NCBI RefSeq assembly: GCF_001767295.1
Contig: NZ_CP014944.1
Location: 186,001-250,000 of the forward strand
Reading direction: 5' to 3'
Origin: Colwellia sp. PAMC 20917
GTDB lineage: Bacteria; Pseudomonadota; Gammaproteobacteria; Enterobacterales; Alteromonadaceae
Length of the DNA stretch: 64,000 nucleotides
Program-made: the position numbers and the translations under genes
Notes under the pieces: generated by a model
What the model was told of the DNA's origin: nothing
Databases searched by the model: none
The model's input: the letters and a program-made list of their open reading frames with translations, nothing else
Shown: positions 1 through 64,000 of the stretch, piece by piece
Position numbering within the stretch: the stretch's first letter is position 1
How the letters are laid out: each line of letters starts with the position of its first letter

Positions 1-576
1 CGCAACTTCAGATAAAATATCTCTTGCATACATTAGGTCTTTAAGTTTTTGCGGGTCTTTAACAGTAATACAATACTTGTCTTTGCTCTTTATGTTTGCA
101 AAAACTTCTTGGGTAGATAATTTATCTACTCTAGAGCCAATTTGGTGTAAGTCTCCTTCTTCGACTTGCCAAAATAAGGACCTAATTTCGTTATAAGATA
201 AGGTAGTGAATATTCTTTCGAATGCAAGATTATTACCTCTACTTAATATTTGGCAATGGGTATGCTTTTTACCACCAATAATTTTTTCTACTTCAATAAT
301 TAAGTGAGAGTATTTAGTAGGGAAATAGTGACCAAATGATTGGTCTTTATCATACTCATCTCCATTAGAGCTTCTAAAATTAAACTTATCTTTTGCTTTA
401 TTAAAATTCACCTCAGGTAATAAAAATAGACGAATACAGTTAAGTAAACTGGATTTACCCACATTGCCTTCACCAAGCAATATAGTATGCTTGTCTAGCT
501 CTATTTCGGAATAACAAAATCCCGCTGAGTCTACTAAAACTAGTTTTTTGAGGACAAAATTAAACTGGTATGCCAT
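1..576 (-). CDS. SMC-like / AAA ATPase, N-terminal part (cut by window edge)
   Basis: Only the first 192 codons are in the window; the gene runs off the left edge. The protein starts MAYQFNFVLKKL and has a Walker A loop GEGNVGKSS at about residues 38-46, followed by LLNCIRLFLLP. This is the layout of SMC, RecF and Wadjet JetC-type ATPases, whose N-terminal P-loop follows a short beta-rich stretch. A run YFPTKYSHLIIEVE follows, also typical of the ATPase head. The start ATG lies 12 bases after the stop of the Toprim-like gene, and its AAGGA ribosome site overlaps that stop, so the two are co-transcribed. The SMC-like call is from motif and context; which family (JetC/MukB-like, LmuB-like or RecF-like) cannot be told without the rest. 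Confidence 0.7.
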   Translation of the reverse strand, partial: MAYQFNFVLKKLVLVDSAGFCYSEIELDKHTILLGEGNVGKSSLLNCIRLFLLPEVNFNKAKDKFNFRSSNGDEYDKDQSFGHYFPTKYSHLIIEVEKIIGGKKHTHCQILSRGNNLAFERIFTTLSYNEIRSLFWQVEEGDLHQIGSRVDKLSTQEVFANIKSKDKYCITVKDPQKLKDLMYARDILSEVA

Positions 577-588
577 ATAGTAATTTCC

Positions 589-1386
589 TTATTCAAAAGC
601 CAAAATGACTTCTTGTTCCATAAATGCGGTTTCTGATAACAAAAGTGAATGTAGTGTCATTAACCCTAACTCTTCTGCACTTGTTAATGCTTTTAAATAC
701 TGACTTTCTTTTTCTGGTTTTTTAATGAAATATTTTCTCAAATTTCCAGAGGTTGGTTCTAAAAACTTAGCTTTTTCACCCAGCATATTTTTCAATGCTT
801 TAAAGATCTTTAAGCCACCAAGATCATAATCAAAAAAACACAAAGTTGATTCATATTGACTTAGGAACTCTTTATTTAACTTATTGGTCACTTGATTACC
901 GGAACCATAAAGTAAATCAGTGTTTTTCAATGAAAGCTTTAGCCCGAAAATGAGGTTTATCTTTTCAAGCATTATTTCTCTTGCGAAAAACAGTTCAGAG
1001 TTCTCAACAATAATCACATGCTGTTTTTGCTTAAACTTACAGTTAATACCATCTATATTAATGACAATTGTGTCTGGATGAATTGAATTCGAATTTTCAT
1101 GGTATGCCAACAAATAACTAGTAGATGTATTTACTTTATGTGAATCACCTAATTCTGTTGCCTCAACACGGTTATTGGGTTCTATTGTTAGTTGCTTTAG
1201 CTGTTCATTAACACGCTTACAAGATATTTCAACTAACGATAAACCGCCTTTTTGGGGCTTTATAGTTACATTGTGTTGCACATCTTCTTGTAAGCTTTCA
1301 GGTAAAAAAGTAAGAAATGTTGCAAAATTTATTGCATCACTATTTGCTATCTTAACTAAGTATTTTGCAATTCTTTTATCGTACAT
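589..1386 (-). CDS. Toprim-like protein, possible JetD-like nuclease subunit
   Basis: A 265-residue protein of no family I can name with certainty. The C-terminal half has the spacing of a Toprim fold: IIVENSELFF (acidic Glu) near residue 127, YGSGNQVT near 160, then CFFDYDLGGLKIF (DxD) near 184. This resembles the DUF2220 Toprim domain of Wadjet JetD (E..., G-G, D-x-D-x-x-G), but the protein is shorter than the roughly 390 residues usual for JetD and lacks an obvious N-terminal DUF3322 arm. It lies between a WYL regulator (24-base gap) and an SMC-like ATPase (12-base gap) on the same strand. I infer a DNA-cleaving or DNA-binding partner of that ATPase. An OLD-family-like Toprim protein is an alternative. 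Confidence 0.5.
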   Translation of the reverse strand: MYDKRIAKYLVKIANSDAINFATFLTFLPESLQEDVQHNVTIKPQKGGLSLVEISCKRVNEQLKQLTIEPNNRVEATELGDSHKVNTSTSYLLAYHENSNSIHPDTIVINIDGINCKFKQKQHVIIVENSELFFAREIMLEKINLIFGLKLSLKNTDLLYGSGNQVTNKLNKEFLSQYESTLCFFDYDLGGLKIFKALKNMLGEKAKFLEPTSGNLRKYFIKKPEKESQYLKALTSAEELGLMTLHSLLLSETAFMEQEVILAFE

Positions 1387-1410
1387 CAGCTATACCGTTA
1401 TAAATTTTCA

Positions 1411-2301
1411 TTAATCATCGAGGCTATTATAACCAGGAGCAATTGCTAAGTTTTCGGCACCATATAATGTTTGTCTGTTCCTTAACCACAACTGAAATTC
1501 CCCACCTGATAAAGTAGCATCATTTGTGCAATCAACATTCCATCGTCTTAGCAGATACCCGGCTAATGCGGCTCTAACATTTAATTCAAGTACCCCGTTA
1601 TCCATCCCATAATCCATCGCTATTGCTGTTGGATGTTTTACATTGTTTGGGTGGGCCACTAAATGCAACGGCATCATTCGCATCCATTGATGATCTTCAA
1701 GTTTATCTTCATGCAATTCTATATTTTGTGGCTTTATTGTTACCTTGCTTATCCTTGTGAGAACAAAGTCTCTAAAGGATTTAGATTTACGATCGTACGC
1801 ACGAACATGCCACCGTAATCCATTATCAATAATAGAATGGGGAACCAATTCTCGTGACGCTGATCCACTGCTTAATGAGGTATAAATAACACTGACTGAT
1901 TTTTTATTGAGTATCGCTTGGATTAATTTGGCTACTATAAAAATATCAGGAACATTTAATTGACTTGGCGCTTCAACCGGAAAGTTAATATCACCAATAG
2001 CATCAAATCCATCGGTAATGTTATTGGCAAGTTTAACTAATGTTTTACGAGCATCAAGCTTGAATAGAGGTTTAAATTTCTTTGCTTGAAAATATTGCTT
2101 TGAAGGGTTGTCTAATTCCGCATTATTAGGGGCTAACTCTTTATACAATGAAATGTCACGAGTGGCATTTGCCATACCCATTTCAAATTTAGTTGTTAGG
2201 TCACTTCGACTAAAAGAACCTTTAAACATTAACAAAAAATCTATATAAGCTAATCGCTGTTTTTGAGAAAAACTTATATTCGAATCACACTCTATTTGCA
2301 T
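1411..2301 (-). CDS. WYL-domain transcriptional regulator (BrxR/CapW type)
   Basis: A protein of about 296 residues. The N-terminus has a winged-helix region (QKQRLAYIDFLLMFKG, then FSRSDLTTKF and ATRDISLYKELAP, near residues 12-58) that matches the start of BrxR/CapW regulators. The middle holds a WYL domain near 130-200, with VSVIYTSLSSG, RELVPHSIIDNGLRWHVRAYD and FRDFVLTRI. A C-terminal WCX-like extension follows. Proteins of this family repress BREX, CBASS and other defence operons and usually stand first in them, as here. A longer ORF begins with TTG at 2316, but ATG 2301 gives the usual family start. An inverted repeat directly upstream is a likely operator. Family call is strong; the ligand is unknown. 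Confidence 0.85.
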   Translation of the reverse strand: MQIECDSNISFSQKQRLAYIDFLLMFKGSFSRSDLTTKFEMGMANATRDISLYKELAPNNAELDNPSKQYFQAKKFKPLFKLDARKTLVKLANNITDGFDAIGDINFPVEAPSQLNVPDIFIVAKLIQAILNKKSVSVIYTSLSSGSASRELVPHSIIDNGLRWHVRAYDRKSKSFRDFVLTRISKVTIKPQNIELHEDKLEDHQWMRMMPLHLVAHPNNVKHPTAIAMDYGMDNGVLELNVRAALAGYLLRRWNVDCTNDATLSGGEFQLWLRNRQTLYGAENLAIAPGYNSLDD

Positions 2302-2316
2302 TATTGAACACACCAA

Positions 2317-2353
2317 GTAATCATTTTGATTACCAAATCATAAGTTAATGATT
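2317..2353 (-). promoter_or_regulatory. inverted repeats upstream of the WYL regulator, possible operator
   Basis: A perfect 7-bp inverted repeat GTAATCA-ttt-TGATTAC (2317-2333) is followed by AATCAT-n6-ATGATT (2336-2353). Both lie just upstream of the regulator start. The TGATTA half-site recurs near 2424. The position fits autorepression of the defence-like operon. That they are operators is inference. Confidence 0.45.
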
Positions 2354-2500
2354 AGGTTTGTCAATATAAATATGTTTAAGCATAAGAATATTACTAGAAT
2401 CAAAAGTAGCTTATCAAAATGATTAGTTAAGAAACATTTGTATTCATCGCTATTCTTCTATCATTAATCGTATACATCTTCTATTTAGAACATGGAATAA

Positions 2501-3283
2501 TTAAGCAGCGTTATCAAAAGGTTTATCTAACTTTGAGATTAAGTCACTTAATTGCTTATCCCGTACATTAGATAGCTTTGAAACCTCGTTAATAAGGAGT
2601 TTATTTTCAGTTCTTAATTCAGCTTTTTCTGTTTTTAGCTCTGAAATTTCTGTCAGTGCATCCTTAACTCTTTGCTGTACCTCTGCTAAAGAAAGGGTAA
2701 GGTTTTCTACTTCTTTGTCCTTAGAGTCCAACTGAACTGCCAAGGTTGCAACTTCAAGATTAAACTCACCTGCTAACTTTATTTGTCCTTTCGTTTCATC
2801 TTGAGACAATTTCAATGCTTGTTTACATTGTGCATACTCTAACGATATAGCAGTTAACTTACCTTCTAGATCATCAATAGTTAATGAGGCATCATGCACC
2901 TCGGCTTCTGCGTCGTGTTCTCGCTCATTGGCCAGATCAACTGCGGTTGCAACCCGCTGCTCTGCTGTTTTAACAGCCGCATTATTCAACTCTGTTGCAA
3001 GTGCTTTAAGCTTGGTCGTTGTTTCATTAACTACTGCGTTTAACGTTTCTTCAAGCTCCACAGGGAGAGTCAAAGGAGCATAATCTGCATTATTGGATTG
3101 TGAACTTAAGTAAGCTTGCCATACTTTAAGCAGCCTTTTGGGATCTCCGCTATTACCGACCATGCTACGTAGTCCAAACCCCGTTGCTCTCCTCCCTTCT
3201 TCTATTAATTTTTTACCGGCCTCAATTATTTTTTCGTCAGATACTTCTGGTCTTCTGCCTATTACTGGTTGTGCTATATCCAT
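2501..3283 (-). CDS. KfrA-like DNA-binding coiled-coil protein
   Basis: A 260-residue protein. Residues 1-65 match the KfrA N-terminal DNA-binding domain in pattern (GRRPEVSDEKIIEAGKKL, then GLRSMVGNSGDPKRLLKVWQ). From about residue 75 to 250 there is a long, almost pure coiled coil rich in Ala, Glu, Lys and Leu. KfrA proteins are plasmid-borne, bind their own promoters and help plasmid maintenance. Here the gene sits on a chromosomal island between a MobV-like relaxase and the WYL-led operon, on the same strand. Start ATG 3283 has a GAGG site 6-10 bases upstream. A tetranucleotide repeat lies in its leader, which could make expression variable. Confidence 0.7.
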   Translation of the reverse strand: MDIAQPVIGRRPEVSDEKIIEAGKKLIEEGRRATGFGLRSMVGNSGDPKRLLKVWQAYLSSQSNNADYAPLTLPVELEETLNAVVNETTTKLKALATELNNAAVKTAEQRVATAVDLANEREHDAEAEVHDASLTIDDLEGKLTAISLEYAQCKQALKLSQDETKGQIKLAGEFNLEVATLAVQLDSKDKEVENLTLSLAEVQQRVKDALTEISELKTEKAELRTENKLLINEVSKLSNVRDKQLSDLISKLDKPFDNAA

Positions 3284-3305
3284 ATTTACCTCTATTAAGT
3301 TTGTT

Positions 3306-3343
<38 letters not shown>

Positions 3344-3361
3344 CTTTCTATCTGTTTAAAT

Positions 3362-4891
3362 TTATTTAATCGTCGGGTTATCAAAATTACCAGAAACAGT
3401 CAGTCCATTTATAAGCGACTCTTCATTTATTGCCCTTGCGGCAGCACCACAAACGTTATTAAGAAGTGAAGGTTCTAGTGAAGCGAACTCTTTTAATATT
3501 TGCTCAATGAATTCTTGTGCTTTGGTATCTAACCCACGAGCACGTAACGCTGATACGGAGTATATTTTCCGGCAAATATCAGCAATAGCATTACCGCCCT
3601 TCAAATCAAGTATTTTCATTTGTTCGGTTAACTCAATTAAACGCCCTTCTTGATGTTTTAGGTCTTCATAAGATATTTGTGCTTGTGTTGCATAATGCTC
3701 AAGTAGAAATTTTGCTTCTTGAATTTGTGTCACATTTAAATGAAGCGCCGCTTGTTGCTGCTCTAAGTTATTATCCAGCGCTTTTAGCTCACTATGTTCA
3801 GCGCTTATTTTTTGTTGTAACTCATCTAATCGTTTTTTTGCTAATTCATTTGAACGGGAGTTCAGATTAAATTTTCTTAAGGCCTTAGGGAGCTTAGCTT
3901 CTCTATTCATTTGCTTACGTCGCTCAGATTTTTTCTCCGTCGCATCGGCGAATGTAGCCTGTAACCCAATTGGGTTTAATAATTTCTTATTAACATGCTC
4001 ATAGAACATTCTTTGAAAATACTCACCAAAAATTTTTGTTTGTTTTAGATTAAGTTTTCCATTATTTGGCAATCTATCAGTCAACTCACCTTTATTAATG
4101 ATGAATTGATTCACAACAGATATTTGTGTTTTATGTAAATCATATTGGTTGGTAACATTATTCTTACCACTCAAAAAATAGTGAGAATGTGCGCCAACGT
4201 CTTCATTAAGCTCACGCTCATCATGATGACAGACAATGCATTTAATATCGTAATCACCAAAATTCTTTGTTAGAAAATCTTTGACAACATCAATGTATTT
4301 TTCTTTTGAAATAACATCAGTGGTTATGCCCCATTTCAACGGGAACCTAAACAGTCCTTCTTGAACATAAAGACTGTTTTCATGCATAACCTTATTTACC
4401 AGTTTATTATGAGCTTCTACATACGTTTGTAGCATTTTTTCACGCTGACGTTTTCGTGTAGATTCGAGTTTGCTAAACTTATCTAACTTCGAATAAGAGA
4501 TGTGCTTATCATCTGAATACGACATTATTAGACGCATAAACTCTGCTGCCTGAATATTTCCTTTTCGACTTTCAGACTCAATAGCCTTTTTAATCTTAAG
4601 CTTATATTTTCTACGGTTTTCTTGGTGTTTCTTCTTATTATGAACTGGTAATGGAGGAGCAACCTCAAACAATAATGATTGCTTATCATCCACCGTAAAG
4701 TCAGTTAATTTATGATAATCACCATTTAAATAAATAATATTTTCATCAGCTAATTCCTCTCGCCATTGCAAGCCTCTCCCCTCGGGTTGAGAAAAACGCA
4801 GTGTATGAGCCAGTGATGATTCGCATTTTTTCCGCTGTGTTGGCGTAGAATTAGAATTAAATCTACGGTGAAACATCGTTATGGCTTTCAT
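3362..4891 (-). CDS. MobV/Pre-like plasmid mobilisation relaxase
   Basis: A 509-residue protein. Near residues 225-245 it has CHHDERELNE and GAHSHYFLSG, which matches the histidine pattern of Pre/Mob (MobV) relaxases (HxDE...PHxHxxxxP). Residues 150-175 are basic. The segment from about 345 to 445 is a coiled coil (AKKRLDELQQKIS, LDNNLEQQQAAL), also common in MobV proteins. Relaxases nick one strand at oriT and lead it during conjugal transfer. The start ATG has a GAGG site 6 bases upstream that lies inside a hairpin (4893-4915), so translation may be self-limiting. The gene is followed by the KfrA-like gene and preceded by a palindrome-rich oriT candidate. The family call rests on the His motif and context. 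Confidence 0.6.
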   Translation of the reverse strand: MKAITMFHRRFNSNSTPTQRKKCESSLAHTLRFSQPEGRGLQWREELADENIIYLNGDYHKLTDFTVDDKQSLLFEVAPPLPVHNKKKHQENRRKYKLKIKKAIESESRKGNIQAAEFMRLIMSYSDDKHISYSKLDKFSKLESTRKRQREKMLQTYVEAHNKLVNKVMHENSLYVQEGLFRFPLKWGITTDVISKEKYIDVVKDFLTKNFGDYDIKCIVCHHDERELNEDVGAHSHYFLSGKNNVTNQYDLHKTQISVVNQFIINKGELTDRLPNNGKLNLKQTKIFGEYFQRMFYEHVNKKLLNPIGLQATFADATEKKSERRKQMNREAKLPKALRKFNLNSRSNELAKKRLDELQQKISAEHSELKALDNNLEQQQAALHLNVTQIQEAKFLLEHYATQAQISYEDLKHQEGRLIELTEQMKILDLKGGNAIADICRKIYSVSALRARGLDTKAQEFIEQILKEFASLEPSLLNNVCGAAARAINEESLINGLTVSGNFDNPTIK

Positions 4892-4892
4892 T

Positions 4893-5078
4893 CAACACCT
4901 CGCTTTGTGGTGTTGGTAAAATACGGAGTCCAGAGAGCTCTCTGGCCCCAAGCTTGCGTTCTCATCTTTTGCGGAGCAAAAGTGTGACGTAAGCGCAGCG
5001 GGTTGCTATAACCGCACAGTTTCCTTGTGCGTCCAATATCGAGAAGGCTTTTGTTTCCAAGCTTTAAGCTTGGGCCCA
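4893..5078. other. palindrome-rich region, oriT candidate
   Basis: Between the integrase stop and the relaxase start there are at least six inverted repeats in 190 bases: CAACACC/GGTGTTG (4893-4915), the 16-bp palindrome CCAGAGAGCTCTCTGG (4930-4945), CTTTTGC-gga-GCAAAAG (4966-4982), CGCACA/TGTGCG (5013-5031), CCAAGCTT-t-AAGCTTGG (5057-5073) and TGGGCCCA (5071-5078). MobV origins of transfer lie just upstream of mob and contain inverted repeats. The oriT role is inferred; no known nic consensus was recognised. An 81-codon ORF here looks non-coding. Confidence 0.45.
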
Positions 5079-5093
5079 TTTCGAATACATCAA

Positions 5094-6197
5094 TTATGCG
5101 CATCGTTTTATCTCCCACTTGCCCGCGGTACAAACACCGAAGTTACCGGCGGAGGATTTACGGTCAGAAATACCTCCCCAAGAAGACACGACTATTTTTG
5201 AGCCCGGCTTCGCTACACTGCAAAGAGTAGCTTTTTTTTCGAATACATCACACAGTGCCTCACCAAGCTGGTTAGAATAATCTGGCGCATCAGCATTCAT
5301 CCACGTACCATAATGCTTTTCTATCATTTTTATAGATGTATGCCCCATCTGCTTGCGTATCCACTCCATATTTAAGCCTTCCGTTAGTGCGTGACTGGCG
5401 AAAGTATGTCTTAGCTGATTTGCGCCTCGTTTCTTAACTTCAGCTTTCAATAAGAAGCCTTTAAAAAATTTTATTGTAAATTCCTTTACATCACGAAATG
5501 GTTTTTTACTCCGACTAGATATAAAGACATGCTGAACGGATTCTTTAACTTTTGATTTGTTGTCTTTTTGCAGAACTCTGATTACACGCTTTTTTAAGTG
5601 ACCTGTTATTTCAAATTGATTTTTCAATATTTCAATTGCATGTGTATTTAAGTCTACTTTTCTAATAGACTTTTTAGTTTTTGGTAACTTATATTTTCCA
5701 AGCACTACAGATTTATTTATTTGAATTTCTGCTTTATCAAAATCAACACAATTCCAAGTTAAAGCTAAAATCTCACAAATTCTGAGGCCCGTGACTACGG
5801 CTAAAAAGAGAAGGTTCTTTTCAGTTACATATTCAGTATCAGTCTTCTGTAGTGCAATAAGCTCATCTTTTGCGAAAGGACAAGGTTCTAAAATGTGTAT
5901 CTCAAGCGTTTTTATATCTTGCATTGGATTAATGGCTATTACCCCATCATTAACAGCTATTTTAAATATTGTACGGAGAATTGATAAATGATCATTAATT
6001 GTCTTATTGTTCAATTTTTTATGAATTTTACCTCTCCAAACTTTTATTTCAGAATGTTTAATACTCGATATCTCACGTTTACCGAATTTTTTAATCAATC
6101 TATTAACTTTTGCTCGGTTTGAGATGTAACTGGAGTAAGCATGTTCACATCTACTTTCATCTAAATATATTTGTGCATAATCTTTAAAAGTATTCAT
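5094..6197 (-). CDS. tyrosine recombinase / integrase
   Basis: A site-specific recombinase of about 367 residues from ATG 6197. An upstream in-frame start at 6263 adds 22 residues that look unlike the family. The N-terminal SAM-like core-binding domain spans about 1-95. The catalytic domain shows Arg in TGLRICEILALTW, HTFASH after QLR (HxxR-type box II), the downstream His in MGHTSIKM and the Tyr in IEKHYGTWM. It probably moves the element carrying the relaxase and KfrA genes. The C-terminal tail after DVFEKKATLCS is unusual: a 13-bp direct repeat (TTCGAATACATCA, 5081-5093 and 5238-5250) and a run of eight A on the coding strand suggest the 3' end has been altered. Confidence 0.9.
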   Translation of the reverse strand: MNTFKDYAQIYLDESRCEHAYSSYISNRAKVNRLIKKFGKREISSIKHSEIKVWRGKIHKKLNNKTINDHLSILRTIFKIAVNDGVIAINPMQDIKTLEIHILEPCPFAKDELIALQKTDTEYVTEKNLLFLAVVTGLRICEILALTWNCVDFDKAEIQINKSVVLGKYKLPKTKKSIRKVDLNTHAIEILKNQFEITGHLKKRVIRVLQKDNKSKVKESVQHVFISSRSKKPFRDVKEFTIKFFKGFLLKAEVKKRGANQLRHTFASHALTEGLNMEWIRKQMGHTSIKMIEKHYGTWMNADAPDYSNQLGEALCDVFEKKATLCSVAKPGSKIVVSSWGGISDRKSSAGNFGVCTAGKWEIKRCA

Positions 6198-6263
6198 TAT
6201 AATCACCAAAGGGTAATTATGCCGCAACGCGACTTGTGATAATTCTAATAAAAAACAAAACAA

Positions 6264-6678
6264 ATAACAAGAATAAAACGAACAAAAACATATAGTTAAT
6301 ATTCGCAGATGTTAATATTTATATAAATAGAGAAATAATTATAGTGTGATAAATACAATAGAGTCAGTAAGATATGATTGACGTTTTAAACATGAATTAT
6401 TTTCAATATTGGTTGAAAATAATTTTGTTTTATCTGTAAAAAATCATTTATGGGTCATTATTATGCGTAGATGAGCATAATTATATTTCAGGGGATTGAA
6501 GGTTTACTCTCTAAACCTTAATTATCTATCAATATTGTTTTTAATACCGATCATCAAATATGAGAGGTTATTTTTTGAAGTTAGAATAAGTGGCAGGTAT
6601 TAAACGTGTTATATACCTAGCCACTGTGTTGAAATTCGCTTATTAATTGTTGTTAACAATTTGTTTAGAACTTTAGCT
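6264..6678. other. AT-rich intergenic stretch, no gene seen
   Basis: About 415 bases upstream of the integrase, very AT-rich and without a supported ORF on either strand. It must hold the integrase promoter and may hold an attachment site, but I recognise no clear motif. Confidence 0.5.
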
Positions 6679-6915
6679 TCAAAAGCATATAGCGATTACG
6701 TTAACTAAAATCTCCGTCTCTATCGTATAAATCAAGTCACTAACCGCCTGTTTATCCTTTTCTAACAAAGAAAGTGGTGTAACGTCACACAACTGAGACT
6801 TTGGTAGTGTAAGCCAACTTAATGCTATTTACTCTTCTACAAAGAGTGCTAAGAGCGACTTTTTAATATTTTGGTGATTTTTCAATAATACGTCAAAATG
6901 TTCTTTTGAATTCAT
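6679..6915 (-). pseudogene. MbcA/ParS/Xre (DUF2384-like) antitoxin, broken by an in-frame stop
   Basis: Reading the minus strand from ATG 6915 gives MNSKEHFDVLLKNH then SLLALFVEE, an in-frame TAA at codon 29, and then IALSWLTLPKSQLCDVTPLSLL and VSDLIYTIETE. The second part matches the conserved C-terminal toxin-binding domain of MbcA/ParS/Xre-type antitoxins (ALxWLxxPNxxLxGxTPLxLL). A GA-rich site precedes the ATG. The stop splits the helix before the conserved Trp-Leu, so it is probably a dead gene of about 79 codons. No RES-type toxin partner is visible nearby. Confidence 0.55.
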
Positions 6916-7006
6916 AATTACGCCCACTCTTTAGATTTAAATTAAATAATAAACGTAGATGATTAGTTACACATCCACGAATATAAAAACATGAATGCTA
7001 GCCAAC

Positions 7007-7477
7007 TCAGGTTCGAGCTAACCGAACAAAGTTTTGTGCCATTAATTGTTTATTGAACTCCTCAGCTCCAGACATATTCCACATAGGGTGTAAATATGAT
7101 GACCCTTGCCATTTATCTCTCTTTGCAATCCATTTTGAAAAGCGCTCATTATGTACATTAGTGATACACAAATGATGACCAGGGAAGTTAATTTCTAAAC
7201 TATTAACCAATTCCGTCATATAACCTTTCTTTTGATGTTCTTTACGAACACAAATAGCTTCCAAACAAATAATTTTTTCAAGTGGTACTCTCACACCTGA
7301 ATCAATTGCTTTTCTGAAATCTTGTTCATAAAGAGCAAGCTCAACTAAACCCGGTGGAGGAAGACGAAAGTGTAGTTCTTCTACAAACTCGTCAATATAA
7401 TCAAATGGAGTGACCGGATAGTTTGATTCTTCTATTCCCTTGATTACTTTTTCTATTGAAATATGAAATAAAGTCAT
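7007..7477 (-). CDS. GNAT-like acetyltransferase
   Basis: A 156-residue protein. Residues near 70-95 show the GNAT motif A pattern: a strand ICLEAICVRKEH, then QKKGYMTELVNSLE, matching the acetyl-CoA pyrophosphate loop (Q/R-x-x-G-x-G/A, here with a changed last Gly). The rest is not distinctive and the substrate is unknown. The start has a strong GAGAGGA site and lies only 11 bases after the stop of the integrase at 7489-8778, so the pair is probably one transcript. Such integrase-linked GNAT genes are island cargo; a role in integration is not evident. Confidence 0.55.
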   Translation of the reverse strand: MTLFHISIEKVIKGIEESNYPVTPFDYIDEFVEELHFRLPPPGLVELALYEQDFRKAIDSGVRVPLEKIICLEAICVRKEHQKKGYMTELVNSLEINFPGHHLCITNVHNERFSKWIAKRDKWQGSSYLHPMWNMSGAEEFNKQLMAQNFVRLART

Positions 7478-7488
7478 TAATTCCTCTC

Positions 7489-8778
7489 TTATTTAATTGT
7501 GGTTAAAAATGGTGCTATTGAAAAATGTAAATGATTAAGTTTTTGAAGTAGCTTTTTAACTGGAAACTTTTTTCCGTATTTCCCGTAGGTAAGATTTTTA
7601 TGGGTATGTCCGACTAACTGAGCAACAAGTGCTTCATCGACTTCTTGTTGCTTGAGTTCGTCGATGAACGTATGCCTAAAGCTATAAGCTGAAGGTCGAT
7701 CATTAGGTAATAAATTTATTGTCGTTGATAAGCGTCCTAACTGTTGGCAATAATTCTTTGACCAGTCATTATCTTTCCCCCCTGGTTTACAGTTAAATAA
7801 AGACTTAGGTCTTTTTGATTGAACGCCATTAACAAAGTCTCCAAACCCTAATTTTAAAAGTGTTGGATGTATTGGCACTATTCGATTAGCCCACTCATTT
7901 TTCAATCGTTGTTTAGGTTTACTATCATTTACGTGAATACAAATTAAACCATCTTGTTCAATGATATCGTCTGTGTACAACTGGCATGTCTCTCCGGGTC
8001 TCAATCCTTGATAAAGTAATACTAATGTTATCCATTGAAAATATTTATCTTTCGTTTTAAAGGCGTCGCTTTGAATTAATAAATTCAATTCGCTCGTTTG
8101 CCAGCGTCTCCGCGCTGAATATGAACCAGTGCCTTCGTTATTTCGGTGAGGTATACCATCAAAAGGATTTTTGTCGATATAGTTCATTAAACTACACCAC
8201 TTAAAAAATTGATAAGCGGCAGCTAAGTAGCCTTTATTGGTTTTGTGAATTCTCTTTTGACTTAACAACAAATCACGATACCTGAGTGCACTACTCGTCG
8301 TTGTTTCCGAAACTTTTTTGAGCTTACTAGACTTGATGAAATGTTGAATTCGTTGAGACAATTGCCTAATCGTTGAATCTAAAATTTTCTCTTTATTTTT
8401 AGATTCAACAAAGCTATCTAAAGCCGTATTTAGCAATACTTGTTGAACATTTGTTTGATGCGGTAGCTGATGGATAACCTTAATAGGTTGTATAGGAAAA
8501 TTAAATGTAACGGGGTATTCACAGTCAAATTCTTCACGTAACCCAGTAATACGGTCATTCAAAGATGATTTGAAGTCATGAGGCATTGTTGTTTCATTAA
8601 TACACTCAATCAACTCAAAAACAGCTAATGAAACAATTAAATTTCGTTTAGTGGCAACAGGCCGAACTTTAGTAAATAAAGATATTTTAATGTCAAAAGG
8701 GAAGCCTCTGTTCTTTAACTCTTTTGAAAAACAGATACGGGTAAAATAGGTGCAATTAGTGGCTCTAAATAAGTACAT
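7489..8778 (-). CDS. tyrosine recombinase / integrase at tRNA-Ser
   Basis: A site-specific integrase of about 429 residues. The start at ATG 8778 (MYLFRATNCTYFTRICF) fits a family whose members begin MYLF; a TTG at 8790 is an alternative. The catalytic domain has Arg in YQGLRPGETCQLY, box II SAYSFRHTF, His in LVGHTHKN and Tyr in TYGKYGKKF. The gene starts about 90 bases from the 3' end of tRNA-Ser(UGA) and reads away from it, the usual position for an integrase that uses the tRNA 3' end as attB. It therefore marks the right end of the island. The other att copy must lie left of the window. Confidence 0.93.
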   Translation of the reverse strand: MYLFRATNCTYFTRICFSKELKNRGFPFDIKISLFTKVRPVATKRNLIVSLAVFELIECINETTMPHDFKSSLNDRITGLREEFDCEYPVTFNFPIQPIKVIHQLPHQTNVQQVLLNTALDSFVESKNKEKILDSTIRQLSQRIQHFIKSSKLKKVSETTTSSALRYRDLLLSQKRIHKTNKGYLAAAYQFFKWCSLMNYIDKNPFDGIPHRNNEGTGSYSARRRWQTSELNLLIQSDAFKTKDKYFQWITLVLLYQGLRPGETCQLYTDDIIEQDGLICIHVNDSKPKQRLKNEWANRIVPIHPTLLKLGFGDFVNGVQSKRPKSLFNCKPGGKDNDWSKNYCQQLGRLSTTINLLPNDRPSAYSFRHTFIDELKQQEVDEALVAQLVGHTHKNLTYGKYGKKFPVKKLLQKLNHLHFSIAPFLTTIK

Positions 8779-8823
8779 TGTCTCAGGCAATCCTGTTGGA
8801 CTGATTTAAAAACCTTCAGACAT

Positions 8824-8850
8824 AAAAAAAGCCGTTGAATATCAACGGCT
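8824..8850 (-). terminator. Rho-independent terminator after tRNA-Ser
   Basis: Stem AGCCGTTGA / TCAACGGCT with a 3-base loop, followed on the minus strand by seven T. It lies 17 bases past the CCA end of the tRNA. Confidence 0.85.
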
Positions 8851-8866
8851 TTCTTCATTTTTAATG

Positions 8867-8957
8867 TGGCGGTGAGATAGAGATTTGAACTCTAGAAGGG
8901 CTATAAACCCTTGCTGGTTTTCAAGACCAGTGCTTTCGACCACTCAGCCATCTCACC
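8867..8957 (-). tRNA. tRNA-Ser(UGA)
   Basis: A complete 91-base tRNA with a long variable arm (class II). Acceptor strands GGTGAGA and TCTCACC pair, CCA is encoded, and the anticodon loop CTTGAAA sits on the stem CTGGT/ACCAG, giving anticodon TGA. The T-loop GTTCAAATC is canonical. It is the probable integration site of the island to its left; the gene itself is intact. Confidence 0.97.
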
Positions 8958-9105
8958 TGAATGTCTAAAAACAATTGCTTGCTTGAAGACGAGGCGAATA
9001 TTAAAGTGTAGAAAAAGACTTGTAAAGCATTTATTTAACAAAAATGTTTGTTTGCTAAAAAAAACAACAAATCGCTAGCTATTTAAACAATCTTCAAGGG
9101 TGTAT

Positions 9106-9684
9106 ATGGGTAATAATAATTTTTCTGTAAACAAGTGCCGCTGTTCTTGGCTTGATACCTCAAAACCTGATTATGTAAAATACCACGATGAAGAGTGGGG
9201 AGTGCCGGTTCATGACGATAAAGTGATGTTTGAATCGCTTGTTTTAGAATCAGCACAAGCTGGCTTAAGTTGGTACACTATTCTTAAGAAACGTGAAGGT
9301 TACCGTACGTTATTTTTAGACTTTGATGTAAATAAAGTTGCAAGGTTTACTAACGACGATGTAGAACGTTTAATGCAAGATGCCTCAATAGTACGCAACA
9401 GGCTTAAAATAGTAGCGGCTATTAATAATGCACAACGATTTATTGAAATACAGCAAGAGTACGGAAGTTTTTGTCAGTTCATCTGGTCTTATGTTGATAA
9501 TAAAACCCAAGTTAACAGTATAAATGATACAGAGAAATCAGTTGCTACGTCCCCTATTAGTGATAGATTAGCCAAAGACATGAAGAAGATTGGCTTTAAA
9601 TTTCTAGGATCAACAACCTTATATTCACACTTACAAGCAACCGGATTGATAAATGACCACTCAAATAGCTGTTTTAGAAAATAA
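9106..9684 (+). CDS. tag: DNA-3-methyladenine glycosylase I
   Basis: A 192-residue protein close to the 187 residues of E. coli Tag. It removes 3-methyladenine from alkylated DNA. The N-terminus has CRCSWLD and YHDEEWGVPVHDD, carrying the Cys and His zinc ligands. The C-terminus ends HSNSCF, which holds the second His-Cys pair. LESAQAGLSWYTILKKRE is the helix-hairpin-helix core. ATG 9106 follows an AAGGG site at 5-base spacing; a GTG at 9100 is also open. It stands alone, outside the island and transcribed away from the tRNA. Confidence 0.95.
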   Translation: MGNNNFSVNKCRCSWLDTSKPDYVKYHDEEWGVPVHDDKVMFESLVLESAQAGLSWYTILKKREGYRTLFLDFDVNKVARFTNDDVERLMQDASIVRNRLKIVAAINNAQRFIEIQQEYGSFCQFIWSYVDNKTQVNSINDTEKSVATSPISDRLAKDMKKIGFKFLGSTTLYSHLQATGLINDHSNSCFRK

Positions 9685-9938
9685 GTGAGTAATACCTTGG
9701 AAAATTAACAATCATCAACAAGCCACCTATGCTAGTTAATGCGGCTAAATTTTTTAGTTACAAATATTCACAAATTATTAGTAAATATCAACAAATTTAA
9801 GCAACTAAATAATAGTATTTTAAAAAACGCCATGTCATAATATGTCAAGATGTCATAAAGAAAGTTTAAGAGTACTCTTGAATTTGACTTAAATGGCCTT
9901 ATCTAAAAAGTATAACTAAAGTTATCAGAGGAAGTTTT

Positions 9939-10604
9939 ATGCAATCAAATATTGGTTTACAAGCGAGTAAAAGCTCAGCTATAGAAATTAACAAGGTACT
10001 TAAAAATACCTATATGTTGTTATCAATGACATTAGCTTTTAGTGCCGTTACTGCCGCTATTTCTATGTCGTTGAACTTGCCACACGGCGCAGCTCTTATA
10101 ATGACATTAGTCGCTTTTGGCTTAATGTTTGTTGTAAACAAAAAAGCTGATTCAGCGAGTGGTATTTTTTGGATTTTCGCATTCACTGGTTTAATGGGAG
10201 CCTCTCTAGGCCCTATGCTTAACCATTACGCTGCAATGCCTGCCGGTCCTGGAATGATAATGCAAGCCTTAGGTGGTACTGCATTAATATTTTTCGCCTT
10301 ATCGGGTTATGCATTAACTAGCAAAAAAGACTTCTCATTTATGGGTGGTTTTTTGATGGTCGGTTTAATTGTGGTAATAGTTGCAAGTATTGCAAATATT
10401 TTCTTTCAAATACCGGCACTTTCATTAGCAGTTAGCGCAGCTATTATCATGATTATGTCTGGTTTAATCTTATTTGATACTAGTCGTATAATTAATGGTG
10501 GTGAAACCAACTACATTCGAGCAACTATTTCTCTATACTTGAATATTTACAACATCTTCGTACATTTATTACACCTTTTAGGCGTAATGGGCGGCGATGA
10601 TTAA
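9939..10604 (+). CDS. yccA: Bax inhibitor-1 / YccA family membrane protein
   Basis: A 221-residue protein with seven hydrophobic segments, the same length as E. coli YccA (219). Family signatures are the N-terminal NKVLKNTYMLLSMTLAFSA, the GPMLNHYAA loop and the C-terminal FDTSRIINGGETNYIRAT region with its conserved Asp residues. YccA binds the FtsH/HflKC protease in the inner membrane and slows its action on SecY. GAGG site 7 bases before the ATG. Followed by its own terminator. Confidence 0.93.
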   Translation: MQSNIGLQASKSSAIEINKVLKNTYMLLSMTLAFSAVTAAISMSLNLPHGAALIMTLVAFGLMFVVNKKADSASGIFWIFAFTGLMGASLGPMLNHYAAMPAGPGMIMQALGGTALIFFALSGYALTSKKDFSFMGGFLMVGLIVVIVASIANIFFQIPALSLAVSAAIIMIMSGLILFDTSRIINGGETNYIRATISLYLNIYNIFVHLLHLLGVMGGDD

Positions 10605-10649
10605 TATCGTAAGATAATAGAATGTAAGTGAGTTATTGCTTATAATATG

Positions 10650-10686
10650 AAACCTCGTTGATCTTACGGTCACCGAGGTTTTTTTA
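10650..10686 (+). terminator. terminator after yccA
   Basis: Stem AACCTCG / CGAGGTT followed by a run of T, about 45 bases after the yccA stop. Confidence 0.8.
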
Positions 10687-10730
10687 TATTCATTTATAAT
10701 CACTGTTTGCTTGTGTATGTAGGACATTTT

Positions 10731-11105
10731 GTGAAAAAACTCGCCTTTGTTATTACCACCCCGCCCAACAGTAACTTAACGGCTACTGCTATTAATATGG
10801 TTATCGCTGCGTTAAAGAGTGATATTAACGTTGTTGGCGTATTTTTTTATCAAGACGGTGTTTTAAATGGTAGCCAGCACCTTGCACTGCCTAATGACGA
10901 ATACCAAGCCCACCGACAATGGCAACAATTACATTCTGACTATGATATTCCTTTACACTTATGTGCGACCGCAGCAGAAAAGCGTGGGCTAAGTGATGAT
11001 ATTAATGATGGTCAAACCGCTACTATTCATCAGGCATTTACCTTATCGGGTCTAGGTGAGTTAGTAGAATTGAATGTCAACGCTGATCGTTTAATTCAAC
11101 TGTAA
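10731..11105 (+). CDS. tusD: sulfurtransferase TusD (DsrE family)
   Basis: The first gene of tusDCBE. TusBCD relays persulfide sulfur from TusA to TusE, which hands it to MnmA for 2-thiolation of tRNA wobble uridine. GTG 10731 has AGGA 6 bases upstream and gives the family start MKKLAFVITTPP; the ORF is open further upstream but that part does not match. About 124 residues. The active-site Cys is in LHLCATAAEKRGL, matching Cys78 of E. coli TusD. The gap to tusC is 10 bases. Confidence 0.93.
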   Translation: MKKLAFVITTPPNSNLTATAINMVIAALKSDINVVGVFFYQDGVLNGSQHLALPNDEYQAHRQWQQLHSDYDIPLHLCATAAEKRGLSDDINDGQTATIHQAFTLSGLGELVELNVNADRLIQL

Positions 11106-11115
11106 GGAATTTATC

Positions 11116-11484
11116 ATGTCTCAAGCCAAAAAATCAGTTGCTATCGTTAATGCCAGTGCCCCCTTTTCAGCAGCAAATGCTAAAGATTCTCTTGATGTTG
11201 CCCTTATTTTTGGCTCTTATGAACAAGCCATTAGTTTGTATTTTCAAGGTGATGGCGTTTATCAATTAATAGCCAAACAACAACCTGAATTTATTCAACA
11301 AAAAGACTTTTTAAAAACGTTAGCGGCATTAAAGTTTTATGATATTGAAAATATTTATGTTTGCCAACATTCACTGACTCAACGTGGCTTGGCTAACGAT
11401 TTTTCTATTGAAAACGTAGCCGTACTTGACCGTGCAGAGTTCTCGATATCATTACACCAACATCAATCAATATTAAGGTTTTAA
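11116..11484 (+). CDS. tusC: TusC, subunit of the TusBCD sulfur relay complex
   Basis: 122 residues, DsrF-like (E. coli TusC 119). The N-terminal strand KKSVAIVNASAPFSAANAKDSLDVALIFGSYE and the later FYDIENIYVCQHSLTQRGL follow the DsrE/DsrF fold. It is structural or accessory in the hexameric TusBCD complex. SD AAGGA at 8-base spacing; tusB begins 5 bases after its stop. Confidence 0.92.
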   Translation: MSQAKKSVAIVNASAPFSAANAKDSLDVALIFGSYEQAISLYFQGDGVYQLIAKQQPEFIQQKDFLKTLAALKFYDIENIYVCQHSLTQRGLANDFSIENVAVLDRAEFSISLHQHQSILRF

Positions 11485-11489
11485 CCCAC

Positions 11490-11786
11490 ATGAGTATGCT
11501 TCACTTAGTGCGCACATCCGCTTTTCAAACAAGCGACTTTGAACAATGCCTTGACGTAATACAAGTAAATGACACTATCGTGCTACTTGATGATGGTTGC
11601 TATAACCTTAGTCATGATTTATGGCAACAAGCCTTAAGTAAAATAGCGCTGCCCGCGCTTTATATTGTTGAAGCGCACGCACAAGCAAGAGCTATAACAA
11701 TTGATAAAGAAAAGATAAACACTTTATCACTCGATGCATTAATGACATTGATTTGTGCAACAGAAAAATCGGTAACTTGGCAGTGA
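11490..11786 (+). CDS. tusB: TusB, subunit of the TusBCD sulfur relay complex
   Basis: 98 residues, DsrH-like (E. coli TusB 95). [22 protein letters not shown] is the typical start and [13 protein letters not shown] the second strand. Its stop TGA overlaps the GTG start proposed for tusE, so the genes are translationally coupled. Confidence 0.92.
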
Positions 11787-12115
11787 GTTTACTTTTCAAT
11801 GAGCAAGAAATCGCCACCGACAAGCAAGGTTATTTAGTTAACTTTAAAGACTGGCATACAGATTTAGCGCAGATAATTGCGGATAAAGACCAATTGCTAT
11901 TAACGGAGCAACACTTTGAAGTTATACGCTTTGTTAGAGAGTTCTACCTGACTTACAATACGTCCCCGGCAATAAGAGCGTTAACAAAAGCGATGAAAGC
12001 AGAATTTGGCGAAGAAAAATCAAGTAGTCGGTACTTATATCGATTATTCAAAGAAGGGCCAGCAAAACAAGCAACAAAGTATGCTGGTTTACCCAAACCA
12101 GCACGCTGTATTTAA
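11783..12115 (+). CDS. tusE: TusE, sulfur acceptor (DsrC family)
   Basis: About 110 residues from GTG 11783, which overlaps the tusB stop (GTGA) and gives the E. coli length of 109. The ORF is open 30 bases further upstream inside tusB. DsrC-family features are [12 protein letters not shown], then [22 protein letters not shown], and the C-terminal KPARCI with the penultimate reactive Cys that accepts persulfide. It ends the tusDCBE operon. Confidence 0.93.
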
Positions 12116-12130
12116 ACGTTTTACTCTCCG

Positions 12131-12161
12131 ACTATCAATATTAAACTTTAATATTGATAGT
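12131..12161. repeat. 31-bp perfect inverted repeat between convergent genes
   Basis: ACTATCAATATTAAA and its exact complement flank a single central base. It overlaps the last codons of the small gene at 12141. No T-run follows the stem on either side, though the convergent position suits a bidirectional terminator. Confidence 0.8.
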
Positions 12162-12344
12162 GAAACCACTGCTACCTGATGTTGGTAATGCCACGGAGTC
12201 AACACTGCCAGCCGAGGCGATAAGCTTTAGCGCCATTTCACCTTCAAGCTCTTGCTGACCTTTAGATAAGGCTGCGGTTTTTAATGCATAACCTGTAGTT
12301 ATATCTGTTTGCACACTTTCAATATTATTCAATGATAACGACAT
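12141..12344 (-). CDS. small protein, possible YjfB-like putative motility protein
   Basis: 67 residues from ATG 12344, which has AGAGG 4 bases upstream; the open frame starts four codons earlier. The pattern of a helical first half (TGYALKTAALSKGQQELEGEMALKLIASAG) and a short tail ending GFTINIKV resembles the PF14070 'putative motility protein' family, which often ends in G-x-x-I-D-V. I am not certain of the family and no motility genes are nearby. It faces tusE and lies downstream of ydiJ, which has the same orientation with its own spacing. Confidence 0.5.
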   Translation of the reverse strand: MSLSLNNIESVQTDITTGYALKTAALSKGQQELEGEMALKLIASAGSVDSVALPTSGSSGFTINIKV

Positions 12345-12450
12345 AAAGCCTCTCACGTTTTAGCTATGCACATAGCAAGTTAGAACAAGTACAACATTTG
12401 TCACAAACTATATCGACTCTCTTTATCATAACTTTAGTCAATGATAACAT

Positions 12451-15400
12451 TTACTCAAAAGCTGATAATAACGCTTCCACAGGATGACGAGTCTGCATGT
12501 TTCCTAAACGCTTTGTTTGGCTTCTACAGGAGTAGCCAGTCACTAAGACTTGTTTAGCCTCTAATTTAGCTAACTTATCTTGCCAACTCATTTCAAATAA
12601 CATTTTCGAGTTTTCAAAATTTACTTGCTCATGTCCGTAAGTACCAGCCATACCACAACAGCCCACAGAGACGTTTTCAAGTGTCAAACCAAATAACTTG
12701 AATATCTCACGCCATTGCCCTTCACTACCGGCTAATGCCGTTTTCTCAGTACAATGTGCAAATAATTTATAAGGCGCCACTGGTTTATCACCCGTTAGTG
12801 ATGAAAGTGCTATTTTAGTATTCTTATGTTCTATAACCGTTAATAACCATTCATGGGCTAACAGCACGTGAAAATCGCCACGCTTATCACCAAGCGTTTG
12901 TTTATATTCGTCGCGATAGCAAAGCGTTAATGAAGCATCTAAACCGACCATAGGTATATTTAACTGATGAAGTTCATTTAAAAATTCAGCGGTATTTTTA
13001 GCTGTCTTTGCAAATTTAGCTAAAAATCCTTTTACGTGCTGCGGTTTACCATTAGGTTTAAACGGTAATAATATTGGGGTAAAACCTAACTTTTCAATTA
13101 ATGCCATCATAGCTTCAACGACGTTAGCATCATAAAAAGAAGTAAACGGGTCTTGAACGATCAGCACATGACTCGCTTGTTGCTCTTTATTGAGTCCTTG
13201 TAAATAAGCAAGGTCAAAGGATTGATAATTTTTTTCTCTGACTTGCTTTGCTAAGGTAGGTACAGAAAGTATCGGAGTATCAATATAACCAATCGTTGCT
13301 CGTGAAAATTTGTCGTACCATTTTTGGGATAATACCGAATTTATTAATTTCGGAGATTTGGCCATTAATGGTGTTAATGTTTCTACATTAGCGACTAAGT
13401 GATCTTTTAACGGACGGAAGTATCTTGAATGATATAAGTTAACAAAGCGTGCTCTAAAATCTGGAACATCTACTTTTACAGGGCATTGACTCGCACAAGC
13501 TTTACAGGCTAAACAGCCTTGCATCGCTTCCATCACTTCGTGAGAAAAATCTTCTTTTTGATGTGCTGAAAAACGATTTTTTATCTTATCTAATAAACGT
13601 TTTACAGACCAATGCTGAATATTTTCTTCTAAACTAAGAATGTCGACACCCTTAGCTTCTAAAAGACGTAACCACTCACGCATCAAGCCTGCTCTACCTT
13701 TCGGCGAATGCCTTCGGTCACGCGTTACCTTGCTTGAAGGACACATTGGGCTGTCTACATCATAATTGAAACACAAGCCATTGCCATTACAGTCGAGCGC
13801 TGAACTAAATGAATCTTTTACCGTTATAGGTATTTGCCGGTCATAGAAACCCCGTTTAGTGTCGTCAACCGAGACTAGTTTTTCACTCGATTCAAGTGGC
13901 GTACAAATTTTACCTGGATTCATTTTATTATGCGGGTCGAAAGCACTTTTAATTTTTCTTAGTTCAGTAAATAAATGTTCACCGAAAAATTTTGGACTGT
14001 ATTCGCTGCGATAACCTTTGCCATGTTCACCCCACATTAAACCACCATATTTAGCGGTTAATGTTACGACTTTATCAGAGATTTCGCGGAGCAACTTTTC
14101 TTGTTCAGGATCGCACATATCGAGTGCTGGACGGACATGTAAAACACCCGCATCAACATGACCAAACATGCCGTAGTGCAAACCATAACTATCGAGTAAT
14201 GCGCGAAACTCAACAATGTAATCCGCTAAGTTTTCGGGTGGCACAGCAGTATCTTCGGCAAAAGCTAATGGTTTTTGACTACCTGCTGTGTTGCCTAACA
14301 GGCCAACGGCTTTTTTTCGCATACCATAAAGTTTATTGATACTGCTTAAATCAGTGGTCACTTGATAGCCAATAACACCGGTATTATTGCTAATGTCGCT
14401 ATCTAAACGTGCTGTTAATTGTGCAACCTGATCGGCTAACGCTTCAATACTGGTGCCGTTGTACTCAACAATATTAATACCGTCCATGACTTTGCTGTCA
14501 ACATCGGTGATTAAATCACGCACCGAATGCCAGACAATATCTTGTTTGGCTAAATTTAAGACTTTTGAATCAATGGTTTCAACTGAAGTCGCTTTAGCTT
14601 CTACAAGTGCCGGTGAATGGCGCAGCGCAGAATCAAAACTGTCATATTTAATTACAATCAGTGTTTTAGCTTTTAAAATTGGCGTTAAGTTGAGTTTTGC
14701 CTCACAAACAAAGGCTAACGAACCTTCTGAACCGGTGATCAAACGAGAAATATCAACTTGGCTTAAATCATCGTTAAAAACATTTTCTAGATCATAACCT
14801 GTTAAAAAACGATTTAAACGGGGAAATTTTTCTAAAATCAAGGCTCGGTTGTCACGACATGAGGCAAGTACTTGTTTAACAATATGACCGTAACTGCTAT
14901 TTTGTTGCGCGAGTTCTTCCGCTTCCTCAATGGACATCGGAGATGTTGACAGAAAGTCACCATTGGCTAAAACCGATTCTAGGGCTAAAACATGATTAGA
15001 GGTTTTGCCATAGACCAGAGAGCCTTGTCCGGAAGCATCCGTATTAATCATGCCACCAATAGTTGCACGGCTACTGGTTGATAAATCTGGAGAAAAGAAA
15101 AAACCGTGTGGACGTAAATAATCATTTAATTGATCTTTGATAACGCCCGCTTCAACACGTATCCAGTTTTCTTCAATATTAATTTCTAAAATACGGTTCA
15201 TATATTTTGACAAGTCAACGACAATGCCTGGCGTTAAGCTTTGTCCATTGGTGCCAGTTCCACCGCCACGCGCACTAAACTTAATACTTTGATACTTTGG
15301 CGTTGAAGACAATTGACTGATCAATTGTACGTCTTGCTTACTTCGAGGATGTAAAACCAATTGTGGTAATTGTTGATAAATGCTGTTGTCGGTAGCAACC

Positions 15401-15528
15401 GCTAGCCGAGCACTATATTGGCAATTAATTTCACCGCTATATTGACTGTTACCAAGCTCCTGAGAAAACTTTTGATACAGTGGAGCGATAAGTTCTTGAT
15501 GTTCTAATGAAGGTAAGCTCTGAGACAT
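12451..15528 (-). CDS. ydiJ: FAD/4Fe-4S D-2-hydroxyglutarate dehydrogenase YdiJ
   Basis: A 1025-residue protein (E. coli YdiJ 1018). It oxidises D-2-hydroxyglutarate to 2-oxoglutarate, feeding electrons to the respiratory chain. The FAD-binding PCMH domain spans about 40-270, with SARGGGTGTNGQSLTPG and FFSPDLSTSSRATIGGMI. The FAD oxidase C-terminal domain runs to about 545, with FGHVDAGVLHVRP and WGEHGKGYRSEY. A ferredoxin domain follows (CLACKACASQCPVKVD, about 680-695). The C-terminal CCG-type domain contains SVGCCGMAGTYG. The gene is monocistronic. Nearby ppsA, ppsR and an aro gene recall the E. coli ydiA/aroH/ydiJ neighbourhood. Confidence 0.95.
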   Translation of the reverse strand: MSQSLPSLEHQELIAPLYQKFSQELGNSQYSGEINCQYSARLAVATDNSIYQQLPQLVLHPRSKQDVQLISQLSSTPKYQSIKFSARGGGTGTNGQSLTPGIVVDLSKYMNRILEINIEENWIRVEAGVIKDQLNDYLRPHGFFFSPDLSTSSRATIGGMINTDASGQGSLVYGKTSNHVLALESVLANGDFLSTSPMSIEEAEELAQQNSSYGHIVKQVLASCRDNRALILEKFPRLNRFLTGYDLENVFNDDLSQVDISRLITGSEGSLAFVCEAKLNLTPILKAKTLIVIKYDSFDSALRHSPALVEAKATSVETIDSKVLNLAKQDIVWHSVRDLITDVDSKVMDGINIVEYNGTSIEALADQVAQLTARLDSDISNNTGVIGYQVTTDLSSINKLYGMRKKAVGLLGNTAGSQKPLAFAEDTAVPPENLADYIVEFRALLDSYGLHYGMFGHVDAGVLHVRPALDMCDPEQEKLLREISDKVVTLTAKYGGLMWGEHGKGYRSEYSPKFFGEHLFTELRKIKSAFDPHNKMNPGKICTPLESSEKLVSVDDTKRGFYDRQIPITVKDSFSSALDCNGNGLCFNYDVDSPMCPSSKVTRDRRHSPKGRAGLMREWLRLLEAKGVDILSLEENIQHWSVKRLLDKIKNRFSAHQKEDFSHEVMEAMQGCLACKACASQCPVKVDVPDFRARFVNLYHSRYFRPLKDHLVANVETLTPLMAKSPKLINSVLSQKWYDKFSRATIGYIDTPILSVPTLAKQVREKNYQSFDLAYLQGLNKEQQASHVLIVQDPFTSFYDANVVEAMMALIEKLGFTPILLPFKPNGKPQHVKGFLAKFAKTAKNTAEFLNELHQLNIPMVGLDASLTLCYRDEYKQTLGDKRGDFHVLLAHEWLLTVIEHKNTKIALSSLTGDKPVAPYKLFAHCTEKTALAGSEGQWREIFKLFGLTLENVSVGCCGMAGTYGHEQVNFENSKMLFEMSWQDKLAKLEAKQVLVTGYSCRSQTKRLGNMQTRHPVEALLSAFE

Positions 15529-15730
15529 AGACGAAAAACATATTAACGATTTAAGGTTAAGCTAAGTATATCACGTCAGTTTTGAATTATGACTCAAGTT
15601 TTGTTGAAGAGTGCAAAAAGGCTAAGAACTTTTTAACTAAACTTATAGTAAAAAGAACCTAGCCTTTGTTTATTATATTGCCAGTGAGGCTATGACCTCA
15701 CATTATTAATCGATAAACCACGCTATACGA

Positions 15731-18109
15731 TTATTTATTCTTGTGGTTTTCAGCAATATACAACCAAGTCGCTAATACCGTATCTGGATTAAGCGAAACA
15801 CTGTCGATACCTTCTTCAACCAACCATGCGGCAAAATCAGGGTGATCTGACGGGCCTTGGCCACAAATACCGACATATTTGCCACGCGCTTTACAAGCTT
15901 TAATCGCCATCGACAATAAGGCTTTAATGGCTGGATTGCGTTCATCAAATAAATGAGCGATTAAACCAGAGTCACGGTCTAAACCTAGTGTTAATTGCGT
16001 TAAATCGTTTGAACCGATAGAAAATCCGTCAAAATGATCTAGAAATTGATCGGCTAACAAACAGTTCGACGGTAATTCACACATCATAATAACGCGTAAA
16101 CCATTCTCACCACGTTTTAGACCATTCTCAGCGAGTATTTCAATAACTTGCTCGGCTTCTTCTACCGTACGAACAAATGGGATCATGATTTCAACGTTGG
16201 TAAAATCCATGTCGTTTCGCACGCGTTTAATGGCTTCACACTCAAGTGCAAAACATTCACGGAAATCTTTAGAGATATAACGTGCTGCGCCGCGATAGCC
16301 AATCATTGGATTTTCTTCTTCCGGTTCAAACACGTCGCCGCCAACTAAGTTAGCATATTCGTTTGATTTGAAATCAGACATTCTAACGATTACTTTCTCA
16401 GGCGAATAAGCTGACGCTAAGGTTGCAATACCTTCAGTTAACTTAGCAATATAAAATTCAACTGGGCTAGCATAACCAACGATAATGTCGTTAATTTCAT
16501 CTTTTAAATCGTCAGATTGCTCATCAAAATTTAACAACGCTTTTGGATGAATGCCAATCATCTTATTAATAATGAATTCTAAACGCGCTAAACCAATACC
16601 CGCATGAGGTAAACGAGCAAAACCAAAGGCTCGGTCTGGGTTACCAACATTCATCATTATTTTTAATGGAACTTCTGGCATCGAATCAACTTGAGAAGTG
16701 GTTACAGTAAAATCAAGTTTACCTTTGTAGATAAAACCGGTATCACCTTCAGCACAAGAAACGGTAATATCATCGCCATTAGCAATACGTTTTGTCGCAT
16801 CACCACAACCAACAACCGCAGGAATACCCATTTCACGAGCAATAATTGCAGCATGACAAGTTCTACCACCACGATTAGTAACAATCGCAGAAGCACGCTT
16901 CATAATAGGCTCCCAATCAGGATCTGTCATATCGGTGACTAAAACATCACCGGGCTTAATTTTGTCCATTTCAGCCAGTGAAGCTAAAACCTTTGCTTCA
17001 CCACTACCAATTTTGTGACCTATTGAGCGACCTTCACAAATAACATCAGCGGTTGTTTGTAATTGAAACTGTTCCATGACATTAGCGCTTTCGCGGCTAC
17101 GAACTGTTTCAGGGCGCGCCTGAACGATGTAAAGCTTACCGTCTAAGCCATCTTTAGCCCATTCAATATCCATTGGACGTTGATAATGCTTTTCAATAAT
17201 AACGGCTTGTTTGGCAAGTTCTTGAACTTCATCATCGGTTAATGAAAATTGATTAGACAACTTTTCTTCAATATCAACAATTTCAACTTGTTTGCCATGA
17301 CTTTGATCTGTGGTGTAAATCATTTTTATGGCTTTACTACCAATATTACGACGAACAACCGACGGTCTACCTTTAGCAAGTGTAGGTTTATGAACATAAA
17401 ATTCATCAGGGTTAACTGCGCCCTGCACCACCATTTCACCTAAACCGTAACTTGAGGTAATAAAGACTACATCTTCAAAGCCAGACTCAGTATCGATAGA
17501 GAACATCACACCGCTTGAAGCGATATCACTACGTACCATACGCTGAATGCCAGCAGATAAAGCAACACCTCGATGGTCATAACCTTGATGAACACGGTAA
17601 GAAATAGCACGGTCGTTAAATAAAGAAGCGTAAACATGTTTGATCGCTATCATCACAGCGTCAAAACCACGTACGTTTAAGAAAGTTTCTTGTTGTCCCG
17701 CAAAAGAAGCATCGGGCATATCTTCTGCCGTTGCTGAAGAACGAACAGCAAATGAAGCATCGTCAGCAAAACCATCGGCTAAGGTGGTGTAGGCTTTTGC
17801 TATATCTTGCTGCATTTCAGGTAGAAATGGTGTTTCTATGATCCAATTACGGATTGTTTCACCTGATTTTGATAATGCGGCTAGGTCATCAACATCTAAA
17901 TTATCAAGCAACTGATATATTTTGTCGTTGATGCCACTTTGTTCTAAGAATTCATTAAATGCGAAGGAAGTCGTAGCAAAACCACCTGGGACTTGCACGC
18001 CTACGTTTGAAAGGTTTGAGATCATTTCACCAAGTGATGCATTTTTTCCGCCAACGCGGTCAACATCATTCATTCCTAAAACTTCATACCAAAGTACATT
18101 TTCTTGCAC
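15731..18109 (-). CDS. ppsA: phosphoenolpyruvate synthase
   Basis: 792 residues, exactly the E. coli PpsA length. It makes PEP from pyruvate and ATP (giving AMP and Pi) for gluconeogenesis. The N-terminal ATP-grasp domain starts VGGKNASLGEM and has FAVRSSATAEDMPDASFAGQQ. The swivelling domain has the phosphohistidine in GGRTCHAAIIARE (about residue 418), whose neighbouring Thr is the target of PpsR. The C-terminal PEP-binding barrel has GFSIGSNDLTQLTLG and ICGQGPSDHPDFA. It is divergent from ppsR across 323 bases. Confidence 0.97.
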   Translation of the reverse strand: MQENVLWYEVLGMNDVDRVGGKNASLGEMISNLSNVGVQVPGGFATTSFAFNEFLEQSGINDKIYQLLDNLDVDDLAALSKSGETIRNWIIETPFLPEMQQDIAKAYTTLADGFADDASFAVRSSATAEDMPDASFAGQQETFLNVRGFDAVMIAIKHVYASLFNDRAISYRVHQGYDHRGVALSAGIQRMVRSDIASSGVMFSIDTESGFEDVVFITSSYGLGEMVVQGAVNPDEFYVHKPTLAKGRPSVVRRNIGSKAIKMIYTTDQSHGKQVEIVDIEEKLSNQFSLTDDEVQELAKQAVIIEKHYQRPMDIEWAKDGLDGKLYIVQARPETVRSRESANVMEQFQLQTTADVICEGRSIGHKIGSGEAKVLASLAEMDKIKPGDVLVTDMTDPDWEPIMKRASAIVTNRGGRTCHAAIIAREMGIPAVVGCGDATKRIANGDDITVSCAEGDTGFIYKGKLDFTVTTSQVDSMPEVPLKIMMNVGNPDRAFGFARLPHAGIGLARLEFIINKMIGIHPKALLNFDEQSDDLKDEINDIIVGYASPVEFYIAKLTEGIATLASAYSPEKVIVRMSDFKSNEYANLVGGDVFEPEEENPMIGYRGAARYISKDFRECFALECEAIKRVRNDMDFTNVEIMIPFVRTVEEAEQVIEILAENGLKRGENGLRVIMMCELPSNCLLADQFLDHFDGFSIGSNDLTQLTLGLDRDSGLIAHLFDERNPAIKALLSMAIKACKARGKYVGICGQGPSDHPDFAAWLVEEGIDSVSLNPDTVLATWLYIAENHKNK

Positions 18110-18432
18110 GACATCTTCTCCAAAAAAAAAGAAACAAAAATAAATAGATTTATGAGTTATATCAGTATATTTATAGCTTAAGACATTTTACACTGCGAAC
18201 TTTATAAACTGAAATGTTATTTGAAACATTTCAGTATAAGTTACAGTTATACCCATTTGATTAATTGAATGACCTAGTTTTTATCAGAAAAATGGGTAAA
18301 TACCCTGTATAAAATTTATTAAGTCATTAAGCTACTTATTAATTTTATCTGGCAGTAGTCATTTATTTTAACTATAAAAAATCTTAGTTAATTTTATTCG
18401 CTGGGTATTAAAGATAATAAAGAGGTTTTTAA
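18110..18432. promoter_or_regulatory. divergent ppsA/ppsR promoter region
   Basis: 323 AT-rich bases between two divergent genes, containing an imperfect repeat of TGAAATGTT / AACATTTCA (18209-18235) forming an inverted repeat: GAAATG-TTAT..-CATTTC. It could be a hairpin or an operator; I recognise no named regulator site. Confidence 0.35.
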
Positions 18433-19242
18433 ATGCGCGCTGCTTTTTATATTTCTGATGGCACAGCCATTACATCAGAGGTTTTTGGTCATGCTTTGTT
18501 GTCACTTTTCCCAATGGAATTTGATCACGACACTATCTCATTTGTTGAAACTGTTGAAAAAGCAGAAGCAGCAAAAATAAAAATTAATAAAGCCGCTAAA
18601 CGTACCGGTATGCCACCGTTAGTTTTTCATACCTTTGTTAATAACGACATTAGAAAAATTATTGATAGTTGTGATGGCGTTATTTATAACTTCCTAGAGC
18701 ATTTTGTCGCGCCACTTGAGAAAGAACTGCAACTAGACGCTAAGCCTACCGCTCATCGCACGCACAGTATTCACGAAAATAGTTATGATTACCGTATTGA
18801 TGCGGTTAATTATTCACTGGCTAATGATGACGGTTCAAATGTTACCAATTATGAGCATGCCGACGTTATTCTCGTCGGTGTATCGCGCTCGGGTAAAACA
18901 CCAACCTCGTTATACCTCGCACTACAATATGGTATTAAAGCGGCGAACTACCCTTTTACTGATGATGATATGGACGACCTGACTTTACCTGACTTTTTAA
19001 AACCTCATAAAAAGAAACTGTTTGGCTTAACTATCGACGCGCAACGCTTAATTGATATTCGCGGTGAAAGATTAGCGAACAGTAAATACTCATCAGCACG
19101 ACAGTGTCGAATGGAAGTTAGAGAAGTGGAAAAACTGTATAAAAAAGAAAAAATTCCCTTCCTTAACAGCACAAAGTTTTCCGTAGAAGAAATATCAGCA
19201 AAAATCCTAAATGAAACAGGCTTACAACGCTATAAATATTAA
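18433..19242 (+). CDS. ppsR: PEP synthase regulatory protein (kinase/pyrophosphorylase)
   Basis: 269 residues (E. coli PpsR/YdiA 277), DUF299 family. It inactivates PEP synthase by ADP-dependent phosphorylation of the Thr next to its catalytic His and reactivates it by Pi-dependent phosphorolysis. The P-loop is GVSRSGKTPTS at about residue 149. The start AAFYISDGTAITSEVFGHALLS and the C-terminal RGERLANSKYSSARQCRMEV are family signatures. It starts at ATG 18433 with an AGAGG site and is transcribed divergently from its target ppsA. Confidence 0.96.
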   Translation: MRAAFYISDGTAITSEVFGHALLSLFPMEFDHDTISFVETVEKAEAAKIKINKAAKRTGMPPLVFHTFVNNDIRKIIDSCDGVIYNFLEHFVAPLEKELQLDAKPTAHRTHSIHENSYDYRIDAVNYSLANDDGSNVTNYEHADVILVGVSRSGKTPTSLYLALQYGIKAANYPFTDDDMDDLTLPDFLKPHKKKLFGLTIDAQRLIDIRGERLANSKYSSARQCRMEVREVEKLYKKEKIPFLNSTKFSVEEISAKILNETGLQRYKY

Positions 19243-19285
19243 CTTAGTTCAAATTAATCTTTCAAAATACAGAAAGCATTTCACA

Positions 19286-19340
19286 TAAGCCGCTAATTTG
19301 GTTATGTTAGCGCGATAAATTATATTGCGCTGGCTTTTTT
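19286..19340 (+). terminator. terminator after ppsR
   Basis: A nested hairpin (AGCC...GGCT enclosing GCTAA/TTAGC and GCGC pairs) ends in a run of six T at 19335-19340. It separates ppsR from the DAHP synthase gene. Confidence 0.6.
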
Positions 19341-19380
19341 ATTGCGCATTAACGCCTTCAAATAAAAAAATTAGATTACC

Positions 19381-20442
19381 ATGACTATTAAAACGGATGA
19401 ATTTAGAACCACGCTAATTGAAAACCTTGTTTCTCCTGAAGAATTAGCACAGCAAATCCCACTAGATGATGAAACAGCGAGTTTTATCATCCAAAGCAGA
19501 AAAGACATTGAAGCGATTATCACCGGTGACGACGACCGTTTACTGGTCATTATTGGCCCGTGTTCAATTCATGACACCACTGCTGCTGTTGATTACGCAG
19601 AGAAACTTAAAGTATTACATGATAAGTACCGAGATGATTTATTGATTGTCATGCGTGTTTATTTTGAAAAGCCTCGTACAACGGTTGGCTGGAAAGGCTT
19701 GATCAGTGACCCTGATTTAGATAAATCTTTTCATGTAGCCAAAGGCTTAAACCTAGCTCGCTCATTATTAATGGATATTAATAAACTCGGTTTACCTGCG
19801 GGCACTGAATTTTTAGATATGGTGACCGGCCAATATATTTCAGACTTAATAAGCTGGGGAGCTATTGGTGCTAGAACAACTGAAAGCCAAGTTCACCGAG
19901 AATTAGCTTCAGCACTTTCATGTCCGGTAGGTTTTAAAAATGGCACTGACGGAAATGTACAGATTGCTGTTGACGCCATCAATGCCTCAAGTGTGCCTCA
20001 TGTTTTATACTCACCTAATAAAAGTGGTCAAATGTGTATTTATCAAACGCATGGTAACCCATTTGCTCATGTTATTTTACGTGGCGGTAAAGAGCCGAAC
20101 TATCACGCAGAAAACATTAGTAAGACCGGTGAAGTATTAGCTAAAGCTGGCTTAGAAAATCGTATTATGATCGATTGTAGCCATGGTAATAGTTTTAAAG
20201 ACCATAACAAACAAATTGACGTTGCTCGCTCTTTAAGAGCTCAAATGGAGCAAGGTGACAAGGCTATATTTGGTGTCATGGTTGAAAGCTTCTTAGTTGA
20301 GGGTAATCAAAAAGTCGTTGATGTTAACAAACTCACCTACGGACAAAGTATCACTGATGCCTGTATTAACTTAGACACCAGTGTCAGTTTGTTAGATGAG
20401 TTATCGGCGGCTGTTCAAGCTAAACGTTCAACTCAACGTTAA
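19381..20442 (+). CDS. aroG: 3-deoxy-7-phosphoheptulonate synthase, type I
   Basis: 353 residues, the E. coli AroG/F/H length. It condenses PEP with erythrose 4-phosphate in the first step of aromatic biosynthesis. Motifs: LVIIGPCSIHD (about 57-67), VYFEKPRTTVGWKG, PAGTEFLDM, GARTTESQVHRELAS, FKNGTDG and MIDCSHGNS with metal-binding residues. Which isozyme (Phe-, Tyr- or Trp-sensitive) cannot be read with certainty; location beside ppsR matches E. coli aroH. aroG is used as the general symbol. It is followed by a strong terminator. Confidence 0.92.
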   Translation: MTIKTDEFRTTLIENLVSPEELAQQIPLDDETASFIIQSRKDIEAIITGDDDRLLVIIGPCSIHDTTAAVDYAEKLKVLHDKYRDDLLIVMRVYFEKPRTTVGWKGLISDPDLDKSFHVAKGLNLARSLLMDINKLGLPAGTEFLDMVTGQYISDLISWGAIGARTTESQVHRELASALSCPVGFKNGTDGNVQIAVDAINASSVPHVLYSPNKSGQMCIYQTHGNPFAHVILRGGKEPNYHAENISKTGEVLAKAGLENRIMIDCSHGNSFKDHNKQIDVARSLRAQMEQGDKAIFGVMVESFLVEGNQKVVDVNKLTYGQSITDACINLDTSVSLLDELSAAVQAKRSTQR

Positions 20443-20475
20443 ATTTGTCTATAAGGTATATTTCAACGCTTAAAT

Positions 20476-20513
20476 AAAAAAGCCGCTGAGGATAACTCCC
20501 CAGCGGCTTTTTT
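20476..20513 (+). terminator. terminator after DAHP synthase
   Basis: Stem AGCCGCTG / CAGCGGCT with A-rich and T-rich flanks. The flanks make it able to work in both directions. Confidence 0.9.
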
Positions 20514-20589
20514 ATATTCAACAAAATTTATCTAAATGAAACGAAACCAAACACCGTAACGTAAAGTGTTTGGTTAGCTCCGTTTGTTG

Positions 20590-22839
20590 CTAATGCTCAA
20601 CCAATTCTTTCTTTTGAATATAACTGAGTACTAATTTATCTTTTTTGACACCAACTTTCGCCACGCCACCGTGTGTTAGATCACCAAACAATAATTCATT
20701 AGCTAATGGTTTCTTTAAGTGCTCTTGTATTAGACGTGACATAGGTCGAGCGCCCATCGATTTATCATAACCGTTAACAGCCAACCATTTTCTAGCGTCT
20801 TTCGTTAATTCTAATGAAACGCCTTTTTGATCAAGTAGTGCTTGTAGTTCAACAATAAATTTATCAACCACTTGTTGAATAACAACTTCATCTAAATGGT
20901 TGAACCAGACAATATTGTCTAAACGATTTCTAAATTCAGGTGAGAAGGTTTTATTAATTTCACCCATTGCATCAATTGACTGATCTTGTTGTTTAAAACC
21001 AATAGATTGGCGAGTTATTTCATGAGCTCCCGCATTGGTTGTTAACACTAAAACAATATTTCTAAAATCAGCTTTACGACCGTTATTATCAGTTAATGTT
21101 CCGTGGTCCATGACCTGCAATAAAATGTTATAAACATCTTCATGCGCTTTTTCAATCTCATCTAACAAGACCACAGAATGAGGGTGCTTAATAACTGCAT
21201 CCGTTAATAAACCGCCTTGCTCATAACCCACATAACCTGGAGGAGCACCTATTAAGCGGCTTACCGCATGTTTCTCCATGTACTCTGACATGTCGTAGCG
21301 TAATAGTTCGACACCTAAAGATTTAGCCAATTGTTGTGTTACTTCTGTTTTACCCACCCCAGTTGGCCCGGCAAATAAGAACGAACCAACAGGTTTGTGT
21401 TCATTGCCTAAACCAGCACGAGATAAGCGAATTACTGAAGTCAGTTCATCAATAGCGTGATCTTGTCCAAAAACAACCATTTTCAAATTACGGTCTAATG
21501 TCTTAAGACTATCTTTTTCTGATGATGAAACTGACTTTTCAGGGATCCTCGCCATTTTGGCAACAATAGATTCTATATCACTGTCGTTAATTACTTTTTT
21601 ACGCTTAGAAGCAGCAACTAGTTGTTGTTTTGCACCTGCTTCATCAATAACATCAATGGCTTTATCGGGAAGAAAACGCTCATTGATATATTTAGCTGAC
21701 AATTGTGCGGCTGCACGCAAGGCTTTATTGGTATAACGAATACCGTGATGTGATTCGTATTTTTCTTTTAAACCATGCAATATCTTAGTGGTGTCGTCAA
21801 CACTTGGCTCAACAACATCTATTTTTTGAAAACGGCGCGCTAATGCACGATCTTTTTCAAAAACACTTTGGTATTCTTGATAGGTCGTTGAACCCATGCA
21901 ACGGAGTTTTCCTGATGATAATAATGGTTTTATTAAATTAGAAGCGTCCATCATGCCACCTGAAGCAGCACCCGCACCAATTATCGTATGAATTTCATCG
22001 ATAAATAGAATGGCATTGCCCTCTTCTTCTAACTCTTTTAATAAGCCTTTAAAACGTTTTTCAAAATCACCACGGTATTTGGTGCCTGCTAATAAAGCGC
22101 CCATATCAAGCGAGTAAATAGTGGTTTCAGCTAAGAATTCAGGTACATCATCAGAAATAACTAAATTGGCAAGTCCTTCGGCAATAGCCGTTTTACCCAC
22201 ACCTGCTTCACCAACAAATAAAGGGTTATTCTTACGGCGACGACTTAGCACCTGTAAAGTCCGTTCTAATTCGCTATCGCGACCAATTAACGGATCAATA
22301 TTCCCTTTTCTCGCTTCTTCGTTAAGATTAGTAGCAAAGTTTTCAATAGTACGGGGTTCTTCGACGTGTGGTTCTTCGGTAGATTGCGGAGAATCCGTCT
22401 GTTCTATTTTAGAAATTCCATGAGAAATAAAATTGACAATATCTAAACGGCTAATGTCTGATTTTTTCAGAAAATAAGCTGCTTGAGATTCTTGTTCACT
22501 GAAAATAGCAACCAGGACATTGGATCCGTTAACTTCACTTTTTCCAGAAGATTGCACATGAAAAACAGCTCGTTGTAATACACGCTGAAAACCTAACGTT
22601 GGTTGAGTTTCACGTTCAATTTCCCCTTCTGGGATCACTGGCGTTGTTTCGGCTATAAAATCTAATAACTCTTTACGTATTTTTCCCATATCGGCAGCAC
22701 AAGCTTTAAGTGCTTCGATTGATGAAGGGTTATCTAATAAGGCTAATAATAAATGCTCAACCGTCATAAATTCATGACGGGAGTCCTTGGCTTGACGGAA
22801 AGCCATATTTAATGATATTTCTAAATCTTTGTTCAGCAT
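20590..22839 (-). CDS. clpA: ClpA, ATPase subunit of the ClpAP protease
   Basis: 749 residues (E. coli ClpA 758). The N-domain with two Clp repeats spans 1-145 (FMTVEHLLLALLDNPSS) and is where ClpS docks. AAA domain 1 has Walker A GEAGVGKTAIAEG near 212 and Walker B ILFIDEIHTIIG. AAA domain 2 has GPTGVGKTEVTQQ near 490 and VVLLDEIEKAHEDVYN. An IGL-type ClpP-binding loop appears as SIGFKQQD (near 610). It unfolds substrates and feeds them to ClpP. It lies 28 bases after clpS, in the same operon. Confidence 0.97.
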   Translation of the reverse strand: MLNKDLEISLNMAFRQAKDSRHEFMTVEHLLLALLDNPSSIEALKACAADMGKIRKELLDFIAETTPVIPEGEIERETQPTLGFQRVLQRAVFHVQSSGKSEVNGSNVLVAIFSEQESQAAYFLKKSDISRLDIVNFISHGISKIEQTDSPQSTEEPHVEEPRTIENFATNLNEEARKGNIDPLIGRDSELERTLQVLSRRRKNNPLFVGEAGVGKTAIAEGLANLVISDDVPEFLAETTIYSLDMGALLAGTKYRGDFEKRFKGLLKELEEEGNAILFIDEIHTIIGAGAASGGMMDASNLIKPLLSSGKLRCMGSTTYQEYQSVFEKDRALARRFQKIDVVEPSVDDTTKILHGLKEKYESHHGIRYTNKALRAAAQLSAKYINERFLPDKAIDVIDEAGAKQQLVAASKRKKVINDSDIESIVAKMARIPEKSVSSSEKDSLKTLDRNLKMVVFGQDHAIDELTSVIRLSRAGLGNEHKPVGSFLFAGPTGVGKTEVTQQLAKSLGVELLRYDMSEYMEKHAVSRLIGAPPGYVGYEQGGLLTDAVIKHPHSVVLLDEIEKAHEDVYNILLQVMDHGTLTDNNGRKADFRNIVLVLTTNAGAHEITRQSIGFKQQDQSIDAMGEINKTFSPEFRNRLDNIVWFNHLDEVVIQQVVDKFIVELQALLDQKGVSLELTKDARKWLAVNGYDKSMGARPMSRLIQEHLKKPLANELLFGDLTHGGVAKVGVKKDKLVLSYIQKKELVEH

Positions 22840-22867
22840 AGACTACTCCACTTTAAACCATGCGAAT

Positions 22868-23188
22868 TCACGCTTTTTCCATTGTACATTGCAATGGGTG
22901 CTCATTTTCTAATGCGTATTGATTAACTTGTTCAACTTTTGTTTCTGCTATTTCAGCAGTAAAAGTACCGCATCGCCCCTTTCCTTTATAATGAATCTCT
23001 AACATTACGTCGGTCGCCTTATCTGAGTTCATATTAAAAAATCGACACAGCACATCTATGACAAAATCCATCGGCGTATAATCATCGTTAAGTAACACAA
23101 CAGTATACATAGGGGGCTTTTCAAATTGCTCTACAAGTTCGTCTTCAAGGACTTCTTGATTATCTAGTAACTCTTTCCACTTGCTCAT
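22868..23188 (-). CDS. clpS: ClpS, N-end-rule adaptor for ClpAP
   Basis: 106 residues, the same size as E. coli ClpS. The disordered acidic N-terminus is followed by [17 protein letters not shown], the N-degron pocket, and [20 protein letters not shown]. It delivers N-end-rule substrates to the ClpA N-domain. Upstream of clpA and divergent from cspD, as in E. coli. Confidence 0.97.
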
Positions 23189-23388
23189 AATTTTATATTA
23201 GTCTGTACCTAGTGATTTTGCTTTAACATTTAAAAAAATAAATATTCAATTAACTGATAAATTTAACTTGATTATTTATGTAACTTGTCTACTGTTTACT
23301 TTAGTGATTATTTTTTAATCATTAATACATTTATGTTAATGCTTTTATGCAAGCATACCTAATTACCGATGTAGAAGGAAGTTGAAGT

Positions 23389-23616
23389 ATGGCTCACGGG
23401 ACAGTGAAGTGGTTTAATAATGCAAAAGGGTTTGGTTTTATTCGTCCAGAGGATGGTGGTGAAGATATTTTCGCGCATTATTCAACAATCCAAATGGAAG
23501 GATACCGTACATTAAAAGCTGGTCAAGACGTTGATTATGAACTAAATGCAGGCCCAAAAGGTCATCATGCTGCTAGTATTACACCTGATGAAATTGAAGC
23601 TATGGGTGAAGAATAA
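23389..23616 (+). CDS. cspD: cold-shock domain protein, CspD-like
   Basis: 75 residues (E. coli CspD 74). RNP1 KGFGFIRP and RNP2 DIFAHYS are present. The tail after the barrel (ITPDEIEAMGEE) is of the CspD type. CspD binds single-stranded DNA and inhibits replication in stationary phase in E. coli; the same gene order cspD-clpS-clpA supports orthology. AAGGAAG site before the ATG. Confidence 0.9.
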   Translation: MAHGTVKWFNNAKGFGFIRPEDGGEDIFAHYSTIQMEGYRTLKAGQDVDYELNAGPKGHHAASITPDEIEAMGEE

Positions 23617-23643
23617 TTTTCTATTGCGCTACAATAATCGAAT

Positions 23644-23684
23644 AAAATACCTGTTTGCTCATCTAGCAACCAGGTATTTTTTTA
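23644..23684. terminator. bidirectional terminator between cspD and the exchanger gene
   Basis: AAAATACCTG ... CAGGTATTTT with a central TTGC/GCAA extension and a T-run on the plus side. It serves cspD and, from the other side, the convergent gene ending at 23698. Confidence 0.85.
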
Positions 23685-23697
23685 TCAGTGCTTGTAA

Positions 23698-24654
23698 CTA
23701 ATTGAAATAGAGATACCCAAGAGAAACATAGGCAGCATAAAACAACAGTAAAAAGATGGATTTTAGTTTGCCTATTGAATGACCAAACAATAAGAATACG
23801 GTCAATACCAACGTAATAAATAACAAAGCCCACTGATCAAACTCGGCAAATCTTCCTTGGAACGAAATGGGTGAAATTAAAGAAGAAACACCAAGAATGC
23901 CCAGAATATTAAAAATGTTACTGCCAACAACATTTGCAACAGCTACATCCATGTGTTTTCTTAATACCGCCATTACCGAAATAGTAAATTCGGGCAGAGA
24001 TGTACCTACAGCAACTAAAGTGAGCCCTATAAGCGCGTCAGAAACTCCTAAGGCTTTGGCAATAATCGTTGCTCCATTAACAAACCATTGTGCGCCTAGC
24101 ATCAGAAAACCTAAACCGAATGCTATCGATAATATCACCAACCATGTTTTGTGAGGTTTAGTGTGTAGCTCTTTTCCTTCAGCTTGGTGGAGTTTATGTG
24201 AAGCCGTATTATGATTTTTCTCTTTGTAAATGGTAAAACCTAAATAAGCCAGAAGCGCACTAATCATCACCACACCAGAAATAATAGAGAAAGAACCCGT
24301 TAGCCCTATTAACATCAGTAAACAAACAGCACCTAGCATCACTATCGCATCACGTTTAAGGGCAGACTGTTTAAACGCCAAAGGGGCTATTAATCCACAA
24401 GTACCAATAATAAGACCAATATTGCCTATATTACTCCCCATGATGTTCCCTAATGCCACAGCTGAATTGTTATTCATGATGGCATTTACTGAAACGATTA
24501 ATTCTGGCATGGAGGTGCCAAAACCAACAATGACTAAACCACTTAAAAAAGGAGAAACGTTAAGTTTGTTCGCCGCAGACATGGCCCCACGTATCAAAAG
24601 TTCACCGCCAATGATTAACATTAACAGTCCTACAATCATCATTATATAATTCAT
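23698..24654 (-). CDS. calcium/sodium antiporter, CaCA family (YrbG-like)
   Basis: 318 residues with about ten membrane segments in two inverted halves. The two alpha-repeats carry GFGTSMPELIVSVNA with GNIMGSNIGNIG (residues 45-85), and VAVGTSLPEFTISVMA with ANVVGSNIFNILG (about 212-250). Both contain the ion-binding Glu and Asn/Ser of K+-dependent or cation/Ca exchangers. The loop between halves (about 145-170) is short, with His and Lys. It probably exports Ca2+ in exchange for Na+ or H+. Monocistronic. Confidence 0.9.
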   Translation of the reverse strand: MNYIMMIVGLLMLIIGGELLIRGAMSAANKLNVSPFLSGLVIVGFGTSMPELIVSVNAIMNNNSAVALGNIMGSNIGNIGLIIGTCGLIAPLAFKQSALKRDAIVMLGAVCLLMLIGLTGSFSIISGVVMISALLAYLGFTIYKEKNHNTASHKLHQAEGKELHTKPHKTWLVILSIAFGLGFLMLGAQWFVNGATIIAKALGVSDALIGLTLVAVGTSLPEFTISVMAVLRKHMDVAVANVVGSNIFNILGILGVSSLISPISFQGRFAEFDQWALLFITLVLTVFLLFGHSIGKLKSIFLLLFYAAYVSLGYLYFN

Positions 24655-24800
24655 TAATTTGCCTGAAGATATCCAACAAAAACATTTTCTATATTATATC
24701 TTTAAAATACCAAAAAGATGACAGTTTTTTGTAGGCTTTGTTGAAGTTAACTTCTATAATTGTAAATATTATGATCAATAAAAATATTAAGACTTAAATC

Positions 24801-25325
24801 TTGTTTTACTTCATATCCAGCCTGTTATTATCAGGCTTTTGGTTTTTACTTACTGATGGTGATCTTGCTTCATTGCTTGTTGGTGTTGTTTTTATCCCAA
24901 TGAGCATTTTTGTATCTGCCAAATTGTCAGAAAAAACCGACAGTGCTAATCGCACTTTTTACATCAACATTGCTAAAGTCCCTAAATTCATTTGGTTTTT
25001 CATTTATCAATCGATAAAGGGCGGAACCGACACAGCAGTGCGAGTATTATCTGTTGACATGAAATTACAGCCTGAATTTATTCACTATTCAATTAAGCAT
25101 TTACCGGCTGGTTCACCAATGAACTTATTTATGAACGTGGTTAGCTTATTGCCAGGTTCGGTAAGTGTTATTAGAGAGCCTTCACGTGTACTGGTTCATG
25201 TGCTAACAGTTACCAGCAGTTCATTAGAAGATATATATCAATGTGAACTCGCTATTTGTGAACTTTATCATTTAGATATTTCTCCACATGAAAATTATTC
25301 ATCGACGAAAATAGCGAGTAAGTAA
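24801..25325 (+). CDS. mnhE: MrpE/MnhE subunit of a cation:proton antiporter
   Basis: 174 residues, the first gene of an eight-gene Mrp/Mbh-type cluster. Two N-terminal membrane helices (FYFISSLLLSGFWFLL and LLVGVVFIPMSIFV), then a soluble domain with SIKHLPAGSPMNLFMNVVSLLPGSVSV, the MnhE signature (N/S-LLPG-T/S). TTG 24801 is the first codon after an in-frame stop; no better start matches the family length. The stop overlaps the mnhF start (TAATG). No strong ribosome site is visible for the TTG. Confidence 0.88.
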   Translation: MFYFISSLLLSGFWFLLTDGDLASLLVGVVFIPMSIFVSAKLSEKTDSANRTFYINIAKVPKFIWFFIYQSIKGGTDTAVRVLSVDMKLQPEFIHYSIKHLPAGSPMNLFMNVVSLLPGSVSVIREPSRVLVHVLTVTSSSLEDIYQCELAICELYHLDISPHENYSSTKIASK

Positions 25326-25621
25326 TGACTTTTTTTTACACTATCGTGGTTATCCTATTGTTAATCTGCTTAATCGTTGGGCTACTCAGAGTATTAATTG
25401 GCCCCGATAACGCCAACCGTATGTTAGCGGCACAATTATTTGGCACCATAGGCACAACAATCGTTCTTGTCTTTTCGGTATTACAAAATAACGAAGTTAT
25501 CACTAACGTTGCTTTAGTCTTTACCTTATTAGCATCGATTACCGTCATTGCCTTTTTAAAATTAGCAGAACAGCCGATTGACAACGTGAGCCCATCAGAG
25601 AGTCATAAACATGATAGCTAA
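25325..25621 (+). CDS. mnhF: MrpF/MnhF subunit
   Basis: 98 residues with three membrane helices. LLRVLIGPDNANRMLAAQLFGTIG is the conserved MnhF motif (RvxxGPt..DR) after helix 1. It belongs to the membrane arm of the Mrp antiporter. It overlaps both neighbours by a few bases (TAATG upstream, ATG 25611 downstream), so translation is coupled. Confidence 0.9.
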   Translation: MTFFYTIVVILLLICLIVGLLRVLIGPDNANRMLAAQLFGTIGTTIVLVFSVLQNNEVITNVALVFTLLASITVIAFLKLAEQPIDNVSPSESHKHDS

Positions 25622-25937
25622 TATATTTACCATTATAATGTTGTCATTGGGATGCCTGTTTTTTATTGCTGGGACGATAGGATTATTACGTTTTCCTGAC
25701 GTATTTTGTCGCCTACATGCACTGACTAAATCTGATAATTTAGGCGTAGGTTTAATCACCTTAGGGTTACTACCACAAGTTAATAGTGTTTCTATGGCAA
25801 TAAAAATCATCTTGGTATGGGCATTATTATTACTGACAAGTGCGACGAGCTGTCATTTAGTGGCCCGCCATGAACGCAGAAGACAAATGGTGGAAAATGA
25901 TGGTAATCAGCACAACAACGGGAACAATAACAAATGA
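25611..25937 (+). CDS. mnhG: MrpG/MnhG subunit
   Basis: 108 residues with three membrane helices. GTIGLLRFPDVFCRLHALTKSDNLGVGLITLG is the classic MnhG motif (RfPD.y.RlHA..K..tlG). The hydrophilic tail is basic and then Asn-rich (DGNQHNNGNNNK). It overlaps mnhF at its start and the next gene at its stop. Confidence 0.92.
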   Translation: MIANIFTIIMLSLGCLFFIAGTIGLLRFPDVFCRLHALTKSDNLGVGLITLGLLPQVNSVSMAIKIILVWALLLLTSATSCHLVARHERRRQMVENDGNQHNNGNNNK

Positions 25938-26209
25938 ATAGTGAATTATGGATTGATATCTTATTGTGTCTTTGTGTTTTAGTTATTGCCGGCTCAATGT
26001 TCTTAGTCAAACAGTCGTTCACCGCCATTGTCTTATTTATTAGTCTTGGACTGGTGATCACCCTTTGCTGGATCCAGTTGAATGCTATTGATGTTGCTAT
26101 CGCTGAAGCGGCCATTGGCGCAGGTTTAACGGGAGCAATGTTGCTAGCGTCATGGCGCAAACTATCAATAGATAAGCCCACAGATAAAAAGGGTCGAGGT
26201 GATTTTTGA
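25934..26209 (+). CDS. MbhD-like subunit (DUF4040; corresponds to part of MrpA C-terminus)
   Basis: 91 residues with three membrane helices. The third helix AIDVAIAEAAIGAGLTGAMLL carries the conserved Glu pattern of MbhD/DUF4040, which in classical Mrp is fused in the C-terminal part of MrpA. A separate MbhD gene is typical of Mbh hydrogenases and of group 2-like Mrp clusters. ATG overlaps the mnhG stop; the stop overlaps the TTG of the next gene. Confidence 0.85.
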   Translation: MNSELWIDILLCLCVLVIAGSMFLVKQSFTAIVLFISLGLVITLCWIQLNAIDVAIAEAAIGAGLTGAMLLASWRKLSIDKPTDKKGRGDF

Positions 26210-26889
26210 TAAAATTTTTAGCCAAAAATAGTGATGTTATTGAAAAAACGCTCATTATTATTTTAGTCACCCTGTTTACTGCATTTTTCATTTTTGCTTT
26301 ATTTAACCAGGCACCACATGATAATGAACTACAAGCGTTAGCGTTAACTTCGCTTGATAAAACGGGTGTAACGAATATCGTTACCGCTGTGCTGTTAAAT
26401 TATCGTGCTTACGATACTTTTATTGAATTTGCTGTTTTTTTAGTGGTGGCGATAGCCGTGCTACCCTACATACTAGACACCCCTGTTTTGACCTTTACCC
26501 TTCAGGAAGAATCGCAAGTCTTACTAATCGCCAAGGTCTTTATCCCCTTAACCATTATTATGGCTGGTTATTTACTGTGGATTGGTTCAACACAGCCCGG
26601 TGGCGCTTTTCAAGCTTCGGCTTTGCTAGCTGGCTGTATAGTTTTATTATCATTAGCAAATGTACAAGTTATCGATTTTACTAAATTACGCTATCGTTTG
26701 TTAATGTCGTTAGGGCTAATCGCTTTTATTGCTGTGATACTACTCCTTTATTTACAGTCTCATGCTTTTCTCACGTTTCCTGTTGAGTTAGCCGGTGCCA
26801 GTATTTTAGTGATAGAATTTTTTGCAACTTTTGCGATCGCCTTAATATTATTTCTTTGTTTTGAATCGATTAACAAAGGGCATGCGTAA
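26206..26889 (+). CDS. mnhB: MnhB-like subunit with N-terminal MbhE-like segment
   Basis: 227 residues. The first 85 residues (helix at about 15-36, then NEL and TNIVTAVLLNYRAYDTFIEFAVFL) look like MbhE, normally the end of MrpA. From about 95 on there are four helices with LWIGSTQPGGAFQASALLAGCIVL, the MnhB signature (G.~~PGGGFqgG). It starts with TTG 26206, overlapping the stop of the previous gene (TTGA). MbhE-MnhB fusions exist in other clusters of this type. Confidence 0.85.
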   Translation: MIKFLAKNSDVIEKTLIIILVTLFTAFFIFALFNQAPHDNELQALALTSLDKTGVTNIVTAVLLNYRAYDTFIEFAVFLVVAIAVLPYILDTPVLTFTLQEESQVLLIAKVFIPLTIIMAGYLLWIGSTQPGGAFQASALLAGCIVLLSLANVQVIDFTKLRYRLLMSLGLIAFIAVILLLYLQSHAFLTFPVELAGASILVIEFFATFAIALILFLCFESINKGHA

Positions 26890-27248
26890 TGGAATTATCC
26901 CAAACTAATTTATACACCCTTTGCTCAATTGTATTGTTCGCTATTGGCTTGCTAGGTTTTTTATTGAACAGCGACTTTATTCGTAAATTATTGGGCTTAA
27001 ATGTTATTGGTATTGCTATTTTTATGTTGCTACTTGCTATTGCGCATACCTACCCTAATGCTATTGACCCTGTTCCTCATGCCATGGTGTTAACAGGAAT
27101 AATAGTTGCTGCCGCTGGTACTGCTTTAGGTCTTAACTTAGCCTCTAAAATAGCCAAGTTCGCACGACTCGTACAAAAAGAAGAAGCGGCTACACAATCA
27201 GAGTCGGTCTATGAAAATAGTAGCAATGATACTCAAGGTCGAGGTTAA
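26889..27248 (+). CDS. mnhC: MrpC/MnhC subunit (NuoK-like)
   Basis: 119 residues with three helices, homologous to complex I NuoK. Motifs: LYTLCSIVLFAIGLLGFLLNSDFIRKLLGLNVIGIAIFMLLL and the conserved DPVPHAMVLTGIIVAAAGTALGLNL (D-P.p.ALvLTaIVi). The ATG overlaps the mnhB stop (TAATG). Confidence 0.93.
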   Translation: MELSQTNLYTLCSIVLFAIGLLGFLLNSDFIRKLLGLNVIGIAIFMLLLAIAHTYPNAIDPVPHAMVLTGIIVAAAGTALGLNLASKIAKFARLVQKEEAATQSESVYENSSNDTQGRG

Positions 27249-27249
27249 T

Positions 27250-28704
27250 TTGATTAATAATTTCATTACAACTTTTTCATTACCGGCATTAATGATACTA
27301 CCTATGGTTATTGCTATTATTTGCTTTGTGGCAGGTAATACGAAATTAAGCCGGCTAATCAGTGTTATTAGCTCGATAACGTTAGTGGTTATCTGTGCTC
27401 TACAAGCGGGTTACGTTTTACAACAAGCCGTAGCCATTGAGTTAATTATTGGTGGCTGGCAGCCACCACTGGGCATAAGATTATCAATTAACGAATTTAG
27501 CGCCATTATGCTGTTAATGACCTCGACAATAGGTTTAGCTATCACATTTTACAGCACACAATATTTTGATGATAACGAAAAAGAAGTCCGCTTCTGGCCT
27601 TTATGGTGGTTTTTAATCACCGCCTTAAATGGTATTTTTATCTCGTCTGATATTTTTAATACTTATATTATGCTCGAGCTCTTGGGGCTTTCTGCAGTAA
27701 GTTTAATTGCTATTCAAGGCACGCAACAAGCACTACAAGCATCATTTCAATACCTATTAGTTGGCCTGTTTGGTTCGTTAATGTATTTATTGGGTGTGGC
27801 TATTATTTATCGTACTTATGGCGTTCTCGACAATCAACTGATTGCTAATTTAGTGGAAAGTAATAGCAGTATGCAGTTAGCGTTAGCCCTTATTACCTTG
27901 GGTATGATGATGAAGTGCGCTTTATTTCCATTACACTTTTGGCTACCTTCAGCACATTCCAATGCTTCTGCACCAGTAAGTGCAATGTTGTCTGCTTTAG
28001 TGGTTAAAGCCGCATTTTTTATCCTTTTCACCTTTTGGTTTAAAATTCTTGCGCCAGTGGTTACATTTACTGCGGTGACTATAATGGGTATATTTGGCGC
28101 CATGGCGGTCATTTACGGCTCATATCGGGCTTTTACTTCACCCAGATTAAAGCAATTAATTGCCTACTCTACGGTTGCACAAATTGGTTATTTATTTCTC
28201 GCATTTCCGTTAATGTTTACCACGCCTGATTTAGCGCGAACTGCAGTCATTTATTTTATTGTTGCCCATGGCTGTGCAAAAGCCGCGATGTTTTTAGCTG
28301 CTGGCGTTATTCAAAAAGCGATGGGGCATGATCAATTATCACAACTGCAGGGCATAGCTTCACAGCTTCCCATTAGTATTTTTGTTTTTGCGGTAACCAG
28401 TGCTAGTTTAATTGGGCTGCCGCCAAGCGGAGGTTTTATTGCTAAATGGTTATTATTAAATAATGCCGTAGAAGCTCAACAATGGTGGTGGGTATTAACC
28501 CTCTTTATTGGTGGCCTATTAGCGAGTGCTTATCTATTTAGAGTACTCAACTTGGCATTTACCACACCGACTCAGGAAAACTCACTTACCGTTTTGGCTA
28601 TCAGTGAAAGTAAGCTTTTAGGGGCAGTTGGACTCTCTGTTATTACCATCATTATTGGTTTAAATGCGATGTGGTTAACTAACCTAATTACCGGTAGTTA
28701 CTAA
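27250..28704 (+). CDS. mnhD: MrpD/MnhD antiporter subunit (NuoN/NuoM-like)
   Basis: About 484 residues from TTG 27250, which follows GAGG at 5-base spacing right after the mnhC stop. An ATG at 27211 inside mnhC is also in frame. Proton_antipo_M core: YIMLELLGLSAVSL with the conserved TM5 Glu, ALFPLHFWLPSAHSNASAPVSAMLSALVVKAAFF with the conserved His and TM7 Lys, then the broken helix region PPSGGFIAKWLLL. Around 14 membrane helices. This is one of three proton-channel modules encoded by the operon. Confidence 0.92.
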   Translation: MINNFITTFSLPALMILPMVIAIICFVAGNTKLSRLISVISSITLVVICALQAGYVLQQAVAIELIIGGWQPPLGIRLSINEFSAIMLLMTSTIGLAITFYSTQYFDDNEKEVRFWPLWWFLITALNGIFISSDIFNTYIMLELLGLSAVSLIAIQGTQQALQASFQYLLVGLFGSLMYLLGVAIIYRTYGVLDNQLIANLVESNSSMQLALALITLGMMMKCALFPLHFWLPSAHSNASAPVSAMLSALVVKAAFFILFTFWFKILAPVVTFTAVTIMGIFGAMAVIYGSYRAFTSPRLKQLIAYSTVAQIGYLFLAFPLMFTTPDLARTAVIYFIVAHGCAKAAMFLAAGVIQKAMGHDQLSQLQGIASQLPISIFVFAVTSASLIGLPPSGGFIAKWLLLNNAVEAQQWWWVLTLFIGGLLASAYLFRVLNLAFTTPTQENSLTVLAISESKLLGAVGLSVITIIIGLNAMWLTNLITGSY

Positions 28705-28741
28705 TGATTAATGTTGTAAATGAGCTTCAAGGAAAATTAGT

Positions 28742-31700
28742 ATGTTAAACGACTGGCTACCGCTTATTATTTTAATCGTTGCCTTTAGTACCGGCATTTT
28801 GATGATGCTCATCAATGAGAAAAATGAAAAACTCAGAACATCTGTTAATTTAACGAGTGCTGCAATTAATATTATCTTAATTGGCATAATGCTTTTGGGC
28901 GTTTCTCAAGGCGCAGTATTTGAAACAAGATTACCGCTATTACCAGATATTAACTTAGTACTCAAAGCTGACGCTCTGTCTTTAGCCTTTGTGACACTAT
29001 CGGGCGTGTTATGGTTTTTTACCACTATTTATGCCGTGGGTTACTTTAAGAAAGGAAAACACAAAAGTCGATTTTTTGGCTTTTTCAGTCTCTGTGTTTT
29101 TTCAACATTAGGGGTCGCTTTAGCGGGTAATTTAATTACTTTTTTAATTTTTTATGAGCTGCTTACCTTAGCGACATACCCATTAATTGTCCATAAAGGT
29201 AATGACGATTCGTTAAAGTCTGGTAAAACCTATTTACGTTATACGATGATCGGTGGCGCTATCTTAATGGTTGCTGTTGTCTGGTTAAAGTCTATCGCGG
29301 GTGCTTTAGATTTTTCAACGCCAGATATTTTACTTAATACCCCCAATATTGACCCAACCACCATCACTATTATTTTTGTCATGCTGATGATAGGTTTAGG
29401 GGTTAAAGCGGCATTATTTCCATTGCATGGTTGGTTACCTCGTGCAATGGCGGCACCCGCACCGGTGAGTTCATTACTGCATGCTGTAGCGGTTGTAAAA
29501 GCGGGAGCTTTTGGCATTATACGTGTGGTTTATGATGTTTATGGCGTCGACCTAGCAAGTTCCTTAGGTGTTTTACAAGTCCTATTGGTCTTTGCATGTT
29601 TTACCATTATTTATGGTTCGGTAAGGGCTATTTATCAAGATGATATAAAAAAGCGTCTTGCCTATTCAACGGTTAGTCAGGTGTCATATATAACGCTAGG
29701 CATTGCACTGGCCGGTCCTATTGCTGCCGTTGGCGCTATTATGCATTTAGTGCATCAAGGGCTAATGAAAATCACTATGTTCTTTTGTGCTGGTCTGCTA
29801 GCTGAAACACATCATATTTATAAAGTTAGTCAGTTAAATGGCATTGCTAAAAAAATGCCAATCACTATGACTGCTTTTACCATCGCAATTTTAGGCATGA
29901 TTGGTATACCGCCAATCGCGGGCTTTGTTTCTAAGTGGTACTTGGGTGTTGGCGCAATTGAAACAGGTAATGCTTGGGTAATAGCAGTGCTAGCGGGTAG
30001 TAGTTTATTAAACGCAATTTATTTCTTACCATTGGTTTATCGCGCCTGGTTCCTTTCCCCATCACAAGAAAGCCAAGATAGCGAGCACACCAGTTTACCA
30101 AGACAATTATCCACACCGGCATATGCTACGCAACACGCAGAATTAGCTACAGAGCCACATATTGAGCATCAAAACCATGTAGAGAACAAACCAACGTTTG
30201 AAGCACATTGGATGATGCTTTTACCACCGGTTGTTACCATAACTTTTGCTATTTTGGCGGGACTATTCGCTAATAGTCAATACAGTGCATTAAGCTGGTC
30301 AAAGCTGATCGCAACCTCGGAATCTATTGGTTTTAATCAAACAACAACTTTTTTGCAATCGTCGATTTTACCTCAGCAAATGTCAAGCTGGTTAATTTGG
30401 TCTATTATATTACCGCTGATATTAGCCGCATTAATTATCATACGCCCCAAAGCTATCCAACTTACCTATTTAATGCCACTTTGCGCCATTCCTGCTATTT
30501 ATTTGGGCTTACAACCTGAATATTATTTTCAAAGCATACCGTTCTTATTTTTTGGTAGTGAACTTTCACTTGATAAGCTAAGCCAAGGTTTTCTATTGCT
30601 GGCGGGGCTATTATGGTTACTAAGCTCAACGTATGCTTTATTTTATCCTCATTTGGGTAATAATAAATCTAACTTTATGGCGTTATTTTGTGTCGCCATG
30701 GCGAGTAGTTTTGGTTTAGTACTGAGCACAGACATGTTCGGATTTTTGACCTTTTTTACTTTTATGAGTTTGTCGTCTTATGTGCTCATTATTAGAGATA
30801 AAACAGTCGCAGCGATATCAGCCGCTAATGTCTATATAAAGTGGGTCATTATCGGTGAAGTTGCTATTTTTAGTGCTTTTTGTATTCTCAATTATATGGA
30901 CTTAACTCAACACACTGTTAGCCCAATGTTATTACAATTTATGGGACTGATGCTGATTGTTGGTTTTGGCATAAAAATTGGCTTATTTGGTTTCCATTCT
31001 TGGTTACCTCTTGCACACCCCGTAGCTGCAGTGCCCGCTAGTGCCTTATTAAGTGGCTTTATGGTAAAAGCTGGGATGATTGGTTGGCTTAAGTTTTTCC
31101 CTTTTCAACAAGATGAGCTGGCCACATTCTCTGACTTAGGTTTACTGACTATTGGCATTGGTGGCGTTGGCGCTTTTTATGCGGCAATAAAGGGCATGAG
31201 TCAAAAAGATCCTAAAGCGGTACTTGCCTATTCTACGGTAAGCCAAATGGGCATATTATCTGCCTGTTTTGGTGTAATATTAGTCTTTCCAGCACTTAGA
31301 GATGCAATGACCACGGCTATTATTTTTTATGCTATTCATCACGGGTTAGCTAAGTCGGCTTTGTTTTTATCTGTGGGAATTACGCCACTATTAAATAAAC
31401 AAAGTAATACGTCAGCCTATTTACGTGGTATGACTTATATCACCATGATATTACCCGCGTTATCCTTGGTTGGGGCAGCATTTACCAGTGGATTTTTCGC
31501 TAAAAATGAAGTCAAAACTTTGTTGAGTGATTTACCTTATTTTAAATATGCGATTATTGTCAGTGCATTATTTACCGGACTATTAATGTGCCGTTTTATC
31601 CATATGGCTTACTACAAAGGTCAGAAAAATAGCGTCCATGACAGTAAACCTCAATACCCATTACTAGTCGTTTGCCTAGTTAACACCCTACTAGTACTGT

Positions 31701-32095
31701 TAGCGCCTTGGTATTTACTTAATGAAAAGTACACCTTAACCAGCTTATTATCACTAGTGACCCTAAACAGCTTTATCTCATCGTTAATCCCAATATTTCT
31801 AGCCGTTATTGTCTATAAATTACTGGTGACCTTTAAGCTAAACGGACGGGTAATTTTCAGCCTCGAGGCATTCAAGCTAATAGCGATAAATAAGCCTTTC
31901 TCAACAAACGAAAAACCAATAGCAAATATTGAGCAAGAGAAAGCTGTTGACCTAGGCTTAATGGCTCAACTGAAGTCTTTTATTAATAAAAGGCTCACAC
32001 CTCAGGAAGTCATGCCACTGAATATGCAGTCAACCTATGTGTCAGTCGTTTTAATCGGTGTTTGTATTTTATTATTAGTGGCCTTTAGTGTTTAA
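28742..32095 (+). CDS. fused double antiporter module (two NuoL/M/MrpD-like domains)
   Basis: 1117 residues. Module 1 (about 1-450) has IFYELLTLATYPLIV with the TM5 Glu, ALFPLHGWLPRAMAAPAPVSSLLHAVAVVKAG and IGIPPIAGFVSKWYLG. A hydrophilic linker at about 445-490 (many Glu, His, Gln) leads to module 2 (about 500-1050), with GLFGFHSWLPLAHPVAAVPASALLSGFMVKAG and SGFFAKNEVK. In module 2 the TM5 position reads TFFTFMSLSSY, so the pumping Glu appears to be lost while His and Lys are kept. No separate MrpA is present, so this chain probably fills the place of MrpA plus an extra module. Starts with ATG after AAGGAAA, 37 bases beyond mnhD. Confidence 0.88.
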   Translation: MLNDWLPLIILIVAFSTGILMMLINEKNEKLRTSVNLTSAAINIILIGIMLLGVSQGAVFETRLPLLPDINLVLKADALSLAFVTLSGVLWFFTTIYAVGYFKKGKHKSRFFGFFSLCVFSTLGVALAGNLITFLIFYELLTLATYPLIVHKGNDDSLKSGKTYLRYTMIGGAILMVAVVWLKSIAGALDFSTPDILLNTPNIDPTTITIIFVMLMIGLGVKAALFPLHGWLPRAMAAPAPVSSLLHAVAVVKAGAFGIIRVVYDVYGVDLASSLGVLQVLLVFACFTIIYGSVRAIYQDDIKKRLAYSTVSQVSYITLGIALAGPIAAVGAIMHLVHQGLMKITMFFCAGLLAETHHIYKVSQLNGIAKKMPITMTAFTIAILGMIGIPPIAGFVSKWYLGVGAIETGNAWVIAVLAGSSLLNAIYFLPLVYRAWFLSPSQESQDSEHTSLPRQLSTPAYATQHAELATEPHIEHQNHVENKPTFEAHWMMLLPPVVTITFAILAGLFANSQYSALSWSKLIATSESIGFNQTTTFLQSSILPQQMSSWLIWSIILPLILAALIIIRPKAIQLTYLMPLCAIPAIYLGLQPEYYFQSIPFLFFGSELSLDKLSQGFLLLAGLLWLLSSTYALFYPHLGNNKSNFMALFCVAMASSFGLVLSTDMFGFLTFFTFMSLSSYVLIIRDKTVAAISAANVYIKWVIIGEVAIFSAFCILNYMDLTQHTVSPMLLQFMGLMLIVGFGIKIGLFGFHSWLPLAHPVAAVPASALLSGFMVKAGMIGWLKFFPFQQDELATFSDLGLLTIGIGGVGAFYAAIKGMSQKDPKAVLAYSTVSQMGILSACFGVILVFPALRDAMTTAIIFYAIHHGLAKSALFLSVGITPLLNKQSNTSAYLRGMTYITMILPALSLVGAAFTSGFFAKNEVKTLLSDLPYFKYAIIVSALFTGLLMCRFIHMAYYKGQKNSVHDSKPQYPLLVVCLVNTLLVLLAPWYLLNEKYTLTSLLSLVTLNSFISSLIPIFLAVIVYKLLVTFKLNGRVIFSLEAFKLIAINKPFSTNEKPIANIEQEKAVDLGLMAQLKSFINKRLTPQEVMPLNMQSTYVSVVLIGVCILLLVAFSV

Positions 32096-32219
32096 ATGAA
32101 ATGTGCCATTGTCTAATGAAAGATAAACCGCGATATTTACAGTAATTCAGTTACAATGCAGTTCTTTAGTCTATTAACTAAACACGACTAATAAATGGTT
32201 ATGTTATTGGAGAACCAAA

Positions 32220-32600
32220 TTGACGATAGAGCATGGTGATAACACAATAATTTTAAAAGAAAATATTATACATATAACGTTGAAAGGCTCTTTTAATGAG
32301 TATGGTGCTGAAGAAGTCTCGCAAAAGACATCAGCAATAATCAAGTCGCTCAATCAAAGTAAATTTCTGATATTTGTTGATCTTTCAAACTTGGATGGTG
32401 CTACGCCAGACGCATTTAATATCTCTAATAAGTTTAATGAGTGGCTCAATGGCCAAAATATGGTAGCAAAAGCTATCGTTATTACTTCGCAGGTAATAAA
32501 AAGTATTGACCAACAATGGGTGCCCTCCAAAGCGGTTCAAAATATAGAGTATTTTGATAATGAAGACGATGCATTAGTTTGGTTAAACAAACAGATTTAA
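32220..32600 (+). CDS. STAS / SpoIIAA-like domain protein
   Basis: 126 residues with the alternating strand/helix pattern of a STAS domain: IIHITLKGSFNEYGAEEVSQK, then FLIFVDLSNLDGATPDAFNIS where Ser or Thr would be phosphorylated in anti-anti-sigma factors, then KAIVITSQVIKSI. TTG 32220 follows GGAGA at 6-base spacing. Stand-alone; no kinase or phosphatase partner is nearby. Probably a small regulatory protein. Role unknown. Confidence 0.6.
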   Translation: MTIEHGDNTIILKENIIHITLKGSFNEYGAEEVSQKTSAIIKSLNQSKFLIFVDLSNLDGATPDAFNISNKFNEWLNGQNMVAKAIVITSQVIKSIDQQWVPSKAVQNIEYFDNEDDALVWLNKQI

Positions 32601-32671
32601 TACAAGCTCCTTGTTTAGTTTTTAATTTTCATTTGAAAAATCAAGATAAGTTGTAACTGAGTTCTCATACT

Positions 32672-34666
32672 CTAGAATAAATATTTTAGTGATAACGACA
32701 GATTTACATTATCATCACCTTCAATTAAGTGTTCTGATACAAAGTCTTGGGTATCTGGATAAACAATTTTCTCCCCAAGTAAGTTTTTTACTGTAAAGAA
32801 CAACGAATATCGCTCGGTCTTATAATTATAATTTGCATTAAGTAAATATGAGGCTGGCGCTTTATTTCGTTTGCTGATTGTGCGTAATGAAAACCCCAAA
32901 GTTTGTCGCGTATCCCAAGGATATGATAGACCTATAGCTGTGGTAAACCTGGGGACAATTGCAGCTAATTTATCATCAGATATTTCCCTGTTTCCTTGGT
33001 GGCTATAAGAAAAATTAGCAAATAACGTATAGCTTTTTAAAACACGTTGATAATCCAATTCAATACCACTTCGATCAAAACTGCCTGAATTAAAAAAACT
33101 GACCAGATTGTTACTGAAACCTCTTTGAATAAAATCATCTGCTTTCAACAAATAAGCGTTAGCAACAAACAACGTATTATCTTTTTCATACGAATAAGCC
33201 AGATCGGTAGTTTTCACAAGTTCAGCTCTTAAATTAGGATTGCCTTCTATCGTGCCCGGAATATTAATAAATAATTGGGTAAAATTAGGTGAGTTAAAAC
33301 CAACCGAGTAAAGCAGTTTTATTGATTGATGATTATCAATTTGGTAAACCGTTGAAACTCGCGGGGTGACTCTATCACCACTTTTGCTATTATTTGTGTA
33401 GCGGCCGCCAATGAGAAACCGCCATTGCTGGTATTGGTAATCTATTTGACCAAATAATGCATTTTCTTCAACTGCTTGTGATTCAATTAACCTTAATATA
33501 TTGCGGTTAGTAGCGACACTATATAAATTGTAATTTTCAATGCGACGCTTTTCAAACTCCATACCGCTATTTAGCGTTAAATGATTATTCCAATGATAAT
33601 CAAAAGTGACTCCAGTTCGCCAACGGGTATTGTTGTCACCATTATTATCAAAGCGAAACCCTCCGTCATTGCCCAAACTAAGTACATTTCGTGAGACGAA
33701 TTGTAAATAAAATTGATTATATTCACTGTAAACTTGCATATTGGCGTGTTCAAACTGCCAACTTTTATCCATATGCAATAAATATCCCTTATGCTCTCTT
33801 TGTGTCGCGATGCTTAAAGGGGTTGGTTCGTCAGTATCATTGGTCATTGAGTCGAACGTTTGAAAGTTGATATTAAAGTTATAATAGCGAAAGCGTGCTA
33901 GCACAGAGGTCATTTCTTCTGTTATAACAATATGATCAAAATCTGGTGTACCCTTTGGAAATGAAGGGGGTTGCGGCGTACCCTCGAAGTAACTGGTAAA
34001 ACCGTTATCTTTTTGAGACTCAACCCCTAGTGAAAAATGAGAATCATCATTAAAAGCGTGAAAGTAATAACCGCCAACATTGAGTTTTTGATTAGAGTCA
34101 TAATTTACCGCTAGGCTGTTGCCCGCTTTTTGTTTAGTGACAATTTTAATAACACCTGCAGAAGCATTGGTACCATAATAAATAGCACCAGGTCCCCTTA
34201 TAACTTCGACATGGCTAATAGCCTCGATGGGAATACCTAAGAGCGGTATTTCAGAATGTGATGGCATCCAATAAGGAACATCATCCACTAAAAAGAGGAT
34301 TTTTTGGTTAAAGGCTTCCACTATACCTCTGATCATTACGGGCGTGCCCCCCGCTCGGTTTTCTTGGAGAACAAAGCCAGGGATAAACGACAACATATCT
34401 TTTAGGCTTTTAATACCCATCAAGGTTAAATCATTTTGATCATAGCGGGAAACTATAGCAGGAGTTTGAATAATCCGTTCAGAAGTATAAGAAGCAACAT
34501 CAACCCTCACGTTTAACAGCTCTGCTAGTGACAGTTCAAAAATAGATGGTTGTTTTTCAAAGCTTGTTTCAGCAGAGCTTATGCCTGTAAATAAGAATAA
34601 TGATATCAAGCCAACCCGTTGACAAAAATTAATGACTAAAGCAGGACCACTTATCCGTATTATCAT
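32672..34666 (-). CDS. TonB-dependent outer-membrane receptor
   Basis: About 664 residues from ATG 34666; a TTG at 34726 adds 20 residues and a poorer signal peptide. Signal segment LISLFLFTGISSAETS. The plug domain (about 45-165) has RYDQNDLTLMGIKSLKDMLSFIPG, PVMIRGI, KILFLVDDVPYW and EVIRGPGAIYYGTNASAGVIKIVT. The rest is a 22-strand barrel pattern ending LSLSLKYLF with the terminal Phe for Bam recognition. The substrate is unknown; no siderophore or sugar genes are adjacent. The plug follows a short N-terminus without a clear TonB box. Confidence 0.9.
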   Translation of the reverse strand: MIIRISGPALVINFCQRVGLISLFLFTGISSAETSFEKQPSIFELSLAELLNVRVDVASYTSERIIQTPAIVSRYDQNDLTLMGIKSLKDMLSFIPGFVLQENRAGGTPVMIRGIVEAFNQKILFLVDDVPYWMPSHSEIPLLGIPIEAISHVEVIRGPGAIYYGTNASAGVIKIVTKQKAGNSLAVNYDSNQKLNVGGYYFHAFNDDSHFSLGVESQKDNGFTSYFEGTPQPPSFPKGTPDFDHIVITEEMTSVLARFRYYNFNINFQTFDSMTNDTDEPTPLSIATQREHKGYLLHMDKSWQFEHANMQVYSEYNQFYLQFVSRNVLSLGNDGGFRFDNNGDNNTRWRTGVTFDYHWNNHLTLNSGMEFEKRRIENYNLYSVATNRNILRLIESQAVEENALFGQIDYQYQQWRFLIGGRYTNNSKSGDRVTPRVSTVYQIDNHQSIKLLYSVGFNSPNFTQLFINIPGTIEGNPNLRAELVKTTDLAYSYEKDNTLFVANAYLLKADDFIQRGFSNNLVSFFNSGSFDRSGIELDYQRVLKSYTLFANFSYSHQGNREISDDKLAAIVPRFTTAIGLSYPWDTRQTLGFSLRTISKRNKAPASYLLNANYNYKTERYSLFFTVKNLLGEKIVYPDTQDFVSEHLIEGDDNVNLSLSLKYLF

Positions 34667-34832
34667 CTGAAGTGTCTCTAAGTTTACTTTACTTGAAAGC
34701 TTAGAGGGTTTACCTAAAAAAACCAAGCTGATTAAGGTATATAAACCTAAATAAAATGGGTTACCCTAGCGAAAAGCATAAAGTGAAACCAATGATTTAA
34801 TTGAAAATTACCACGCTAGTTTATGTTATGCC

Positions 34833-34871
34833 CCATGTAGGATATTAGCAGCAAGCTAATATCCTACATGG
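34833..34871. repeat. perfect 17-bp hairpin
   Basis: CCATGTAGGATATTAGC and its exact complement flank a 5-base loop. It sits between the divergent receptor and small secreted protein genes, directly before a duplicated promoter element. No T-run follows, so a simple terminator is unlikely. Confidence 0.95.
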
Positions 34872-34873
34872 CT

Positions 34874-34942
34874 AAGTGATTTTATCAATCTCAGCTAGGG
34901 GTTCTTCCGGATTATAGCGTCAAACCAAATAGTACACAGTAG
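34874..34942 (+). promoter_or_regulatory. 69-bp promoter element, copy A
   Basis: 52 of 69 bases match copy B at 35479-35547 without gaps. The best-conserved core is CTAGGGGTTCTTCC, then GATTATA, and a terminal CACAGTAG. It lies 34 bases upstream of the small secreted protein gene. GATTATA may be a -10 box and the GGGGTTCTTCC block an activator site in the -35 area. Confidence 0.65.
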
Positions 34943-34975
34943 ATTGGTGTATAAAACTTTAAAAGAAATAAAGTC

Positions 34976-35284
34976 ATGAGAAATAAAATTGCTGTTATGA
35001 TTATTAGTGTATTGATTATAAAAATAATTAATACCAATACAGGTGTATTTATTAGTTCAACATCACAATTTTCGTTACTCCCTTTAATTCAACAGACTAA
35101 AGCATTTAACTCTGGAATTTATCAAATAGGTAACGGATTAATTATTGATTTTATAGCGAAACGTAAAAATCCCCATAAGAATAGAAAAAATAAATATATC
35201 AAGCGATGTCCAAATAAAAAAAGTGGCTGTGTTCATGTATCAACTAAGAAATCAAATCAACAACAAGGTAATAAAACGGCTTAA
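34976..35284 (+). CDS. small secreted or membrane-anchored basic protein, unknown
   Basis: 102 residues, family not recognised. Residues 1-30 form a hydrophobic signal or anchor segment (KIAVMIISVLIIKII). The remainder is short, and from about 68 it is strongly basic (KRKNPHKNRKNKYIKR) with two Cys (RCPNKKSGCVHV) that could pair or bind metal. The ribosome site is weak. It shares a duplicated promoter element with the subtilase gene downstream, which suggests co-regulation. Coding status is supported by the promoter element and the signal sequence, not by homology. Confidence 0.5.
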   Translation: MRNKIAVMIISVLIIKIINTNTGVFISSTSQFSLLPLIQQTKAFNSGIYQIGNGLIIDFIAKRKNPHKNRKNKYIKRCPNKKSGCVHVSTKKSNQQQGNKTA

Positions 35285-35478
35285 CGATTAAACTCATAGT
35301 ATTTGAAAATTTCCATAAGTAGTTCCCTGCATTTATTCATTCGACAAGCCCCATTTTAACTCAATGAATTATTATGACTTTCATTAATTTGTAGGTATTA
35401 ATTTTATCAAGCCTGACCGATATATAAGTCACCCTTATTATTTCATCACTCCCCTTTAAGCCAGTTAAAGTCATTGCT
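35285..35478. other. intergenic spacer before the subtilase promoter
   Basis: About 190 bases with no supported ORF. With copy B and the leader it makes up the 320-base gap upstream of the S8 peptidase gene. Confidence 0.4.
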
Positions 35479-35547
35479 AAGTAGTTTTATCACAGTGACC
35501 TAGGGGTTCTTCCCGATTATAACGCTCAAAAAAATTATGCACAGTAG
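35479..35547 (+). promoter_or_regulatory. 69-bp promoter element, copy B
   Basis: The second copy of the element (see copy A), 57 bases upstream of the S8 peptidase start. Core CTAGGGGTTCTTCCCGATTATAA is intact. Confidence 0.65.
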
Positions 35548-35604
35548 CTAAGTTAATGAAATTAAAATCATTCAAAATTATAATCATTCAAAAGGTATAA
35601 GAAA

Positions 35605-37671
35605 ATGAAAAAGACACTTTTGGCACTATCGGTTAGTGTACTTGCTGCGACCACATTTAATGTTAATGCTGATGCGCTTATTGGCTCAAAATTACAAACC
35701 TTGTTACCCACTTTAGTTCAAAGTACTAAAGTGATTGTTTCAACTCACCATTACAATGAACTCGATAATGTTATGGCAACTTTAAACGTTCCTTATTTAG
35801 CGTTAAAAGTATTACCTATGGCAGGAACTTCTTTAACTCGAAGCCAAATCAATAGCTTAGCTAAAGACTCACGGGTTAAGAGTATTTATTTTGATGCGCC
35901 TTTAGAATATTACAACTATAACTCTGGCGAAATTACCAGTGGTCATCTAGTACATGACGATTATGGTGTTTATGGTGAAGGTTCAACGATTGCAGTACTA
36001 GATTCAGGTGTTGATGCAACACACCCTGATTTATTACTCGGTGAAAAAACTATCCAAAATGTTAAAATTGCTGGTGATCTTGATTTTGCTGGTGGTAAGA
36101 ACTTATTTTTAGAAGGTGTGCCAAATTCGGATACGAGTTCAGGACACGGTACACATGTTGGCGGCACTGTTGCCGGTAGCGGTGATGCATCAAGAGATGA
36201 TGAACGTAGAAGTTTTTACCAGGCAGGCATCGCCCCAAAAGCAACTTTGGTGGGTCTAGGAGCTGGTGAAGCGATTTCAATTCTTTATGCTATTGCTGGC
36301 TTTGATTATGCAATCGCTAATAGCGAACGTTATAGCATAGATGTAATAACTAACAGTTGGGGTGGAGGTGACGGCGCAAGCTTTGATCCAAATAATCCAA
36401 CCAATCAAGCTTCTTATCAAGCTTACAAAAAAGGCATCGTAGTGACATTTGCCGCTTCTAATAGTGGCCCAGATGACAACACCCTTAATCAATATGCAAT
36501 TGCTCCATGGGTTATTAACGTTGCTGCTGGCACAACAGACCGTCAATTAGCTGATTTTTCAAGCCGAGGCGTTGAAGGTGACTGGATTAAAACACCTGAT
36601 ATTACTGCGCCAGGTAGCGCGATTGTATCAACACGAGCACTTAACACGCCATTGGGCGCTGCAGGTCCTATAATCGACCCTGCTCATCCAGAATATCACC
36701 TGTACTACGCAAGTATGAGTGGTACGTCAATGGCAACACCATTTGTTGCTGGTGTGGTCGGTTTATTGTTGGAAGTGAATCCACTGTTATCACCCGATCA
36801 AGTTGAACAAATTTTAAAAGACAGCGCAGATGAAATGCCGGGTTATAAAGTTCATCAAGTGGGTGCGGGTCATATTAACGTAAAAGCAGCTGTAGATTTG
36901 GCCAGAGTTACTATCGGCGAAAGAGCAGACTTTATCAACGGACAAACTGGCTGGTCAAGCCAAGGCGTTTGGTCTGAAGTTTCTGAAACTGATAACAATA
37001 TTAATTACAAAAAACGTTGGGCTGTAAAAAATAGTACCTTATCGTCAGATGGCACTTTTAAGCAAACACGACGTAGAAACGCGCAAATTAGCTTTGATTT
37101 CATTGGTGATAGTGTTCAATTAAAATATATAACTAATAATAGAAACGGTCATGCCGAATTATTTCTTGATGGTAAAAGCCAAGGTTTATTAGATTATTAT
37201 TCACCTCAACGTCAAGTTAAAACCGTTGCATTTAGAGATTTATCTACCGATAGTGTTCATAGCATAAGTCTTAAACGCGTTAACGGTACAGTTTCATTTG
37301 ACGGTATTTTACTCGACGGTCAATTAGTCGACTCAGCTGCAGTCATTATAGAAACTGACAGTACCTTTGCCGGTTCAGTTGGCCCATCATATGAAAATAT
37401 GGAAGTATCAGACCATGATATACAGCTGACAGACAACGTTTCTATGCTTAATGCTGTGTTAACCTGGTCAGGTGTTGCAGATTTAGATTTTGACTTGCTT
37501 AACGAAGCGGGTGAAGTTGTCGCTAACAGCGCCTCTTTAGATAACCCTGAAGAAATTAACTTTCGCCCAACTAGCGGTGGACTTTATACGCTACGCGTTA
37601 ATGGTTATATTTCAGTAGCTACTGACTATACGATTGCAGTAACAACATCAAAACTTGAAACTAATGATTAA
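35605..37671 (+). CDS. secreted subtilisin-like serine protease (S8) with PPC-like C-terminal domain
   Basis: 688 residues. Signal peptide 1-22 (MKKTLLALSVSVLAATTFNVNA). A propeptide-like inhibitor domain spans about 35-105. The catalytic domain has Asp in TIAVLDSGVDATHPD (about 133), His in SSGHGTHVGGTVAG (about 194), Asn in AASNSGPDDN and Ser in MSGTSMATPFVAG (about 373). The region 440-580 is beta-rich and of unknown type. Residues 590-685 form a PPC-like domain (TWSGVADLDFDLLNEAGEVV, YTLRVNGY) that is normally cleaved off after secretion. AAGG site 10 bases before the ATG. Own promoter element upstream and terminator downstream. Probably an extracellular nutrient-acquiring protease. Confidence 0.94.
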   Translation: MKKTLLALSVSVLAATTFNVNADALIGSKLQTLLPTLVQSTKVIVSTHHYNELDNVMATLNVPYLALKVLPMAGTSLTRSQINSLAKDSRVKSIYFDAPLEYYNYNSGEITSGHLVHDDYGVYGEGSTIAVLDSGVDATHPDLLLGEKTIQNVKIAGDLDFAGGKNLFLEGVPNSDTSSGHGTHVGGTVAGSGDASRDDERRSFYQAGIAPKATLVGLGAGEAISILYAIAGFDYAIANSERYSIDVITNSWGGGDGASFDPNNPTNQASYQAYKKGIVVTFAASNSGPDDNTLNQYAIAPWVINVAAGTTDRQLADFSSRGVEGDWIKTPDITAPGSAIVSTRALNTPLGAAGPIIDPAHPEYHLYYASMSGTSMATPFVAGVVGLLLEVNPLLSPDQVEQILKDSADEMPGYKVHQVGAGHINVKAAVDLARVTIGERADFINGQTGWSSQGVWSEVSETDNNINYKKRWAVKNSTLSSDGTFKQTRRRNAQISFDFIGDSVQLKYITNNRNGHAELFLDGKSQGLLDYYSPQRQVKTVAFRDLSTDSVHSISLKRVNGTVSFDGILLDGQLVDSAAVIIETDSTFAGSVGPSYENMEVSDHDIQLTDNVSMLNAVLTWSGVADLDFDLLNEAGEVVANSASLDNPEEINFRPTSGGLYTLRVNGYISVATDYTIAVTTSKLETND

Positions 37672-37686
37672 TTATTTAGTTTAAGT

Positions 37687-37721
37687 ATTAAGCCGCTAGA
37701 TTAACCTAGCGGCTTTTTTTA
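37687..37721 (+). terminator. terminator after the S8 peptidase gene
   Basis: Stem AAGCCGCTAG / CTAGCGGCTT with a short loop, followed by seven T. Confidence 0.92.
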
Positions 37722-38047
37722 TGGCTAATTTTTATTTATTTTCTCTATTTTTTTCAACCTAGTCAGTAATCATCAATGCTACTTTCTCGTTTAGCGTTTC
37801 TTGCACAAATAAGACAGTAGAGTCACTACCTTTAACGCTCACTAAAGCCAAAAAAGCGATACGTTGTAATGTACTAGATGAGTATCAAAAAGGTTTATTA
37901 ACACGAACGTAAAGATGAATGTTAACAATTAATAGCGTAATACCGTCGATATCCAATAAAATGAGCGTTAAGACCTTTAATTTGATTATAACTTCAGCTG
38001 ACAAAAGTTTACGGATTTTTATCACTAACACCAATTAAATAACGGTT
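37722..38047. other. intergenic remnant region
   Basis: About 325 bases. On the minus strand a short open stretch from about 37900 to 37758 reads STLQRIAFLALVSVKGSDS...EKVALMITD and stops; it has no start codon or known homologue and may be a gene fragment. Nothing else is supported. Confidence 0.3.
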
Positions 38048-38083
38048 AAAAAAAGCGCTAACCATGACGATTAGCGCTTTTAT
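38048..38083 (-). terminator. terminator-like hairpin after the PEP-CTERM pseudogene
   Basis: AGCGCTAA / TTAGCGCT with seven A on the left (T-run on the minus strand). It lies 29 bases beyond the pseudogene stop, where a terminator of the original gene would be. Confidence 0.75.
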
Positions 38084-38111
38084 AATCAAAGATTAAAACC
38101 CTAAATTAAGA

Positions 38112-38480
38112 TTATTTTTTTAAAGACCTCGTCATTAATCCCATCAGCCCTAACGCAAATATTGCTAATATGGACGGCTCAGGAACATCGGTTACTGATG
38201 CTGATACTTGACCCAAGGCATCAGCGTTAACAGGCGTTGCTACAGCGAAAAAATCTAATGGGTCACTCACGGTAAATTAATTTACCACTACCGAAAAATC
38301 GGTCGTCCCTGCCTCTATTGCCAGCAATGTGAACTTTCGCAATAAAAATAACCACTTAATGGAGTAAAATTAATAAATCCAATAGCTACGCCATTTCCAA
38401 CTTGACTCCACAACATAGCAATAGTTGAAAGAGTAATTATTCCGGCGTTAGCATTTCCACCAAACGTTGCACTCAAGATT
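38112..38480 (-). pseudogene. decayed PEP-CTERM sorting-signal protein
   Basis: The minus-strand 3' end reads DVPEPSILAIFALGLMGL then MTRSLKK and stop: a textbook PEP-CTERM signal (PEP motif, hydrophobic helix, basic tail) recognised by exosortase. Upstream, in the same frame, FTLLAIEAGTTDFSVVVN is followed by a TAA and then FTVSDPLDFFAVATPVNADA. Further up, FGGNANAGIITLSTIAMLW and a GFINFTPLSG stretch are in another frame. So the gene has at least one stop and one frameshift and no intact start. Its cargo domain cannot be named. It implies that the lineage has, or had, an exosortase system; none is in this window. Confidence 0.8.
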
Positions 38481-38838
38481 AACTACTAGTGAAAATGCAT
38501 CTGGTGCCCGTTTTGTATACCAGACTTTGTAAAAAATTGCGTACCAAAGCCACTTTATCGATTTCATCAAAAATTAGTAGTGAAAATAATAAATTGCAAC
38601 GATCATTTTCAATAATAGAGAGCAATATAGGGTGTTTAAATAAAAACAAAGAAAGTGCAGCTTGTTTAACTTAACAATTCTGCTTAAAAGTAGTAGCCAC
38701 TTGACCATCAGGATGGATAATTAAATAATGGATGCACTATTTTTTCAATACGTATATTTGTACCTTCTCTTCTCGTTGATTCCTCACTAATAAGATATTT
38801 TTTGGTGGGTGGCAAAACACTTTTAGCAAAAAAAAGAC
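38481..38838. other. decayed intergenic stretch upstream of the PEP-CTERM remnant
   Basis: About 360 bases. A few residues in mixed frames (for example YTKRAPDAFSLVVN on the minus strand near 38500) suggest that the pseudogene extended further. No intact ORF is supported. Confidence 0.35.
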
Positions 38839-38871
38839 AAAAAAAAGCCCACTTATATCACTAAGTGGGCT
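38839..38871 (-). terminator. terminator of the M36 peptidase gene
   Basis: AGCCCACTTA / TAAGTGGGCT with a T-run on the minus strand, 22 bases past the stop at 38893. Confidence 0.93.
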
Positions 38872-38892
38872 ATTACTTTTTTTAGTAAATGA

Positions 38893-41800
38893 TTAAAGTG
38901 TCGCTGTTGTACCCATCATTGGCGCAGCAGTTACTGACTTCACATCGTCAGGTTCAACGACCATAATCGTGCCATTAGCTGGGTTTACTACAAACTCAAC
39001 TAATTCCACAGAACCTACAGCAGACTCAGCAGTACTTGCTTCGGTACTCGCATCTGATTCATTTAGTACCATTTGGTCTAGCACAATAGTAAATTGAGTT
39101 GGACCATTGGCATAACCTTTAACACGCAAGGTGTAGCTTTCGCCACCAACAACCGTACTACCTACCTGCTCTGAAGGGCCTAAGTTACCTGAAGTAACCA
39201 TGACATTACCTTCACTGTCGAGCATTGAGAAATCCAAATCTGGATAGGCTCCACCCACTTCAGTATCTGCTGTTAAGGTTGCAACAATACTTTGTGCACT
39301 TGTCTGTGCTGTAAAGACCACATCAACATAATCAACACCGTCAGCAACTTCTACGTCTGTAGTGCCAATAGCAACTAAGCCTTTATGCTCAGAGATATTA
39401 TGATAAACCACGGTACGATCAGCACTTGGTGATTTATCAACAGGTGCTTGACTACCATTAGCCGCTTGTGATGGCATTAGTACTTTAGCGAACACTTCAG
39501 CCGTAAAGGTAAACTGTTCAAACCTTGGGTTGTTAAATACATAAGTACGAGCAGAAGAATCCATTCCTGGTGCTAAAGATTCGTTATACGTAAACGTTGC
39601 GGTATCTCCATCTTGGCCAGTACCCCCATTATCAGCATTATCCAAAGTCACTCTAGTGTTATTAATCGAAACAATATTAAAGTTGATAGGGCCAAATAAA
39701 TCCACGTCACCTGTATTTGTTAACGTATAATCAATACTAACCTGACCATCAGGTACTAAATAATTACTGAATTTATATTCAATGTTATCAGTAATATCCG
39801 TTGTTTTTAACTGAGTCATCGCCGTACCTGACAATTTAGAAAAACCAACTTGACCCGAAGCGTTAACTTCAATAGCACGAACAACATATTGATAATCATA
39901 AGCATCAATACCTTGACCAGCGCCACGACCAAAGCCTTGACCTTTATCACTGTAACTAGCATTTGATACAAACTCTACATGGGTATAGCCATTGTTTTCT
40001 ATATCGCCGTCGACATATTCACGACCCGGTACACCAGCGAATAAACGAGCTGGACTGCCACCTTTACGCTTTAATATTTGATAGCCAATGGCATTATCTA
40101 CTTCATTCCAAGTCACTTCAATCGTGTCTGGTGTGGTAATCGTTGCAACAATATTTTGTGGTGCAGCTGGTGCTTCTTGATCCGCAGTAAATTCACTTAC
40201 CGCTGTTGAAATCATCTGCACACCACCTAATGGAGCTGAAGCGTTTAATCCCAATTCACGAGCGGCAAATACACGTTCAATAATAGCATGATGTTGACCT
40301 AGAGATTTAGCATCAACAGAGTCAGTTGGATATAGCATAGCGTCAGCTGTTAATGCCGCATCTCGCGCTTTAACAAAGGTATCTGGCGCACTAACACCTA
40401 AAACATACATAGAGCCAAGGAAAATACGTTCCCAAGTTTCTTTACCTAAACTGGTTAACTGTGTTGCTTCACCCGTTGTTGGATCTGGGCGAGCAAAGTC
40501 ATTAGCTGGATACATCTCTAGCATAATTTCTCGTAAGTCCCACATCGCGCCGGCATATATTTCGCCATCTCTGTGTACTTCAAAGTCGTCACCGCGTGTG
40601 CCTAATTGTGAATAACGTAATTGGCTTTGGCCACTTCGAATATATTCAAAAGAATCAGGATCTGTACCATTTTCGCGTAATAAGTCTCTTAACCCACAAC
40701 CTGCAACTGGGTAACTACCTAAATCAGGTGTTTCACCTATAGTATAAGCCCATAAATCGGCTTGCCCTTCGTTCAAGGCGCCACCTTCAGGGCTACCTTC
40801 AAAGCCAGCAATAGGTGTGATAGTCGCATGCGTACCTTCGTGCATTGGTACACTAAAATCTATTGCTAAGTTGTTAAAGTAATAACCATGACCATAAAAT
40901 GTTGGGTTAACAACCACTTCCTGACCACCAATTTCTTGTGTAAGGGGTATAGCAAAAGCATTATCTAAGTTTACTATTTTATTTAAAAGCTCAGGATCAC
41001 TAAAGTCTATATCTTGAGCTTCTAGTGCCATAAACACGTTAGGTATATGAACGACACCTACTAAAGGCGTTGACTCATTAGGGTATTGATCAGGAAAACT
41101 ACCACTGCCAAACCCTCTAGCATGAACATCGTCACCATCTTTGTGCAAATAGTCTAAATATTCCATTAAGTTAGTGATATATATAAATTGACTAATACCG
41201 TCGAATTGCTGTGCAGGCTCAGCAGTATGATCTTTTTCATTAACGCGGCCATAAAGAGGTGCAGCGTCTTGGTCAAAATAATAAGTGCCTAAAGCCGCTT
41301 GAGCGAATGGCAATTTGCTCGATGAAGCATTAAGAATAAGTGCATTAGTACCCGTTAATACACTGCCAACACCTGTTACTCGGTTAGTTTCATCAAATTT
41401 TCTTAATTTAATGCGCAATAACCCTTCAGGTGTGCCCGTTAAACCGCCATCTGCATCAACAATTTCACAAGAGTCTTGTAATTCTTTAGTGATCGGTGGG
41501 AAAGTCGGAAAATAATCAGCAAATTGATCGGTTGGTTGTGGCTCTTCGGCCGTGCGAACTTGATCTTCGCGGTAAACTATCTCACCGGTTTGTGCATCAA
41601 CCATGTATTTAAATACGCCAAAAGGATTCGTTGAGTAGTAATAAAACTGCCAAACTAAACTATGGCTATCAGCCGTTTGCACTATGCGCAGCTCTGGTAT
41701 CGGTGTTTTAAACACACCTAGCTCTGCTGCTATTAATTCATAGGCCGGGGTTAGTATTGACATAGCCTCTGCGGGGATATTCTTTTGAAATTGTACAAGA

Positions 41801-42420
41801 TTACGCGTTGCCATTAACACCGCATCATCAGCAGATAATCCCGGTTGACCCGCTACGGTAAGGGCTTTTTGATAAGGACCCATAATGGCGCGAACGTTGT
41901 TGTTACCATCAATAACAACACCTAAACCATTGCCATCAACAAGAATACCATCGACAACTTGATCGAAACGAACAACTTGTCCACCTAATGCCGCTTTAGA
42001 GCGATTACGATTATATTTCAGTTGGTCATTGCTTAAACCTTCAAAAATTTGCTGATTGTCGGTAATGAAATTACGCGCCATATTCTCAACAGAGGTACCC
42101 GCCGTTTTAACGGTCATGCCGGTAATAGCATCAACAGTCCCTGTCGCTTGATTGATATTTACCTGTGCGTTTGGATTAGCTGCTTGAAAGTGACTGATGG
42201 CTTGAGCCTGATCAGCGCTTAAACTCATTAAGGTATTTAGGCCAGTATCTTGAATTTGATTAATGTTTGGTACACCAGCAACGTCAAAATTTAAGATTTT
42301 ATTGGCAGTATTACTACCAGTAATGATACCGCTTGTTGATGCATGAACTTGACTAGATATAACGCTTAGCGGAACAGTCAATGCAAAAGCAATGGCACTT
42401 GATATTAATGTATTCTTCAT
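38893..42420 (-). CDS. secreted M36 (fungalysin-like) zinc metallopeptidase, multidomain
   Basis: About 1175 residues from ATG 42420, with an AAGG site 9-10 bases upstream. Signal peptide about 1-27 (ISSAIAFALTVPLSVISSQVHA). An N-terminal FTP-like propeptide region spans about 45-300 (RNFITDNQQIF, VVRFDQVVDGILVDGNG, YMVDAQTGEIVYRED). Catalytic zinc site HEGTH in VPMHEGTHATITP near 525 with the third ligand Glu in ALNEGQADLWAY near 545. After about 775 come a fibronectin type III-like domain (APQNIVATITTPDTIEVTW, YQILKRKGG), a beta-rich part, and a PPC-like domain near 1040-1130 (LTADTEVGGAYPDLDFSML, YTLRVKGY). Extracellular protease, probably co-regulated with the S8 enzyme. The short post-PPC tail is not a PEP-CTERM signal. 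Confidence 0.92.
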   Translation of the reverse strand: MKNTLISSAIAFALTVPLSVISSQVHASTSGIITGSNTANKILNFDVAGVPNINQIQDTGLNTLMSLSADQAQAISHFQAANPNAQVNINQATGTVDAITGMTVKTAGTSVENMARNFITDNQQIFEGLSNDQLKYNRNRSKAALGGQVVRFDQVVDGILVDGNGLGVVIDGNNNVRAIMGPYQKALTVAGQPGLSADDAVLMATRNLVQFQKNIPAEAMSILTPAYELIAAELGVFKTPIPELRIVQTADSHSLVWQFYYYSTNPFGVFKYMVDAQTGEIVYREDQVRTAEEPQPTDQFADYFPTFPPITKELQDSCEIVDADGGLTGTPEGLLRIKLRKFDETNRVTGVGSVLTGTNALILNASSSKLPFAQAALGTYYFDQDAAPLYGRVNEKDHTAEPAQQFDGISQFIYITNLMEYLDYLHKDGDDVHARGFGSGSFPDQYPNESTPLVGVVHIPNVFMALEAQDIDFSDPELLNKIVNLDNAFAIPLTQEIGGQEVVVNPTFYGHGYYFNNLAIDFSVPMHEGTHATITPIAGFEGSPEGGALNEGQADLWAYTIGETPDLGSYPVAGCGLRDLLRENGTDPDSFEYIRSGQSQLRYSQLGTRGDDFEVHRDGEIYAGAMWDLREIMLEMYPANDFARPDPTTGEATQLTSLGKETWERIFLGSMYVLGVSAPDTFVKARDAALTADAMLYPTDSVDAKSLGQHHAIIERVFAARELGLNASAPLGGVQMISTAVSEFTADQEAPAAPQNIVATITTPDTIEVTWNEVDNAIGYQILKRKGGSPARLFAGVPGREYVDGDIENNGYTHVEFVSNASYSDKGQGFGRGAGQGIDAYDYQYVVRAIEVNASGQVGFSKLSGTAMTQLKTTDITDNIEYKFSNYLVPDGQVSIDYTLTNTGDVDLFGPINFNIVSINNTRVTLDNADNGGTGQDGDTATFTYNESLAPGMDSSARTYVFNNPRFEQFTFTAEVFAKVLMPSQAANGSQAPVDKSPSADRTVVYHNISEHKGLVAIGTTDVEVADGVDYVDVVFTAQTSAQSIVATLTADTEVGGAYPDLDFSMLDSEGNVMVTSGNLGPSEQVGSTVVGGESYTLRVKGYANGPTQFTIVLDQMVLNESDASTEASTAESAVGSVELVEFVVNPANGTIMVVEPDDVKSVTAAPMMGTTATL

Positions 42421-42429
42421 TGTAATCAC

Positions 42430-42785
42430 CTTTTATTATTTGTGACCTTGAGCATGATAATTAAACATATAAGTCAACATCATTCGCTTTCATGGACACT
42501 TTATGGGTAAGAAAATTATTTACTTAGCTAGGGTGCCCATTTCTCAGACAAAAAATAATCAGGTATTCCCCTCTTTTACGCTAGGTATTAACCCCCAGTG
42601 TTATTACTGCTTATCTATGTAGAAGAACAAGGTAAAATAAAAACTCACTTAAAGCATTGAAATATAAACTTAAAAAAACAAAGACTTTAAATTTGTATTT
42701 TTATTTAAATAAACTTGGAATAAATATCTCACATCATCCGTTATCTAAGTGTCATTAACATAAACAAACCTTAGAGGAAGCAAAC
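42430..42785. promoter_or_regulatory. divergent promoter region with GGGG boxes
   Basis: 356 bases between the M36 peptidase (minus) and the repeat protein (plus). On the minus strand, GGGGAATACCTGATTAT (about 42555-42571) resembles the GGGGTTCTTCC-GATTAT core of the 69-bp elements, and a second box GGGGGTTAATACCTAGCG lies about 25 bases further upstream. The similarity is partial. No named regulator site recognised. Confidence 0.4.
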
Positions 42786-43733
42786 ATGACTTCATTAAAT
42801 AAAATTGCAAAAGTATTGGTAGTAAGCGGATTAAGTTGTTGGGTAAGTGTTGCACAAGCAAACACTATTCAAATTAATCAAGACGCCCAAGTTAATCAGA
42901 ATACTCAATTATCTCAAGGAATTGATAGCACTGATAATTCAGCACAAATGTCGGCACATTCAGACAGTTCCGCAACGAGTAATACACAAGTTACGGCTAA
43001 TAACACAGACAACAATCCGCAAGCCTCTGCTCCAAGTGAACCAGCGCAAAGCGAACCAACAGAGCAGCAAGTCAGTAATGGCATTAATGCAACAAGCGCT
43101 AAAGCTTTTGATAGCAATAATCAGATGATTACAACCCTAACAAATAATATGGGAAGCACTGTCAATATAACCGCTGGTGTTGCGGCCACGTTGAGCCAAT
43201 CACTGAACCAATCACTGAACCAATCACTTACCCAAGTTAGCACAACAGAGCTTCCAGAAAATGATATTCCCCAAGAGAATGAAACGACACCTGATGAAGA
43301 CTTAGCTGAATCTGAAGAGGTTGCTAGGGCGTCCAACCTTGATAGCCAAACGTCTTTTGCTAATACGTCGCAGCTGTCGCAGAGTTTATCGCAAGGCATG
43401 TTTGAAAATATGTCAGGAGGCTTACAAAATGCTAATGCGTTAGATACCGCCACCTCTTTAACTGGTACCTCGCAACTGTCGCAGAGTTTGTCAGGAGATT
43501 TGCAAAACATTGCCGCTGCAGATGCAGCAGCACAAACCACACAAGTATTAGAGCAAAGTATTAATGCCAATATTGTTAATTCAATTACCAGCGACACGCA
43601 AAGTGTTATCACTCAAGACGTGAATAGCCAAATTAGTCGTGTAGTTACTGAGCAGGTTAACGCTGAGATTGCTGCAGCAACTGCCGCTGAAGTGGTAAGC
43701 ACTTTGGCAAGCGACTTAGCTATTGGCTTGTAA
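42786..43733 (+). CDS. secreted Ser/Gln/Asn-rich repeat protein, unknown
   Basis: 315 residues, no family recognised. Signal peptide 1-25 (VLVVSGLSCWVSVAQA). The rest has almost no Trp, Cys or Tyr and is rich in Ser, Gln, Asn, Ala and Thr. Repeats: NQSL three times in a row near 140 (12-bp DNA unit, 43196-43231), and TSQLSQSLS twice (near 195 and 228), plus NQDAQVNQNTQLSQ at the start. A Glu-rich spacer lies near 160-180. Composition and repeats recall amyloid-forming or fibre surface proteins such as curli subunits, but the exact curlin repeat is not present. It is 63 bases upstream of a barrel gene and GAGGAAG precedes the ATG. Function unknown. Confidence 0.75.
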   Translation: MTSLNKIAKVLVVSGLSCWVSVAQANTIQINQDAQVNQNTQLSQGIDSTDNSAQMSAHSDSSATSNTQVTANNTDNNPQASAPSEPAQSEPTEQQVSNGINATSAKAFDSNNQMITTLTNNMGSTVNITAGVAATLSQSLNQSLNQSLTQVSTTELPENDIPQENETTPDEDLAESEEVARASNLDSQTSFANTSQLSQSLSQGMFENMSGGLQNANALDTATSLTGTSQLSQSLSGDLQNIAAADAAAQTTQVLEQSINANIVNSITSDTQSVITQDVNSQISRVVTEQVNAEIAAATAAEVVSTLASDLAIGL

Positions 43734-43796
43734 TTTTACTGACTAACTTGTTAAATGCGCCAGTGACCCTGGCGCATCCTATTTGAGGAAATTAAG

Positions 43797-44714
43797 ATGA
43801 AATATATGTTGAGCAGTTTAGGGTGCATCCTTAGTATGCAAGTGATGGCAGCAACGCCAGAGACATTTACTTTTAGTGGTGAGGCTTCCTTGGCTTTAAT
43901 AAACAACTCAGCGCTTAGCGTCGATGAGCTTGATGAAGTTTCCTCACAGGGTGACAGTGGCATTCAAAAAACGGCTGCGGTTACTGGCTTGTGGACGTTT
44001 AATAATAAAGCAAAGTTAACGTCATCATATCGATATAATGACCAAGATTATCATCAGTTAGATTCTTTTGATCTTGCCTTACATCAAGTCAGTATTGATG
44101 GGACCTATAAATGGCAGGAAAAAGATTTAGGACTACGTTATGATGGTGCTAAAGCTAAATTAGCTGGCGAGACATATTTAACCTTTCAACAAGCCAGTAT
44201 TTACTTGGGAACTTTTCTTCAACCCCAAACATTTTTACGCACTAGCCTTAAAATAAAGCGTAAAGACTTTGCAGTTATAACTCGCCGAAATGCCAACACT
44301 TTTGCTGTAAGTACTGAATTGTTTCACTTTATCAACGACGGTCGCACTATGCTAATGCTAGGACTTAGCGCAGATAAAGAAAAGGCAAAAGACTCACAGT
44401 TTAATTATGGTGGCTATGGGGTTAACACTAAGTTATCTCAAAAATTTGAATTATTTGGCTTAGCTCACAAAGCAACTATCGGTTGGCGTTTTCAATCGAA
44501 AGATTTTCAAGCAGTTAGCAATAATGATATCCCTAGTCAGCGTGAATCAAAAGCAGATGAACATAGGCATATATTTCACGGACAGTGGCAGTTAAACGTT
44601 AACGAACATTTAGTGGTTATTGGTAACGTTGAATATGGCGACTACCGTTCAGAGCTTGATAGCCAAACATACACTCAAACCCTTTCGACCTTGGCGATTA
44701 AAGCGCAATTTTAA
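43797..44714 (+). CDS. outer-membrane beta-barrel protein
   Basis: 305 residues. Signal peptide 1-19 (LSSLGCILSMQVMA). The body is made of alternating aromatic/polar strands (TAAVTGLWTFNNKAKLTSSYRYND, LGLRYDGAKAKLAGETYLTFQQASIYLG) and ends LAIKAQF with terminal Phe, as outer-membrane barrels do. About 14-16 strands. No family recognised with certainty. It lies 63 bases after the repeat protein on the same strand, with a GAGGAAA site, and its stop overlaps the stop of the convergent S8 gene by 4 bases. I infer an export pore, anchor or receptor for the repeat protein. Confidence 0.75.
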   Translation: MKYMLSSLGCILSMQVMAATPETFTFSGEASLALINNSALSVDELDEVSSQGDSGIQKTAAVTGLWTFNNKAKLTSSYRYNDQDYHQLDSFDLALHQVSIDGTYKWQEKDLGLRYDGAKAKLAGETYLTFQQASIYLGTFLQPQTFLRTSLKIKRKDFAVITRRNANTFAVSTELFHFINDGRTMLMLGLSADKEKAKDSQFNYGGYGVNTKLSQKFELFGLAHKATIGWRFQSKDFQAVSNNDIPSQRESKADEHRHIFHGQWQLNVNEHLVVIGNVEYGDYRSELDSQTYTQTLSTLAIKAQF

Positions 44715-46051
44715 CGGCTTATTATCGCGCCGACACCATAAATAGGGTCCTTACCGCGAGGACCTAAATCTATTGTTGATTCATTGAGCCCTTCTAGTAA
44801 TTGATTTCTATTGACGCCAATTTTTGCGATTAAACAGGCTAAAGCTGCGGTTACGTAAGGTGCGGCAATCGATGTGCCTGACTCCCGCCCCACCCGCTGA
44901 CCACTTTGTGCCGTTAAGACATTAACCCCTAAGGCAGAGTAATCGATATAATCACCGCGATTTGACCAACGGTAAGGTTGTTGAAATTGATCAATAGCAC
45001 TCACCGCAATAACCTCTTTATAAGCCGCTGGAAACATCGGTGGAGCCGCCGGTCCTTCATTACCCGCTGCAGCAATAATTAAAGCGCCCTTTGCCATGGC
45101 CGAAGTAAGCACAGCCTGCAAAATTTTATTATCTGGGCCCGCTAAACTCATATTAATCACTTTTACGTCTTGTTCTATTAGCCAATTTATTCCCGCTATC
45201 ATCGCTGACAAAGTTGCCCCCTGAACATAATCTGACTGCTGGTAAAATACTTCTGCCGAGTAAATTTGCCCCTGTGGTAAAAGCGGTACCAACTGCTCTG
45301 TCTTGCCAACCAATAAACTTGCGATCACGGTACCGTGTTGAACTGAGGCAGCTAATTCAGCAGGCAAAAATGACTTTGCGGTAATATTTGCCTGCTTAAA
45401 AGCATCATGGTTGGTGTCTATTGCACTATCAACTAGGCCAACTTTTACCTTTAGCTGACAAGCATTAAGTGGGCTTTGAGTTTTTAGCTTTTCACCAACT
45501 ACTTTTTTATCCGTAAGCTGACGGGCTTGACTTTGTGTTTGATAAATATGATTTCTAACCAAACTCAGTGACGCTTTGGCAGAAAGTATATTTATTAAGG
45601 CTTTCTTTGAGTCTAGAGCTTGTGGCACATTAAAACGTAACAATGTCATGCCCAAACCAGAATAACGAGACTCGTTAATTATCACCGCACCCTGGCCAAT
45701 TAAGCGTGCCTTATTAAGGTCGTCGGCTAGGAGTATCCATTGCCCCTTCACGGCTCGCCATCCCTGTTCTACCTCAACATCAAACCAAAGGTGTTTTCCT
45801 GTGACTGTTTCTATTGATAATGAATCAGGTAAAGCCGTTAGTGGCTCAGTGGTCAATTTATCAATCTTGGGCAAGCTACTTAACGCAAATGGCGCTAGTA
45901 TACGCGGTACTTTTATTTGCTGGCTAATATCGCCTAAATTGCGATCTACTAAGGTTATATTTCCTAATACATTACCGCTAGTAAGTTGTTGTGCTGGGAG
46001 CGATGTACTAAGAATTGAAATAAATATGGCGGTAAATGGTAAGGTTTTCAT
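44711..46051 (-). CDS. S8 serine protease of the ECF-linked type
   Basis: 446 residues. Signal peptide 1-20 (TAIFISILSTSLPAQQ). Residues 60-190 form a non-catalytic N-terminal region of a kind seen next to ECF sigma factors in other proteobacteria (ending RNHIYQTQ). Subtilase core: Asp in VGLVDSAIDTNHDAF near 215, His in VQHGTVIASLLVG near 247, Asn in IIAAAGNEGPAAPP, Ser in ESGTSIAAPYVTAALA near 400. The usual GHGT is reduced to QHGT. It is divergent from the ECF sigma gene across 119 bases. Role inferred: periplasmic or surface protease under the sigma factor, possibly maturing the repeat protein. Confidence 0.85.
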   Translation of the reverse strand: MKTLPFTAIFISILSTSLPAQQLTSGNVLGNITLVDRNLGDISQQIKVPRILAPFALSSLPKIDKLTTEPLTALPDSLSIETVTGKHLWFDVEVEQGWRAVKGQWILLADDLNKARLIGQGAVIINESRYSGLGMTLLRFNVPQALDSKKALINILSAKASLSLVRNHIYQTQSQARQLTDKKVVGEKLKTQSPLNACQLKVKVGLVDSAIDTNHDAFKQANITAKSFLPAELAASVQHGTVIASLLVGKTEQLVPLLPQGQIYSAEVFYQQSDYVQGATLSAMIAGINWLIEQDVKVINMSLAGPDNKILQAVLTSAMAKGALIIAAAGNEGPAAPPMFPAAYKEVIAVSAIDQFQQPYRWSNRGDYIDYSALGVNVLTAQSGQRVGRESGTSIAAPYVTAALACLIAKIGVNRNQLLEGLNESTIDLGPRGKDPIYGVGAIISR

Positions 46052-46170
46052 GTTAGTCTTCAGCCTAAAAAATAAGTGTGTCGTTAATAAAACGTTTCAA
46101 CTAAAAATAAATTTCCTTTTATGGAATAAATATTTTTTAGATACGTCTACTTAGTAGAGAGGAGTAAAAA

Positions 46171-46662
46171 ATGAATAAACCTATAGAAAATATACTACCA
46201 ATGCTAAGACGCTTTGCCTACTCTTTAACGGGTAATCCTGCTGATGCAGATGATTTAGTTCAAACCACGCTAGAAAAAATACTCAATAAAGGTGTGCCTA
46301 GTGGAGTAGACGAAACTAGGTGGGCATTTAAGGTTTGTCGCAATGTTTGGATTGACGAATATCGGTCACGAAAAGTTAGGCAGAATGCGGTACTCAAACC
46401 AGAGCTTCAAGAGCCGCAAACAGCTAATGAACACCAACAATTTGACAACAAAGAAACGCTGGCACACGTTAATAAAGCGATGAGTACCTTGCCTGACGAT
46501 CAACGGGCAATTTTATCTTTAGTGGCCGTTCAAGGCATGTCATATAAAGAAGTGGCTTCTTCTATGGAGATCCCTGTTGGTACAGTGATGAGTCGGCTAT
46601 CTCGAGCTCGGGTTGCACTAATGGATATGATGAAACCCTATCAAGTAGGAGCAGGCTTATGA
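46171..46662 (+). CDS. ECF-type RNA polymerase sigma factor
   Basis: 163 residues. Region 2 (about 8-75) has RRFAYSLTGNPADADDLVQTTLEKI and WAFKVCRNVWIDEYRSRK. Region 4 (about 105-155) has LPDDQRAILSLVAVQGMSYKEVASSMEIPVGTVMSRLSRARVAL with the DNA-binding helix-turn-helix. GAGGAG site 8 bases before the ATG. Its stop overlaps the anti-sigma start (ATGA-type overlap), so the two are coupled. Likely drives its own operon and the neighbouring S8 and surface genes. Confidence 0.93.
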   Translation: MNKPIENILPMLRRFAYSLTGNPADADDLVQTTLEKILNKGVPSGVDETRWAFKVCRNVWIDEYRSRKVRQNAVLKPELQEPQTANEHQQFDNKETLAHVNKAMSTLPDDQRAILSLVAVQGMSYKEVASSMEIPVGTVMSRLSRARVALMDMMKPYQVGAGL

Positions 46663-47408
46663 AAATAAACAATGAAATATTGAGTGCATTTTTAGACGCC
46701 GAACTGAGCGAAGAAGCAATGGAAGAGGTCCGTTGTGCGCTAGAGACTGACGACGATTTAGTGATGCGTTTAGCTGACTTATCACAAGTTGATCACTGGG
46801 TTGACGAAAATGCTGCCATTATTGATAGCACTACAATGCCTGATGGTATATTACTTTTAGCACAAACCTTAGATAAAAAAATAGCAGAAAATAAAGAAAA
46901 CCAGACGCCTGAAAATGTTGTTAGCTTGTCACGCTGGAAAAGTGTTAACCAACAGATTAAAAAACATTACGCCTTAGCGGCAGGTATTTCGATGATATTT
47001 GGTGTAGGAACAATAACCCTAATGCAGTCAGAGCAAACAACTGCGATTACTGCAGAGATATCACAAGTGTTAGATAAGGCAAAAAGTGGCAAAATGTCGT
47101 CAACAAAGCAAGGTGATAAGGTAATGGCTAATTTAAGTTTCACTAATCATGCGGGTAATTTTTGTCGTCAGTTTCAGCACATTAATTTACAAGCGGCCAG
47201 TATCAACATTGCCTGTAAAGAAAATAAGCAGTGGCAGCTTAAAATCACCAAAAACGTAGCGTTTTCCCAAGATATGGAAAATTACCGTGTTGCCAGTAAC
47301 AAGGCACAACTAGACAGCGCTATAGATGAGATGATCAAAGGACAAGCAATGGATAGCGCTCAAGAACAACGAGCAATAAACAATAACTGGCAAACAAATA
47401 AACAATAA
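46659..47408 (+). CDS. membrane anti-sigma factor
   Basis: 249 residues. The N-terminus (NNEILSAFLDAELSEEAMEEVRCAL) matches the start of zinc-less anti-sigma domains of the RsiW/RseA kind. One membrane helix lies near 105-125 (HYALAAGISMIFGVGTITLM), leaving a periplasmic C-terminal domain of about 125 residues with two Cys (NFCRQF, NIACKE) spaced to form a disulfide. It would hold the sigma factor at the membrane until a surface or periplasmic signal releases it. Followed after 12 bases by the lipoprotein gene. Confidence 0.85.
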   Translation: MKINNEILSAFLDAELSEEAMEEVRCALETDDDLVMRLADLSQVDHWVDENAAIIDSTTMPDGILLLAQTLDKKIAENKENQTPENVVSLSRWKSVNQQIKKHYALAAGISMIFGVGTITLMQSEQTTAITAEISQVLDKAKSGKMSSTKQGDKVMANLSFTNHAGNFCRQFQHINLQAASINIACKENKQWQLKITKNVAFSQDMENYRVASNKAQLDSAIDEMIKGQAMDSAQEQRAINNNWQTNKQ

Positions 47409-47420
47409 CCGAGGTACATT

Positions 47421-47939
47421 ATGAAATCATTTATTCCCTTTTTATTCGTAACTTTATTAATATCAGCTTGTGCTTCTCAACCTGACTACCGCCCTGCAAC
47501 TAAAGGGTCATCAGGTTATAGTGAGCAAAAAATTACCAGTGATAGGTATCGTGTACAATTTAAAATCATCTCTAACAGTGTCGCTGATGCAGCTGATTAT
47601 GCGCTATTAAGATCCGCGGAGCTCACTCAAAAGCAAGGTTTTGATTGGTTTGTCGTGACCAATAAAGAAACTTTTGTTGAGTCTCAAAAAGTAGAGGTTG
47701 CCTCTGCGTTTGGTTTATCGCATCAACAGCGCATTGAACGCCGTTGTGGCCTATTCAACTGTGAAACCTACCAACGTCCACATAGTGAAATAGGAATTGC
47801 CTTTAATAGCGGCAATAACCGTAAAGAAGTGCATAGTATTTTAGAGATTCGAATGGGCAAAGGCATTATGCCTAATGAATCGACTTATAGCGCCGTTGAT
47901 GTGATTGAAAACTTGTCACAAAAACTGGATAAGCATTAG
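47421..47939 (+). CDS. CC0125/CC1285-family lipoprotein
   Basis: 172 residues. Lipobox LISACASQ with Cys at about 17. The signature YRPATKGSSGYSEQKITSDRYRVQFK, followed by DYALLRSAELTQKQGFDWFVV, matches the CC0125/CC1285 lipoprotein family. A Cys pair (RRCGLFNCETY) is extra. Last gene of the sigma/anti-sigma/lipoprotein operon; GAGG site 9 bases before ATG. Function unknown; could take part in envelope sensing. Confidence 0.8.
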   Translation: MKSFIPFLFVTLLISACASQPDYRPATKGSSGYSEQKITSDRYRVQFKIISNSVADAADYALLRSAELTQKQGFDWFVVTNKETFVESQKVEVASAFGLSHQQRIERRCGLFNCETYQRPHSEIGIAFNSGNNRKEVHSILEIRMGKGIMPNESTYSAVDVIENLSQKLDKH

Positions 47940-48015
47940 AAAAAACATGTGATAATAGCTAATGTAAACGCTAGCAATAATCACATAACTTGAGGTAGCT
48001 GTTAATCTACCTATT

Positions 48016-48047
48016 AAACCCGGTAACATGAATGTTACCGGGTTTTT
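48016..48047 (+). terminator. terminator of the ECF sigma operon
   Basis: AAACCCGGTAACAT / ATGTTACCGGGTTT with a 2-base loop and T-run. Confidence 0.95.
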
Positions 48048-48247
48048 CAATAACTAAAGGGTAAATATTCAAGGCCCCATCACTGTAAATAGCATAAGAC
48101 ACCTCTTTTGAATGAATTAATACCCATGCAAATAAACCACTTACCTAACAATAAAAAACATAGCACTCATATTAACGTTAAATTAATGTGACCTGCAAAA
48201 GAATCGAATGCTAGAATACACAATAATTCAAATTAATCGGATCAGTT

Positions 48248-48718
48248 ATGAAATATGTTGTATTGGTTATAATTATTGCCTTGGTAATTTTCTTTATTTC
48301 AAAAAGTTCAAATGATAAAAAAGCCGCGGTTGAAAATATAGCGATAGCTAACCAGTTCTTAGCTACAAATAAAACCCTTGAAAATGTTGTTGAAACAGCT
48401 TCAGGTTTGCAATATCTAGTATTGGAAAAAGGTGATGGATTAAAGCACCCAAGTGCCAGTTCAAAAGTGAAAGTGCATTATCATGGCTCTTTACTCGATG
48501 GCAGTGTATTTGACAGCTCAGTTGATCGCGGTGAACCCATTAGTTTTGGCTTAAACCAAGTGATACCTGGCTGGACTGAAGGTCTTCAATTAATGGTTGT
48601 TGGTGATAAATTTAAGTTTTTTATTCCATCTAGCTTAGGCTATGGCAATAAATCTGCAGGAAAAATAACCCCCGGTTCGTTACTTATTTTTGAAGTGACA
48701 CTACTCGACATTCAGTAA
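48248..48718 (+). CDS. FKBP-type peptidyl-prolyl isomerase, membrane-anchored
   Basis: 156 residues. One N-terminal anchor helix (YVVLVIIIALVIFFIS, 3-18). The FKBP domain starts near 55 (TASGLQYLVLEKGDG) and has KVKVHYHGSLLDGSVFDSS, ISFGLNQVIPGWTEGLQLM and FFIPSSLGYGNKSAG with the usual active-site aromatics. It speeds proline isomerisation on periplasmic proteins. The lack of the long FkpA dimerisation domain makes it nearer FklB/small FKBPs with an added anchor. Monocistronic. Confidence 0.93.
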   Translation: MKYVVLVIIIALVIFFISKSSNDKKAAVENIAIANQFLATNKTLENVVETASGLQYLVLEKGDGLKHPSASSKVKVHYHGSLLDGSVFDSSVDRGEPISFGLNQVIPGWTEGLQLMVVGDKFKFFIPSSLGYGNKSAGKITPGSLLIFEVTLLDIQ

Positions 48719-48840
48719 ATAAAATATCTAAAACAGCAATAATAGAAATATCATTGCTGTTTTATTTAGTCAGATGATTAGGTCTTGCCAGCATATAATA
48801 GCCACTATATTTTGTATTGATAACAGCGAACATACGGCTG

Positions 48841-49503
48841 TTAACTACTCACCTTTGCACTGTAAACTGAATAGAACAATGCTAATAGCAAGCAAATAAC
48901 AGCAGGAATTAATAAAGCATTAAACTTAAACATACTGAAAAAATAAGCACCGAATCCCCCACCAACAATAAATCCCGTTATTATCAGTAGAAACAATACC
49001 GCCTTTCTTTTATCAAAGAGTTCGCCTCGAAGTCTTGAACCTAACATAAGACCAAGATCGGTAAATAACCCAGTTACATGTGTTGTTCGAACAACAGCGC
49101 CACTATAGGTTGTCACTAGTGCATTTTGAAGCCCACATGCAGCTGAAGCTAAATAATGGCCAAATAGTGATCCCTTGGATAAGAAATACATTGATGCGAA
49201 AATAATGATTGCCTCCAAGATAAGCAGTCGACTGTAATTACGACCCAACTTTAACGAACCACTATTTAGGAAATAGCCTGATATGGCAGAGCCTACTAAG
49301 AAGCTAAGCAGAATTAAAACCAAATGAAGCGTATTAGAAAAACTTGAGTTTAAAACACCTACGCCAAGCAGTGTTGCTGTTCCAGATAAGTGTGAAATAG
49401 ATTGGTGATTAAATCCTAAAAGTCCAACAGCGTTAATAAAGCCCGCAACCAGTGCTAAAACAAACGAGCCATACTCTACCCACCGAGGTAATTTTGATAT
49501 CAC
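48841..49503 (-). CDS. DUF1275 / YoaK-family membrane protein
   Basis: 220 residues with six membrane helices. Family pattern: ALVAGFINAVGLLGF, SISHLSGTATLLG, CGLQNALVTTYSGAVVRTTHVTGLFTDLGLMLGSRLR. Function in the family is not established. It lies near the small membrane protein upstream (48-base gap), same strand. Confidence 0.85.
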   Translation of the reverse strand: MISKLPRWVEYGSFVLALVAGFINAVGLLGFNHQSISHLSGTATLLGVGVLNSSFSNTLHLVLILLSFLVGSAISGYFLNSGSLKLGRNYSRLLILEAIIIFASMYFLSKGSLFGHYLASAACGLQNALVTTYSGAVVRTTHVTGLFTDLGLMLGSRLRGELFDKRKAVLFLLIITGFIVGGGFGAYFFSMFKFNALLIPAVICLLLALFYSVYSAKVSS

Positions 49504-49551
49504 GATAATCCTTTAATCACAAATGCCACGTTAAGCGCCGATTTGAGTGAC

Positions 49552-49923
49552 TTATAGTTCTTGTGTAAGTGCGGCACTTATAGCGATAGTAAATAACAAT
49601 ATTAAAGCAGCAAGTCCTTTAATTACACCTTTTATACGTTTATATGAGAATTCATTATTCCTTTTATCGTAATGATCGATAATTTCAATCAAAAGATATA
49701 AAGCACCTAACAAAAGAGCAGCAAAAGAAAAATATACTGCATTACCTTGAAAGGTAACTTCACCTCTTCCTAGGGGGAGATAAAGAGTACCGCTGTAGAC
49801 GCCATAAGTGCCATAGCAAAGTAAAAAAATAATAAGTATTTTTTTAGCTACCCGCTGTGGTAAAGGGATATCATTTGGAACATAGTTTTCACTATTTTCT
49901 GACTGCTTTTCCCCACGACGCAT
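49552..49923 (-). CDS. small membrane protein, unknown
   Basis: 123 residues, family not recognised. N-terminus is polar (MRRGEKQSENSENYVPND); three hydrophobic segments lie near 28-48, 62-80 and 100-120, with a polar loop HYDKRNNEFSYKRIKG. Upstream of the DUF1275 gene on the same strand, so possibly co-transcribed. Confidence 0.6.
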   Translation of the reverse strand: MRRGEKQSENSENYVPNDIPLPQRVAKKILIIFLLCYGTYGVYSGTLYLPLGRGEVTFQGNAVYFSFAALLLGALYLLIEIIDHYDKRNNEFSYKRIKGVIKGLAALILLFTIAISAALTQEL

Positions 49924-50108
49924 ACATTAGATCCCTGATAAGTTGGCTTATAAACTAAATATATATTTTATCGCAAAATAAATAATACTCATGTGCGTTA
50001 ACATTAAAATCTAGTTCATCTTTAAATAACAGGGATTTTCAAATCAAAACACCCCATACAAAATCCCACGCTATTTCTCGTTTAGTATCGCAGGCAATCG
50101 TGTCTTAA

Positions 50109-50798
50109 TTATAATCTTTCTGGAAAATTACAAAAAATACCATCGATATTTAATTCTTTTACTTTGGCAATGTCATCATAGTCATTAACCGTATAAACAT
50201 AAACTTGTAACCCTTTTTGATGTGCGTCATCAACAAAGTCCTGATTGATAAAATCTAGACTTAAGTTGATGGATTGAGCATTAAGTTCAACGGCACAATC
50301 AGCATAAGAAAGAGGAACGCCTTCAAGCAAAACACCGATGGGTATTTGAGGATACAAATGTTTAAATTTATTTAATTCATGATGATCAAATGAAGAAACC
50401 ATAAAATCAAGCTCAGACCAGCCCTTTTCTTTTATGTATTTATCTATTACCTGATACGTTGCAATTGCGGTACTTCTTCCCTTTAATTCTATATTTACTA
50501 TCACGCTTTTATCAACAAGATCCAAGACTTCTTCAAGTGTTGGTATAAGTTCACCTTTTCCCGCGTCTAGTTGTCTTAGCTCAACAAAGGTTTTATCTTC
50601 AGTATAGCCTATACCATTAGTTGTTCTGTCTACTTTATCGTCATGTATAACAACAAGTTCACCTGTTTTACATACATATACATCTAATTCGATCGCATCA
50701 ACATTTAACGCTAATGCTTTTTTAAAAGACCTTAGCGTGTTTTCAGGTTCATGACCCATTGCGCCACGATGTCCTATTTTTAGTATCTTTTTATCCAA
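50109..50798 (-). CDS. glycerophosphodiester phosphodiesterase
   Basis: 229 residues (UgpQ-size). It splits glycerophosphodiesters into sn-glycerol 3-phosphate and an alcohol. Catalytic signature: IGHRGAMGHEPENTLRSF with the first His and Arg, then IELDVYVCKTGELVVIHDDKVDRTT with metal-binding Glu, Asp and the second His, and later VNIELKG. No signal peptide, so cytoplasmic. TTG 50798 seems to be the start (MDKKILKIGHRG), with an AGAGAAA site. A nearby MFS permease (55777) of possible organophosphate type could supply its substrate, but they are not in one operon. Confidence 0.9.
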   Translation of the reverse strand: MDKKILKIGHRGAMGHEPENTLRSFKKALALNVDAIELDVYVCKTGELVVIHDDKVDRTTNGIGYTEDKTFVELRQLDAGKGELIPTLEEVLDLVDKSVIVNIELKGRSTAIATYQVIDKYIKEKGWSELDFMVSSFDHHELNKFKHLYPQIPIGVLLEGVPLSYADCAVELNAQSINLSLDFINQDFVDDAHQKGLQVYVYTVNDYDDIAKVKELNIDGIFCNFPERL

Positions 50799-50914
50799 AA
50801 TTTATTTCTCTTTATTTTCTATAGTAAAATCATTAACACGACCATATCAATACGCATAGCGCTCATTAACAGCCAACAGCTATAAAAACAGTTCTAGCAA
50901 TTTAGAAGGCATAC

Positions 50915-52885
50915 CTAGCTTTTTAGTGCTTTTTTTAATGGTGTTAAATGAGACTCATAATTACGCCATTGTTCAAGACCACTTTGATAAATAGGTTGTC
51001 GAACTTGCTCAGAGCTAGGCGTGCGAACAGCGCGTTTATTTGTATGAAAATCAATACAAGCCTGCTCAAAAGGCAGTCCACAATAGTCTAATATGCGCCT
51101 AACTTGGCTTTCAAGATCGGCAACCACATCTTCATACTGCACACGTAAAATCTTACCGGGTAATTCTTTGTCCCAATGGTCCATCAACTCAACATAACTT
51201 CGATAATAATGTCCAATGTCTTCAAGATCATAGGAAAACTGCTGCCCCTCACCAAACAATTGTTTGAAACCACTAAAACAACAGGACAAAGCATCACGTC
51301 TCGCATCGATAATTTTCGCATTAGGCAAGATCAGATTGATAAGCGCAATATGCCGGAAATTGTTTGGCATTTTATCGATAAAGAACATTGCTCCTTGGCG
51401 ATGATGCCGAGTCTCTTCAATATACAGCTCGCCCATTTTAGTGAGGTCAGCAGCAGTAATATTGCTTAGAATACTCGGGTATTTGGGGGTGTCACGCGTG
51501 GCTTGTCGACCATTTAAGCGATGTGCTAGACCGATAATGTTGGCCAATTCCATTGTCCCATCGACCTGTGAGTGTGAAGAGAGTATTTGTTCTAAAAGTG
51601 TCGACCCCGCTCTGGGTAGTCCAACAATAAATATAGGATCTGCAGCAGAGCAACCGGTTTGTTTATGGCGATTGAAAAACGCAGCGTCAAAATTATTTTT
51701 CTGAAATTCAAACGATAACTCGAGAGATTTGCTGTCAAATTTGTCTTGCTCGCTCTTGAGTTTGTTGCCGCGATGGTAAAAAGAGAAGGCTTCGTCAAAG
51801 AGCTCACTGTCTTCTAAATCTTTGCCAAGCGCAAAGCAAAAATGAATTTTATCATTTATCGATGTAGTCGCGCTTGCTTCTTGAACCCTCATTTGCTGAC
51901 GTTCATCAGAGGTAAATCGGTAAGTTTTTAAATTGGCCAAACTCCAGAAAGCATCACCAAAGTCAGGTTTGAGATCGTAGCTTTTACGGTAAGCTTGGAT
52001 CGCGTCTTCAACACGCCCCATCGTTTTTAATGCATGGCCGAGAGTTAAATAGATAGAATAATTAGCTGCGTTGCTATCCAATACACTTTCAAAGGTACTT
52101 ATAGCTGCTTCAAAATCTCCAGTGGCTTGTTGCGCATTGCCGAGACCAATTTTAAACGTTGCATTTTCCGGGTCTGAATCTAATAGAATTTTTGCTTGCT
52201 CAAGTGCCTTATTAAATTTTTGTCGTTTATGCAGAACATGAACATAGTCAAGGCGTGCTCTTTTGTAATTTGGTTCAAATTCAAGGCAGCTGGCTAATAA
52301 GAATTCCGCGTCATCAAGAATTTGAAACTTTGTTCCTAACTCAGCCAATAAGCGCATAGCTTCTGGTTGATGGGGATTGTCTTTGAGAAAATGACGACAG
52401 AGCCATTCAGCGCGATGTAATTGCTTTTGATATATTAAGCTAGAAACAGAAACTAATGCTGGCGGCAAACTGGAGAGCCAATCAGCACGTTTTTTTGCTT
52501 CCTGATGCATCGGATAACCAGGTTGGTCTGCTAAAGCGCGCCAACTTCCAAACAAAGCTGGATTTAAGGCGACTGCTTTTTCAAAGGATGCTATCGCTTG
52601 GCTAGTGTTCGCCATTGCTTTGTGAGTATAACCTTGCTCTTGATGCGCCCGGCCATGGTCCGGTTGTTTTATAAGAATTTGATCAAGACTTGCCATAGCC
52701 AGATTATATTTTTGTTGTTTACGCTGACAGACTGCAAGACAATAAACACCTTCAATATGCCCTGGATTTTCCTCAAGCATATCTTCTAGGTTCTTAGCTG
52801 CTTGGCTTAAGTGGCCTTTTTGAATCAAAAGTTGACACTGTTTAATAACTTGGTCTGGTTGGAGGTTTTTCAATTGATTTGGCAA
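50915..52885 (-). CDS. TPR-sulfotransferase family protein
   Basis: About 656 residues from TTG 52885; a TTG at 52939 is also open, but it lies right after a terminator T-run. Residues 10-320 are about nine tetratricopeptide repeats (AAKNLEDMLEENPGHIEGVYCLA, AIASFEKAVALNPALFGSW, AIQAYRKSYDLKPDFGDAFW). Residues 415-650 form a sulfotransferase domain with the PAPS 5'-phosphosulfate loop PIFIVGLPRAGSTLLEQILSSH, then VDGTMELANI and DARRDALSCCFSGFKQLFG. It would transfer sulfate from PAPS to an unknown acceptor. Such genes often lie beside TonB-dependent receptors in marine bacteria, as here. Confidence 0.9.
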   Translation of the reverse strand: MPNQLKNLQPDQVIKQCQLLIQKGHLSQAAKNLEDMLEENPGHIEGVYCLAVCQRKQQKYNLAMASLDQILIKQPDHGRAHQEQGYTHKAMANTSQAIASFEKAVALNPALFGSWRALADQPGYPMHQEAKKRADWLSSLPPALVSVSSLIYQKQLHRAEWLCRHFLKDNPHQPEAMRLLAELGTKFQILDDAEFLLASCLEFEPNYKRARLDYVHVLHKRQKFNKALEQAKILLDSDPENATFKIGLGNAQQATGDFEAAISTFESVLDSNAANYSIYLTLGHALKTMGRVEDAIQAYRKSYDLKPDFGDAFWSLANLKTYRFTSDERQQMRVQEASATTSINDKIHFCFALGKDLEDSELFDEAFSFYHRGNKLKSEQDKFDSKSLELSFEFQKNNFDAAFFNRHKQTGCSAADPIFIVGLPRAGSTLLEQILSSHSQVDGTMELANIIGLAHRLNGRQATRDTPKYPSILSNITAADLTKMGELYIEETRHHRQGAMFFIDKMPNNFRHIALINLILPNAKIIDARRDALSCCFSGFKQLFGEGQQFSYDLEDIGHYYRSYVELMDHWDKELPGKILRVQYEDVVADLESQVRRILDYCGLPFEQACIDFHTNKRAVRTPSSEQVRQPIYQSGLEQWRNYESHLTPLKKALKS

Positions 52886-52937
52886 AATAATGTCTCGGTA
52901 AATATCAAGAGATGGTTGATATTGTCTATAAATATAC

Positions 52938-52972
52938 AAAAAAAATGGGTCGACGTTATTAAACGCCGACCC
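52938..52972 (-). terminator. terminator of the TonB receptor gene
   Basis: GGGTCGACGTT / AACGCCGACCC hairpin (one G-U pair) with eight T next to it on the minus strand. It separates the receptor from the TPR-sulfotransferase gene. Confidence 0.9.
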
Positions 52973-53009
52973 TATCTTATCTTAAAATACTTTAAAATAA
53001 TGTAAAATG

Positions 53010-55409
53010 CTAATAATCATAGCTTATTCTGAAGCCAACTGTGCGAGGTCTCGTTGGTGAAACCCTAAAGACATTATCAGCTGAACCCGCAGCAACTTGT
53101 CCAAGAGAATCGGTAGCATTGTCAATAAAGAGTGTTGCTTTCCAGTCATCTTTTCCAATAGAGGCAGATAGGTTAACTTGATTATAAGACGGTAACTCAA
53201 CACGATCAGCAGCAACTAAGCTATTAAAACGTGAGTCTGTCCATTTAAATACGCCTTGAAAAACAGCAGCAAAGTCGCCGATATTTTGATAGTAACGCGC
53301 GCCAACCACACCTTCATTTTCTGGTGCGTAAGGGAGATTAGACCCTACTGGTGTTATATTAACTAAGGTGTTTGGAATATCAGTCAACTCTGAATCAATG
53401 TAACTAAATGAGCCAAAAAGGTCGACATTATCGGTCGCAGCCCAGTTAAGTTCAAATTCAACACCATTGATATCAGCAGAACCAACATTATCAAAGAATG
53501 AGCTATTAGCGATACTAAGATCAAGAACGCCTTGCTGCATGTCACTGAAATCAACATTGTATATCGCGCCATTAAAACGCAAAGTATTATTAAGCCAAGT
53601 TGTTTTCCAGCCTAATTCAACACTAACAACATCATCGGTATCAAAAGTAGCAGGAATGCCACCAGTGCCAACTGCACGATTGAATCCACCGCCTCTAAAG
53701 CCTTCAGAATACGTAGCATAAAACATCGCGTCAGCATTCATTTCCCAGCGTATATTGGCTTTGTAAATCGTTCCCGATATCGTTGCAGGCGATAAACCAG
53801 CCAGTCTTGAATCAACATTGGTTCCGGCATCTGCCTCTGGTCCAGATGCTCTTTGACCGAAAGGAGATTGTCCCATCAAGCCCATTTCAATATTATAGTG
53901 ACGTGCACCAACTGTTACGGTTACCTCTTCAGTAACGTCGTAAGCAAGCTCACCAAATACAGACATTTCTTCACGGTCTGATTGATAATCATTGAAATAA
54001 GTTACGCCCGGCGGTCGAGCACTGCCATCGGTGTTAGTGAAAGCACCCGGTATTGGGAAGTTTGGTGAAAATCCAGCGGCGATAGAACCCGCATAAGTAA
54101 AGTCAGTTAACGTATTAAGTTGCTGATCATCATAGAAAACACCACCAATCGCTCTAAAACGGTCTTCCGCATTGGTTGCAACACGAATTTCGTGCACAAC
54201 GCGTTCTGTTTCAAACTGCTCAGAAGTAGTCATCACAGGACTAAAGCATTCATCATAACCTGGGTAACTACAAATGTAGTAAGGAACATATGGTCCTATT
54301 TCTATATAAGCAGTATAGTCAGTATTACCTTGGAACGTGCGGTTGGTGAACGAGCCGTTATAAATAACTTCAAGGCCGCCAAGCATTCCATTCAATGTCC
54401 ACTGTGTTAGGTCAACTTTATCATCACCAGCCGTCGGCGAAAAAGTGGCTGTATTTAAGTCGTCTTCAGTGCTGATAGACGGATCATATTCAAAAGAACC
54501 TTCAGTATCTAACTGTTGGTTTGTGTGCTGTACTAACAAATCCCATTCGTCGTTGATTTGCCATAAGCCACTAATTCTGACGCCACGGTGTGTCGCTTCA
54601 TTGTAATCATCTTTTGCAAGTGTAGAGTTACTGACTACTTGTCGAGATGAAGGAACGCTGCCACCCAGTGCTGGATTAGTTAATGGTAATTGCGTTGTAG
54701 ACAGCGCATTATCAATAAACCCACCATCAGTAGAATTATAAGCTGCAATTCGTATGGCAAACTCATCTTCTATAATAGGAAGATTGACATAACCTTCAGT
54801 TTTATTACTGATGCCACCACTCTTGGTCGATGACATACCTACCTCGCCACCGGCTCTAAATTCGTTCAATTCCGGTTTGTTGGTAATAAGGCGAACGGTA
54901 CCTGCCTGTGAACTAGCACCAAACAATGTGCCTTGAGGACCTTTTAACACTTCGATACGTTGCAGATCAACCGCATATAAATCTATATTACGACCTGGAG
55001 TAGTGATTGGAGTTTCATCAAGGTAAAAAGCAACGCTTGGCTCGCCCCCTATGCCTGCAAGTCTAACATCAGCACGACCGGCGGATACACCACGGATATA
55101 GGTTTCTTGCTTACCAGGACCTTGACCTTCAGAGCTAACACCCGGTAGTAATGCAATATAATCTTCAAAGCTGTCAATACCCAGTTGCTGAAGTTGTGCT
55201 CCACTAATGGCTTGAACAGCAAGCGGCACTGCTTGTTGGTTTTCTGAACGGCGAGTTGAAGTAACCGTTATAGTTTCGATCTGGCGCTCAGTCTCAACTT
55301 TTTTGTCTTCTGCTTTACTCTTTTCCTGAGCTTGAACGGCACTACTACTCAATGCAAGAGCGATTGCCATGGTCAATACGGTTTTAACTGGTCGGTTTTT
55401 ATGATACAT
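53010..55409 (-). CDS. TonB-dependent outer-membrane receptor
   Basis: 799 residues. Signal peptide 1-27 (VLTMAIALALSSSAVQAQ). TonB box IETITVTS near 43. The plug (55-165) has VPLAVQAISGAQLQQLGIDSFEDYIALLPG, QETYIRGV, VAFYLDETPI and IEVLKGPQGTLFGASSQAGTVRLITNKP. The barrel ends PRTVGFRISYDY. The plug wording (PLAVQAISGAQL, ADVRLAG) is that of receptors frequent in sphingomonads and alteromonads for organic nutrients. The substrate cannot be told. Followed by a strong terminator and then the TPR-sulfotransferase. Confidence 0.95.
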   Translation of the reverse strand: MYHKNRPVKTVLTMAIALALSSSAVQAQEKSKAEDKKVETERQIETITVTSTRRSENQQAVPLAVQAISGAQLQQLGIDSFEDYIALLPGVSSEGQGPGKQETYIRGVSAGRADVRLAGIGGEPSVAFYLDETPITTPGRNIDLYAVDLQRIEVLKGPQGTLFGASSQAGTVRLITNKPELNEFRAGGEVGMSSTKSGGISNKTEGYVNLPIIEDEFAIRIAAYNSTDGGFIDNALSTTQLPLTNPALGGSVPSSRQVVSNSTLAKDDYNEATHRGVRISGLWQINDEWDLLVQHTNQQLDTEGSFEYDPSISTEDDLNTATFSPTAGDDKVDLTQWTLNGMLGGLEVIYNGSFTNRTFQGNTDYTAYIEIGPYVPYYICSYPGYDECFSPVMTTSEQFETERVVHEIRVATNAEDRFRAIGGVFYDDQQLNTLTDFTYAGSIAAGFSPNFPIPGAFTNTDGSARPPGVTYFNDYQSDREEMSVFGELAYDVTEEVTVTVGARHYNIEMGLMGQSPFGQRASGPEADAGTNVDSRLAGLSPATISGTIYKANIRWEMNADAMFYATYSEGFRGGGFNRAVGTGGIPATFDTDDVVSVELGWKTTWLNNTLRFNGAIYNVDFSDMQQGVLDLSIANSSFFDNVGSADINGVEFELNWAATDNVDLFGSFSYIDSELTDIPNTLVNITPVGSNLPYAPENEGVVGARYYQNIGDFAAVFQGVFKWTDSRFNSLVAADRVELPSYNQVNLSASIGKDDWKATLFIDNATDSLGQVAAGSADNVFRVSPTRPRTVGFRISYDY

Positions 55410-55776
55410 AAGTACCCTCGTTGATTATTTTCTGTGACTTAGCAGATACTAAGTAAATTAATAGATCAATATCGAAGCAAAACGCTTATCAAGTGACAGC
55501 CTTTTGCTTCTTTGTGACAAACCGTCAAAAGTTTTCGCAAACAGCTGTGTCGTTAAAATAGCCTGTAATATAACTTAATGATTAATATCACAGAAATTTT
55601 TGAGTTGTAGCATACTACAATATCGGAAAGATTACTGAATATAGCTAAAATAAACAGCAAACTTCGGTGAAAAGATGGTATTTTGAAGAAGTAACGTTTA
55701 GAACGACTCACGGGGTTTATTTAAGCTTGTGTCGATAAACTCTTAAAGGGTTAAAGAGTTTATCGCATTAAATACC
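55410..55776. promoter_or_regulatory. upstream region of the TonB receptor, with inverted repeats
   Basis: 367 bases. Contains TTGTAG-cata-CTACAA (55605-55620), a possible operator about 200 bases upstream of the receptor, and a 12-bp stem CGATAAACTCTT / AAGAGTTTATCG (55733-55765), which lies 11 bases past the MFS gene stop and is probably its terminator, though the T-run is weak. Confidence 0.5.
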
Positions 55777-57123
55777 TTACTTGACGACACTTTCCCCTGA
55801 CTTTGCCGCTTTATATTCCGCATGCATAAATGCCCAAACAGATATAATACCCACAGCTGAAATCAATATAAGCATATTCATAAAGCTAGACCAACCACCC
55901 GCACTATCAGCTAACCTGCCGCCAATAAAAGCAAATGTTGCACTGGCCGCAAAACCAAAAGCATCAATAAAACTCACCAATTTTGCACTGTGGGGTCCAC
56001 CATATTCGATAGAGAATATTGACATAGGTAGGTAATAAGCGGGAGAAATTGAAAAGGCGAATAAGAAAATTGCGCTCAAAGCGACAATGTAATTCACTTC
56101 AACACTCAAATCAAACCAAGATAAATACTTCAGGGTCAGGATACTCAATAAACTCAGAGTCATTGCTATCGTTAATACGGTGCGAATACCTTTCTTTGAA
56201 AATCGGTCGTAAAATGCTATCGAAGCTAACAATCCAGCCAAAGAACCTACGGGGAAGATAGTAGAAGCCATTGCTGCTTGTGAAGGAGATAATTGATAGG
56301 TTTCCATAAGATAAACGGCAACAAAGTCTAAAAAGGCCATCATACAAGTAAGCATCATTAGCATTAGCACCACGAGCCAAACTCTTGGACTTTTAATAAA
56401 TGCCAACATACCTGCACCCATACTCGTATCTTGAAGTGGGTGGTTATATTTGTTATCAACTGCCTGCTTTGCTGCTTTGGCTAGCGCTATACCTTCGGCA
56501 CTGGTATCAGTATGATCACTTTCAATTTCTCTAAAAAAGTTGGGGTTTTCTGGTTTTTCTTGTAGAAAAAAATAACAACCAATAAAAACAACCAGTCCAA
56601 AAGCCGCAGCGATGAAAGCGACTGAACGCCAATCCATAAAGCTTAATAACCAACCAAAGAATAAAGTCGCTAACACAACACTGAATCTAGAACTGGTAGA
56701 AATAATACTCCAAACTCGCCCGTAATGATGAGGGTGATACCATTCTCCAACCAGTTTGGTCATCGCTGGCCAACCTGAAGATTTTGTACAGTACAATAGG
56801 AATGAAAAAACAGTAAAAGCCATTACATTAGGAGAGAGTCCAAAAGCAATAACAAAGAGCGCCGTTAGAAAAATGCCAATCAAAAAAGTAAAGCGCCCAC
56901 CTATAATATCAGCAAGGGGTCCCCAAATGAGCTTGCCAACCAATGCACCTAAAGTACCATAAGCAGCAAAATCACCCAGATTAGTTTTTGTTAAGGCTAA
57001 GGTTTCATCGGCAAGCAAGGCAGGACTAAGAATAGTGACCATTTGACGACAAATCATCATGGCGGCATAGCCAAGATACATGGCGATAATAATATTTAAT
57101 TGCTGTGGGGGTCGGTTAGACAT
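55777..57123 (-). CDS. MFS transporter, OPA/GlpT-like
   Basis: About 448 residues from ATG 57123 (MSNRPPQQLNIIIAMYLGYAAMM), twelve membrane helices. The open frame adds 17 residues that look unlike the family. Signatures: KLIWGPLADIIGGRFTF (loop 2-3) and GWPAMTKLVGEWYHPHHYGRVWSIISTSSRFSVVLATLFFGW, which resembles GlpT/UhpT-type organophosphate:phosphate antiporters more than sugar permeases. The loop at about 205-255 is polar and His/Asp-rich. The substrate is not known; a glycerophosphodiesterase and TonB receptor nearby suggest an organic, perhaps phosphorylated, nutrient. Confidence 0.85.
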   Translation of the reverse strand: MSNRPPQQLNIIIAMYLGYAAMMICRQMVTILSPALLADETLALTKTNLGDFAAYGTLGALVGKLIWGPLADIIGGRFTFLIGIFLTALFVIAFGLSPNVMAFTVFSFLLYCTKSSGWPAMTKLVGEWYHPHHYGRVWSIISTSSRFSVVLATLFFGWLLSFMDWRSVAFIAAAFGLVVFIGCYFFLQEKPENPNFFREIESDHTDTSAEGIALAKAAKQAVDNKYNHPLQDTSMGAGMLAFIKSPRVWLVVLMLMMLTCMMAFLDFVAVYLMETYQLSPSQAAMASTIFPVGSLAGLLASIAFYDRFSKKGIRTVLTIAMTLSLLSILTLKYLSWFDLSVEVNYIVALSAIFLFAFSISPAYYLPMSIFSIEYGGPHSAKLVSFIDAFGFAASATFAFIGGRLADSAGGWSSFMNMLILISAVGIISVWAFMHAEYKAAKSGESVVK

Positions 57124-57294
57124 AATTTCTCTGTGAACAGTTGTAATATAGTTAACGGGACTCCTATAAAACACTGGCTCTGTTGGGTTAATGATTATGG
57201 ATTCGATGATACTATGTTATTCAGTAATTTACGTCAAATACGCCAAAAAAAATTGGCCCTATACCAAACTAACAGTAATTACAGATGTACTACT

Positions 57295-57587
57295 TTCAAA
57301 TAAAGTGACGAGATTTTTATTCAAAAAAACTATATAGACGATGTGAATGATGACTTGTTATAAAGGGGAGGATTTTAACTAACTAAGAAGTTTAAAAAAG
57401 GTGGTACCCGGAGACGGACTTGAACCGTCACACTCTATGTTCAAGTAAAGTGACGAGATTTTTATTCAAGAGAAAAAATCTAAACGATGTAAATGATGAC
57501 TTGTAATAATGGGGAGGATTTTAACTAGCTAGGAAGTTCAGAAAAAAGGTGGTACCCGGAGACGGACTTGAACCGTCACACTCTATG
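57295..57587. repeat. tandem direct repeat, 145 and 148 bp
   Basis: Copy 1 57295-57439, copy 2 57440-57587, near identical. Shared landmarks: AAAGTGACGAGATTTTTATTC, ATGATGACTTGT, GGGGAGGATTTTAACTA, then a tRNA 3' end. Unit boundaries are approximate. They mark the junction between core genome and the right-hand island. Confidence 0.9.
57402..57431 (-). pseudogene. tRNA-Leu(UAA) 3' fragment, copy 1
   Basis: The minus strand reads GTGACGGTTCAAGTCCGTC then TCCGGGTACCA: T-arm, 3' acceptor strand and CCA of a leuZ-type tRNA. The 5' part is absent. Typical of attachment-site duplications left by tRNA-targeting elements. Confidence 0.8.
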
Positions 57588-57618
57588 AGCGAGGGATTTT
57601 AAATACCTTGTGTTAACG
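57550..57618 (-). pseudogene. tRNA-Leu(UAA) decayed 3' part, copy 2
   Basis: The same 3' end as copy 1, extended on its 5' side through the variable arm to the anticodon arm. The arm AGGTA-TTTAAAA-TCCCT has anticodon TAA and one stem mismatch (T where G is expected). Upstream, CGTTAACACAAGG recalls the D-loop of leuZ but the D-stem and 5' acceptor are missing. Not a working tRNA. Confidence 0.75.
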
Positions 57619-57877
57619 TAACGGTGAGATGTTTACTGACTGATTTAATTGAGTTTACATTATTTATGCATGACATCAATAACATTATCCCTAGCTAAAG
57701 CAGCCTAAATCATTGTATAAAATCGGTACAAAGTACCAATAAAAAAAAACGATTTGAATTGAGATCATATTATGGTGCGTTTCAACAAATAAATTGCAAC
57801 AAGCTGATCGTATTAAAGACGCTAAAAATTGCGACCCTGTCAAACACTAACAATCAACTTTATGCGCCACAGTCAAC
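57619..57877. other. spacer at the left end of the second island
   Basis: About 260 bases with no supported gene. A short plus-strand open stretch (YYGAFQQINCNKL..., near 57772-57870) has no start signal and no recognised homologue. Confidence 0.35.
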
Positions 57878-59998
57878 TTAAATAAAGCCAATTGGCTTCG
57901 CTATAGGTTGTTTATAAGCTGACTCTTGTTGTAATAATGCTAAGACGGTATCTTCATCAAACTTTCCTAATAACGAGCATTTTCTGGCGACTACAGCAAA
58001 ATCTCCTGGTGTTAAGTTGTTGAGTTTCAATAACTGCTCCCTAGCTACTTTACTACTGTAATAAACAAACTGTTTAAACATTTTTAACGTTTGAGCTGGT
58101 AATAAATAATCAAGTTTTATCTTGAAGTCAAACCGTCTTGCTACCGCATAATCTAATTTTTGATTAAAGTTGGTGGTTGCGATAAAAACGCCCTCAAATG
58201 TTTCCATTTGAGTAAGCATTTCATTAACCATTGACGACTCCCAGTTTTGACTATGACCTTCTCTTGAATTTAAAAAACTATCAACTTCATCGAGTAACAA
58301 AATGGCATTTTTGTCTGTGGCTTCTTCAAAGGCTGCGGCAATATTTTTTTCTGTTTCACCAACATAAGGTCCTAACAAATCAGAGCCTCGTTTCATTATT
58401 AAGGATAAGCCTAAATCTTTAGATAAAAATTTCGCATAAGCGGATTTACCCGTACCTGGAGGTCCATATAATAATATACGAGACTCACCTAACCGATTAA
58501 TTCCCTTTTGAACAACTTTTAAGTCATGCCCTATACTATTGGTTAACGACAAGTCATATTCTAATAGCTTATTTACAGGCTGAATTTGTAATTTTTTATA
58601 GCCTCCCGCATTTAAATAACCGTTTAATAATACGGTTATTTGTTCTTGGGCATCACTAGCAGTTAAGTAAAAGGTTTTAGTTACCTTTATCGCTTTCTCA
58701 ATATGAGCGATAGATAAGCTTTTGTGTTGACATATATGAGCAATAAATTCGCTAGACAAGCGTAATCCTCTACTAAGTTGTCTGACTTTACGTTCATAAC
58801 TCTCAGCTTCCGGTGATGTAACTTCAAGCACCATATCAAAACGACGTATGTACGCATCTTCCAGAGAATAAGGTCGATTGGTTACCCAAATAGTAGGTAT
58901 TGGTGTGTTTTCAAGCAACTTATTAACTTGATGCTTACGTAGATTACGGCCTGATAGTGGATTTTCATGGAAAAAATCATCACACTCATCAACAAACAGA
59001 ATAATGTTTTTTAGTTGCCCACATATTGTTTGGGTTCTTTCAATTTCATTTACCATCGTTTTCGATATATTGTCTTGAGAATATTCATCATTGCTGTGGC
59101 TTATATCGAATAAATCACAATTTAATGCCTTAGCTAACGTTTTCACAAGTTCCGTTTTACCTACGCCTGGCTGACCATGTAGTAAAATGTTTACCCCCTG
59201 CTTTTTAAATGATATCGCATCGTCTAAATATTGATACAGCGGTATAAATTGTTCAACAGCAAAATCTTTCGGTTTTAGCTTCGTTTCATAGTCAAGTTGA
59301 TAACAATGTCTAATTAGTGCCTCAACAGAACTTAATGTTTTTATTGTTTTAATCGCTTCTAGATATTTGTTAGGAAGCTCAATTCTTGATAGAAATATAT
59401 TTACATTAATATGGCTATATTGGGCAGAATGAATACTTTCATCATTATTAGTTAACAAGCTACTGATACTATTCTCATCCCTATGTGTACCTGTAGCAAT
59501 GCTTTGAATATCAGCATCGGTTACACCAATTGCTCTAAGTAATACAAATGTGGCCGTCGCGTCATCTTGATACTCAGATGCTAATTCATCAGCAATATCG
59601 TTAAATGGTTCACTCATTAATTTAAGATATGAAAATAAATACAACCTAAAATATAATCGTGGGTTATTGGTTTGTTTGGCAAGGGTATTAAGATTTTGAT
59701 AGTAATTTTGACCGAATAATTGCTTGGCATTTACTTGTGAAACTTGTTTTTCTATCCACAAAAAATATTGTTTACTTAATATTTCCCTAGATGTTAATAA
59801 ACGTTTTGGCATTCCTAGCTGTAATAGCGCTTTCTTTAATACACAATCGTCAATTAAATCATTTATAGAGGTATTAATAACGGCGCATTCTTGCAGTACT
59901 TTTTGCAAGAAACACAATACTAAAAAGTTACATTGATCATATCGATGAACTTCATTTAACTTAGACGTAGTTTTTAGAGCTTTTTTCATAATAGCCAT
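57878..59998 (-). CDS. tandem AAA+ ATPase (two AAA modules), unknown role
   Basis: 706 residues. Residues 1-230 are helical and not recognised. AAA module 1: Walker A GQPGVGKTELVK near 272, Walker B IILFVDECDDFF near 326, Arg region AYIRRFDMVLE near 380. AAA module 2: GPPGTGKSAYAKF near 508, ILLLDEVDSFLNSREG near 556, sensor/Arg VARRFDFKIKLD near 615. Both sites look intact. The order resembles Cdc48/Vps4-type double-AAA remodelling machines, with a non-standard N-terminus. It stands alone at the start of an island near a tRNA-Leu scar. ATG 59998 has an AGAGA site. A role in defence or element stability is inference only. Confidence 0.85.
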   Translation of the reverse strand: MAIMKKALKTTSKLNEVHRYDQCNFLVLCFLQKVLQECAVINTSINDLIDDCVLKKALLQLGMPKRLLTSREILSKQYFLWIEKQVSQVNAKQLFGQNYYQNLNTLAKQTNNPRLYFRLYLFSYLKLMSEPFNDIADELASEYQDDATATFVLLRAIGVTDADIQSIATGTHRDENSISSLLTNNDESIHSAQYSHINVNIFLSRIELPNKYLEAIKTIKTLSSVEALIRHCYQLDYETKLKPKDFAVEQFIPLYQYLDDAISFKKQGVNILLHGQPGVGKTELVKTLAKALNCDLFDISHSNDEYSQDNISKTMVNEIERTQTICGQLKNIILFVDECDDFFHENPLSGRNLRKHQVNKLLENTPIPTIWVTNRPYSLEDAYIRRFDMVLEVTSPEAESYERKVRQLSRGLRLSSEFIAHICQHKSLSIAHIEKAIKVTKTFYLTASDAQEQITVLLNGYLNAGGYKKLQIQPVNKLLEYDLSLTNSIGHDLKVVQKGINRLGESRILLYGPPGTGKSAYAKFLSKDLGLSLIMKRGSDLLGPYVGETEKNIAAAFEEATDKNAILLLDEVDSFLNSREGHSQNWESSMVNEMLTQMETFEGVFIATTNFNQKLDYAVARRFDFKIKLDYLLPAQTLKMFKQFVYYSSKVAREQLLKLNNLTPGDFAVVARKCSLLGKFDEDTVLALLQQESAYKQPIAKPIGFI

Positions 59999-60571
59999 AG
60001 TTTATCTCTTTTAATACATAAAGATGGAAGGACAAAAGAACACAAGTTCAATACACGTTATATCCCAAATCACCTCTCGATAACATGGCAATTTTTGACA
60101 TTATTATTTGACACTTGGCTCGGTTTTTTACGATAAAACACTGTGAATTCAAGTGGTTAAAAACCAAAGGGGAGGACACTTGTTTCTAGGGAGTCGGCTT
60201 CAACTTAAGTGATTGATATTAAAGCGATTTGATTATATAAATCTTTTTTCTTTATTTGCCCTTTTAACAACATTTTAATTCTAAACTAATTCATAGAATA
60301 CAATATCATCACTTACTACCTGAGCGTTTTATATGGATATCATGTTAAAATTCAGTGAGTTAAATCAACATAAAGTTAATCGCACTAGTTAAAAAATGAA
60401 ATTTAAACATTTGAGTTGGAAAGGTATTATATTTATAAAAAAAAAATATTTTTTTCGCGTTAAAGAACTCCCTCCCCCGTTGCTTAGATATAACTTAACT
60501 AGATTAAGAGTTTGGTAAGGTTTTGTTTTCCGATAATGAGCGGTAAGCTATGGATTACCCATACATTACTG
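59999..60571. other. long AT-rich intergenic stretch
   Basis: About 570 bases upstream of the AAA+ gene with no supported ORF. The AAA+ promoter must lie in its left part. A long A-run (60440-60450) is present. Nothing else recognised. Confidence 0.4.
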
Positions 60572-61231
60572 GGCACAAATTTAGGCTCTAGGCAATTAAT
60601 GAGAAAACTGCGTAAAACAAAAAAAAAGGTTTTATGTTGATCGTGATAAAGTTATTCGCTTGATTGAAGGATAAACTTGGTTGAGTGTTAAACAACGAAT
60701 TGCTTATAAAGCGACCTCCATCATACGTAAATACAACCACAGTACTGCGGACAACATTATTGCCCCATAATTTAACCCACGCACAGCTCCCCAATCAAAT
60801 TTGGGCAGAAGGTTTACATGTAGGAACGCGGGACAAGGCTGGATGTATCTTAGCTATTGTTATGGATTTATATTTTTCCTTATTATTCGATAGGAGGGTT
60901 ATTCATATACGTATGTCAGTAGATTTGGTATAGCGAGCCATGTTACTAGTGTTAAACATAATACAACTAAATAACGAGCTATCCATTATCCAGCAATAAA
61001 AATATATTATTGCCACAATGAGTACCCGAGCTGCTTGTTGGGACATGTGTAGATAAAAAACCAAATGGCTGTTAAACCTTTATTATTTAACACGCCAAGG
61101 TATGATAGAAAAAATGTTGAAGCTTATATCTGGTATTACGACTAGAGCAGACTACATACATCAAATAAAATGTTAATTGCACTCCAATTGAGTTTGAGCA
61201 GACCACAGTGAATGTGTTTTATGCGACTTGA
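60572..61231 (+). pseudogene. IS3-family transposase orfB remnant
   Basis: Readable in pieces across frameshifts and stops: LGSRQLMRKLRK, then DRDKVIRLIEG, SVKQRIAYKAT, ADNIIAP-FNP, LPNQIWAEGLH, AGCILAIVMDLYF, MSVDLV, ACWDM, VEAYIWYYD with SRLHT, and TPIEFEQ. These follow IS3 orfB order (GSRxLxxxLRxxG..GRDKVRRLMKE; SVKQRVAYKVTT; PNQVWAGD; GWMYLAIVMDLYSR; YYNxxRLHT; SPIxFE). At least three frameshifts or stops, and the DDE core between about 60955 and 61020 is largely deleted. No terminal inverted repeats located. Confidence 0.8.
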
Positions 61232-61249
61232 CCAGAACAGATTAACTAG

Positions 61250-62350
61250 TTAGGAGTTGTTGGCCACAAGCTGATTGCTATATTCTAAAAACTCTACTGC
61301 GATATTATGTGCCGAAGAACTAATGATTCTTTCGATATTCAGGGAAAACGTACAGTAATCAAGCATTGCATGGTGATTAGGGCATAGACAAATCATATTT
61401 CCTTCAATATCAGGTCCCACATGTTCACCACCAAGTGGTTTTAAATGATGAGTCTCCGCGTAAGGCTTACCATTAGGTAATAAAAACGTAAAATCACAGA
61501 TTTGGCATTTATAATCATTTTTTTCTTTTACTGTGCGCGCAAGCTTACTGTCTCTGATAAATCGACTAACAGTGTAATCCTGCTTGTCAGGAGCTTCATG
61601 ATCAATGGCTATTGGATTTATTTTAGATTTGTAATCCCTTAAAGCCCAACGTCCACGTCCTTTACCATTGACACTAAAAAACAAATCGGCTCGTGTAGGT
61701 GACCAGTTATCTGAGTCACTAGAATAGCTTTCAACTGTGTTGCGTACGGTGGCCTTCCAACTTGGAGTCAAGTCACCCTTTTTTAATTTTTCAACTTCAT
61801 CATATAAATCACTATAATCCGACTCACCACCTAAATTTTCCATAGCTTGAACGACATAATCAATCCAACTCATTATTATTTCCTGATCTCTACTATCTTG
61901 AATTACCTCAGTAGATTGTTTATTAGCTGGTTTATTTCCTTGTGGTAAATTTTCTCTATCTTGAGTGGCTAAAGTATTAGTAATAAAATCAATGAGTTTT
62001 AGTTCTAACTCTTTTTTGGTCGAACTAAAAGACAATCCAAGCTTTGATAGCAAAACACCACCTTCTTTACTTCTTAATATAGGGATGTCCGCAGCATTAT
62101 TAAACGAGCGATTTAATATAGAAGCTCGCTCATTTGTTATTTTAATCGGTTTTTTTTCTATACCTAACACATTCCAAATAGCAAATTTAACATCCCAAAG
62201 GTAGGAGTCTTCTGACACTTTGAGAATCGATAGTAATTTAGACAACTCACCATTTGTAGATTCCCCCTTTCTTTTAGAGCATTTAAAACGCAAATTGATT
62301 ACGTCATCATTAAACGACTCATTAAACGTACCTTCCACATCATCGAACAT
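61250..62350 (-). CDS. HNH endonuclease with unknown N-terminal domain
   Basis: 366 residues. The C-terminal HNH zinc nuclease domain at about 280-345: YKCQICDF, then AETHHLKPLGGEHVGPDIEGNMICLCPNHHAMLD with the catalytic His and zinc Cys. A middle winged-helix-like segment spans about 155-245 (IDYVVQAMENLGGESDYSDLYDEVEKL, WSPTRADLFFSVNGKGRGRWAL). The N-terminal 130 residues are not recognised. The overall plan (DNA or modification reader plus HNH) fits a type IV-like or stand-alone restriction enzyme. No methyltransferase is nearby. ATG 62350 has AGGTG upstream. It sits between an IS3 scar and a second nuclease-like gene. Confidence 0.85.
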   Translation of the reverse strand: MFDDVEGTFNESFNDDVINLRFKCSKRKGESTNGELSKLLSILKVSEDSYLWDVKFAIWNVLGIEKKPIKITNERASILNRSFNNAADIPILRSKEGGVLLSKLGLSFSSTKKELELKLIDFITNTLATQDRENLPQGNKPANKQSTEVIQDSRDQEIIMSWIDYVVQAMENLGGESDYSDLYDEVEKLKKGDLTPSWKATVRNTVESYSSDSDNWSPTRADLFFSVNGKGRGRWALRDYKSKINPIAIDHEAPDKQDYTVSRFIRDSKLARTVKEKNDYKCQICDFTFLLPNGKPYAETHHLKPLGGEHVGPDIEGNMICLCPNHHAMLDYCTFSLNIERIISSSAHNIAVEFLEYSNQLVANNS

Positions 62351-62688
62351 ATTCTTAACACCTATGTAATTTTATATAACAATTAAGCATTTATCTTTTG
62401 TTGAAGCATAATGGATAAATGTCCTGTTGGACTGAGCCGCTAAGTACAGTCCATATATTTTTTGAGTCTATTCAATGTAGGGAAGATTCCATAGAACGTT
62501 GCATTTTCAACCGCTTCCTTACGCTATTTGGCTCAACTAATTCACTTCAGTTTACCGATATGAACATATTTTTCAACGTATTATTAATTACATAGAAAAT
62601 TTTACTAGCTCGTTCGCTCTGCTCTTATTATCCCAATTTCCATAATTGATATGAGGTTATTTTCAAAGCATTATTCCTTTTATAAAAT
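62351..62688. other. spacer between the two nuclease-like genes
   Basis: 338 bases without a supported ORF. Contains the promoter of the HNH gene. A 14-mer near 62421 (TCCTGTTGGACTGA) also occurs at 8791-8804 beside the first integrase. No terminator with a T-run found. Confidence 0.4.
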
Positions 62689-63837
62689 TTATTTAGTTGT
62701 ATGACCACATTTTTTGCATATATGGAACTTACCTACCTGATAAGTATTAGAATACTGATTACATCCAAAACACATCGATATCTTGTTTTTAATATTTACC
62801 CTAGTCGATGTTGGTTTACGTTCTTCACTTGATCTTTTGTATAGTGAATAAGTACCTGTTAACCCATTTGATGATGGATGACTTCTTTTATAATCAAATA
62901 AAGGCTTATTCCTCTCTTCCTCAGCCTTTATTTTTCGCTCTTTTTGTTCTTGATGAATTAATTCTTTTTTTCGATCAATTTCATCTAACAATTCCAGTTC
63001 AGCTTTATCTGTATCGAAATAAAAAAGCTTGAGATTCACATCATCAAAAATAAGTTCCTTAATTGATACTATTTCACTTTCCCACTCGTGTTCAATTATT
63101 AAAGCCCCGTCCGCAATGTACGGTTTCCGGTAATAACACCTAAAGTACAACTCATTGTGCTGCTGACATAGTGCTCTACATTCATCATCTAGAACCAGTG
63201 CGTTACTTTTATTTGCATACGCTATATCTAACTCTGTAAAACGCTTCCCTTCAAAATTTAAGAATACCCATGCGATATAGGCATTCCTTTCTTTATAAAA
63301 TTTTTCTCTATCGATGATGACATCAATAAATGTCGTGGAAACTTGCAACTCAAATACTATTTTGACTTTATTAATGGTATAAAAGGCACTTACATCCGGT
63401 CTACGCCACTCTTTAGCTACCCCTCTAGTATTTTCTTCCCTAAATGTTTTTTCCATTTTGACATCATCAAATGAGATATCTTTTTTTAAGGTGTCGTGAA
63501 TGAATATTTTATTAGTTTTGTGAGCCAGTCCTTCTTTTTGACCATTAAACTTCATTGCTAAAATTTGCTCAACGGTAAGTTTACAACCTGTTTTTATTGG
63601 ACATATCTCAGAATCTTTAAAATGTCTAAAATGTATTTTTTGCTTTTTAGTCCCTGCAATGATTAATGGTTGAAAACAAATAGGACACAAGAGTGTTCTT
63701 TCTGCTGTCTTTGGTCTTAACTGACGTCTCAACTCAAACAGTGGTTTTTCATCCCAACTTAGAAACTCCTCAGCATCACCTACCCTATCCTCTTCAGGTA
63801 TAAATACTTGATCCATGTTTCTTTTATTAACTATCAC
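62689..63837 (-). CDS. CoiA/DUF6035-like protein with putative PD-(D/E)XK nuclease domain and two zinc ribbons
   Basis: 382 residues. N-terminal zinc ribbon near 50-80 (LLCPICFQPL, HFRHFKDSEICP), as in CoiA-like proteins. Nuclease-like core near 145-195: WRRPDVSAFY, then VKIVFELQVSTTFIDVIIDREKFYKERNAYIAWVF, matching D...ExQ of PD-(D/E)XK folds and the DUF6035 pattern. A coiled segment (about 280-310) is followed by a second zinc ribbon at the C-terminus (MCFGC...CKKCGH). GTG 63837 has AAGGA at 6-base spacing; ATG 63816 is an alternative. Function unknown; island context suggests defence or DNA processing. Confidence 0.7.
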   Translation of the reverse strand: MIVNKRNMDQVFIPEEDRVGDAEEFLSWDEKPLFELRRQLRPKTAERTLLCPICFQPLIIAGTKKQKIHFRHFKDSEICPIKTGCKLTVEQILAMKFNGQKEGLAHKTNKIFIHDTLKKDISFDDVKMEKTFREENTRGVAKEWRRPDVSAFYTINKVKIVFELQVSTTFIDVIIDREKFYKERNAYIAWVFLNFEGKRFTELDIAYANKSNALVLDDECRALCQQHNELYFRCYYRKPYIADGALIIEHEWESEIVSIKELIFDDVNLKLFYFDTDKAELELLDEIDRKKELIHQEQKERKIKAEEERNKPLFDYKRSHPSSNGLTGTYSLYKRSSEERKPTSTRVNIKNKISMCFGCNQYSNTYQVGKFHICKKCGHTTK

Positions 63838-63938
63838 TTCAATTCCTTACTGAATTTCAATAATAAAATGATACATCACTAATCAATTGAGTAGTACTTG
63901 TTAATTAATACATGATAAAATCATTAGGTTAATCAATT

Positions 63939-64000
63939 ATGGATTGGTATTATTTTGAAATTAGGAAGCATGGTGTTTATCGACTTACTGTTAATGTACC
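63939..64000 (+). CDS. possible gene start, cut by the right edge
   Basis: Twenty open codons from ATG 63939 (MDWYYFEIRKHGVYRLTVNV), continuing past the window. An AGG lies 10 bases upstream. Divergent from the CoiA-like gene. Too short to classify. Confidence 0.3.
   Translation, partial: MDWYYFEIRKHGVYRLTVNV

Follow-up and report, generated by a model that had tools for sequence, protein, structure and literature searches.

Does an operon that begins with a WYL regulator and continues with a small Toprim-like protein and an SMC-like ATPase encode a new variant of a Wadjet/SMC-type defense system, as a sequence-only reading of this DNA had proposed? The window analyzed here is a stretch of 64,000 nucleotides of Colwellia sp. 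PAMC 20917 (contig NZ_CP014944.1, C1 below, positions 186,001 to 250,000), and the operon crosses its left edge. Our answer, to which we give a probability of about 70%, is that the operon encodes a divergent SMC complex of the Wadjet/MksBEFG group with its own Toprim nuclease and its own gene order, D-C-A-B (nuclease, SMC, kleisin, KITE), and that, by extension from Wadjet I, it would cut small circles. The genes are the following, in window positions unless C1 is given.

1411..2316, minus strand: WYL regulator of BrxR/CapW type, 301 aa, the operon's first gene (ORF; Pfam WYL 3.5e-12)
589..1386, minus strand: putative Toprim nuclease D, predicted to be JetD/MksG-like, 265 aa (Pfam JetD_C)
1..576, minus strand: SMC ATPase C, 983 aa, with its N-terminal 192 aa in the window and the rest running to C1:183625
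C1:182244-183638, minus strand: kleisin A, MukF-like by predicted fold, 464 aa, outside the window, after the SMC
C1:181645-182244, minus strand: KITE B, MksE-family, 199 aa, outside the window, after the kleisin

The regulator, the 265-aa protein and the ATPase with its GEGNVGKSS motif are consecutive on the minus strand just where they had been described, and the gaps, said to be of 12-25 bases, measure 24 bases between the WYL and Toprim genes and 12 between the Toprim and ATPase genes. The sequence to the left of window base 1 completes both the ATPase, whose translation carries a Walker A (GEGNVGKS), a signature (KQQSTST) and a Walker B (PVIMDE), and the operon, WYL-D-C-A-B, tightly packed on a single strand. 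JetA and JetB, which had seemed possibly missing, have counterparts here: JetA/JetB-like genes for a kleisin and a KITE do lie to the left of base 1, but downstream of the ATPase. An ATPase of the RecF or housekeeping ABC kind is ruled out by the kleisin-like and MksE-family proteins encoded in the operon. One could also think of a degraded or inactive Wadjet remnant, given a short nuclease, an unusual order, and several broken relatives (a split SMC and kleisin in locus L078, a split SMC in L077, a split kleisin in L063). We give this almost no credence, since in the genome of the window all four frames (D, C, A and B) run to full length and keep their motifs intact, and similar lengths and order are found across many species.

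The Toprim protein scores 23.7 bits against Pfam JetD_C, above the cut-off of 22, and 27 of 37 family Toprims match that model. Residues E128, D186, E257 and E259 are present in 70/70 of the homologs counted, and D188 in 69/70; they match the TIEN, DxD and EQE motifs found in three JetDs of type I. This Toprim pattern goes far beyond chance. The predicted model (pLDDT 94.7) has helices and a hairpin preceding the Toprim core, and Foldseek returns MksG 8b7f as its top PDB match (E 2.9e-5, prob 1.00, over an alignment of 284 columns, with a TM of only 0.43/0.33), then Topo VI-A; P. aeruginosa JetD comes at rank 11 (E 0.013). The Toprim assignment, first made from E and DxD spacing, is thus borne out by profile, conservation and fold comparison, and on the strength of the model the protein is a predicted nuclease of the Topo VI-A/MksG fold with the E, DxD and EQE residues. 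Against a type I JetD profile of three sequences, hhalign gives a probability of 62. Pfam finds no DUF3322 in the 265-aa protein, this being the N-terminal arm domain of type I JetD (DUF3322/CAP). As had been noted, the Toprim gene precedes the ATPase gene and its product is shorter than JetD, 265 aa vs. 394-430 aa in three type I controls; therefore the regulatory arm probably differs.

For the other three subunits the evidence is of uneven strength. Using type I Wadjet profiles, which held three sequences each, hhalign aligns the SMC to JetC with probability 95.6 over 115 columns around Walker A, while the kleisin and the KITE score 0.4 and 3.1. The KITE is Pfam MksE in all 13 members scanned. 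Pfam has no model that matches the kleisin, and neither JetA (PF18982) nor DUF3375 (PF11855) matches any of 36 family kleisins. A fold comparison was needed because neither JetABCD nor MukBEF came up when PDB sequences were searched with profiles of the Toprim, the kleisin, the KITE and the SMC. The kleisin was modeled on a relative from locus L019 with moderate confidence (pLDDT 77, pTM 0.43). Its top PDB matches are chains D of MukBEF 9gm7 and MukEF 9gmb (prob 1.00), followed at ranks 3 and 4 by chains E of JetABC(D) 8q72 and 8as8 (prob 0.54 and 0.41), and at rank 8 by MukF(1-287) 1t98 (prob 0.98); none of these PDB matches reaches E 0.001, the best being 2.3e-3 with TM 0.28/0.41. An SMC, a kleisin and a KITE are encoded together, where the kleisin is assigned through this moderate-confidence model.

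Could the SMC belong instead to a Lamassu-like system, a Rad50/SMC protein with an effector? The KITE weakly matches the PADLOC LmuC model (E 2.9e-4), and LmuB is the best model for 4 of 13 SMC members (best E 4.4e-7). According to PMC10586767, Lamassu consists of LmuA, LmuB and often LmuC. The operon does not fit a composition of LmuB with an LmuA effector and no kleisin. Its kleisin has a predicted fold like that of MukF, its KITE is of the MksE family, and its nuclease is Topo VI/MksG-like, all of which make a Lamassu-like system very improbable.

How do existing tools see this operon? PADLOC reports JetD1 at 1.1e-5 (the C-terminal third only), JetC1 at 0.0019 and JetB1 at 0.032, and none of its Jet models matches the window kleisin. 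In other words, the Wadjet I-III models do not recognize these Jet proteins beyond weak, partial matches. As a control, the type II locus L102 is matched by its own models, JetA2-D2, at E 1e-130 or better. A scan of the wider family, covering 37 Toprims and 13 SMCs at E 0.001, finds at most 11 of the Toprims with any JetD model (a JetD3 model) and no JetC model matching above 3 of the SMCs. Two type III JetD models match 11 and 9 of the 37 Toprims, with a best E of 9.5e-9, and on these profile matches there may be kinship with type III Wadjet. No type III locus was found in 143 genomes by JetD3 or in 398 by JetC3, in a search in which the control genomes also gave no match.

The comparison with named systems goes both ways. 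With Wadjet type I and MksBEFG, the operon shares an SMC, a kleisin, a KITE and a Toprim nuclease with E, DxD and EQE kept, and searches with its predicted folds return MksG and MukBEF/MukEF chains, with JetABC chains ranking lower. It differs from both in that a WYL regulator accompanies a minority of the D-C-A-B family loci, and in its weak, partial PADLOC matches. The D-C-A-B order is different from that of Wadjet types I and II, which is A-B-C-D in the three type I controls (L114-L116) and in the one type II control, L102. The type I SMCs measure 1131-1195 aa vs. 983 aa here. Type II also has an SMC, accessory subunits and a Toprim nuclease, but the L102 SMC is 1377 aa long, and the window operon does not match the models of that type. 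MksBEFG would have the order F-E-B-G, as PMC10123090 gives it for C. glutamicum, and a DUF3375 or JetA kleisin; the operon has neither. With MukBEF and DUF3375-type MksBEF it shares a KITE of Pfam MksE and a kleisin model closest to MukBEF/MukEF chains, and some D-C-A-B relatives also lack an adjoining nuclease gene; however, the DUF3375-type loci L119 and L122 read kleisin-KITE-SMC vs. C-A-B here, where a Toprim normally leads. The locus L117, in another genome of the class, has an adjoining WYL gene of the same family, a 277-aa Toprim, a 936-aa SMC and an MksE-family KITE; it differs in its A-B-C-D order (with a 413-aa gene called kleisin by place only), in a divergent WYL, and in an SMC and a Toprim that are only distantly related (smc2 92 bits, toprim2 22 bits). 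With four Wadjet-group parts, an order of its own, and weak PADLOC matches, the proposal of a new Wadjet/SMC-type variant is supported.

The operon sits on a 27.9-kb tRNA-Ser island with the following features.

8867..8895 (C1:194867-194895), plus strand: att-like 29-bp exact repeat, equal to the tRNA-Ser(TGA) 3' end
8867-8957, minus strand: tRNA-Ser(TGA) gene
7489..8790, minus strand: tyrosine integrase adjoining the tRNA att site (Pfam Phage_integrase 1.3e-10)
5094..6263, minus strand: second island tyrosine integrase (Pfam Phage_integrase 2.8e-18)
2501..3283, minus strand: KfrA-like DNA-binding protein, an island gene upstream of the operon (Pfam KfrA_N 1.6e-12)
C1:166981-167009: the other copy of the 29-bp repeat, outside the window

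In the three congeners whose site was compared, some 170-210 bp from the left of one repeat are joined directly to the sequence to the right of the other; the joined block is short, tandemly repeated in one congener, and the genes further left have no alignment. Together with the repeat and the integrase, these joined flanks support the mobile island that had been described. A Tmn-type gene adjoins the operon on the island. Phage records searched with the SMC of locus L012 as the query gave no match.

The regulator matches PDB 7qfz, titled 'WYL domain-containing protein' and which we take to be a BrxR, with E 2.2e-81 over residues 14-297, CapW 9c5g with 2.1e-35 over residues 15-264, and BrxR 7t8k with 2.1e-25. 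This similarity spans most of its length, placing it among the BrxR/CapW proteins as had been proposed. Of 77 loci, only 12 have a WYL gene in the 2.3 kb upstream of their SMC gene, therefore the regulator does not count among the constant parts of the system. BrxR homologs are reported to co-localize with Wadjet, among other systems (PMC9122601). Here, the WYL protein would probably repress the operon until an invasion signal arrives.

Of 71 uncut loci, 62 have the order D-C-A-B on one strand and the other 9 have C-A-B without an intact Toprim; no other order appears among them. The Toprim is gone, with full-length SMC, kleisin and KITE frames kept, from nine Marinobacter loci and also from L019, a WYL-led locus of an Alteromonadaceae MAG. 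Because C-A-B is kept when the Toprim is lost, cutting plasmids is not necessarily all that the system does.

These loci speak for a different explanation, in which the SMC core is mainly a chromosome-organizing condensin, equivalent to MksBEF/MukBEF, and the Toprim is no defense effector but an optional partner, for instance in decatenation-like or repair cleavage. According to PMC7617805, several members of the Wadjet group have no nuclease, and MukBEF folds the chromosome. Selection on the SMC in Marinobacter points the same way: branch dN/dS is 0.04-0.19 in the nine nuclease-less loci vs. 0.04-0.24 in their Toprim-bearing sisters (lower in 5 of 9 cases, higher in 4). These are rough estimates by simple Nei-Gojobori counting, with pairwise dS reaching about 1.1 and outgroups that in some cases belong to other genera, and they give no date for the deletions within the branches. 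The pair L064 and L081, which by eye has one common deletion junction, gives dN/dS values of 0.052 (SMC), 0.044 (kleisin) and 0.046 (KITE). Both of these genomes carry a Toprim at another site, frameshifted in one of the two, so the pair is weakened as proof of a nuclease-free function, and we rely on the nine-branch comparison. Many Marinobacter loci have neighbor families in common (of the loci in two such sets, 18 of 19 and 13 of 14 carry the title Marinobacter), and four Colwellia loci have common flanks; therefore these loci behave like resident chromosomal genes. Against the condensin explanation, the window operon is on an integrase/tRNA island, next to a Tmn-type gene and behind a BrxR/CapW-type regulator. 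Moreover, changes at the active-site residues of the Toprim are very rare, most uncut loci keep their Toprim, and 4 of the 10 nuclease-less loci are in genomes with a solitary Toprim elsewhere (one broken). L091 and L144 are such separated copies in one genome, while for the strains of the Marinobacter loci L059 and L069 no Toprim was found. On balance, we consider a primarily condensin function unlikely.

A tentative reading, to which we give somewhat less than even odds, divides the family: the complete island copies with a WYL gene, the window's among them, would stay defensive, while the resident chromosomal copies in Marinobacter would have shed the nuclease repeatedly on the way to chromosome maintenance, with selection still acting on the loop-extruding motor and the nuclease maybe acting in trans. 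Under that reading, two operon copies in some genomes would have lost complementary parts, one the motor and the other the nuclease.

Returning to a divergent Wadjet/MksBEFG-group complex, its action can be pictured after the mechanism of Wadjet I, as described in PMC12647877 and PMC10586767. The SMC-kleisin-KITE motor would load on DNA and extrude loops; a small circle would be reeled in fully, which would activate the nuclease and lead to a cut, and the large chromosome would be spared. By this analogy, the system probably cuts small circular DNA, and the operon would act in defense. In the loci with a deleted nuclease, the motor probably either has its own role, as in MukBEF, or works together with a nuclease whose gene lies at another site of the genome.

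Among the literature titles and abstract openings searched, none describes a D-C-A-B operon, and a search for DUF7281, PF23947 or PF21980 turned up no paper; Data S1 of the 2025 survey PMC7617805, a list of Wadjet-group operons, may include this family. The D-C-A-B family adds a divergent SMC-nuclease branch, largely overlooked by the PADLOC and Pfam models applied here, and it makes available natural pairs of close relatives in which one has the nuclease and the other lacks it. Such pairs bear on what the motor does alone. Did the MukBEF/MksBEF condensins arise from plasmid-restriction machines by loss of the nuclease? With these pairs the question becomes testable, and, if the reading is true, the D-C-A-B family catches the change from defense to chromosome maintenance in progress.

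The ATPase gene is open at the window edge, and the remaining operon genes were found in the sequence to the left of the window. The sequence-only reading had seen no JetA/JetB, and this changes: to the left of base 1, kleisin (A) and KITE (B) genes lie downstream of the ATPase in this single-contig genome of 4.68 Mb. The leading three genes (the window is C1:186001-250000) are indeed consecutive at short spacing:

window 1411-2316, minus strand: ORF of the WYL regulator
window 589-1386, minus strand: ORF of the Toprim protein (D), 265 aa
C1:183625-186576, minus strand: ORF of the SMC ATPase (C), 983 aa, read beyond the window edge; its first 192 residues are window 1-576

The WYL/Toprim gap is 24 bases, and the Toprim/ATPase gap is 12. 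The ATPase is followed by a 464-aa gene (14 bases of overlap), and that by a 199-aa gene, with one base common to both. The gene set is therefore, in order, WYL, Toprim (D), SMC (C), kleisin (A), and KITE (B). The C-terminus of the ATPase, the other thing to be sought left of base 1, completes a full frame, and its translation has the Walker A, signature, and Walker B motifs all intact.

Judging from its PDB matches, the WYL protein is of the BrxR/CapW type: 7qfz (E 2.2e-81; titled WYL protein, and which we take to be BrxR), CapW 9c5g (E 2.1e-35), and BrxR 7t8k (E 2.1e-25). The 265-aa protein scores above the Pfam JetD_C cut-off (23.7 vs. 22) and just below that of DUF7281 (26.6 vs. 27). The Toprim fold proposed for it from motif spacing is supported by structure prediction. 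An AlphaFold2 model (pLDDT 94.7, alignment of 37 homologues) has as its top PDB match the C. glutamicum MksG nuclease 8b7f (E 2.9e-5, probability 1.00, TM 0.43/0.33), topoisomerase VI-A chains are also among the best matches, and P. aeruginosa JetD comes at rank 11 (E 0.013). Among Toprim homologues whose frames reach 230 aa or more (a further three were dropped along with their duplicates), E128, D186, E257, and E259 are invariant in 70/70 and D188 in 69/70. The TIEN, DxD, and EQE motifs are common to the window Toprim and three type I JetDs. According to PMC10123090, mutation of MksG E236 or D279 drastically impairs the nuclease, and E349 and E351 are the proposed nucleophiles. Judging by order and spacing, the counterparts of MksG E236, D279, and E349/E351 would be E128, D186, and the EQE pair of the window Toprim.

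Pfam kleisin models match neither the 464-aa protein nor any of its relatives (0/36 scanned). A model built on the relative from L019, a WYL-led Alteromonadaceae MAG locus without a Toprim, has pLDDT 77. Its first PDB matches are chains D of MukBEF 9gm7 and MukEF 9gmb (probability 1.00, E 2.3e-3 and 6.7e-3), followed by chains E from JetABC(D) structures at ranks 3 and 4 (probability 0.54 and 0.41, respectively) and by MukF(1-287) 1t98 at rank 8 (probability 0.98); no match in this search reaches E 0.001 or better. By chain length, we take chains D to be MukF and chains E to be JetA. The 199-aa protein belongs to the Pfam MksE family (E 8.9e-22), as do all 13 KITE members scanned.

How does this operon compare with the named Wadjet types? 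The type I (L114-L116) and type II (L102) control loci have the order A-B-C-D, whereas the window operon is D-C-A-B. Against its own PADLOC models the type II control scores 1e-130 or better, whereas the window Toprim matches JetD1 at 1.1e-5, in the C-terminal third only, the SMC matches JetC1 at 0.0019, the KITE matches JetB1 at 0.032, and no PADLOC Jet model matches the kleisin. For the window proteins, the PADLOC Wadjet models thus give fragmentary scores only. In the wider family, any one JetD model picks up at most 11 of 37 Toprims, and any one JetC model at most 3 of 13 SMCs; the most frequent and strongest JetD matches are to type III models (11 and 9 of 37, best E 9.5e-9). When profiles are compared with those of type I Wadjet, the Toprim reaches a probability of 62 and the SMC one of 95.6, the latter over 115 columns surrounding Walker A; the kleisin and the KITE show no match. 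The suggestion of a new Wadjet/SMC-type variant holds to the extent that the four part classes are present, and that order and PADLOC models differ from types I and II. By its parts and predicted folds, the complex would therefore work like one of the Wadjet group, although its gene order and model scores are not those of types I and II.

A locus from another genome of the class (L117:1174-7887) is related to the window operon, yet its order is different: a divergent WYL, then kleisin-KITE-SMC-Toprim (assigned by place), with a Toprim of 277 aa and an SMC of 936 aa. PADLOC gives it weak LmuB and JetC1 matches only.

A scan of species genomes gave 80 loci, the best 80 of 89 relatives, a biased sample that is mostly Marinobacter. 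Adding five loci from genomes of the order and the window genome, and removing three duplicates and three partial loci, leaves 83, of which 71 are flanked well enough on both sides and the other 12 end at contig ends. Using the longest frame per kind, and including the split-frame loci L063 and L078 and the interrupted L095, 62/71 have Toprim-SMC-kleisin-KITE on one strand and 9/71 SMC-kleisin-KITE; no other order occurs among these 71. In 12/77 loci, a WYL gene of the window kind is found no more than 2.3 kb upstream of the SMC; six of these genes point the same way as the operon, one of them a weak match, and six are divergent. The family is uncommon, since SMC matches at 1e-10 occur in 5/197 genomes of the order and Toprim matches at 1e-6 in 4/369 of the class, the window genome included in both. 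Two of 72,556 plasmid records have SMC matches; each carries the four genes in D-C-A-B order, the eight genes are all annotated 'hypothetical protein', and one copy has an adjoining WYL gene.

Individual copies vary. In the Photobacterium plasmid copy, two small genes, one of them DUF5406, lie between SMC and kleisin (L146:9929-10703). At L095:7476-9927, a reversed 357-aa gene and then an 83-aa Toprim fragment stand between the Toprim and the SMC, the result of an insertion or of a partial duplication. Marinobacter similis (complete genome, L078:9971-14345) has both its SMC and its kleisin broken into several frames, and this copy looks decayed.

Nine Marinobacter loci have an open SMC frame with no Toprim gene before it. 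By profile search, seven of these loci retain remnants of the Toprim C-terminus; L031 has an MEQE remnant by eye, and L069 has none. In L019 only about 13 final Toprim codons are left. By eye, the deletion junctions are all different, except for one common to L064 and L081. In all ten nuclease-less loci the SMC is full length with its ATP-binding motifs, and kleisin and KITE are also open. Rough estimates of SMC dN/dS are 0.04-0.19 on the nine nuclease-less Marinobacter branches and 0.04-0.24 on their Toprim-bearing sisters, lower than the sister in five cases and higher in four. A whole-genome search, positive in 4/4 genomes with intact operons, found no full-length Toprim in six of the ten nuclease-less genomes, as far as drafts and MAGs allow; in one of these six, another frame, of 320 aa, gives a weak match. 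The genomes of L064, L081, L031, and L091 (4/10) have a Toprim at another site. The stand-alone Toprim genes, from Marinobacter genomes whose SMC loci lack one, are:

L141:7233-8015: stand-alone Toprim
L142:9595-10434: stand-alone Toprim, frameshifted near its end
L143:9148-10128: stand-alone Toprim
L144:8870-9649: stand-alone Toprim, then 42 SMC residues fused to a kleisin piece

None of the four has SMC, kleisin, or KITE genes alongside. One set of neighbour families recurs around 19 loci and a second set around 14, with 18 and 13 of these loci, respectively, titled Marinobacter. In the L064 and L081 genomes, the motor occupies one of these two recurrent positions and the lone Toprim occupies the other. 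Within the limits of draft assemblies and MAGs, this looks like two operon copies with complementary losses.

In the window genome, an exact 29-bp repeat of the tRNA-Ser(TGA) 3′ end is found at C1:166981-167009 and, at the tRNA itself, at C1:194867-194895. The ~27.9 kb between them hold two integrases, an IS110-type transposase, a KfrA-like gene, the D-C-A-B operon, a methyltransferase-HNH fusion, a Tmn-like ATPase, and a DUF3427 helicase, and look like a defence island:

C1:175829-179491 (L002/L003, left of the window): large YobI-type ATPase, PADLOC Tmn E 2.7e-72
C1:179633-181522 (L002:3633-5522, left of the window): methyltransferase and HNH fusion, 629 aa, after the KITE gene
window 3362-4891: 509-aa gene, 78 bases from the KfrA-like gene; no Pfam match

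The YobI-type ATPase adjoins the methyltransferase-HNH gene, with a PLD-helicase-DUF3427 protein beyond on the opposite strand. The methyltransferase-HNH N-terminus resembles MADS mad2 (E 8.8e-13). One homologue of the fusion adjoins a distant D-C-A-B operon (L014), and others lie upstream of Marinobacter operons (L034, L041 in two frames, L050, L054, L069). In the three congeners (of five) compared at this site, ~170-210 bp left of one repeat are directly joined to the sequence right of the other; this block is short, one congener has it in tandem repeats, and genes further left do not align. The nearest SMC relatives among the best 80 of 89 (Colwellia, Pseudoalteromonas, an Alteromonadaceae MAG, and a MAG titled Bacteroidetes) are 64-72% identical, and their neighbours are mostly unrelated, in contrast to four Colwellia loci that share one flank set. 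Colwellia sp. E2M01 has two systems on separate tree branches (L021, L029).

The D-C-A-B family fits the Wadjet group of PMC7617805, whose members often but not always have a nuclease; the supplementary list of that paper may include this family. Parts, residues, and gene order are observed directly; how the complex loads, extrudes, and is activated, and what the WYL regulator does, we infer. By analogy with Wadjet I, as described in PMC12647877 and PMC10586767, the SMC-kleisin-KITE motor would extrude DNA, a small circle would be extruded completely, and the nuclease would cut the circle after full extrusion.
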